Notes under the pieces: generated by a model
What the model saw: the letters and a program-made list of their open reading frames with translations, nothing else
The model's database searches: none
What the model was told of the DNA's origin: nothing
In this document: piece after piece, positions 1-33,600 of the stretch
Position numbering within the stretch: position 1 is the first letter of the stretch
Layout of the letters: each line of letters starts with the position of its first letter
Position numbers and translations under genes: made by a program
Origin: Thiogranum sp.
GTDB lineage: Bacteria; Pseudomonadota; Gammaproteobacteria; DSM-19610
Direction of reading: 5' to 3'
Assembly (NCBI GenBank): GCA_030148915.1
Contig: JASBSN010000117.1
Location: 1 to 33,600 of the forward strand
Length of the DNA: 33,600 bases

Positions 1-1409
<1,409 letters not shown>

Positions 1410-1449
1410 TCTGCCGACGCCGCCAAGGCGTAACGGCGAGGGGTGTAAA

Positions 1450-2325
1450 ATGAACCTGCCGCTCGGCGCGAGGCTGTTGTTGGTAGTCACGCTGTTTAAC
1501 GGCCTCGGCGCCTGCAGCATGGGGCAGATGGTGGCGCGCACTTCTGAATCGATCATGGACGGTAACATCGAGGCGATGAATCGCGAAACCGACCTGGCGC
1601 TGGCCGCCGGCGCAATACCGGCGAACATCAAGCTCATCGAGGGGCTGATAAGAGAAGATCCGCGCAACGTCACCCTACTGGTCAATGCCGCCCAGGCTTT
1701 CTACGGCTACGCGTTCGGCTTTGTCGAACCGCAAGATCCCGAACGCGCCGATGCCTTGTATGCCCGCGGGGTGCAGTACGGCGTTCGCGCCTTGCGCGCG
1801 CTGGGCCTGAGCCTGGAGCTGTCGCGCGCCGGGCCCGATGCGCTCGACCGGGCGCTCGGCGGGCTGGGTAAATCAGCCGTGCCGGCCCTGTTCTGGACCG
1901 CCTCTAACTGGGCCAAACAGATCGATCTCGCGCGCACCGATCCGGCGCTCATCGCTCAACTGGGCAGCGCCGAACGCCTGATGAACCGCGTGCGCGAACT
2001 CAAGGCGGATTTCTACTACGGTGGCGTCGACCTGTTTTACGGCGTCTATTATGGCGGCCGGGCGCCGATGCTCGGTGGCGATTACAGCAAATCGGAACAG
2101 GCCTTTGCCGCCGCGCGGGCGGTTACCGGAGGGCGGTTGCTGATTGTCGACGTACTGCAGGCCGAGTATCTCGAGCGACAGCGCCTGGATGCGCAAGCGT
2201 TTGCGCGTCTACTCACACGCGTCCTGGATACACCCCTGGGATATTTCCCGGAAATGGCACTGGCCAATCAGATCGCCCGTCAACGCGCCCGGCGTCTGCT
2301 CGACAAACAGAACGACTGGTTCTGA
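1450..2325 (+). CDS. TatT-type TRAP-associated lipoprotein
   Basis: A 291-aa protein with an N-terminal lipoprotein signal whose lipobox 'LGAC' places the lipidated Cys at about residue 22. The mature part is helical ('MDGNIEAMNRETDLALAAGAIPANIKL', 'LLVNAAQAFYGYAFGF', repeated later), matching the TatT family: TPR-like, membrane-anchored proteins encoded with TRAP transporters and first described in Treponema pallidum, where TatT forms trimers that engage the substrate-binding protein. The gene sits directly upstream of dctP, dctQ and dctM (14 bp before dctP), which supports that role in periplasmic ligand delivery. The substrate cannot be read from sequence. It starts at an ATG 40 bp after dapE. 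Confidence 0.85.
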   Translation: MNLPLGARLLLVVTLFNGLGACSMGQMVARTSESIMDGNIEAMNRETDLALAAGAIPANIKLIEGLIREDPRNVTLLVNAAQAFYGYAFGFVEPQDPERADALYARGVQYGVRALRALGLSLELSRAGPDALDRALGGLGKSAVPALFWTASNWAKQIDLARTDPALIAQLGSAERLMNRVRELKADFYYGGVDLFYGVYYGGRAPMLGGDYSKSEQAFAAARAVTGGRLLIVDVLQAEYLERQRLDAQAFARLLTRVLDTPLGYFPEMALANQIARQRARRLLDKQNDWF

Positions 2326-2338
2326 AGGAACCCCGCCC

Positions 2339-3379
2339 ATGCCGATAGCTCCATTGCGCCGCTTTGCTCTTCTGCTGAGCCTCCTGCTGGTCTGCGCCGG
2401 CGTCCAGGCGGCCTCGGAGTATCGCCTCAAGTTCGCCACCCTGGCACCGGCCGGTTCGACCTGGATGCTGTTGTTGCAGGACTGGGACAGCGCCTTGCGG
2501 GAAAAAAGTGCGGGGCGCATCGGTTTCAAGTTCTACCCCGGCGGCGTTCAGGGAGACGAGCCCGAAGTGCTGAAGAAAATGCGCTTTAACCAGTTGCAGG
2601 GAGGCGCTTTCACCGGTTATGGCATCGGCCGCATGTATTCGCCCTCGCGGGTCATGGAACTGCCATTTCTGTTTCGCGACAGCGCCGAGATCGACTTTGT
2701 TCGCGCTCAGCTCGATCAGCGCTTCCGCGAGGGCTTTGCCGCCAACGGTTACCAGTTGCTTGGCTGGATGGAGGTGGGCTTTGTGCACATGTTCTCCCGT
2801 GAACCGTTGCGTTCGCTGCAGGACATGAAGTCGCGGCGGGTCTGGTTGTGGCAGGGCGACCCGCTGGGTCAGGCGTTTTTTGACGCCAGTGGCATTTCCC
2901 CGGTCCCCCTGTCGATTGTCGACGTGTATACCAGCCTGTCCACGGGTCTGATCGATACGGTCTATGCGCCGCCCTTGGGAGCCATCGCCCTGCAGTGGTT
3001 TACCCGCACCCCCTATGTCAGCAGTGTGCCCTTGACCAACGGCATGGGCGCGCTGGTGGTGAGCAAAAAATACTTTGATAAACTGCCTGCTGATCTGCAG
3101 AAGCTGTTGCAGGAGACCGGGCGCACGACCGGGGAAAAACTGATCGCCGCCACCCGCGTCGATAACCGCAAGAGCATCGACACGCTGAAAGAATACGGAC
3201 TGAAATTCATCACGCCCGACGCCAGTATGAACGACGCGGCATTGCACGGGCTGCGCGACCGTGCCGCCGCGCAACTGGTCAAAAGCGGTTATATCCCCGC
3301 GGCGCTCTTCGCGCGGGTGCGCGAGCTGCTGCAACAGTATCGCGCCGCCCATCATAGCGCCGATCCGCGGCAACCCTGA
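2339..3379 (+). CDS. dctP: TRAP transporter substrate-binding protein DctP
   Basis: A 346-aa periplasmic solute receptor of the DctP family. A Sec signal peptide is visible ('RRFALLLSLLLVCAGVQA', cleavage around residue 25), followed by the typical mature start 'YRLKFATLAPAGSTW'. Other family hallmarks are 'FYPGGVQGDEPEVLKKMR', 'LPFLFRD', 'DMKSRRVW' and 'IDTVYAPPLGAIALQWF'. The ATG at 2339 was chosen because it gives the intact signal peptide; the frame is open further upstream only as a shadow of the preceding gene. It works with DctQ and DctM to import a substrate, generally an organic acid in this family, at the expense of a sodium or proton gradient. The pairing with a TatT lipoprotein suggests the TatP subgroup. 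Confidence 0.92.
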   Translation: MPIAPLRRFALLLSLLLVCAGVQAASEYRLKFATLAPAGSTWMLLLQDWDSALREKSAGRIGFKFYPGGVQGDEPEVLKKMRFNQLQGGAFTGYGIGRMYSPSRVMELPFLFRDSAEIDFVRAQLDQRFREGFAANGYQLLGWMEVGFVHMFSREPLRSLQDMKSRRVWLWQGDPLGQAFFDASGISPVPLSIVDVYTSLSTGLIDTVYAPPLGAIALQWFTRTPYVSSVPLTNGMGALVVSKKYFDKLPADLQKLLQETGRTTGEKLIAATRVDNRKSIDTLKEYGLKFITPDASMNDAALHGLRDRAAAQLVKSGYIPAALFARVRELLQQYRAAHHSADPRQP

Positions 3380-3396
3380 CGCCCGCAGCGCCCGCC

Positions 3397-3882
3397 GTGC
3401 CCCTGCTGCGAACACTACGCGCGACGCTGGTACAATTGGAAACCTGGCTGGCTGCGGCCAGCCTGTTGTTGCTCCTGCTGCTGGCGCTGGTGCAAATCGT
3501 GGCGCGAAACCTGTTTGATACCGGTTTCGCCGCTGCCGACACCCTGAGCCGCTACCTGGTGTTGTATGTCACTTTTTTCGGCGCGGCCTTGGCCATCGAA
3601 TACGACCGGCATATCCGCATCGACATCTGCAGCCAACTGCTCGGAGCCGCGGCGCGCGCGCGGCTCTACCGCCCGCTACAGGCACTGGCGGCGCTGGTGT
3701 GCCTGCTGCTTGCCGCGGCGGCGGTGCGCTACTGGCGTGATGCCTGGCAGTACGCGCCGGATCATGAACGCTGGCTGGTGCTGGTAGCAGGGGTGATCCC
3801 GCTGGGTTTCGCCCTACTGTGCCTGCACTATCTGCTGGGCACCCTGCTCGGCCCCGACCGCGACCAGCCAACATGCTCGTAG
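3397..3882 (+). CDS. dctQ: TRAP transporter small membrane subunit DctQ
   Basis: A 161-aa integral membrane protein with four predicted helices (about residues 18-38, 50-68, 91-112 and 126-147). It has the DctQ-family 'VARNLF' motif after helix 1 and 'AIEYDRHIRIDI' after helix 2. It is the small membrane subunit that couples DctM to the receptor. The start is GTG at 3397, 17 bp after dctP; no in-frame ATG near that point retains helix 1. Its stop lies inside the start of dctM, so the two are probably translationally coupled. Confidence 0.88.
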   Translation: MPLLRTLRATLVQLETWLAAASLLLLLLLALVQIVARNLFDTGFAAADTLSRYLVLYVTFFGAALAIEYDRHIRIDICSQLLGAAARARLYRPLQALAALVCLLLAAAAVRYWRDAWQYAPDHERWLVLVAGVIPLGFALLCLHYLLGTLLGPDRDQPTCS

Positions 3883-5129
3883 GTGTGCTACTGCTGGTGG
3901 CGCTGGCGCTGATCGGGCTGCCGCTGTTTATCGTACTCGGCGGCGGCAGCTTGCTCTACGCCCAACACAGCGGCCTGGACTCGGCCCTGTTGATCATTGA
4001 ACTCAACCGGCTGGCGACCTCCCCCAATCTGACTACCATACCGTTGTTCACCTTTGCCGGTGTGGTCCTGGCCGCAGGCGGCGCGCCACAACGGCTGATC
4101 CGTCTGTTCAATGCCCTGCTCGGCTGGCTGCCGGGCGGACTGGCCGTGGTGGCCATCGCCGCCTGTGCTTTTTTTACTTCGTTTTCCGGCGCCTCGGGAG
4201 TCACCATACTGGCGCTCGGCGGCCTGCTGTATCCGGTATTGACTAAAGTCGGTTATCCACAGCCGTTCAACCTCGGCCTGCTGACGACCTCTGGATCGCT
4301 CGGCCTGCTCTTCCCGCCCAGCCTGGCGATTCTGCTCTACGGGATCGTTTCGGGCGTGAATATCGACGAGCTGTTCGTGGCCGGTATCCTGCCCGGCTTG
4401 CTGCTGATGCTGATGCTGGGCGGCTATGCGGCGATGACCGGCCGGCGCTTTGCGGTCGGTCACCACGCCTTCGCCTGGCGGGTGGCGCTACGCGCCGTGC
4501 GCTCGGCCTTCGGCGATATACTCCTGCCGGCGCTGATTGTGATCGGCATTTTCGGTGGCTTCGTCACGGTCAGTGAAGCGGCCGCCTGTACGGCGCTGTA
4601 TGTGCTGGTGCTGGAAAGCTGGGTGCACAGGGCGATCGATCTGCGACAACAGCTGATCACGCTCCTGGCCGACACCGCGGTCCTGGTCGGCAGCATCCTC
4701 ATTATTCTTGGCGTGGCGATGGGTCTGACCAATCTGCTGGTGGATGCACAGCTGCCCATGCGCTTGCTCGACTGGATGCAAGGAAGTATCGATAGCCCTT
4801 TGAAATTTCTTATTTTACTTAATATATTTTTACTGGCAGTAGGGGCCATGATGGATATTTTTTCGGCCACGGTGGTGATCGTGCCATTACTGTTGCCGTT
4901 GGCTCAGCGTTTCGGCATCGATCCGGTTCACCTGGGGATTATTTTTCTTGCCAACCTCGAAATCGGCTATTCCACGCCACCGGTGGGTATCAACCTGTTC
5001 ATCGCCAGCCAGCGCTTCGAACAACCGGTTCTGCGCCTGTTCCGCGCCACCTTGCCCTTTCTGGCGCTGATGCTGATCTGGCTGATGCTGGTCACCTATC
5101 TTCCGGTACTTTCTCTATGGTGGCGGTAA
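3873..5129 (+). CDS. dctM: TRAP transporter large permease subunit DctM
   Basis: A 418-aa, strongly hydrophobic protein with about a dozen membrane segments, the ion-coupled transport channel of a TRAP importer. Family features include 'GLPLFIVLGGGSLL', 'ATSPNLTTIPLFTFAGVVLA', 'FFTSFSGASGVTILALGG', 'LFPPSLAILLYG' and 'LEIGYSTPPVGINLFIA', the last being a strong DctM signature. The ATG at 3873 overlaps the dctQ stop by 10 bp. A longer reading from 3819 adds a Pro/Arg-rich, non-hydrophobic leader and was rejected. This is the last gene of the four-gene transporter operon. The following 87 bp contain an AT-rich stretch at about 5130-5160 but no convincing hairpin-plus-T terminator. Confidence 0.93.
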   Translation: MLVGVLLLVALALIGLPLFIVLGGGSLLYAQHSGLDSALLIIELNRLATSPNLTTIPLFTFAGVVLAAGGAPQRLIRLFNALLGWLPGGLAVVAIAACAFFTSFSGASGVTILALGGLLYPVLTKVGYPQPFNLGLLTTSGSLGLLFPPSLAILLYGIVSGVNIDELFVAGILPGLLLMLMLGGYAAMTGRRFAVGHHAFAWRVALRAVRSAFGDILLPALIVIGIFGGFVTVSEAAACTALYVLVLESWVHRAIDLRQQLITLLADTAVLVGSILIILGVAMGLTNLLVDAQLPMRLLDWMQGSIDSPLKFLILLNIFLLAVGAMMDIFSATVVIVPLLLPLAQRFGIDPVHLGIIFLANLEIGYSTPPVGINLFIASQRFEQPVLRLFRATLPFLALMLIWLMLVTYLPVLSLWWR

Positions 5130-5216
5130 CCACTCAATTAACTTAATAAAAAAAGAAAACTACCGCTACTGTGACTACGCTCTGTGCAAGTGGGATTGTA
5201 GTATTCTGAATGGATC

Positions 5217-6377
5217 ATGAACGAAACCGCGTTTTTCCTCCTCGCCGGCCTCTCGCTGTACGCTGGCGGCCATCATCTGTACCTGGGCCGCAGACACCGC
5301 GGTGTCTCCTGGGCGTACCTGCGCATGGGCGGGCTGTACGGGCTGTTGGCCGGTTTCGCGGTCAGTCTGGCCTTGGCCGTTCAGTCCAACCCGTCGACGC
5401 CTCTGCGGTGGTCCGCAGGCACGCTGGCCATAGGCTTCGAAAGTTTTCTGTGGATCGGAGTGCTTTGGCATGTCACGCTGCTCGCTACCCTGAAAAGATT
5501 CCTGCTGCTTGATCTGTTGACCGCGGCGTGGCTGTTTTTCTTTTTAGCTCGCCTCACCGGCCATTCGCCTGGGCCAACGCGCGCGCTGGACCTGTTCCCG
5601 TCTAACAGCTCGGCCTGGACGAGTGTCGAGCTGCTCGCTGCGGCATCATTGGTGTGGTGCGGTTACGCCGGCTACCGGCTCTACCGTCAGGCTCAGCCAG
5701 GCCTCGGCTTGGCGACGCTGAGCGGCGCTGTGCTGCTCGGGCTGGTGACACTGTACGATCACCTAGTCGGCTGGCATACGGTCGAGGGCCCCTACCTGGC
5801 GCCGTTCGGCTTTGCACTGTTTCTGCTGCCGATCAGTCTCTATCCGCTCTGGCTGACCTGGCGCCGGGCGCGGCGTGTGAAGGCGACGCCGGTCGTCTAC
5901 AGTCTGAGTTATTCGCCGGACCAGGCCTGGTTCCACACCGATGTGGCGCAGTTGCAGACGCCCGTAGCCAAAACGCCGGCGACTGAGATCGAGGCGGCGC
6001 GCAACGGTAGGCCTCCCATCACCGTGACGCACGAGGGGGAGGCTGCCCCGCCCCCCGCCGCGGCGCGCGAGCGAGAAGTCCCCCGGCGCACCGCTTCCGC
6101 GGCGTCGCTCGTCGGCGTCGCCCACAATGAGCCCGTTGCGGCCGAACAGCCATTACCGGTGGACGCCGGCACGGTCAATACCATCACCGACAGCCTCATC
6201 GACATTGCGGTTTATGCCACCATGGCTTTGAACCGCTTCAAGCGCGGCGACGCCGACCCGCAAACCCTGGAGTCATTGTGTCGAAAAATCCGCACCCAGG
6301 CGATCAAGACCCGCAGGTTGACCCATCAGCTACTGCCCGAACAACAGCACGACGATACCAGTCGAGAAGATCGCTAA
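5217..6377 (+). CDS. Seven-helix membrane protein with degenerate histidine-kinase-like tail
   Basis: A 386-aa protein with seven hydrophobic helices in the first ~225 residues ('FFLLAGLSLYAGGHHLYLG' through 'FALFLLPISLYPLWLTW'), a Pro/Ala-rich low-complexity linker at about residues 230-320, and a helical C-terminus ('IDIAVYATMALNRFKRGDAD', then 'IRTQAIKTRRLTHQLL'). That tail resembles the dimerisation domain of a subgroup of sensor kinases (typical pattern 'QPLxAIxxYAxxxLRRLexGdxD ... RIxxQAxRA'), but the 'HELxQP' phospho-acceptor box is replaced by 'NTITDSLIDIA' and no ATP-binding domain follows. It may be a kinase-derived sensor without catalytic activity or an ancestral truncation. The real function is unknown. 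The ATG start has only a weak ribosome-binding site. The downstream gene is convergent. Confidence 0.75.
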   Translation: MNETAFFLLAGLSLYAGGHHLYLGRRHRGVSWAYLRMGGLYGLLAGFAVSLALAVQSNPSTPLRWSAGTLAIGFESFLWIGVLWHVTLLATLKRFLLLDLLTAAWLFFFLARLTGHSPGPTRALDLFPSNSSAWTSVELLAAASLVWCGYAGYRLYRQAQPGLGLATLSGAVLLGLVTLYDHLVGWHTVEGPYLAPFGFALFLLPISLYPLWLTWRRARRVKATPVVYSLSYSPDQAWFHTDVAQLQTPVAKTPATEIEAARNGRPPITVTHEGEAAPPPAAAREREVPRRTASAASLVGVAHNEPVAAEQPLPVDAGTVNTITDSLIDIAVYATMALNRFKRGDADPQTLESLCRKIRTQAIKTRRLTHQLLPEQQHDDTSREDR

Positions 6378-6421
6378 ACAGTCGCCTGGCGAGGCGGCGC
6401 AGCACGCCCGCCGATGGCGGG

Positions 6422-6913
6422 CTAACAGGTGGCCGGACAACCGCGCAATTCATTCATCGCGGCGTCGATGGCTTTGGCGACTTGTGTTTCGAGCTCTTCG
6501 GCCAGAGTTTGCGCATTACTGCCCGCGGCGATGGTACCCGGTCGTAGAAACAGCACCCGCGTATGCCCACTTTTCTCCACCAGGGTAATATGCAGCGGAC
6601 ACAACGCGAGCATATCGGGGTCGGCGTTGCTCATCTGATTGGCATACCAGCCGTTGCAAAACACCATAGCGCGTATCCCTTCCAGTTTATTGCGGTTGTA
6701 GTCATCACCCCAGCGCTCGGCGAAGCGCTCGAGATTAGCCTGGATATCGGGTTCAAAGACGACGAAAAACCGCTCCTGTTGCAAATGTTTGGAAATGACC
6801 GGATAGGCGCGCTCCAGCGGCTGATCGGTGGACCAGACGCGAACATTGGCGTTACCGGCCAACCCCTGCCCGAACCACAATAAACTCACCAGCATCAGTG
6901 CCATGCGTTTCAT
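6422..6913 (-). CDS. DUF302-domain exported protein
   Basis: A 163-aa protein with an N-terminal signal peptide ('MALMLVSLLWFGQGLAG', cleavage after about residue 20), so likely periplasmic. The mature region has the DUF302 arrangement: 'AYPVISKHLQQERFFVVFE', then 'MVFCNGWYANQMSNADPDML', 'CPLHITLVEKSG' and 'VLFLRPG'. DUF302 proteins are small alpha/beta proteins of unknown function, frequent in sulfur-oxidising bacteria. The ATG at 6913 is preceded by AGGAG at good spacing and gives the signal peptide; the open frame extends upstream to 7108 only as a shadow of trhP. Cysteines at the very C-terminus ('CPATC') could form a disulfide or bind metal (inference). It lies downstream of trhP on the same strand. 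Confidence 0.82.
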   Translation of the reverse strand: MKRMALMLVSLLWFGQGLAGNANVRVWSTDQPLERAYPVISKHLQQERFFVVFEPDIQANLERFAERWGDDYNRNKLEGIRAMVFCNGWYANQMSNADPDMLALCPLHITLVEKSGHTRVLFLRPGTIAAGSNAQTLAEELETQVAKAIDAAMNELRGCPATC

Positions 6914-6989
6914 CAGCGTTCTCCTGTTATGCCCATCCCGTGCACCGAGCCGGCGCAAAGGGTTGTATCGCGCAATACCTTTGGGGTGA

Positions 6990-8261
6990 TCAAAGAGTGA
7001 CCGCCAGCAGCGCCATGGTGCAGTCGGCGGCCTCGAGCGGAATCTGGACCCGATGACCGCTCCCGGGCGCCACCGCTGTGGCCTGGCCGTGTATATCGCG
7101 CAGGTCATCGAGCCGGAAGAGGCGATTTCCGCCAGGGGAGATCAGTTCCAGCTGATCGCCGAGGGCAAAACGATTTTTGACCTCCACTTGCGCCAGACCG
7201 GTGGCCGGGTCGTAACCGATCAATTCGCCGACGAAACGCTGCTGGACGCTGTCGGAATGATTCTGCAGATAGTTCTGCGTATCGCCGTCATGATGGCGTT
7301 GGAAGAAACCGTCGGTGTAACCGCGGCTGGCGAGATTTTCCAGTTTACCGAGCAGACCGGCATCGAAAGCGCGCCCGCCAACCGCATCATCGATCGCCTG
7401 GCGATAAACCTGTGAGGTGCGCGCGGTGTAATAGTGCGACTTGGTGCGTCCCTCGATCTTCAGGCTGTCGATGCCCATCGCCACCAGGCGGCCGACGTGC
7501 TCGACGGCGCGCAGATCTTTGGAGTTCATGATATAGGTGCCGTGCTCGTCCTCCTCGATGGCCATTGGCTCACCGGGGCGATCGGCTTGTTCGATCAGCG
7601 CAGTCTTGGCCGGGCGCAGATCGCCGCTGATATCCTCTTCGCCGGGCTGCACCTTGTAGTCCCAGCGGCAGGCGTTGGTGCAGGTGCCCTGATTGGCGTC
7701 GCGGTGATTAAAGTAACCCGACAGCAGGCAGCGCCCGGAATAAGCAATACACAAAGCGCCGTGAACGAACACCTCCAGCTCCATGTCCGGGCACTCCTGA
7801 CGGATTTCCTCCACCTGATCGAGCGACAGCTCACGCGACAGAATGATGCGTTTGATACCCACCTGTTGCCAGAATTTGACGCTGGCGTAATTCATGGTGT
7901 TGGCCTGTACCGACAAGTGAATCGGCATCTCCGGCCAGCGCTCTCGCACCAGCATGATCAGTCCCGGATCGGCCATGATCAGAGCGTCCGGGCGCAACTC
8001 GATCATCGGCGCCATGTCGCCAAGAAAGGTTTTGATCTTACTGTTGTGCGGAAGCACATTGGTGGCCATGAAAAAAGCCTTGCCGCGGGCGTGCACATAC
8101 TCGATACCGGCGGCCAGATTCTCGATGCGATTGAAGTCATTGTTGCGCACCCGCAGACTGTAGCGCGGCATGCCGGCATAGACGGCATCGGCGCCGTAGG
8201 CGATAGCGTAGCGCAGATTGCGCAGAGTACCGGCCGGGGCCAGCAGTTCAGGGGCTTTCAT
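6990..8261 (-). CDS. trhP: tRNA 5-hydroxyuridine-forming U32 peptidase-family protein TrhP (YegQ)
   Basis: A 423-aa member of the U32 family. Hallmarks are 'ELLAPAGTLRNLRYAIAYGADAVYAG' near the N-terminus, 'LSVQANTMNYASVKFWQQ', 'ELEVFVHGALCIAYSGRCLLSGYFNHRDANQG', followed by 'CTNACRW' with the conserved cysteines expected to hold an iron-sulfur cluster, and 'SLKIEGRTKSHYY'. In E. coli TrhP (formerly YegQ) is needed for prephenate-dependent hydroxylation of wobble uridine 34 in tRNA; protease activity is not established for this branch. The length is slightly shorter than the E. coli protein. The ATG at 8261 gives the canonical 'MKAPELLAPAG' start. About 120 bp with no evident gene separate it from the upstream gene. 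Confidence 0.92.
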   Translation of the reverse strand: MKAPELLAPAGTLRNLRYAIAYGADAVYAGMPRYSLRVRNNDFNRIENLAAGIEYVHARGKAFFMATNVLPHNSKIKTFLGDMAPMIELRPDALIMADPGLIMLVRERWPEMPIHLSVQANTMNYASVKFWQQVGIKRIILSRELSLDQVEEIRQECPDMELEVFVHGALCIAYSGRCLLSGYFNHRDANQGTCTNACRWDYKVQPGEEDISGDLRPAKTALIEQADRPGEPMAIEEDEHGTYIMNSKDLRAVEHVGRLVAMGIDSLKIEGRTKSHYYTARTSQVYRQAIDDAVGGRAFDAGLLGKLENLASRGYTDGFFQRHHDGDTQNYLQNHSDSVQQRFVGELIGYDPATGLAQVEVKNRFALGDQLELISPGGNRLFRLDDLRDIHGQATAVAPGSGHRVQIPLEAADCTMALLAVTL

Positions 8262-8385
8262 GGGCGCTTGTCCACAGGATTACAGAGGATTCGTTACGGC
8301 TGTCTGTCGTCGCGCGCACCATAAACCCGGTGGCGGCGCGGGGCAAGGGGAAAAGCCGTCGGCTTGGCGGGGTAGCCGGGGGTAT

Positions 8386-8652
8386 TCAGCCACGCCTGAG
8401 TGCCTCGTCCATGGCCTGCAGCGCGGTCTCCCAGTCCGCTCCCTGGTTACCGTGTTCGGCCATCAGTTCCATCAAACCATAAGCCAGCCGACGGTGCTCG
8501 GGGGCCAGATCTCGCAGCTTGCGCAACAGGTACATGTAACCACCCTTGTCCATGCGCAAGGTACTGACCAGGGCATAGAGGCTAAGACTGGTAGCGTCGT
8601 GAGGGCGCGCCGTAATCAACTCGGTGACTTGTTGAAGAACGTCGTTGGACAT
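8386..8652 (-). CDS. Small helical protein of unknown function, co-operonic with tsaB
   Basis: An 88-aa, apparently all-helical soluble protein ('VLQQVTELITARPHD', 'MYLLRKLRDLAPEHRRLAYGLMELMAEHG', 'WETALQAMDEAL'). Not recognised. The start is an ATG one base after the TAA stop of tsaB and has a GGAG ribosome-binding site inside the tsaB end, so it is almost certainly the last gene of the yoaA-tsaB operon. No signal peptide, membrane segment or cysteine is present. The helical-hairpin pattern is weakly TPR-like (inference). Confidence 0.72.
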   Translation of the reverse strand: MSNDVLQQVTELITARPHDATSLSLYALVSTLRMDKGGYMYLLRKLRDLAPEHRRLAYGLMELMAEHGNQGADWETALQAMDEALRRG

Positions 8653-8653
8653 C

Positions 8654-9352
8654 TTAACTCTCCGATCGGCTTTTCACGGCGACGTTATTGCGTAAGTAGA
8701 CCGGCGCGGCCTGTTCGGCCGGCACGCCGGCGCCGTGTGACCACAGGGCGCGGGCGAGTCGCGCCACATCGGCGGCGTGCGGACGGGCCTGCTCGAAACT
8801 ACCGACGGGCGCGCGGGGCAGTTGGGCGCGCATCGCCTCGGCGTAGTTGCGCCAGGCGTCGCCGGCAATGCAGTACTCGGCCCTTGAGTGCGCAGGGATG
8901 GCTTCCGGTGCGCACACTTGTTCCTCGTCAAGCGCGCTTACCAAGGCGTTCTCAGTCACGCTGAAAGCGCCGAAATATACCTCTCCCATGCGTGCATCCA
9001 AGGCGGCGAGAACAGTCGGTGCGTTACACCCCGGCAGGCAACCCTGCGCCAGGGCGGCCAGCGTGGACACCGGGAGCACCGGCAGCTGCGCACCGAAGGC
9101 GATACCCTGAGCCATGCCGGCGGCGATGCGCAGGCCGGTAAACGAACCCGGTCCGCGGCCGAACGCCACCGCGTCCAACTGCGTAGCCCGCAGGCCCGCC
9201 TCGGCCATCAGGCTGTCGATGAATACCAACAGCAGCGCCGCGTGTCGACGCGGCGCGATTTCGAATCGCTCGCGGATGTCGCCGCCGATGCACAAGGCGG
9301 CCGAACAGGCGTCAGTGGCCGTCTCCAGGGCCAGGATACGTGGCTCATTCAT
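8654..9352 (-). CDS. tsaB: tRNA threonylcarbamoyladenosine biosynthesis protein TsaB
   Basis: A 232-aa ASKHA-fold protein, the TsaD partner needed for t6A37 modification of ANN-decoding tRNAs. Typical sequence is 'ILALETATDACSAAL' at the N-terminus, 'RHAALLLVFIDSLMAEAG', 'FGRGPGSFTGLRIAAGMAQG' and 'VSTLAALAQG'. Its ATG overlaps the TGA of the upstream helicase gene (ATGA), a sign of translational coupling. The yoaA-tsaB gene pair is a familiar gammaproteobacterial arrangement. tsaD, tsaC and tsaE are not in this window. Confidence 0.94.
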   Translation of the reverse strand: MNEPRILALETATDACSAALCIGGDIRERFEIAPRRHAALLLVFIDSLMAEAGLRATQLDAVAFGRGPGSFTGLRIAAGMAQGIAFGAQLPVLPVSTLAALAQGCLPGCNAPTVLAALDARMGEVYFGAFSVTENALVSALDEEQVCAPEAIPAHSRAEYCIAGDAWRNYAEAMRAQLPRAPVGSFEQARPHAADVARLARALWSHGAGVPAEQAAPVYLRNNVAVKSRSES

Positions 9353-11328
9353 CGCAATTGGGCCACATCCGTGGCCTGGAAAAACGCTTCGACCTCGTCG
9401 AAGTCCCGCGTGCGACGCATATCCGGCAGGCTGTTGATGAACACTTTGCCGTACCCCTTGGTAACCAGGCGCGGGTCACACACCACCAGTACACCGCGAT
9501 CGCTGACATCGCGGATCAAACGCCCGACGCCCTGCTTCAGCGTAATCACCGCGTGCGGCAGCTGTTCTTCGATAAACGGGTTGCCGCCGCGCGCCTGCAG
9601 GGCCTCGATACGCGCCTGCCAGACAGGGTCGCCCGGCGAGGCAAACGGTAATTTGTCGATAATGACGCACGACAAGGCCTCGCCGCGCACATCCACGCCT
9701 TCCCAGAAACTGCTGGTCCCGAGCAACACCGCATTGCCCATGGCGCGGAATCGCTCCAGCAACTCGTTGCGCGGCGCACTGCCTTGCACCAGCAGCGGGT
9801 AGTCACAGTGTTCCTGCAAACGCCGGCTGGCGAGGTGCAGCGCACGGTAGCTGGTAAAGAGCAGAAACGCGCGGCCACGGGAGGCCTGAATTATGGCCTG
9901 CGCCTGCACCAGCATGCGCTCGGTGAAATCGGCGGCGGTCGGTTCGGGCAGCCCTTTCGGTAAATAGAACAGCGCGTGACCAGCGTAGTCAAAGGGGCTG
10001 TCGAGCTGCACGGTGCGCGCGTCTTCAAGTCCCAGACGGCGGGTGAAATGCGCGAAGCCGCCGTTGACCGACAGGGTGGCCGAGGTAAACACCCAGCAAC
10101 TGGGCAGCGCCTGACGCCGGGCGTCGAAATTTTCCGCCACATCGAGCGGGGTCAGGTTGATACGGAACGCGCTTTTCCAGGTTTCGAACCAGTGAATATA
10201 ATTTTCCGGCGCTTGTCCGGTGGTCTGCCCCAGCAAAGCATGCAACTTCAGTGCGCGCTGGTGACAATTATCCAGTGCGCGGCTGAGCCCGCTCACCGAA
10301 GACAGCGCTTCGGTCAGCGCCTCAAGCGCCTCTCGCAGCGCCGTTACACACGCCGGCAGGTTTTTATTCGCCGCCAGGTGCGACCAGGGCGCGCGCTGCT
10401 CTTTGCCGTCCATGGCCAGGCGCAGCTCGCGCACGCGCTGTTCCAGGGCGCCGGCCAGTTCCGGCAAGCCTTGCGTGGAGGCGGTTTCGCGAACGTATTC
10501 GCTCATACTGTCCTGAGCCAACTCCTGCAATTGCCGGCTCGACAGGCTGATACCGAAGAACTTCGCCGCGGTCTCCGGTAACTGGTGCGCCTCGTCGATA
10601 ATAAAAGCTTCGGCGCCCGGCAGCAGATCGCCGAAGCCCTCTTCTTTCAGCGCCAGATCGGCGCACAGCAGGTGATGATTGATGACCACCAGGTCGGCTT
10701 CCTGGGCTTCCCGGCGGGCTTTGACGACATGGCATTGCTGAAACCATTCGCACTGCTGGCCGAGACAGTTGTCCGCCGTCGAGGTGACCCACGGCCAGAT
10801 CGCAGCATCCTCGGCAATACTCGACAGCTCGGCGATATCGCCATGACGGGTACGCCCGGACCACTCGTGAACGCTTTCCAGCTGGCCGATCTGCGCGCGC
10901 GATTGCAACCGGCCTTCGCTGCGGGCCAGCGCCAGGCGGTGATGACACAGGTAATTGGAGCGACCCTTGAGCAGCGCCGCGCGCAAGGACACCGTCAGCG
11001 CCGCGCGCACACTGGGCAGGTCGCGATGAAATAACTGGTCCTGCAAATGCCGGGTGCCGGTGGAAATGATGACGCGCTTACCGGCGAGCAGCGCCGGCAC
11101 CAGGTAGGCAAAGGTCTTGCCGACGCCGGTGCCCGCCTCTACCACCAGCGGCGTCTGGTTTTCAAGCGCCTGCTCGACGGCCGCGGCCATCTGCACCTGT
11201 TGCTCGCGCACCGCGAAACCGGGTATTTCGCCGGCCAGCTCGCCACCGGCTCCCAGACTGCGCGCCGCCGGGCTGCTGCACTCGGCGTGCACCGCGCGCG
11301 CTGCCGGGAGTGACTCGTTCGCACTCAC
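9349..11328 (-). CDS. yoaA: YoaA/DinG-family ATP-dependent DNA helicase
   Basis: A 659-aa XPD-like superfamily 2 helicase. Walker A is 'EAGTGVGKT'; the DEAH box is 'FIIDEAHQLPE'; the late motifs include 'LLFTSYRALH', 'GTSSFWEGVDVRG' and 'QGVGRLIRD'. Four cysteines between motif Ia and the DEAH box ('SNYLCHHRLA' and 'NCLGQQCEWFQQC') match the iron-sulfur cluster site of the YoaA/DinG/XPD group. YoaA acts in DNA repair and replication-stress tolerance. I chose GTG at 11328: its GTGA overlaps the TGA stop of the upstream gene by 4 bp and GGAG precedes it, whereas the frame from 11382 would run far into that gene. Adjacent tsaB also points to YoaA rather than DinG. Confidence 0.92.
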   Translation of the reverse strand: MSANESLPAARAVHAECSSPAARSLGAGGELAGEIPGFAVREQQVQMAAAVEQALENQTPLVVEAGTGVGKTFAYLVPALLAGKRVIISTGTRHLQDQLFHRDLPSVRAALTVSLRAALLKGRSNYLCHHRLALARSEGRLQSRAQIGQLESVHEWSGRTRHGDIAELSSIAEDAAIWPWVTSTADNCLGQQCEWFQQCHVVKARREAQEADLVVINHHLLCADLALKEEGFGDLLPGAEAFIIDEAHQLPETAAKFFGISLSSRQLQELAQDSMSEYVRETASTQGLPELAGALEQRVRELRLAMDGKEQRAPWSHLAANKNLPACVTALREALEALTEALSSVSGLSRALDNCHQRALKLHALLGQTTGQAPENYIHWFETWKSAFRINLTPLDVAENFDARRQALPSCWVFTSATLSVNGGFAHFTRRLGLEDARTVQLDSPFDYAGHALFYLPKGLPEPTAADFTERMLVQAQAIIQASRGRAFLLFTSYRALHLASRRLQEHCDYPLLVQGSAPRNELLERFRAMGNAVLLGTSSFWEGVDVRGEALSCVIIDKLPFASPGDPVWQARIEALQARGGNPFIEEQLPHAVITLKQGVGRLIRDVSDRGVLVVCDPRLVTKGYGKVFINSLPDMRRTRDFDEVEAFFQATDVAQLR

Positions 11329-11831
11329 GGACCGCTCCGGTTGTCCCAGAGTTCGTCTACGACGCCCTCTTCGCGAGTCCACACCAGCTGCGCGATGATT
11401 TTAAAACGAGCGACACTCATCGCTCCGCGCTTATTGCGATTACTGGTGCCGGCGTCCTGCAGGGCGTCGAGAATTTCTTCGCGATCGGCTTCGTGGATTT
11501 CCACCGGCTGATAGTCTTCGTCCATGATCACCAGCAGGACGCTGTCCCATTCGCGCTCGAGTTTTAGCTGACCGATGCGCTGTCCGGATTTTTCTTCGTC
11601 GAAAATCACCCGCGCTTTGATTTGCATCCGTTTGCCCTCCCGCCTGCCGCTGCCGAGGGCATCGTAGCCCGGCGAGCGGTCGGCGCAGAGGGTGAGATCG
11701 AGCAGGCGGGCGGCGTCGTGTTCGGCGATTTCGTTGCTCACGCCCGGCAGCGGTTTGCCCGTGGTGCGGCGGAACTCCGTCGCCAGGCGGCGCGCTTCGC
11801 TGATCAATTTATCAACAGAATAAATGCCCAC
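11325..11831 (-). CDS. Unknown protein with restriction-nuclease-like motif pattern (possibly DUF6998)
   Basis: About 168 aa from the GTG at 11831 ('VGIYSVDKLISEARRLATEF'); the frame is open to 11909, so the start is uncertain and no strong ribosome-binding site marks it. The order 'SNEIAEHDAARLLDLTL', 'SPGYDALG', 'KRMQIKARVIFDE' recalls the E...D...QxK arrangement of PD-(D/E)xK nuclease folds, followed by 'IGQLKLEREWDSVLLVIMDE' and a C-terminal helix-turn-helix-like stretch ('NKRGAMSVARFKIIAQLVW'). I recall a similar family called DUF6998 but cannot confirm it. The gene overlaps the yoaA start by 4 bp (GTGA), so nuclease-like protein, helicase and TsaB form one operon. The biological role is not known. 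Confidence 0.68.
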   Translation of the reverse strand: MGIYSVDKLISEARRLATEFRRTTGKPLPGVSNEIAEHDAARLLDLTLCADRSPGYDALGSGRREGKRMQIKARVIFDEEKSGQRIGQLKLEREWDSVLLVIMDEDYQPVEIHEADREEILDALQDAGTSNRNKRGAMSVARFKIIAQLVWTREEGVVDELWDNRSGP

Positions 11832-11905
11832 GGCGTCCGTTTTTCTACTCTGGGTCCCGGCGCACCTGCCGCCCTTGCACGAGGACAGTGTACACGGATA
11901 ACCGC

Positions 11906-12421
11906 TCAACCACCCAGATCGTGAGCCCTTTGTTCGGCCCTGCGGGCACCCTCGCTGTCATTGAGCGACCAGCGGGCGCGCGCTACCAACTGCCAGTTGC
12001 GTACCTGCAGGGCGCGGTTGTCGCCGGCCAGAGCGTTTGATTTGAGCGCCAGTTGCTCGGCCTCCCGTGGCCGCCCCTGGTCGAGCCTCACCGCGGCAAG
12101 CCGGTGCCAGAGACCGGCGTTTCGCGATTCGATGCGCAGTGCACGCTCCAGCGTTGCCGCCTCGTTATTGACGTCGCCGCTACGGTGGTAGTCTTCCGCC
12201 TGATCCAGCAGCGCCACCACGGCGCCACCGGTGGCCGCAGCGGCGGCCGGCGGCGGCTGTGGGGTGACGATAACCCCCGGTTCCCCGGCCTCGTCGGGGG
12301 TCGCGGGAGCCGCCGGCGCCTGCTCGCCAGTGCGCCCGTCGATGACCGGCGGTGGCTGGCGGGTGGGCGCCGTAGTGCAAGCACCCAGCAGGAGAAAAAT
12401 CGGTAATACGAGTCGTTTCAT
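11906..12421 (-). CDS. lpoP: LpoP-like TPR lipoprotein, putative activator of PBP1b
   Basis: A 171-aa lipoprotein: the signal sequence ends in 'LLGAC' with the lipidated Cys at residue 15, followed by a Pro/Ala-rich linker (about residues 20-80) and a C-terminal TPR-like region ('EDYHRSGDVNNEAATLERAL', 'GLWHRLAAVRLDQGRPREAE'). In Pseudomonas aeruginosa the outer-membrane TPR lipoprotein LpoP is encoded beside the PBP1b gene and activates it; gene order, size and layout here agree. The ATG at 12421 overlaps the mrcB stop (ATGA); an ATG three codons upstream (12430) is the alternative. The functional assignment rests on context and architecture, not on a known catalytic motif. Confidence 0.78.
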   Translation of the reverse strand: MKRLVLPIFLLLGACTTAPTRQPPPVIDGRTGEQAPAAPATPDEAGEPGVIVTPQPPPAAAAATGGAVVALLDQAEDYHRSGDVNNEAATLERALRIESRNAGLWHRLAAVRLDQGRPREAEQLALKSNALAGDNRALQVRNWQLVARARWSLNDSEGARRAEQRAHDLGG

Positions 12422-14718
12422 CTCAACCATCCTGGTAACCAGTCGGGTGCGCTGCTTGCGGCGCAGGGCGCCGGTGCGGGCAGGCTGCCCGATTCGATAA
12501 AGGGCAATTGTACGGTATCCTCGCAGCCGTTGTCCGCCAATCCACCGCTGAGCGGATCGACCCCGTGCCAGGTGATGGCTTCGGGTTTTAACAACTGCTG
12601 CGGTGTCACTCCGGCTTCGGCATACAGATCGGCCCATATCTGCATCGCCCCGGTGGCGCCGGTCAGGCCCATCGGCTGATTGTCGTCGCGCCCGACCCAC
12701 ACCACGCCCAGTTTGTCGCCGTCGTAACCGGCAAACCAGGAATCGCGCAGATCGTTGGTGGTGCCGGTCTTACCCGCCAGTCCCAATTGCGGCGAAAAGC
12801 GTTGATTGAGCGCCCGGGCCGTGCCTTCGGCCACCACTTTTTGCAACGCCGTACTGATCAGATAGGCGGGTGCCGGATCGATCACGCGTTGAACACTAAG
12901 ATCATAGCGCTGCAACGGTTTACCCTCGGCATCTAGCACTTCGCGGATACTGCGCAGTGGCAACTGAAAGCCGCCACTGGCAAACCCCAGATACAGCCGC
13001 GTGACCTGCAGCAGGCTCATGTCGGTAGCGCCAAGAAACAACGACGGATACGGATTAAGCGGCTTTTCCAAACCCAGGCGACGTAATGTGGCAACCACGT
13101 TTTTCACGCCCAGCTCCAGTCCCAGTCGGGCGGTCGCCACGTTGTAGGAATGCGCCAGCGCCTGATAAAGCATAATCTGGCCGTGAAAGCGATTGTCGTA
13201 GTTACCGGGCGACCAGCGCTTGCCGGAGGCTTCGTATTCCAGGGGCGCATCGTCGATGTGGGTCGCCAGATTATAGCGCTGCGGTTGCTCCAGGGCAGTG
13301 AGATAGACCGCTGGTTTGATCAGCGAGCCGATCTGGCGCTGGATATCCAGGGCGCGATTGAACCCCGCATAGCCGGCCTGACGTCCGCCGGCCAGTGCCA
13401 GCACCTCGCCGTTGGAGGAATGGGTCACCATGCCGGCGCCCTGCAAATCGGGCTGCTGCGCCAGTAACGGCCGGATGCGCCGGTCCAGGCTCTTTTGCAG
13501 CGCCCACTGCACTTGTGGATCAAGGGTGGTAAAAATACGCAGCCCCTCGCCCACCAGATCGGCTTCGTTGTAATCGCGGCGCAATTGCCGGCGCACCAGA
13601 TCGAGAAACGCAGGGAAGGTCTTGCTGGTACCGGCGTCGGGGATCAACAGCCCCAGGTCTTCGTTGCGCGCCTTCTGATATTGCACCCGGTCGATAATGC
13701 CCTGATCGAGCATCACCTGCAGGACCAGGTTACGCCGCTTCAGCGCGCGTTTCGGGTGGCGGCGCGGATCATAGTAGGACGGCCCTTTGACCATGCCGAC
13801 CAGTAAGGCCATCTGGGCGGTGCTCAACTCGTCGAGCGGTCGCTGAAAGAGGAAGCGGCTGCCCAGTCCGAAGCCGTGTATGGCGCGTTGTCCGTCCTGG
13901 GCCAGATACACCTCGTTAAGATAGGCTTCGAGTATTTCGTCTTTGTCATAGCGCCGTTCGATCAGCACGGCCATGATCGCCTCATTGATCTTACGCCACA
14001 GACTGCGTTGATTGGTGAGGAAGAAATTTTTCACCAACTGTTGGGTCAGCGTACTGCCACCCTGCACGACACGCCCCGAACGCAGGTTGACCCAGAAAGC
14101 CCGCGCGACCGAGCGCGGTGATATACCGAAATGTTGATAGAAACCGCGATCCTCGACGGCGACCAAAGCCTCGACCAGCGTGGGCGGCACTTCCTCGAGG
14201 CGCAGCAGGATGCGGTCCTCCTGGCGGGCGGTGTGGATGCTGCCGATTTCCAGCGGATCGAGCCGCGCCAACGCCACCGTGTGACCATTGCGATCGTCCT
14301 GCAGACGGGCAACACGTCCATCCTTGAAACTCAGGCGCAGCGCCCGCGAGGCTTCGCGGCCATCCCAGAAATCAAACGCCCGGCTGATCAGTTGGAAGCG
14401 CCCGGCGTTCCTGGCCACTTCCCCCGCCCGCCGCGGTCGGCTGACGAAGCGGTAACCCAGCGCCTTCAGTTCGCCGGCGAACTGCGCGGCGCTCAGTGGC
14501 AAACCGGTATACAGTTCCAACGGACGCGCGTAAACGCGCGCCGGCAGCGACCAGCGGTGGCCTTCGAATTTGCGGTAGACTTGAAAATCGAGGAATGCCA
14601 CATAGCCCGCCACCAGCAGCGCCAGGATGATAGCGAGGCGCCCCCAGGGCAGGGAGCGACGTTTGCGCGCGGAGCGGCGCGTATCTCGACGGCGGCTTTT
14701 CGATTTTTTCGGTGGCAT
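12418..14718 (-). CDS. mrcB: Penicillin-binding protein 1B (bifunctional peptidoglycan synthase)
   Basis: A 766-aa class A PBP. It has a basic cytoplasmic tail (residues 1-25), one membrane helix (about 27-45), a UB2H-like regulatory region (about 55-140), a GT51 glycosyltransferase domain with catalytic Glu in 'EDRGF' (about 189-193), 'GGSTLTQQLVKNFFL' and 'INEAIMAVLIERRYDKDEILEAYLNEVYL', and a transpeptidase domain with nucleophile Ser465 in 'SLIK', 'SYN' at about 524-526 and 'KTGTT' from about 650. The protein polymerises lipid II and crosslinks the glycan in the periplasm. All key motifs are intact. The presence of UB2H, together with the overlapping lipoprotein gene lpoP, identifies PBP1b rather than PBP1a. 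Confidence 0.95.
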   Translation of the reverse strand: MPPKKSKSRRRDTRRSARKRRSLPWGRLAIILALLVAGYVAFLDFQVYRKFEGHRWSLPARVYARPLELYTGLPLSAAQFAGELKALGYRFVSRPRRAGEVARNAGRFQLISRAFDFWDGREASRALRLSFKDGRVARLQDDRNGHTVALARLDPLEIGSIHTARQEDRILLRLEEVPPTLVEALVAVEDRGFYQHFGISPRSVARAFWVNLRSGRVVQGGSTLTQQLVKNFFLTNQRSLWRKINEAIMAVLIERRYDKDEILEAYLNEVYLAQDGQRAIHGFGLGSRFLFQRPLDELSTAQMALLVGMVKGPSYYDPRRHPKRALKRRNLVLQVMLDQGIIDRVQYQKARNEDLGLLIPDAGTSKTFPAFLDLVRRQLRRDYNEADLVGEGLRIFTTLDPQVQWALQKSLDRRIRPLLAQQPDLQGAGMVTHSSNGEVLALAGGRQAGYAGFNRALDIQRQIGSLIKPAVYLTALEQPQRYNLATHIDDAPLEYEASGKRWSPGNYDNRFHGQIMLYQALAHSYNVATARLGLELGVKNVVATLRRLGLEKPLNPYPSLFLGATDMSLLQVTRLYLGFASGGFQLPLRSIREVLDAEGKPLQRYDLSVQRVIDPAPAYLISTALQKVVAEGTARALNQRFSPQLGLAGKTGTTNDLRDSWFAGYDGDKLGVVWVGRDDNQPMGLTGATGAMQIWADLYAEAGVTPQQLLKPEAITWHGVDPLSGGLADNGCEDTVQLPFIESGSLPAPAPCAASSAPDWLPGWLR

Positions 14719-14818
14719 TCAGTTGAGGTATTACTTCGAGCAGGGAATCAAAGGCGCTAGTATACCCGGGAGAGGCGTTTGCTGCAGAGATCGATGCGCG
14801 GCGTCGGCACCGGGCGAG

Positions 14819-16111
14819 TTAGGTGTCGCCGTTCACCGTGAGGCACTTGGCTTCCAGGGAATGAACCTGTTTTTCCAGTTCCTCGATGGCCGCATCCTTG
14901 AATTCCAGCAGCGCTTCGAGCTCCTGGACTTTGATTTCAAGTTGGTATTTTTCTTCATCGGGAACGGCGGCGGCCGCCGGCGGCTGATGTTCCTCCTCGT
15001 CGCCCTCGGCCATCAGCGTCCGGTCGGGCTCATCGACCGCGGGCGCAGCGGCGGCCTCGGCGAGTTCGCCGTCCGCCTCCTCCTCCTGGTGCTCCAACTG
15101 GGTGTTGACCGCCTCGAGTTCCGAGCGCAGCATGGCGTTTTCATCCTCCAGAACCGCCACACAGCCGCTCAGTTCCTGGTTGGCCTGCTGGATATTGGCG
15201 ATAGCCGTCTCCAGTTCCGCCGCCTTGCCGGCTTCCGGGGCTAGCTCGCGGATAAGGCTCTGCAGATTGCCGATGGTCTGCTGCTGGTTGCCGATCATCG
15301 TTTTCAGGCCCGTGAGCTGCGCCGGCTCCATGCGCTGGATGGTCGCGCCATCGGCGTCCCCCGCGGCACGGGCGGTCTTGAGGCGCTGGTTTTCTTCGTC
15401 GAGCTCCTGTAGACAACGGTGTAATTCGGCATCGTGGCGTTCGAATTCATCCAGCTTGGCCAGAATGCCCTCGAGATCATTGAATTCCGCCTCGCGCGCC
15501 TGAAGTTCACTGCGCAACGCCGACATGGCGTCCTGCTGATTGACGATCACCTGCTTCAGACGGTCGAATTCCTGCTCGTGGGCGTCGAGGGTTTCCGCGG
15601 GTTCGGTGAGCGACTCATCCGGCGCCGGCGCATCCGGCTCGCGCCCGGCCGACTCGTCCGGTTCCAGCGCTACGGCCGCGGCGGGCTCGTCCACGGTTTC
15701 GGCTTCGGGGCGCCATTGTTCCACCAGTTCCTTGAACCCGTCGGCCAGTGTCGCCTGGAAACGCAGCGGATTTTTTTCAAATTCCCGCGCAGCGACTTCC
15801 AGTTCCAGAAACTGCCGACGCACCGAGAGCAGGTCCGCGGTGCGTTTATCCTCCTCCGCGGAAGACGCCGCGGCCTGCTCGTACAGCCCCTGATTGCGCA
15901 ACAACTCGTCGCGCAGATACTGCACGAAGCTGACCGGGGGTGTCGGGTCTGTGGCGATCTTCTGGCGCTGCAGCGTTTGCAGACGGGCCGATAACGATTT
16001 GCTGCGCACCGCCAGCGCCGCGACCAGCGCCAACAGGACGATGGCCGCTTCGACGACGATAAACAAGCTAACGAGATCGATCTGCAGGGCTGGCATCGCC
16101 GGGCTGACCAT
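14819..16111 (-). CDS. Membrane-anchored coiled-coil protein of unknown function
   Basis: A 430-aa protein with one N-terminal membrane helix ('LVSLFIVVEAAIVLLALVAA', about residues 12-32), a Glu/Ala/Pro-rich acidic linker (about 140-180), and extended heptad-rich coiled-coil segments ('RLKQVIVNQQDAMSALRSEL', 'HRCLQELDEENQRLKTA', 'LEDENAMLRSELEAVNTQLE', 'KVQELEALLEFKDAAIEELE'). Not recognised as a named family. It starts 21 bp after the VWA gene and is probably co-transcribed with it. The ATG at 16111 was kept; an ATG at 16096 ('MPALQIDL') would also preserve the helix, and neither has a clear ribosome-binding site. A structural or scaffold role at the inner membrane is only inference. Confidence 0.7.
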   Translation of the reverse strand: MVSPAMPALQIDLVSLFIVVEAAIVLLALVAALAVRSKSLSARLQTLQRQKIATDPTPPVSFVQYLRDELLRNQGLYEQAAASSAEEDKRTADLLSVRRQFLELEVAAREFEKNPLRFQATLADGFKELVEQWRPEAETVDEPAAAVALEPDESAGREPDAPAPDESLTEPAETLDAHEQEFDRLKQVIVNQQDAMSALRSELQAREAEFNDLEGILAKLDEFERHDAELHRCLQELDEENQRLKTARAAGDADGATIQRMEPAQLTGLKTMIGNQQQTIGNLQSLIRELAPEAGKAAELETAIANIQQANQELSGCVAVLEDENAMLRSELEAVNTQLEHQEEEADGELAEAAAAPAVDEPDRTLMAEGDEEEHQPPAAAAVPDEEKYQLEIKVQELEALLEFKDAAIEELEKQVHSLEAKCLTVNGDT

Positions 16112-16132
16112 CGGTTGCGGGGGTTAGGGAAC

Positions 16133-17785
16133 TCACGCGTCCTGCTCCTCGGACTCATCGGTTTCATCGGACGCAGCGGCCGCTTTTTGTTTGCGCTTCT
16201 TCAGGAACCACCAGAGCGCAAATCCGAGAGCGACCAGCAGCAGATTAATGCCGACAAAAACACCGATCGCAGCGCCCAGTTTAAAACTTTTTTTCTTTTC
16301 CGTCGGCGCTTCGGGCTGCGCGGCCTTTGCCTGCGCTTTCGCTTGCGTCTCACTGTCGGCTTCCGGAGGCACATCCTCGCCCGCTTCCGGAACCGCGGCG
16401 ACAACTTCGTCCGGCGCCGCTGGTGGCGGCGGTGACGCGGACGCTGCGGCCGGCGGTGTTTCATCGCTGGCCTCCTGCGCGCCTGAGGCGGGTGTTGCCG
16501 CGACTTCGAAATGCACGGTCTTTTGTCGGGTGAAGGTCTGGCTTTCGGCGATCAGATCGATGCTGTATGCGCCCGCCTTGTCGAACGCCAGGGTGTTGGA
16601 ATAGACCGCATCGGCCATCTTGCGGTCGCCGTGCTGGCCGTCGTCGTAGAGCTCAAACTCGGCGCTGGCGCCGTCCGGGGTCTGCACCTTCATCCTGAAA
16701 CGGGTATTGGTGAGCAGCGCTTCTTTGTCCAGCAATTTGCCGTCCTGTTCGAGCCAGGATTCCAGCACCGTGTGCGCACCGATCTCAATTCCCGACTGCT
16801 GAGGATTATGGTGGAGCGACATATTGGTGACGATGTAGGCGCGATTTTTGCCGCCAGTGAACAGCAGCTTCCAGGTGCCGGTTTCCGGTCGGCGCAGGGT
16901 GATCATGTCGAAATGATCCGAGAGAAACCACTTCAACGTGTCGCTGGCGTCCTCGGAGCTGTATTTTTTCCCCTGCGGCGACTGCAGATAAATACGCACG
17001 TCTTCGCGGTCCTTGGAAGCGACAATGGTCACCTCCTCGATCGAAGGATCGACGCTGAACTCACCGCCATCGATCGGCAACATATCGGGCGACTTGGCGG
17101 TTTCAAAGATATCGCTGAAGACCTCGTGCAGATCGGTATCGTTTTTGGCCAGCTTGAACAGAGCCCCGCTTTGTTGCGCGAGCGACTGCAGCAGCTCGGT
17201 ATCCGAGGCGTCGGTGAAGGCAATGGTGTAAATCTTGATGTGTTTATCCTGCAGGGATTTCAGCAACTCGCCCTGCAACCGTTGGCGCAGCTGCCAGTCG
17301 TCATCGCTGTTACCGACATCCATCTTGCCATCGGACATCAGCACGAGCATTTTCTCCTGGCCGGCGCGCCCCTGCCGTTCGAGCATCTGCGCGCCTTTTT
17401 GCAGCGCCGCGTAGAGATTGGTGTAAACGCCTTTGGATGAGACTTTGTCGGCCGAAGCCAGGATGCGCGGGTTGTTCTCGGGCCCGGGGGCGGTCAGGCG
17501 TAACACCGGATAGCCGTTGTCGCTGAAACTGATCAGGCCGATACGATCGTCCTCGCCGAGCAGCGACATAAACAGTTTCGCCGCCGGCACCCGCAGCTTG
17601 TGCGGATCATTTTTGGCCATGCTGCCGGAGCTGTCCATCAGCAATACCGCGTCCACACCCCTGTCGCCCGGCTCGGCCGCGGGAGTCGCCGAGGCGACGC
17701 AAAGAACGACCCCCAGAGCCGCCAGTGTTGGCCACCACCGTCTGCGCTGAGTGTGGCGGATACCCACAAATGAAATCCTGTTCAT
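16133..17785 (-). CDS. Exported von Willebrand factor A (VWA) domain protein with C-terminal membrane anchor
   Basis: A 550-aa protein with a signal peptide (about residues 18-37) and a VWA domain starting at residue ~44 with an intact metal-site motif 'DSSGS' (51-55), the later Thr in 'GVYTNLYAAL' and Asp in 'VLMSDGKMD'. After it comes a beta-rich region ('FSVDPSIEEVTIVASKD', 'ETGTWKLLFTGG', 'FELYDDGQHGD'), a Pro/Ala-rich linker, one membrane helix near the C-terminus ('LGAAIGVFVGINLLLVALGF') and a short basic/acidic tail. It most likely faces the periplasm and binds partners through the metal site. The specific partner is unknown; the next gene encodes an anchored coiled-coil protein, a plausible partner (inference). 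AGGA lies upstream of the ATG. Confidence 0.8.
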   Translation of the reverse strand: MNRISFVGIRHTQRRRWWPTLAALGVVLCVASATPAAEPGDRGVDAVLLMDSSGSMAKNDPHKLRVPAAKLFMSLLGEDDRIGLISFSDNGYPVLRLTAPGPENNPRILASADKVSSKGVYTNLYAALQKGAQMLERQGRAGQEKMLVLMSDGKMDVGNSDDDWQLRQRLQGELLKSLQDKHIKIYTIAFTDASDTELLQSLAQQSGALFKLAKNDTDLHEVFSDIFETAKSPDMLPIDGGEFSVDPSIEEVTIVASKDREDVRIYLQSPQGKKYSSEDASDTLKWFLSDHFDMITLRRPETGTWKLLFTGGKNRAYIVTNMSLHHNPQQSGIEIGAHTVLESWLEQDGKLLDKEALLTNTRFRMKVQTPDGASAEFELYDDGQHGDRKMADAVYSNTLAFDKAGAYSIDLIAESQTFTRQKTVHFEVAATPASGAQEASDETPPAAASASPPPPAAPDEVVAAVPEAGEDVPPEADSETQAKAQAKAAQPEAPTEKKKSFKLGAAIGVFVGINLLLVALGFALWWFLKKRKQKAAAASDETDESEEQDA

Positions 17786-17832
17786 GCCGACAATCCTTTT
17801 AACCTACTGTTTTTAAAAAAATATATTGGGCC

Positions 17833-17851
17833 GCCCACCTTGGCGGTGGGC
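17833..17851. terminator. Hairpin between tpm and the VWA gene, possible weak terminator
   Basis: GCCCACC (17833-17839) and GGTGGGC (17845-17851) form a perfect 7-bp stem with a 5-base loop. Read on the minus strand, a run of T residues follows only about 10 bases later, so it is an imperfect intrinsic terminator for tpm. The AT-rich stretch around 17808-17826 may also hold the VWA gene promoter. Confidence 0.4.
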
Positions 17852-17900
17852 AACGCATGTAACGGCAGGCAAAAGAATTAATTGAGATTCAAGTGCTTAA

Positions 17901-18551
17901 TTATTTTTGCAGCAGGTAGACGTGCTCCACCAGGCGCGACAGGCCGCGTTGGCGAAACCGCACTTCCCGCTCGAGAATACTCTCCTGTTGTAGCGACTCA
18001 ATCCGCCAGTCCGCGGCAAACAGCGCCTCCACCTCCGCGGCCTCCACCGAGAACGGCGGTCCGTCCATCTGCGCCTGCGGGTATTCCAAGGTGACCAGCA
18101 GCATACGGGCACCGGGGGCGGCCAGCGCACCGAGTTTTGCCGCATATGCCGGGCGCATCGCCGGCGGCAGGGCGATCAGGGCGGCACGATCGTAGACGGC
18201 CCCGAGCGGGGCGCTCCGGGGGGCTTGCAGGGCGAAGAAATCGCCGCAGTAAAGGCTCAGATTGTTCGCCTGGTAGACGTCGAAGGCGCCGTCCCTGCGG
18301 CGGGTCGCTGGCAGTACCTGCTCACGGAAAAAGTCCTCCACCGCCGTGACGCTGAGCTCAACACCCAGCACCGGGCGGCGCTGCGCCAGCCAGACCATGT
18401 CGAGACTCTTGCCGCACAAGGGCACCAGCACCGCCGTCTGCGGGTGGCTGTCGAGCCTCGACCCGTAGCGCAACAGATGCGGGTTTACCTCCGTCTGGTG
18501 AAAACCGATGAGATTATCGCGCCAGCGCTGGCGCCAGAAGTCGTGATCCAC
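17901..18551 (-). CDS. tpm: Thiopurine S-methyltransferase (TPMT family)
   Basis: A 216-aa SAM-dependent methyltransferase. Family features are 'FWRQRWRDNLIGFHQTEVNP' at the N-terminus, the SAM-binding 'VLVPLCGKSLDMVWLA', 'VLGVELSVTAVEDFF', 'YCGDFFAL' and 'VYDRAALIALPPAMRPAY'. Bacterial TPMTs methylate thiol, selenium or tellurium compounds; the physiological substrate here is unknown. It lies 15 bp downstream of cysG on the same strand, so it is probably the last gene of the dsrS-grxC-cysG-tpm unit. Confidence 0.92.
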   Translation of the reverse strand: MDHDFWRQRWRDNLIGFHQTEVNPHLLRYGSRLDSHPQTAVLVPLCGKSLDMVWLAQRRPVLGVELSVTAVEDFFREQVLPATRRRDGAFDVYQANNLSLYCGDFFALQAPRSAPLGAVYDRAALIALPPAMRPAYAAKLGALAAPGARMLLVTLEYPQAQMDGPPFSVEAAEVEALFAADWRIESLQQESILEREVRFRQRGLSRLVEHVYLLQK

Positions 18552-18566
18552 GTCCGGCTCCAGCGG

Positions 18567-19997
18567 CTAAACGTGCGGGGTGCCGCCGAACGGGCGCGGA
18601 TCCGCCCCGGGCAACGGTTTAAACCACTGCAAGGTTTTATGTAACTCAACGACCTTGCCGACGATGATGATTGTCGGCGGCTTGAGGGCTTCCTCCCGCA
18701 CCGTCTGTTCGAGATCCACCAGCCGGGTCACCACCACGCGTTGGTTCTGGGTGGTGCCCTGTTGGATCAGCCCAACCGGCGTGTCGGCCGGCAAGCCATG
18801 ACCGATCAGTTGCGCGGACACCACGCCGACCCCGTGCAGCCCCATGTAAAAGACAATGGTCTGGTTGGGGTGCGCGAGCGCCTTCCAGTTCAGATCGACC
18901 GTACCGTCCTGCAGATGACCGGTAGCGAACACCACCGACTGCGCATAGTCGCGGTGGGTCAGCGGAATGCCCGCGTACGTCGCGCAGCCGGAAGCCGCAG
19001 TAATCCCCGGCACCACCTGGAAGCTTACGCCGCTGTCCATCAGGGTGGCTATTTCCTCGCCGCCACGGCCAAAGATAAACGGATCGCCGCCTTTCAGACG
19101 CACCACACGCTTGCCCTCTTGGGCCAGACGTACCAGCAGTTGGTTGATGTTCTCCTGCGACAAGGCGTGGTTGTCCCGTTGTTTGCCAACATAAATACGC
19201 TCGGCATCGCGGCGCGCCAGATCGAGTATCGGCGGTGCCACCAAGCGATCGTAGACCACCACGTCGGCCATTTGCAGCAGGCGCAGAGCGCGGAACGTCA
19301 ACAGATCCGGATCGCCCGGTCCGGCACCGACCAAATAGACTTCACCCTGTGGGTGGGGGTTGTCTTCGCTGCCCGCCAGTTCGCGTTCCAGCTGTTCGCG
19401 CGCCTTGTCATCGCGCCCGGAAAACAACAATTCGGCGACCTCGCCCTGCAGGGTGTTTTCCCAGAACTGACGACGCTGCGTAACGCCGCTGAAGCGCTGC
19501 TTGACCCGCTCGCGAAAACTCTCCACCAGCCGTGCCAGGCGACCGTAGGCGGCCGGCACATAACTCTCGAGCCGGGCGCGCAACAGACGCGCCAGTACCG
19601 GCGAGTGACCGCCTGTGGATACCGCCACCTGCACCGGCGATCGGTCGATAATCGACGGTACGATAAAGGTACACAGCTCCGGTTGGTCGACCACGTTGAC
19701 CGGTATACCGGCCTGTTTTGCCAACTCCGAAACGCGGCGATTCACCGCCTGGTGGTCGGTAGCGGCGATCACCAGTGTTTTGCCTTCGATATCGCTGTCG
19801 CTAAATTCGCGCTGCAGCCAGTTCATCGCTTCGCCTTGCACCTGCCGTTGCAGCTCATCACACGCTTGCGGCGCAACCAGCAGCACGCGGGCTCCGGCAC
19901 GCTGCAACAGCCCGGCCTTGCGGGCTGCCACCCGGCCCCCGCCGACGACCAGACATTGGCAGCCGTCGAGATCGAGGAATATGGGGAAAAAGTCCAC
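18567..19997 (-). CDS. cysG: Siroheme synthase CysG (trifunctional)
   Basis: A 476-aa fusion of an N-terminal precorrin-2 dehydrogenase/ferrochelatase (NAD-binding 'CLVVGGGRVAARKAGLL'; 'LVIAATDHQAVNRRVSELA'; 'VSTGGHSPVLARLLR') and a C-terminal uroporphyrinogen-III methyltransferase ('VYLVGAGPGDPDLLTFRAL', 'YDRLVAPPILDLA', 'RLKGGDPFIFGRGGEE', 'VVPGITAASGCATYAGIPLT'). Together they convert uroporphyrinogen III to siroheme. Siroheme is the core of the DsrAB active site, so its position in a run with dsrS is meaningful. The length and both halves are normal. It lies 9 bp after grxC. Assimilatory sulfite/nitrite reductases could also use its product. Confidence 0.96.
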   Translation of the reverse strand: MDFFPIFLDLDGCQCLVVGGGRVAARKAGLLQRAGARVLLVAPQACDELQRQVQGEAMNWLQREFSDSDIEGKTLVIAATDHQAVNRRVSELAKQAGIPVNVVDQPELCTFIVPSIIDRSPVQVAVSTGGHSPVLARLLRARLESYVPAAYGRLARLVESFRERVKQRFSGVTQRRQFWENTLQGEVAELLFSGRDDKAREQLERELAGSEDNPHPQGEVYLVGAGPGDPDLLTFRALRLLQMADVVVYDRLVAPPILDLARRDAERIYVGKQRDNHALSQENINQLLVRLAQEGKRVVRLKGGDPFIFGRGGEEIATLMDSGVSFQVVPGITAASGCATYAGIPLTHRDYAQSVVFATGHLQDGTVDLNWKALAHPNQTIVFYMGLHGVGVVSAQLIGHGLPADTPVGLIQQGTTQNQRVVVTRLVDLEQTVREEALKPPTIIIVGKVVELHKTLQWFKPLPGADPRPFGGTPHV

Positions 19998-20006
19998 GAC
20001 GGCGCC

Positions 20007-20282
20007 TCAGTTTCCGGTGCTGTTGAGCAGCGGCGCCAGCAACGGGTCGAGTTCGCCGTCACGCTCCAACGCGGCGAGATCGTCATAGCCGCCGACGTGG
20101 ACATCGCCGATAAATATCTGTGGCACGGTGCGCCGAGCACTGCGCTGCTCCATTTCCTGCCACAGTTCCCTGTCGTGATCCACCGGTATTTTACGAATCT
20201 CGACACCTTTGCTGCTCAGCAGCCGGTCGGCGCTGGTGCAATATGGGCAGAAACGGGTGCAATACATTACAACTTCAGACAT
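20007..20282 (-). CDS. grxC: Glutaredoxin 3
   Basis: A 91-aa thioredoxin-fold protein with the dithiol active site 'CPYC' (about residues 12-15), 'TVPQIFIGDVHVGGYDDL' containing the cis-Pro glutathione-binding region, and the C-terminal 'LDPLLAPLL'. It reduces disulfides and glutathione mixed disulfides in the cytoplasm. AGGAAG precedes the ATG. It lies between dsrS and cysG; in a sulfur oxidiser a thiol carrier in this position could serve persulfide handling, but that is inference and GrxC is also found beside other housekeeping genes. Confidence 0.93.
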   Translation of the reverse strand: MSEVVMYCTRFCPYCTSADRLLSSKGVEIRKIPVDHDRELWQEMEQRSARRTVPQIFIGDVHVGGYDDLAALERDGELDPLLAPLLNSTGN

Positions 20283-20348
20283 AGCTTCCTAACCTGTGCA
20301 GCGCCGGGCGTGCACGCCGGCGAAACTGATAAAAGTGTGATACTACGG

Positions 20349-21485
20349 TTACAGTGCTCTACCCCGCAACTGATCAAACTGCTGCTGGAGCAGTGAAGTG
20401 ATCGGTTCGATCTTCTTGCGCATCACCGAACCGATGGCATCGGTGCGGGCGAACACCGGGTTGACCAGCGGCTCTCCGACCCACGAAAAAATCAGCATCG
20501 CGCGCACATCATTGCGGCAGCCGGGCGCGGCCGCCAGAACCTCCTGCACCGCCGTAGTGGTGGCGCAGACCGCCGGTACATCGAGCAACGTCTCGGCGTC
20601 CTCGACGAGGGTCGGCAGATCCGCCGACGGATCGGCGTGCGGACACACCGAAGAGAAATATCGTTGCAGCGATTGTAGAAACTCCACGACCACGTCCTGA
20701 TTGGTCGGTTTGCTCATCACCGTCTCGGCGGTGGCCAGAAAGGCCTGACCCTGCGCTGTCAGGCACCGGCACAATTGCACCGCAACCGGGTTACCGGCGG
20801 CCACCAGGCCTGCCAATCTCTCGATGACTTGCGCGCTATCGCCGCGGGCTTTGGCCGGCTCGGGCAACCGGTCCGCAGCGGCATCCATGAAACCGATGTA
20901 AAAAGAGTGCCTGCGTTTTGCCTGACGCCACAGTTTGTCACGCATCTCGGTCCCGATCAGCCCCGGTTGCAGCACCAGGCGCACACTCTCGATCATGGCG
21001 CGGTGCTCGGTCTCAAAGGGCAGGTACTCGATGAGGAATTCAGCCAGCACCGGCCCCATGCTGCCACGCACCACGCATTCGCGTTCCAGCATCCGTCGGG
21101 CATTATCGGCCACCGGCATGGCCCACCAGGCCCGCCGGGCGATTTCGTCGCTCAACCCGGCCGCGTGCACCACCGCCACCACCGCCTCGGGCTCACCGAG
21201 CAATAGCAATTGCTCCAGGCTGTCGTCGCGCGCCTGGCCCATGCGCGTCCAGCGACGCAGGAATACCGGGTAGCCGCCGGGCGAACCCAGGACTTGGGCG
21301 GAGAGCAGTTCGCGGACTTTTTTCAGGTACTGATCGTCGCGCCCGACAGGATTAAGGCGCACGCTGGCTTCGCCCTGAGACGACAGAGCGTGTACGGTCA
21401 TCGACGACTCATCGATACGCACCGCCTGCAGGGTATTGGCCAGCAGAACGTTCAGCCGCAGAGCGTCTTCAGCGGAGAGTTCCAT
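20349..21485 (-). CDS. dsrS: DsrS-like protein
   Basis: A 378-aa soluble protein with no signal peptide or membrane segment. The sequence ('LSAEDALRLNVLLANTLQAV', 'ELLSAQVLGSPGGYPVFLRRW', 'LEQLLLLGEPEAVVAVVHAAG', 'RRAWWAMPVADNARRMLE', 'GPVLAEFLIEYLPFE') matches my recollection of DsrS, the ~41-kDa cytoplasmic protein at the end of the Allochromatium vinosum dsr operon, which was reported to influence dsr gene expression at transcriptional and post-transcriptional levels. It has no recognised catalytic domain. Here it is not beside dsrR but heads grxC-cysG-tpm, on the opposite strand from dsrAB and about 10 kb away. The identification is from memory of the family plus context. Confidence 0.8.
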   Translation of the reverse strand: MELSAEDALRLNVLLANTLQAVRIDESSMTVHALSSQGEASVRLNPVGRDDQYLKKVRELLSAQVLGSPGGYPVFLRRWTRMGQARDDSLEQLLLLGEPEAVVAVVHAAGLSDEIARRAWWAMPVADNARRMLERECVVRGSMGPVLAEFLIEYLPFETEHRAMIESVRLVLQPGLIGTEMRDKLWRQAKRRHSFYIGFMDAAADRLPEPAKARGDSAQVIERLAGLVAAGNPVAVQLCRCLTAQGQAFLATAETVMSKPTNQDVVVEFLQSLQRYFSSVCPHADPSADLPTLVEDAETLLDVPAVCATTTAVQEVLAAAPGCRNDVRAMLIFSWVGEPLVNPVFARTDAIGSVMRKKIEPITSLLQQQFDQLRGRAL

Positions 21486-21578
21486 GGACCCCGACTACGG
21501 TAATGACTTTTATGCGCGCACGCGGGGCCGGTTGCGCACGCCTGCACAGCGGTAGCCGCACAGACGCCCGCCAGCGTC

Positions 21579-22016
21579 TCAACGTTCGAAGCCGGCAGCG
21601 CGATACAGCTCGTTGGCCTTGTCGATATTCTGCTCGACGCCCTTGCCTTCCTCATACATCATCGCCAGCGTGGTCAGCGAGCCCACCAGCCCCTGATCGG
21701 CGGCTTTCTGGAACCATTCGACCGCCTTGGCCGGATCTTTTTCCACACACTCGCCTTCCAGGTACATGAAACCCAGACCGTGCTGGGCCACCGGATAGCC
21801 GCTCTCGGCCGCGGCGCTCATCCAGCGTACCGCCAGACCATCATGCTGGGCCACGCCCAGACCGTTCTGATACATGATCGCCAGACGGTGTTGCGCCTCG
21901 GCGTTACCGCCATCGGCGAACGGTGACAGCAGTTGTGCGGCGCGGGAAAAATGCTTGGCCTCGAATGCCGCCATGCCGCTGGCGAAATCGACCTCATCGT
22001 TGCTCGTATCCGACAT
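21579..22016 (-). CDS. Sel1-repeat protein
   Basis: A 145-aa protein made mostly of Sel1-like (SLR) repeats, an alpha-helical TPR relative used for protein-protein contact: 'AEAQHRLAIMYQNGLGVAQH', 'PVAQHGLGFMYLEGECVEKD', 'VGSLTTLAMMYEEGKGVEQN', at ~36-residue spacing. There is no signal peptide, so it is probably cytoplasmic. The ATG at 22016 is preceded by GGAG at about 8 bases; the ATG 18 bp upstream lacks this. It lies 93 bp upstream of dsrS on the same strand and may lead that operon. Partner unknown. Confidence 0.82.
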   Translation of the reverse strand: MSDTSNDEVDFASGMAAFEAKHFSRAAQLLSPFADGGNAEAQHRLAIMYQNGLGVAQHDGLAVRWMSAAAESGYPVAQHGLGFMYLEGECVEKDPAKAVEWFQKAADQGLVGSLTTLAMMYEEGKGVEQNIDKANELYRAAGFER

Positions 22017-22171
22017 GCGTTTCTCCCCATGCAAAACGCTTAGTATATTAGAGATCTTCTTCCCCTACCAAATTGCTCGGGTATAGTCGCTGGCGCGCGC
22101 GCTGACAATACCCATAAAATAAATACCGTATTATCTCGCTCGGGATATATAGAGAAATCCTGATATACCTG

Positions 22172-22177
22172 TATACT
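22172..22177 (+). promoter_or_regulatory. Candidate -10 element upstream of the 63-aa gene
   Basis: TATACT preceded by TG lies 52 bp before the start codon at 22230, in an AT-rich 213-bp region between divergent genes. No convincing -35 hexamer is visible at 16-18 bp, so it is a tentative assignment. Confidence 0.35.
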
Positions 22178-22229
22178 TGCGCGCCATTCGCCCCCACCTA
22201 TCCAAAAACCTGTCGAAGGAGATCGCAAC

Positions 22230-22421
22230 ATGGATCAAACTTATTACGACTTTACCACCAAGATGGAAAAAGAAGAGGTCAACGCCGATTACATACAAGG
22301 CTGGCAGAGCGGCTACCTTCTCAACCCGCCGCGTGAAGAGCAACACTCGACCGAGGCCTATACAGCCGGTTACGAAGACGGCAAGGCGCGCAACACCGAC
22401 AATTTTTCCAATTGGAAGTGA
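22230..22421 (+). CDS. Small acidic protein of unknown function
   Basis: A 63-aa soluble protein rich in Tyr, Glu and Asp, with two similar 'Y-x-GW/GY' segments ('ADYIQGWQSGYLLNPP' and 'EAYTAGYEDGKARNTD'), the kind of internal duplication seen in small ribosome- or RNA-associated proteins, though I do not recognise the family. It has an excellent AAGGAG ribosome-binding site and is followed after 22 bp by a strong intrinsic terminator, so it is a free-standing, probably well expressed monocistronic gene. It runs opposite to the genes on both sides. Confidence 0.78.
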   Translation: MDQTYYDFTTKMEKEEVNADYIQGWQSGYLLNPPREEQHSTEAYTAGYEDGKARNTDNFSNWK

Positions 22422-22443
22422 CGCGGTAATCAGTCAATAAAAG

Positions 22444-22468
22444 ACGGGCCGGCAGGCCCGTTTTTTTT
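22444..22468 (+). terminator. Intrinsic terminator after the 63-aa gene
   Basis: ACGGGCC (22444-22450) pairs perfectly with GGCCCGT (22455-22461) around a GGCA loop, followed by an unbroken run of eight T (22461-22468). On the minus strand the stem is followed by CTTTTATT, so it may also terminate the convergent ATPase transcript ending at 22525. Confidence 0.9.
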
Positions 22469-22524
22469 CTGTAGCCAGCCTCGCCTCTAACCGCGGCGGC
22501 GAAACCGCATGCCCGAAGCCCCTT

Positions 22525-23868
22525 TTATAACCGGGGCGGTAACGGCGCCGCAGCCGCCGGTGACGCCGCCCGTGCATCGCCCTGCGCTGCGTCGGCCGAG
22601 GTTTCCGCCGGCGCTGATGGGGCTGGCGATGGCCTCGTTGTCGAGTGTCCTGAACCCAGCAACGCCCGCCCCGCAGCCAGGGTGGCGGCGGTGAGTTGCC
22701 CGGCGCTTCCACCCACCGGCTGCAACCACCGGTCGTACCCCATCCAACCCGCCGCGCCGAGCGCGACAACCACAACGACCGCCAGCGCCGCCGGCCGCCT
22801 GCGCAGGCGTTCGCGGCGCCGGCGCGGCGCGGGGTGGTCGCTGGCGAACAACAACTGGTGGTGGGTGATCTGACGCAACGCGGAGATTGTCTCGCTATCA
22901 GGGCCGGAGCCCGCCCCGGTATCGGCTTCGCGCTGTGCGCCCCGGGTATCCGGTATCGGCTCCCCGGTTTGTGTGGGGGCGCCTATGGCCTGCAGATGTT
23001 CAGCGCGATCAGCGCTCGCCGGAACCTCTGGCTGCGCGCCCGCCGGCGTGACGAGGCTCGCACCCAGGCTGAGCTGTCGGTCCGCCGCCACCCGCGCCAC
23101 CAGGTCTGCATCAATCCGCGTCCGCTGTTCGGCGTAGCCGTAGACCAGGGACAGATCGCACAGCCGATTGATCAGTCTGGGCACACCCTGAGTATAGGCG
23201 GCGACGGTGCGACAGGCGCCCGGGGTGAACAGATCCGCCGTGCCGCCGGCGTGGCGCAACCGATGAGCGATGTAGGCGACGGTTTGCGTCTCGGTGAGCG
23301 CCTGCAGATGATAGTCCAGAGCGATGCGTTGGGCTAACTGGCGCAGACCGGGGTCGCGCAGTTTGTCGCGCAGCTGGGGCTGTCCAACGAGCACTACCTG
23401 CAGGACAAAATCCTTGTCCGAATTGATTTCGCAGAGCATACGCAGCTCTTCGAGCGCGGCGAGCGTCAGGTGTTGCGCCTCGTCGACAATCAGCAGGGTG
23501 CGCCGGTTGCGGGCGTATTGGTCGATAATAAAGTCGATAAACGTTTTGTGCAGCGTCAGCTTGTCGCTACCGCCAACAGGCAGGCCATAAGCGCCAGCCA
23601 CCCACTGCAGCAGTTCGCCGAATGACGGATGGGTATTGGATACCAGGCCGACGCAGATGCCGGCGTCGAGACGGTTGAGCAGTGCGCGGATCAGGGTCGT
23701 TTTACCGGCGCCGATTTCGCCACTGAGGACGCACCAACCGTGGCGGTTGAACAGCGCCGATTCGAGTGTATCCAGCGCCGCCTGGTGCCCGGTGCTGTGG
23801 AACAGAAAATCCGCGTCCGGCAACAGGCTGAACGGGCGTTCACCGAAGCCGTAAAACTGTTCGTACAT
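22525..23868 (-). CDS. ExeA/GspA-type AAA ATPase
   Basis: A 447-aa protein starting 'MYEQFYGFGERPFSLLPD', the classic N-terminus of ExeA-family ATPases. Walker A is 'GEIGAGKT' at about residues 50-57; Walker B is 'LLIVDEAQH'; sensor-type 'VVLVGQPQLRDKLRD' and 'YTQGVPRLINRLCDLSLV' follow. After an unstructured linker comes a basic patch ('RRRRERLRRR'), one membrane helix ('ALAVVVVVALGAAGWMG') and a short Ala/Pro-rich periplasmic tail. Relatives help assemble type II secretin or act in exopolysaccharide systems. No GspB-like, secretin or exosortase gene is present here, and no peptidoglycan-binding domain is seen in the tail. Its ATG shares one base with the upstream stop (TGATG). Confidence 0.88.
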   Translation of the reverse strand: MYEQFYGFGERPFSLLPDADFLFHSTGHQAALDTLESALFNRHGWCVLSGEIGAGKTTLIRALLNRLDAGICVGLVSNTHPSFGELLQWVAGAYGLPVGGSDKLTLHKTFIDFIIDQYARNRRTLLIVDEAQHLTLAALEELRMLCEINSDKDFVLQVVLVGQPQLRDKLRDPGLRQLAQRIALDYHLQALTETQTVAYIAHRLRHAGGTADLFTPGACRTVAAYTQGVPRLINRLCDLSLVYGYAEQRTRIDADLVARVAADRQLSLGASLVTPAGAQPEVPASADRAEHLQAIGAPTQTGEPIPDTRGAQREADTGAGSGPDSETISALRQITHHQLLFASDHPAPRRRRERLRRRPAALAVVVVVALGAAGWMGYDRWLQPVGGSAGQLTAATLAAGRALLGSGHSTTRPSPAPSAPAETSADAAQGDARAASPAAAAPLPPRL

Positions 23869-24464
23869 CAGGAAGTCTGCGCGACCTCAGCTCCGCCTGC
23901 TCCGCGCCCCTCGGCCCCATCGAATAAGTTATCGAGACCTTTGTGCAACGTTTTCAGCATCTCCGGCACTTCGATTTCCATCACCTGGTCGCTGATCCAC
24001 TTGCGGTCACGCGGTCCCATGCTGTTGGTGATGCACTCTCCCAGATACCGTTTGAAAGCGTAACCGGGAGCATCCCCCTCAAAACGAAACTCGGCGTAAT
24101 CGGCCATACGGGTATTGAGCAAGTCGATGAACGGTTGCCGGAAGTCCTGCCCCCTGCCCTCGGCGTCCACGCGATTGTCGTGATAGGTGTCGGCGATCTT
24201 CAACGCCAGCGCGACAATAAAGCGCTGGCGTTGCTCGTCGTCCATGCTCGGGTGTACCAGACGGTCGGTGACGTGGACGAGAAAGGCGCAGAGTTCCTGC
24301 AGCACCTCCAGGCGCTGCAATTGCGTGTCAGTCTGGAACCCTTCGTTTTCAAGGTTGAGCAGCGCCTGACCGGCGATACGCCATTCGATGAACGCCAGCA
24401 CGCCGGCGATTTCCTCCGCGGAGCGCTCCTTTTTCTTGTCATTCCAGTGGCTTCTGATACGCAC
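23868..24464 (-). CDS. Unknown protein, translationally coupled to the ExeA-type ATPase
   Basis: A 198-aa protein, predicted soluble and largely helical ('EEIAGVLAFIEWRIAGQAL', 'RLEVLQELCAFLVHVTDRLV', 'FIVALALKIADTYHDNRVD'). It has a middle section 'FIDLLNTRMADYAEFRFEG' and 'AFKRYLGECITNSMGPRDRKW' and an acidic Gly-rich tail. Not recognised. The stop TGA overlaps the next ATG, so it is made together with the ATPase. It may be an ATPase regulator or substrate, but nothing in the sequence proves it. It diverges from the 356-aa gene. Confidence 0.78.
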   Translation of the reverse strand: MRIRSHWNDKKKERSAEEIAGVLAFIEWRIAGQALLNLENEGFQTDTQLQRLEVLQELCAFLVHVTDRLVHPSMDDEQRQRFIVALALKIADTYHDNRVDAEGRGQDFRQPFIDLLNTRMADYAEFRFEGDAPGYAFKRYLGECITNSMGPRDRKWISDQVMEIEVPEMLKTLHKGLDNLFDGAEGRGAGGAEVAQTS

Positions 24465-24509
24465 AATACACCCGGCTCTCGACTTGCTGCTGGCACACGA
24501 GAATACATC

Positions 24510-24519
24510 ATGCTAGCAT
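24510..24519. promoter_or_regulatory. Palindrome in a divergent promoter region
   Basis: ATGCTAGCAT is a perfect 10-bp palindrome midway between two divergent start codons (24464 and 24553). It could be an operator serving both genes, but palindromes of this length also occur by chance. Confidence 0.3.
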
Positions 24520-24552
24520 AAAATTCCATACTGATTCACTCAGGTATAGGCC

Positions 24553-25623
24553 TTGGAACAACAGCCCGACAGAGCGTCTGCGCCGCCCCACCTGCACCCG
24601 CTGCAAACCAGTGTGCAGCGCAACTGCCATATTTCCGATGCCCGCTTCGCCAGTGATTTCACCATGTGCGTTTACCTGTTGAAGATGCGTGAATACTTTC
24701 GCTGGGAGCACGGTTACGGCTACACCGACAACCTGGTCCACGCCGAGGTCGGCGACTGGCTGACGCAGCGTGAACATCTCTGGGAAACGCTTGAAGAGCA
24801 GCCCTTTGTGCCCCTGGAAATCGACGCCAAGGTCTATGACCCCTTCGATACCGATGCCATCAACCAAGCCCTGGAAGCGCACGGCCTGGTCTACAGCGCC
24901 GGTTACGGCGCCAAGGCCAAGCCGCATTTTTATCTGGCGCGCCTGGAGCGGCGTATTCAGCACGAGGGATTCCGTATTCATGTCTCGGCCGAGGAATACG
25001 CCCGCGATCTGTCCGCGCCGCCGGCGATGTCGCAAAACGGTCAGATTTTTATCCGCCGCGAATCACTGCGCCGCATGCTCTGGGAACGTCTCGAGGAATG
25101 GCGCTGGAACCGACTCGACAACGCCATGGGCCGCGCGTTGCAGTGCTATGACTTCGAACACGACCTGGATGGCGCTCTGGAGGCCATGACCGACACCGAA
25201 ATCCGCACCCTGATGCTGCACGAAATCGGTGAAGTTCAGGCCGGCGCAGAACTGGGCGAGTGCTGGCGGGAGATGATCGACTCGTTTCCCCGCTCGCGCC
25301 TGGAGCTGATGGCGCGCGCCGTGCGCGACCACCTGGCCGATGCGCTCTCCACCTTGCCGACGCTGCTGCGAGACCAACAGCGCCCTTCGCTGCATTTTTA
25401 TTTCGCCAATTTGTCGGGCATCCGCAAACAAATCTACCCGGCGCTCTTCAAAGCCTACCAGCACTGGGTGGAAAGCGACGACAGCAGCCCTCTCGAGGCG
25501 CAGATTGCCTGTGGACGCGACCACTGGCTGCAGGTTGCCCGCGACCTTCTCCAACTGCATGAAAGCCGTGTCAAGGACGCCTGGCGTAATATGGAATCCC
25601 TGATCGAAGAAAAGCAGCTCTAA
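24553..25623 (+). CDS. Conserved-looking 356-aa protein of unknown function
   Basis: A soluble protein without signal peptide. Early on it has 'LQTSVQRNCHISDARFASDF' and 'MCVYLLKMREYFRWEHGY', then 'PFVPLEIDAKVYDPFDTDAI', 'HFYLARLERRIQHEGFRIHV', 'RESLRRMLWERLEEWRW' and 'LMLHEIGEVQAGAELG'. The 'LHEIGE' segment with His and Glu, plus the early Cys/His residues, could bind metal (inference). I have a weak recollection of a family named after Sfum_1244 with this look, but cannot verify it. The start is a TTG at 24553 with a weak AGG upstream; the nearest in-frame ATG would remove the first conserved-looking block. Confidence 0.75.
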   Translation: MEQQPDRASAPPHLHPLQTSVQRNCHISDARFASDFTMCVYLLKMREYFRWEHGYGYTDNLVHAEVGDWLTQREHLWETLEEQPFVPLEIDAKVYDPFDTDAINQALEAHGLVYSAGYGAKAKPHFYLARLERRIQHEGFRIHVSAEEYARDLSAPPAMSQNGQIFIRRESLRRMLWERLEEWRWNRLDNAMGRALQCYDFEHDLDGALEAMTDTEIRTLMLHEIGEVQAGAELGECWREMIDSFPRSRLELMARAVRDHLADALSTLPTLLRDQQRPSLHFYFANLSGIRKQIYPALFKAYQHWVESDDSSPLEAQIACGRDHWLQVARDLLQLHESRVKDAWRNMESLIEEKQL

Positions 25624-25652
25624 CAGGCCAAGCCATTAGCGGACCCAAACCC

Positions 25653-26258
25653 ATGCCACGGAACAAGCGCGAGACACCCCTGCGAACCCTTGTCGAGGTC
25701 AGACCCGACACGTTTATTTTCGAGCAGCGCAACGCGCTGGCGGACGAGCTCTGCCAACTGGCCATCGAACGCTTTGAGCAGGCCGGAGACGAGCAATACG
25801 CGGGGCGTATCGGCCAGATGGCCGCCACGGATCGCAGCCTGAAAAAAACCACCGACCTGGTAGTCAGCGGAAAACCGCAGTGGAAGGATATCGATCAGGC
25901 CCTGTTTCGCTCCTTGGGTCGGGCGATTCTGGAGTTCCGCGAAACTTTCCCCTACTTCAAAGGGCCGTTCAAGGACATGGGCTACGGGCTGCAGCGCTAT
26001 CTGCCCGGTGAACACTATCATTGGCACATCGACGGCGGCAGTCACGATTTCAGCCAGCGTCAGCTGGTGGCGATCTGGTATCTCAACGATGTTCCCGGAC
26101 CCGGTGGTGAAACCGAATTTCGCACTCAGAATGTCCGCATTCAACCCGAGCGCGGCAAGCTGCTGCTGTTCCCTCCGTTCTGGACCCACGAACACCGCGC
26201 GGTGACCCTGCAAAAGGGCGTCAAATATATCGCCACCACCTGGGTTGTATTCGCCTGA
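25653..26258 (+). CDS. 2-oxoglutarate/Fe(II) oxygenase, prolyl 4-hydroxylase-like
   Basis: A 201-aa double-stranded beta-helix dioxygenase. The iron ligands are visible as His125-x-Asp127 in 'HYHWHIDGG' and a distal His (179 or 181) in 'FWTHEHRAV'; Lys191 in 'GVKYIATTW' takes the 2-oxoglutarate-binding position usual for P4H-type enzymes. 'YLNDVPGPGGETEF' and 'RGKLLLFPP' complete the fold signature. Such enzymes hydroxylate proteins or small molecules; the substrate is unknown. The next gene, a GNAT acetyltransferase, starts inside its stop codon (TGATG), so both are probably made together, and the 356-aa gene lies 29 bp upstream. Confidence 0.88.
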   Translation: MPRNKRETPLRTLVEVRPDTFIFEQRNALADELCQLAIERFEQAGDEQYAGRIGQMAATDRSLKKTTDLVVSGKPQWKDIDQALFRSLGRAILEFRETFPYFKGPFKDMGYGLQRYLPGEHYHWHIDGGSHDFSQRQLVAIWYLNDVPGPGGETEFRTQNVRIQPERGKLLLFPPFWTHEHRAVTLQKGVKYIATTWVVFA

Positions 26259-26704
26259 TGATCACGCCCGGCGAAGCCCATGAGCCGCGCGGCGCGCAGG
26301 AATGGCAGCGCTATTACGCGCTGCGCTGGCAGATTTTGCGCGCCCCCTGGCAGATCGCCGGGCCGCAACGGGAGAGCGACGACGATAGCAGTACCCACCG
26401 TATGCTGAGCGCACCGGGCGGTGCCGCGCTCGCGGTCGGACGCCTGCACCGGGTGAACGAAGACACCGGGCAGATCCGCTTCATGGCCGTGGCGGCAGGC
26501 GAACAGCGCAAGGGCTACGGCACGCTGCTGTTACACTCACTGGAAACGGCGGCGCGGGAGCTTGGCTTGCATTGGCTGATGCTGCAGGCGCGGGAGCAGG
26601 CCGTACCCTTTTATCAACGACACGGCTATGAAGTGAGGGAAAAAACGTTCCTGTTGTTCGACGAAATTCAGCACTATCTGATGCGCAAACAACTGCGGCG
26701 CTGA
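26258..26704 (+). CDS. GNAT-family N-acetyltransferase
   Basis: A 148-aa protein with the GNAT fold: 'RYYALRWQILRAPW' at the N-terminus, 'ALAVGRLHRVNEDTGQIRFMAV', the acetyl-CoA loop 'EQRKGYGTLLLHSLE', and 'AREQAVPFYQRHGYEV' near the end. It resembles the ElaA/PhnO-type small acetyltransferases. The substrate is not predictable. It is coupled to the upstream oxygenase by a one-base start/stop overlap, which suggests linked modification of a common target (inference). Confidence 0.88.
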   Translation: MITPGEAHEPRGAQEWQRYYALRWQILRAPWQIAGPQRESDDDSSTHRMLSAPGGAALAVGRLHRVNEDTGQIRFMAVAAGEQRKGYGTLLLHSLETAARELGLHWLMLQAREQAVPFYQRHGYEVREKTFLLFDEIQHYLMRKQLRR

Positions 26705-26706
26705 GC

Positions 26707-27111
26707 ATGGCCGACCTGTTCAGTGTGACCGCTCCCCTGGCTATCCGCTTTCGTGACAGCGGCGAAAAGCAGATCCTGGTCGAACGTCTGCCTTACTCAG
26801 ACGGCTTGCTGTTCCTGCCCGCTTTCTGGACCGATACGCGGCCGGAACTGGCGCTGCGTTTTGTGCCGGGACCGATCGCGGGCGAGGGGCCGTGGAAAGT
26901 CGGCAACGCCATTGTCACCGTGCTTGCCTGCCATGGGACCGACGCCGGGCTTGCTGCCGAGTTCAGCGCCTGGCAGAGCCGTCTGCTGGAGCTGGGACCG
27001 GAATATCCGGCCAAAAGCGACATCGAAACACTGATGAAGACGCTGGCCGCGCAGGTCGCCGGCGTCGATATCTGCCGTCCCGAATTCAGGCAACATGACA
27101 CCCGAGGTTGA
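26707..27111 (+). CDS. Unknown 134-aa protein
   Basis: A soluble protein of mixed alpha/beta character ('DLFSVTAPLAIRFRDSGEKQ', 'GLLFLPAFWTDTRPELALRF', 'PWKVGNAIVTVLACHGTDAG', 'LLELGPEYPAKSDIETLM'). Not recognised. It starts two bases after the acetyltransferase stop and probably ends the four-gene plus-strand operon. Its stop codon abuts the stop of the convergent 106-aa gene with no base between. Confidence 0.72.
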   Translation: MADLFSVTAPLAIRFRDSGEKQILVERLPYSDGLLFLPAFWTDTRPELALRFVPGPIAGEGPWKVGNAIVTVLACHGTDAGLAAEFSAWQSRLLELGPEYPAKSDIETLMKTLAAQVAGVDICRPEFRQHDTRG

Positions 27112-27432
27112 TCAGGCGACGATCTCTGTGAGGGTTATATCGCCGGATGTATCGACCACGACCTCATCGACCGAGGGGACGCGACTGAGAATATAACCCG
27201 CCATCAACAGCACCATGCGCGTATTCTCCGTATGGAAGGCGCCGAAGACACGGTCAGCGACTATCTGACAGCGCTGATACAAATCCGGTTTTTCCACCCA
27301 AACGCGGCTCATCTGCCAGCCCTTGTCCATATCCTGGTCCATTTTGGCGTAGAATTCCTGCGCTTCGTGCATCACCTGTTCGGGCACATCGATATCGTAG
27401 GTTTGATCGTCTATGGTCAGTTTCAATATCAT
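27112..27432 (-). CDS. Unknown 106-aa protein
   Basis: A small acidic soluble protein: a beta-hairpin start ('LKLTIDDQTYDIDVPEQVM') followed by helices ('AQEFYAKMDQDMDKGWQMSR', 'LYQRCQIVADRVFGAFHTEN', 'RMVLLMAGYILSRVPSVDEV'). Not recognised as a named family, although the regular pattern suggests a real conserved protein. GGAGAG lies at good spacing from the ATG at 27432. It is a single gene between two convergent/divergent neighbours and shares a 37-bp promoter gap with ybiX. Confidence 0.75.
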   Translation of the reverse strand: MILKLTIDDQTYDIDVPEQVMHEAQEFYAKMDQDMDKGWQMSRVWVEKPDLYQRCQIVADRVFGAFHTENTRMVLLMAGYILSRVPSVDEVVVDTSGDITLTEIVA

Positions 27433-27469
27433 CGTACACTCTCCGCTTCATTAATCGCAGGACAAGCGC

Positions 27470-28144
27470 ATGCTGCTCATAATCCCCGCCGTACTCGACG
27501 CCGCCAAACTGCGGCAGGTGCGCTCGTTACTCGACCAGGGGCAATTCGTCGACGGCCGGCTGTCGGCGGGCGACACCGCCCGGCGGGTCAAACACAACGA
27601 GGAGCTCGAGCCAGGCAGCAAACACATGCAGCAGCTCAACGCCCTGGTGATGGGAGCGTTGGTTCAGCACCCGGTGTATCAGGCGGCCGCCATGCCCTAC
27701 CGGGTGGCCACACCCTACTACGCCCGCTACACCCTCGGCATGTCTTACGGTGATCACGTCGACGATCCGGTCATGGGGCCGCCGGGAGGACAGTACCGGT
27801 CCGATATTTCCACCAGCATTTTCCTCAATGCACCTGAACAGTACCAGGGCGGCGAGCTGGTGATACGCACCTCGTATGGCGAGCAGACGGTGAAATCAGC
27901 CGCCGGCGACGCCGTTATCTATCCTTCATCCAGTCAGCATCACATCAATGAAATCACCGCCGGAGAACGTCTGGTGGCGGTAACCTGGACCCAGAGCATG
28001 CTGCGTGACCCGCAACAGCGTGAACTGTTGTACCAACTCTATCAGGCGCGCGAAGCGCTGCGCCGGTCACGACCCGAGGACCAGACCACCCACCAGGTCG
28101 ATCAGGTCTACGTCAACCTGGCGCGTATGTGGTCCGAACTCTAA
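27470..28144 (+). CDS. ybiX: PKHD-type Fe(II)/2-oxoglutarate dioxygenase YbiX/PiuC
   Basis: A 224-aa protein of the PiuC/YbiX family, usually about 225 aa. Iron ligands are His96-x-Asp98 in 'SYGDHVDDPVMG' and His157 in 'YPSSSQHHINEI'; Arg167 in 'GERLVAVTW' binds 2-oxoglutarate. 'RSDISTSIFLNAPEQYQGGEL' is a strong family signature, as is 'SMLRDPQQRELLYQL'. In many bacteria this gene lies beside TonB-dependent siderophore receptors (PiuA/Fiu) and is iron-regulated; no receptor gene is present here, so its context differs. The exact substrate is not known. Confidence 0.93.
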   Translation: MLLIIPAVLDAAKLRQVRSLLDQGQFVDGRLSAGDTARRVKHNEELEPGSKHMQQLNALVMGALVQHPVYQAAAMPYRVATPYYARYTLGMSYGDHVDDPVMGPPGGQYRSDISTSIFLNAPEQYQGGELVIRTSYGEQTVKSAAGDAVIYPSSSQHHINEITAGERLVAVTWTQSMLRDPQQRELLYQLYQAREALRRSRPEDQTTHQVDQVYVNLARMWSEL

Positions 28145-28170
28145 GGAAGCTCTGATTAAATGCGGCGGTC

Positions 28171-28205
28171 AAAAAAAACGGGCCAGGTACCTGCGCACCG
28201 GCCCG
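28171..28205 (-). terminator. Intrinsic terminator closing the five-gene minus-strand unit
   Basis: On the minus strand CGGGCC and GGCCCG arms (28200-28205 and 28179-28184) plus inner GGT/ACC pairs form a hairpin with one bulged base, followed by eight T (28171-28178). It sits about 20 bp after the stop of the 67-aa gene at 28226. Confidence 0.88.
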
Positions 28206-28225
28206 CTCATTGTCGGGGCCCGCGT

Positions 28226-28429
28226 TTAGCGGTGCGAACCTTTTTCGCTGTGGGCGATATCAACGAGCTTCATCGCCATATCGTTATATTCCTGGCGGTA
28301 ATTACTCAGCTCGTGGCCGTCGGCCGGCGCGAAGTATTCCTGCTGAGAGACGCCGTTCTGGTGTTCATACGCGATGAACTTTTTCTGCATCTCGATCATT
28401 TTCTTGATCATCTCTTGCTTGTCGCTCAT
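28226..28429 (-). CDS. Small 67-aa protein downstream of the DsrC-like gene
   Basis: A soluble helical protein rich in Met, Gln and Glu ('QEMIKKMIEMQKKFIAYEHQ', 'SQQEYFAPADGHELSNYRQE', 'AMKLVDIAHSEKG'). Not recognised. It has a GGAGG ribosome-binding site 8 bases before its ATG and its own terminator just downstream, and follows the DsrC-like gene by about 110 bp. The open frame extends further upstream as a shadow of that gene, but the GGAGG-ATG start is clear. The pairing suggests a partner of the DsrC-like protein (inference). Confidence 0.78.
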   Translation of the reverse strand: MSDKQEMIKKMIEMQKKFIAYEHQNGVSQQEYFAPADGHELSNYRQEYNDMAMKLVDIAHSEKGSHR

Positions 28430-28538
28430 GGTTTTGCCTCCAAAGCGTTCATTTCTACAGGCGTGCGCCGCACGATGATTGCGGGCAACTATATTACGAG
28501 CCCCTAATGCGGGGCTATATCCCATATGGGCAGGCCGA

Positions 28539-28877
28539 TTAATAACCGCCCTTGCGGGTGCTCTGCGGCAGGCCGGCGATCTTGCGGCCCTGCTTGCTGG
28601 GCATACCGGGAAACATATTGTACATGTCCTTACTGGTGGGCTTGGTACCCCATTTCTTCGCCATTTCCTTGAGGATAGTGCGCTCGTTGGGCTCGTTGCC
28701 GCCGTTGTTATAGTGCTCGTCGCGCAGATAATTGACCACATCCCAGTGCTGCTCGGTCATTTCCAGTTTATCGGCATCGGCAATGGCCTGGCCCACAGCT
28801 TCGGTCCAGTCCTCCATGTTCACCAGATAGCCATTTTCTGTGGTTTCGATGGTCTTGCCGTCGACTTGAAGTGCCAT
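28539..28877 (-). CDS. DsrC/TusE-family protein lacking both conserved cysteines (RspA type)
   Basis: A 112-aa protein with the DsrC fold: 'MALQVDGKTIETTENGYLV', 'MTEQHWDVVNYLRDEHYNN', 'RTILKEMAKKWGTKP', 'YNMFPGMPSKQGRKIAGLP'. In true DsrC the sulfur-carrying arm ends '...CKIAGLPxPxxCx' with two cysteines; here the first is Arg ('GRKIAGLP') and the end is 'QSTRKGGY', so no cysteine exists in the protein at all. It cannot carry sulfur as DsrC or TusE do. Cysteine-free members have been named RspA and proposed to be regulatory. The ATG at 28877 ('MALQV') has GGAG at 8 bases; an ATG at 28883 is too close to it. About 80 bp of AT-rich sequence upstream may hold a separate promoter. Confidence 0.88.
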   Translation of the reverse strand: MALQVDGKTIETTENGYLVNMEDWTEAVGQAIADADKLEMTEQHWDVVNYLRDEHYNNGGNEPNERTILKEMAKKWGTKPTSKDMYNMFPGMPSKQGRKIAGLPQSTRKGGY

Positions 28878-28962
28878 TATCATTTCTCCATATTAATCAG
28901 TGAGTAGGTAGTAATAGTTAAACAAGATTAAAGATTAATGCAATCCCTTCGCTGCCGCGCGC

Positions 28963-29673
28963 CTAGGGGGATTTTTTGTCGGCCTTGGCGGCGTGGACAG
29001 CCTTGATATCCTTATGCGGGATAAACAAACCACAACCAAAAGTCCGATAGCCGCCGAGCCCTTGTTGCTGCAGGGTGATGGCCTCGGCCGGTTCAAGATC
29101 CGCCAGCATAATGCTGCGGGTATAAAGATCGCCCGCGGGGTGCTGCAATACATGCGTTAGCCCGCAAAGCATTTTTCGCACCTTGATATCCAGCGCCTGC
29201 AACGACTCCACGGCCGCCGCCATGAAGGCCGCTTCGTCGCCGTGATCGACGCCCTCGGGTACCACGACATAGCGCGAGAACTGTGTGGACAATGTGCTGA
29301 AAAGTTTTATCTTCGACTCGCCGACCGTCAACGGATGACCGCCGACGTCCAAAGTTTTCCCGGTCAGCGCCTGCGCCGCCTCGATCCGCGCCTTGGGCAC
29401 CCGCAACGTCATTCGCGCACGCCGGGAAAGGTGCAAAAGCGCCGTGGCATCGCCCTCGGGACGCATCCAGCCGTTGCCCGATTCCGCGCCGTGGATCAGG
29501 TGAATGCCCGCCAGCGCCTCGGTCTCTATCCACGGCAATGCCGCGCACACGGCCCGGGAAAAGCTATAGGCGTGATCCAGGGGCAGGCACTTGCAGCGGA
29601 TGCTGTAGACCAGATCCACAACATCGTCCGCTACCTGCGGTGAATTTTCGTCTCTATCCTCTTCCCAGAACAT
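28963..29673 (-). CDS. Orphan Cas6/Cmx6-like protein (CRISPR RNA endonuclease family)
   Basis: A 236-aa protein that closely fits the Cas6 subgroup called Cmx6 (subtype I-MYXAN): 'DVVDLVYSIRCKCLPLDHAY' with a candidate catalytic His34, 'GIHLIHGAESGNGWMRP', 'LLHLSRRARMTLRVPKARIE', 'ALTGKTLDVGGHPLTVGE', 'SLQALDIKVRKMLCGLTHVL', and the C-terminal Gly-rich loop 'QQQGLGGYRTFGCGLFIPHK'. Cas6 enzymes cut repeat hairpins to make crRNAs. No other cas gene or repeat array is in this window, so a CRISPR role is doubtful; an RNA-binding or RNA-cutting role in another process is possible (inference). It lies in a minus-strand run between a 67-aa gene and the RspA-type gene, facing away from dsrA. Confidence 0.82.
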   Translation of the reverse strand: MFWEEDRDENSPQVADDVVDLVYSIRCKCLPLDHAYSFSRAVCAALPWIETEALAGIHLIHGAESGNGWMRPEGDATALLHLSRRARMTLRVPKARIEAAQALTGKTLDVGGHPLTVGESKIKLFSTLSTQFSRYVVVPEGVDHGDEAAFMAAAVESLQALDIKVRKMLCGLTHVLQHPAGDLYTRSIMLADLEPAEAITLQQQGLGGYRTFGCGLFIPHKDIKAVHAAKADKKSP

Positions 29674-29705
29674 TTATGCGCTCGTTGATCGTTGCCCGCG
29701 GCTGT

Positions 29706-29909
29706 TCAGCGTTTGGCGGCCGCGGCAAACGCCGCTTCCAGTCGGTCTTCCCAGCTCTCCGGTGTATCCGGAAACGGCGGCCGTACGTCCATCTGGAAAA
29801 ACAGCTCACCACCCCGGGCCTTTTCCTCGACAATCTCCCGCAGCTCGTCAAAAGACTCTAATTCATGATGTTTTAAAAGGATTTCACTCAAACACAACAT
29901 CTGCTTCAC
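29706..29909 (-). CDS. Small 67-aa protein coupled to the TauD-like oxygenase
   Basis: A soluble, mostly helical acidic protein ('LCLSEILLKHHELESFDELR', 'EIVEEKARGGELFFQMDVRP', 'TPESWEDRLEAAFAAAAKR'). Not recognised. I chose the GTG at 29909 because GTGA overlaps the TGA stop of the oxygenase gene by 4 bp; an ATG at 29900 is the alternative. It lies 32 bp before the Cas6-like gene, so it probably belongs to the same transcript. Confidence 0.68.
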   Translation of the reverse strand: MKQMLCLSEILLKHHELESFDELREIVEEKARGGELFFQMDVRPPFPDTPESWEDRLEAAFAAAAKR

Positions 29910-30838
29910 CTGTCCCGGTCAAAGTCTCGGATGCGATCGAAGTAGCGCGCGCGGTATAACAGGCGCCCCGTGCCAGCGCCGCTATGGTCCGCGAACGCGC
30001 TGCGACAATGCAGCACATTATTGCTGATAAAGCCCTGACCGGCCTGCAGCCGGTGGCGAAATATATAGGGCGAGTCCTGCTGAAACAAGTTCAGCAGGCA
30101 TTGCGCCGCCGCCTGGGTGGTTGAATCGTCCTTCCAGCGGATATTGCGCGTGCGCGCCGAATAGCGCAGGTGCAGGTGACCGTCGGCATCGATGGAAATA
30201 ACCGGCCCGGTCTGTTCGGGGCGCAGCTGCTGAGCGTCCTGCACGTTTGCCGGAATACTCATGGCGTCGGCGGCCATCAGCGCGCGGACAAACTGCGGAT
30301 TCTCGTCGCGCAGCCGAATGAAGGCGATTTCATGATCGAGTATGGCATTTTCGCCGCCGCTGGCGGCCGGGCGCACACAGTGCAGAATCACGCCGCGGAT
30401 CTGCTGCTCGGCGCGGTTGTAATAGCCGTCGGTGTGCCAATTGAGGGGCTTATCGGTGTAGGGGATATATTCACCCTGCCGGCGCCTTGCCGCCACCTGT
30501 AGCGAGCTGATGCCATCTTCATCCGCACACAGATTGCTGTCCAGGCGCTCCAGACCCAGCTGGCGCCCCAGCTGGCGCAGCGTGGCTTTGTCGGCTACCT
30601 GATTCGCGGGCAATTGATAAATAGCGAAATTCGCCCGTTTTACCGCCCCCAGCACGGCCCTGCGCTCCGCGGCGGACAGCGCCCTGCCGTCGGCAATCGG
30701 TACCGTCAGTTCGTCGAGCGAGCACGGGTAGTCCGCCAGCTTGCCCTTACGCCAGTCACGGTACGCCTGCTCGCAATCCGGGTGAAATGGGCTGTGTAAG
30801 GCCGCCGGTGTCTGTGGAATTGCCAAACCTGCCATCAT
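29906..30838 (-). CDS. TauD/gamma-butyrobetaine-hydroxylase-type 2-oxoglutarate/Fe(II) oxygenase
   Basis: About 310 aa from the ATG at 30838 (ATG at 30835 is equally possible; a TTG at 30886 is less likely; none has a clear ribosome-binding site). Iron ligands are His135-x-Asp137 in 'PLNWHTDGYYN' and a distal His in 'FISNNVLHCRSAF', with the 2-oxoglutarate Arg in 'GRLLYRARYF'. 'VRPAASGGENAILDHEIAF' is typical of the TauD/TfdA superfamily. The N-terminal section ('FHPDCEQAYRDWRKGKLADY') differs from true TauD, so taurine is not a supported substrate. It leads the five-gene minus-strand run and is divergent from dsrA. Confidence 0.85.
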   Translation of the reverse strand: MMAGLAIPQTPAALHSPFHPDCEQAYRDWRKGKLADYPCSLDELTVPIADGRALSAAERRAVLGAVKRANFAIYQLPANQVADKATLRQLGRQLGLERLDSNLCADEDGISSLQVAARRRQGEYIPYTDKPLNWHTDGYYNRAEQQIRGVILHCVRPAASGGENAILDHEIAFIRLRDENPQFVRALMAADAMSIPANVQDAQQLRPEQTGPVISIDADGHLHLRYSARTRNIRWKDDSTTQAAAQCLLNLFQQDSPYIFRHRLQAGQGFISNNVLHCRSAFADHSGAGTGRLLYRARYFDRIRDFDRDR

Positions 30839-31334
30839 GGAATATACGCCATCGATACCCGCTCGGGCCCCAAACCAAAACCGCAAGTTTACCAGAATTG
30901 TCTCCCGCCAAGTTACGTAAAGGCACTGGATTTTATGCAGTTAAGTAAAGCGCCTTACGCTACTCGGGCCTGCGTGACGGCGGCGTTGCGCATAAGCGTT
31001 TGATAATATTAACGCATTCTTTACTAATGGCTTTTGCGGCCTTGCCACTTTATACTCCCCGGCCGTCATCAAGCACTTAAACGCTCTATCTCCAAAGGGA
31101 TAGTGTTGTTGATGTCGTACACCCCAAGGGTAGGGTTCTCGACGACCACACCGACGCCTAGACTTCGGGGTGCCCGGATGAGGGGTTCCACGTATCGGCC
31201 CTGCGGGTACCGATAGGGGAACTTCGGTTCATCCTAGTGAGAAATACCGAGTTTTGAGATTTTACGTGACGTAAACGGTGGCTCTGACTGACGTACGCAG
31301 CATCCGCCAACCAACAGACTGGAAGGAGACGGCC
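30839..31334. promoter_or_regulatory. Divergent regulatory region between the TauD-like gene and dsrA
   Basis: This 496-bp stretch holds no convincing gene. It has several dyads: TTACGTAA (30913-30920), GCGTT-N10-AACGC (30996-31015) and TTTACG-TGA-CGTAAA (31261-31275). A TATACT at 31051-31056 could be a -10 box for dsrA, but no good -35 is placed before it. Sequence from about 31114 to 31222 can form RNA hairpins (separate entry). It probably controls both transcripts. Confidence 0.6.
31114..31222 (+). promoter_or_regulatory. Potentially structured dsrA leader with competing hairpins
   Basis: Structure A: ACCC (31121-31124) with GGGT (31128-31131), closed by GTCGT (31114-31118) with ACGAC (31142-31146). 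Structure B uses the same bases: CACCCCAAG (31120-31128) with CTT-C-GGGGTG (31163-31172, one bulge). A third element pairs GTTCC (31185-31189) with GGAAC (31218-31222), TATCGG (31193-31198) with CCGATA (31210-31215) and CCC (31199-31201) with GGG (31205-31207). Whether this is transcribed is unknown. Confidence 0.45.
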
Positions 31335-32591
31335 ATGGCTGACAAGCATTACCCAACGCCTATGCTCGACGAACTGGAAAACGGCCCCTGGCCGAGTTTT
31401 ATTTCTGGCATCAAGCGCCTGCGCGACGATCACCCGGATGAGCGTATCCGTAAAGTAACTAATTCCCTGCTCGGTCAGCTCGAGCACTCCTATGAAACCC
31501 GCAAGGGTTATTGGAAAGGCGGCACGGTTTCCGTGTTCGGTTACGGCGGCGGTATCATCCCCCGGTTTTCGGAAGTCGGCGACGCCTTCCCGGAATCGCG
31601 CGAGTTCCATACCCTGCGCGTACAGCCGTCACCGGGCAACTACTACACCACTGATATGCTGCGCAAGCTCGGTGACAGCTGGGAGAAGTGGGGTTCCGGT
31701 TTGCAGACCTTCCACGGTCAGACCGGCAACATCATGTTCATCGGTACCACCACCGAAAACACCCAGCACTTCTTCGACGAAATCAACGAATACGGCTGGG
31801 ATCTCGGCGGCGCCGGTCCCTGCGTGCGCACCGCGATGTCCTGCGTCGGCGCGGCTCGCTGCGAAATGTCCTGCGCCAACGAGCACGGCATTCACCGCCA
31901 TCTGGTGAACAACTTCACCGACGACGTGCACCGTCCGGCCCTGCCTTATAAGTTCAAGTTCAAGGTCTCGGGCTGCCCGAACGACTGTCAGAACTCGATC
32001 GAACGTTCCGACTTTGCCGTCATCGGCACCTGGCGCGACGATATGAAAGTCGACCAGGAAGAGGTCAAAGGCTACGTCGCCAAGAAGGGGCGTCAGTACA
32101 TTATCGATAACGTTATCACCCGCTGTCCGACTCAGGCGCTGAGTCTGAACGACGATGACACACTGGCCGTGGACAACCGCAACTGTGTGCGCTGCATGCA
32201 CTGTCTGAACGTTATGCCCAAGGCCTTACACCCCGGTGACGATAGAGGCGTGACCATTCTTATCGGTGGTAAGCGCACCCTGAAGATCGGTGACCTGATG
32301 GGCACCGTGGTGGTCCCGTTCAAGAAACTGGAAACCGAGGAAGACTACGAGTCGTTGACGGAAATGGCTGAGGAAATCATTGATTTCTGGGCCGAGAACG
32401 GCCTCGAGCACGAGCGCTGCGGTGAAATGATCGAGCGTATCGGGCTGGTGAACTTCCTCGAAGGTATCGGTGTGGAAGTCGACCCGAATATGGTCGGCAA
32501 TCCGCGTCAGTCCTCTTACGTCCGCATGGACGGCTGGGACGAAGAAGCCGAGAAGTGGTTCCAGCGCCAGGCTGAAAAAGCCAGCGCTTAA
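31335..32591 (+). CDS. dsrA: Dissimilatory sulfite reductase alpha subunit (oxidative type) DsrA
   Basis: A 418-aa cytoplasmic subunit that with DsrB forms the siroheme/iron-sulfur enzyme; in sulfur oxidisers it runs in reverse, releasing sulfite from sulfur delivered as DsrC trisulfide. Cysteines for the siroheme-linked cluster are C170-x5-C176 and C214-x3-C218 ('SCVGAARC', 'SGCPNDC'); the ferredoxin domain has C264 and 'CVRCMHC' (284-290). The N-terminus 'MADKHYPTPMLDELENGPWP' and the overall text resemble oxidative-type DsrA of purple sulfur bacteria. A strong AAGGAG precedes the ATG at 31335. dsrB follows after about 98 bp. Confidence 0.97.
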   Translation: MADKHYPTPMLDELENGPWPSFISGIKRLRDDHPDERIRKVTNSLLGQLEHSYETRKGYWKGGTVSVFGYGGGIIPRFSEVGDAFPESREFHTLRVQPSPGNYYTTDMLRKLGDSWEKWGSGLQTFHGQTGNIMFIGTTTENTQHFFDEINEYGWDLGGAGPCVRTAMSCVGAARCEMSCANEHGIHRHLVNNFTDDVHRPALPYKFKFKVSGCPNDCQNSIERSDFAVIGTWRDDMKVDQEEVKGYVAKKGRQYIIDNVITRCPTQALSLNDDDTLAVDNRNCVRCMHCLNVMPKALHPGDDRGVTILIGGKRTLKIGDLMGTVVVPFKKLETEEDYESLTEMAEEIIDFWAENGLEHERCGEMIERIGLVNFLEGIGVEVDPNMVGNPRQSSYVRMDGWDEEAEKWFQRQAEKASA

Positions 32592-32600
32592 AATCACCCC

Positions 32601-32653
32601 GGTTCCTTAAGAACCAGGTACCTAGGGTCCGGAGCGGCACCACCCCGCTCCGG
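32601..32653 (+). other. Two perfect hairpins between dsrA and dsrB
   Basis: GGTTC (32601-32605)/GAACC (32611-32615) with a 5-base loop, then a stronger CCGGAGCGG (32629-32637)/CCGCTCCGG (32645-32653) with a 7-base loop. Neither is followed by a T run, so they are not intrinsic terminators. They may stabilise or mark an mRNA cleavage point between subunits (inference). Confidence 0.65.
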
Positions 32654-32689
32654 CGCCTGCTAGGCAGTATTCAAATTCAGGAGAGCAAT

Positions 32690-33600
32690 ATGGCAATGGC
32701 AGACATGAGGGAACCGATCGAGTCAGGTTGTCCCGACGGTTTCCAGTACATGCATCCGACGATGCGCAAAAACTTCGGTCAGTGGAAGTACCACGATGAC
32801 CCGCAGCCCGGCGTGTTGCGCCACGTGGCCTTCAGCGGCGACCAGGTCTTCACCGTCAAGGCCGCTACCCAGCGTATTCTCGACGTCTTCACCCTGCGTA
32901 CCCTGTGCGACATCGGTGACAAATACGCCGACGGTTTTATCCGCTTCACCATTCGTTCCAACATTGAATTCATCGTCACTGACGAAGCCAAGGTACAGCC
33001 GTTGATCGACGCGCTGACCAACGCCGGATTTGTGGTCGGCGGCACCAAGAACTCGGTGACCAGCCTGTCCCACACCCAGGGCTGGTTGCACTGTGATATT
33101 CCCGGCACCGACGCCTCCGGCGTGGTGAAATCGATGATGGACGAACTGATCGGGGAGTTCACCGCCTGGAACATGCCCAACCGCGTGCACATGACCACCT
33201 CCTGCTGTCAGATCAACTGCGGCGGCCAGGGCGACATCGCCATCAACGTGCAGCACACCAAACCGCCGAAGATCGATCACAACCTGGTCTCCAATGTTTG
33301 TGAGCGCCCCTCGGTGGTCGCCCGTTGCCCGGTAGCCGCTATTCGCCCGGCCATGGTCAACGGCAAGCCGTCGCTCGAGGTCGACGAGAAGAAGTGCATG
33401 TGCTGCGGCGCCTGCTACCCGCCGTGCCCGCCGATGCAGATCAACGACGCGGAGTACACCAAGCTCGCGATCTGGGTCGGCGGCAATCATTCGAACGCGC
33501 GCAGCAAGCCGTCCTTTCAGAAGCTCGTGGCGGCGGGCATCCCGAACAATCCGCCCCGCTGGCCGGAGGTAACCCGCATCGTGAAAAAGATTTTGAGCGT
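32690..33600 (+). CDS. dsrB: Dissimilatory sulfite reductase beta subunit DsrB, 3' end cut off
   Basis: The start is ATG 32690 with AGGAG upstream; the frame is still open at the window end after 303 codons, so roughly the last 50 residues of a normal ~355-aa DsrB are missing. Visible features: 'SGCPDGFQYMHPTMRKNFGQ' and 'FTLRTLCDIGDKYADG' near the N-terminus, the siroheme-domain cysteines in 'TTSCCQINCGG' (about 171-177), and an intact ferredoxin domain 'CMCCGACYPPC' (236-246). It is the catalytic partner of DsrA, carrying the active siroheme in this enzyme family. dsrEFH, dsrC and the rest of the operon would be expected beyond the edge. Confidence 0.97.
   Translation, partial: MAMADMREPIESGCPDGFQYMHPTMRKNFGQWKYHDDPQPGVLRHVAFSGDQVFTVKAATQRILDVFTLRTLCDIGDKYADGFIRFTIRSNIEFIVTDEAKVQPLIDALTNAGFVVGGTKNSVTSLSHTQGWLHCDIPGTDASGVVKSMMDELIGEFTAWNMPNRVHMTTSCCQINCGGQGDIAINVQHTKPPKIDHNLVSNVCERPSVVARCPVAAIRPAMVNGKPSLEVDEKKCMCCGACYPPCPPMQINDAEYTKLAIWVGGNHSNARSKPSFQKLVAAGIPNNPPRWPEVTRIVKKILS

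Follow-up and report, generated by a model that had tools for sequence, protein, structure and literature searches.

A dsr-linked Cas6-family protein in Gammaproteobacteria with a probable role outside CRISPR

The Cas6 operon and the divergent dsrA gene

Cas6 proteins are usually regarded as CRISPR RNA-processing enzymes. The window, that is, the whole 33.6-kb stretch of Thiogranum sp. DNA analysed here, carries a gene of this family in an operon that diverges from dsrA, the gene for the alpha subunit of a dissimilatory sulfite reductase of the reverse type. The features of the region are the following.

28163..28201 (-): intrinsic terminator at the end of the operon, GCGGGCCGG...CTGGCCCGTTTTTTTT; stem and T-run kept in the Thiogranum group
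28226..28429 (-): hyp62, terminal gene of the operon, for a small conserved protein (67 aa when counted from the ATG); adjoins Cas6 in 49 loci
28539..28883 (-): DsrC/TusE-family protein without C-terminal cysteines; PF04358 at 1.3e-31, C-terminus GLPQSTRKGGY
28963..29673 (-): dsr-linked Cas6-family protein, 236 aa; PF09559, TIGR02807, fold match 8fcu_B
29572..29574 (-): codon of His34, which alignment and model make the candidate for the catalytic histidine
29706..29909 (-): hyp67, small conserved protein, operon partner by its co-occurrence with Cas6
29906..30886 (-): TauD/TmpA-like 2-oxoglutarate-dependent oxygenase ORF; PF02668 at 7.5e-25, TmpA (6npb) at 3.9e-8
31086..31164 (+): conserved block, putative dsrA promoter; dyad at 31086-31103, ACCCCAAGGGTAGGGTTCT at 31122-31140, -10-like TAGACT at 31159-31164
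31335..32591 (+): dsrA, alpha subunit of the reverse-type dissimilatory sulfite reductase; TIGR02064 at 658 bits, reads away from the Cas6 operon

In a scan over the genomes of GTDB, 51 relatives were retrieved, many of them titled Thiogranum, Thiohalobacter, Thioalkalivibrio, Sulfuricaulis, Marithrix, Thioploca or Thiomargarita, and the order of genes is near-constant: dsrA, the divergent TauD/TmpA-like gene, hyp67, in many lineages a gene for a helical protein of ~235 aa, Cas6, the DsrC/TusE-like gene and hyp62, which gives Cas6 four or five conserved partners in its operon. In the Marithrix, Thioploca and Thiomargarita loci, hyp67 lies beside or near Cas6 and away from dsrA. The TauD/TmpA-like ORF is syntenic in most loci, and its true start is probably further in than that of the ORF 29906..30886. 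hyp67 matched no Pfam or NCBIfam family convincingly, and its small, confidently predicted model (pLDDT 89) met no solved structure with E < 1 (best Z 2.7); the ~235-aa protein has no family in Pfam, NCBIfam or PDB, and its gene is not detectable in the window's own genome. Both follow Cas6 closely in a sample of 276 Gammaproteobacteria genomes drawn evenly over the class, whose name is taken from the titles of the related loci: hyp67 occurs in 82 genomes, 81 of them Cas6-positive, and the ~235-aa protein in 69, of which 68 are Cas6-positive, the sole Cas6-negative genome being in either case G106, where the contig breaks. To judge from these searches, the two proteins are unannotated families confined to Cas6-carrying genomes. 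In two genomes (G093 and G200), Cas6 has moved out of the operon, and the hyp67 and ~235-aa genes remain side by side elsewhere.

The neighbour on the other side of Cas6, encoded at 28539-28883, scores 98.9 bits against TIGR03342 (DsrC), above the cut-off of 53.5. It shares its family with DsrC, TusE and DsvC but differs from the sulfur-carrier DsrC in the absence of both C-terminal cysteines. The Cys-less C-terminus, GLPxSxRKGGY, is conserved over 88 aligned neighbours, from which both sulfur-carrying cysteines are missing. The penultimate cysteine, Cys111 of the A. vinosum DsrC (1yx3) to which the window protein was aligned, is described as strictly conserved in DsrC sequences (PMC3397948) and is lacking in these neighbours. 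Cys-less dsrC homologues have been reported outside the dsr operon in the Solemya velum symbiont (PMC4287430). Ahead of hyp62, the Thiogranum group shows high conservation at positions 28430-28538 (-), where a stem is present and a GCCT/AGGC pairing could mask the ribosome-binding site. Two genes that flank the operon are syntenic in near relatives: 27470-28144 encodes a PKHD-type hydroxylase, and 27112-27432 an unknown protein of 106 aa.

On the opposite strand, dsrA starts at an ATG (31335) provided with a ribosome-binding site. The elements of the block ahead of it, the dyad being a CTATCTCC-AAAG-GGGATAG-type site, recur upstream of dsrA in ~45 loci in identical order and at near-constant spacing, and by its sequence the block at 31086-31164 resembles a promoter of the dsr operon with a pair of operators. 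A structured leader RNA was considered for the conserved stretch between the TauD-like gene and dsrA and was set aside, since the constant spacing and the downstream TAnAnT box fit DNA operators and a -10 element better; a search against Rfam gave nothing at gathering score, the weaker matches being eukaryotic or archaeal chance ones. A second dsrA-like gene is found in the same genome, far from the Cas6 operon (contig C5:43259-44452, E 5e-173).

Family, fold and conserved residues of the dsr-linked Cas6

In the Pfam scan, the ORF at 28963-29673 (-) matches PF09559 (Cas6) with 208.3 bits and an E-value of 1.4e-61 over positions 1-190 of the 191 in the profile, the curated cut-off being 26.7 bits. 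It also matches TIGR02807, the Cas6/Cmx6 equivalog, with 124.7 bits, above the cut-off of 98.85, as well as several PADLOC Cas6 models. The only convincing sequence relative in the PDB is the Cas6 of a type I-B CAST (8fcj/8fcu; 25% identity). An AlphaFold model computed from 40 homologues (pLDDT 86, pTM 0.82) displays the two ferredoxin-like (RRM) domains of the Cas6 fold, and its top match among solved structures is again the I-B CAST Cas6 (8fcu_B, Z 23.8, rmsd 1.9 A over 193 residues); other solved Cas6 structures overlay with Z 16.9 (5yi6) and Z 13.9-15.6 (P. furiosus entries). This closest solved relative differs from the window protein in belonging to a Cascade-transposon complex and in having Asn in place of His34.

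His34, which in the predicted model sits immediately ahead of helix 1 (residues 35-45), is present in all 99 aligned dsr-linked homologues, taken from ~90 genomes with reduced ones included, and in six of the seven CRISPR-linked comparators, the I-B CAST Cas6 with its Asn being the seventh. The C-terminal G-x-G...G-C-G loop is intact, and its G205, G207 and G213-C214-G215 are at least 94% conserved. R85 is likewise invariant (99/99) and belongs, together with W3, E147, G171 and K221, to the residues specific to the dsr-linked clade, and a GW-R-P segment is found in nearly all dsr-linked copies and is missing in the three most divergent ones and in all comparators. Cyanobacterial Cas6 of type I-MYXAN/I-B (Cmx6) has the Pfam family, the fold and the CG loop in common with the window protein, and the histidine is matched in 6/6 plasmid comparators; it differs in the clade-specific residues and mostly in the extra segment, and also in its setting, since it is encoded in cas3-cmx8/cas8-devR-devS operons (in Gloeobacter without cas genes nearby) whereas the window gene stands in a dsr operon. 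In the tree, the dsr-linked proteins split from cyanobacterial CRISPR Cas6 on a long branch with an SH-aLRT of 99, the comparators for alignment and tree being six sequences from plasmids and a single fragment from the PDB, among which the Gloeobacter sequence is also without neighbouring cas genes.

By its sequence and predicted fold, the product of 28963-29673 is a genuine Cas6-family protein with a candidate active-site histidine and a Gly-rich loop, and alignment and tree place the dsr-linked copies in a separate clade with invariant residues of its own. The first-pass annotation, made from the letters of the window, had claimed that the family motifs, a candidate N-terminal histidine and the Gly-rich loop are retained, and the alignment bears this out; the comparisons that it proposed, with the TIGR02807 and Pfam Cas6 models and by overlay of a predicted structure on Cas6, likewise identify a Cas6.

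CRISPR content and co-occurrence with dsrA

The 33.6 kb of the window gave no CRISPR-like array, and no other cas family turned up among the main ORFs scanned with Pfam, the small ORFs being partly covered; the window gene thus stands apart from the cas operon with array in which, or in the service of which, TIGR02807 proteins are placed. The genome (3.2 Mb in 135 contigs, 99% complete) has a single PF09559 gene, the one at 28963-29673. Its single Cas1 is encoded on another contig, C38 (loci L075 and L076), which carries a type I-G system composed of Cas2, a Cas4g/Cas1g fusion, Csb2, Csb1/Cas7g, a piece of Cas8g/Csx17 and Cas3g, with an array of 37 repeats at a period of ~73 nt. The earlier statement that nothing CRISPR-like is present therefore holds for the window and fails for the genome. 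A Cas6-dependent CRISPR locus elsewhere had been named as the finding that would speak against a non-CRISPR role, and a locus does exist, but it is of type I-G and brings its own Csb2. This Cas5-Cas6 fusion (model cas5_6) differs from the window protein in its family, TIGR02165, and in its place within a cas operon with array; by model name it contains the Cas6 domain of type I-G and supplies the CRISPR Cas6 function, so that the system does not need the window Cas6.

Beside the scanned dsr-linked homologues, no CRISPR arrays were found. Absence of CRISPR in relatives was judged on the markers Cas1, Cas3 and Cas10: a single-contig genome of the same genus (G069) keeps Cas6 but gave no match to Cas1, and neither Cas3 nor Cas10 exceeded the cut-off; the same was observed in 12 genomes, 8 of them in a single contig and 4 with a size of 1.0-1.1 Mb.

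Among the 276 sampled genomes, PF09559 occurs in 92, dsrA in 90 and cas1 in 112. Cas6 and dsrA are found together in 87 genomes, Cas6 only in 5, dsrA only in 3 and neither in 181 (phi 0.93, Fisher 2e-61, a p-value that ignores shared ancestry), whereas the corresponding counts for Cas6 and cas1, 43, 49, 69 and 115, show no association (phi 0.09, p 0.15). The distance between Cas6 and dsrA is below 8 kb in 65 of the 87 genomes with both. Carriers span 71 genera, and three families (f31, f91 and f117) each include genomes that have both genes alongside others that have neither. Cas6 is single-copy in all 92 carrier genomes and persists in genomes of 1.0-1.1 Mb. All three genomes with dsrA and without Cas6 look like assembly breaks at the expected position of the operon: the contig ends inside the operon's ~235-aa gene in G106, ~150 nt upstream of dsrA in G185 and ~650 nt upstream of dsrA in G094, a genus-mate of which has both genes. 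In four of the five genomes with Cas6 and without dsrA, the contig runs out within ~1 kb of the operon on the side of dsrA. An independent draw over the phylum added three further carriers, each with Cas6 beside dsrA, and no viral carriage of the dsr-linked Cas6 was found in IMG/VR, nor any PHROG. Cas6 tracks dsrA and not cas1; the coupling is near-perfect and independent of CRISPR, and the suggestion of a Cas6-fold protein that is retained without CRISPR and linked to dsr genes has thus gained the support of a class-wide sample.

Possible roles and RNA target

In sequence and predicted fold the protein is a Cas6, and it stands in a non-CRISPR role whose function we infer. We consider it probable, at about 0.65, that it is a domesticated Cas6 that has become a fixed accessory of reverse-dsr sulfur oxidation in Gammaproteobacteria and acts on host RNA. 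A Cas6-family protein would have left CRISPR service and joined the reverse-dsr system, where it may recognise a specific host-encoded RNA and would most likely cut it 3' of the recognised element, as Cas6 does. Handling of RNA, and probably cutting, is suggested because the protein keeps the Cas6 fold together with His34 and the Gly-rich loop; the conservation of His34 equally fits RNA binding without cleavage. The cut could serve post-transcriptional control or RNA maturation needed during the oxidation of stored sulfur. hyp67, the ~235-aa helical protein and the Cys-less DsrC-like protein may work together with Cas6, the last being a candidate sensor of the sulfur or redox state. A bolder version of this scheme, which we put forward tentatively, is that an exapted guide-RNA nuclease has turned into a regulatory ribonuclease which, with the Cys-less DsrC as sensor and hyp67 and the ~235-aa protein as partners, would cut a specific host RNA, match the expression of the reverse sulfite reductase to the supply of sulfur and be obligate in gammaproteobacterial dsr oxidation.

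The first-pass annotation had looked for the target in hairpins of the gene's own or the neighbouring transcripts, and this suggestion was not upheld. The gap between dsrA and dsrB, 32592-32690 (+), contains a strong G+C-rich hairpin (CCGGAGCGG...CCGCTCCGG), and such hairpins are strong in many lineages; their stems are unrelated in sequence, they are absent in about one third, and they are absent from small Cas6-carrying genomes in which the gap measures 0-32 nt. The dsrA leader forms a long stem at 31186-31224 (+), GGTTCCACGTATCGG...CCGATAGGGGAACT, with compensated changes within the Thiogranum group, to which it is limited, and even there it is missing in two loci (L002 and L010). Within the operon itself, the median z of hairpins ranges from -1.0 to -0.2 over the slots, values that are indicative, as they come from block shuffles with few replicates. 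No hairpin conserved across lineages was found in any intergenic slot of the operon or in the dsrA leader, and the substrate is probably an RNA encoded in trans, or else a site that lacks a strong conserved stem.

Among other readings, the one that survives best is that the nuclease has been lost and Cas6 persists as an RNA-binding or purely structural subunit together with hyp67, the ~235-aa protein and the DsrC-like protein. The tight tie of these partner genes to Cas6 agrees with it, and the nearest solved relative, the I-B CAST Cas6 with Asn at the position of His34, demonstrates that the fold is used without that histidine; yet His34 is invariant in 99/99 dsr-linked homologues, those of reduced genomes included, and the Gly-rich loop is kept, and we hold such a loss to be rather unlikely. 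A branch of tRNA thiolation or quality control, working with the DsrC/TusE-like protein and linked to the supply of sulfur, is distinctly improbable: DsrEFH and DsrC are homologous to TusBCD and TusE, the sulfur feeders of the tRNA 2-thiouridylase MnmA (PMC3397948), and the neighbour does belong to the DsrC/TusE family, but it lacks the sulfur-carrying cysteines and no tRNA gene is nearby. That the protein acts in trans to mature the crRNA of CRISPR loci in other parts of the genome appears very improbable, even though the window's genome has a CRISPR-Cas locus and 43 of the 92 carriers have cas1, since the locus on C38 is a type I-G system with its own Cas6 domain in Csb2, 49 of the 92 carriers have no cas1 match, Cas3 and Cas10 are below the cut-off in the 12 genomes checked, and the gene follows dsrA and not cas1. 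It is not generally unusual for cas genes to occur on their own, but a neutral passenger or defence-system residue parked by the dsr genes is hardly credible for a single-copy gene of 92 genomes that has a phi of 0.93 with dsrA, invariant residues and a place in an operon, and is kept at 1 Mb.

In open-access papers we found no description of the dsr-linked Cas6. Distributed like a core metabolic gene, it is clearly a candidate for domestication of a Cas protein in the RNA metabolism of the cell, the reading that we prefer. Together with hyp67, the ~235-aa protein, the Cys-less DsrC and the TauD-like oxygenase, it would form an overlooked module on a main pathway of sulfur oxidation. The database label of 'CRISPR gene' would, for the dsr-linked Cas6, mislead the scoring of CRISPR presence in sulfur oxidisers. 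On a plasmid of Gloeobacter morelensis (L096:4974-8841), a PF09559 gene without cas3 or other cas genes nearby adjoins genes of the PAPS-reductase family and for a cupin, possibly another non-CRISPR setting.
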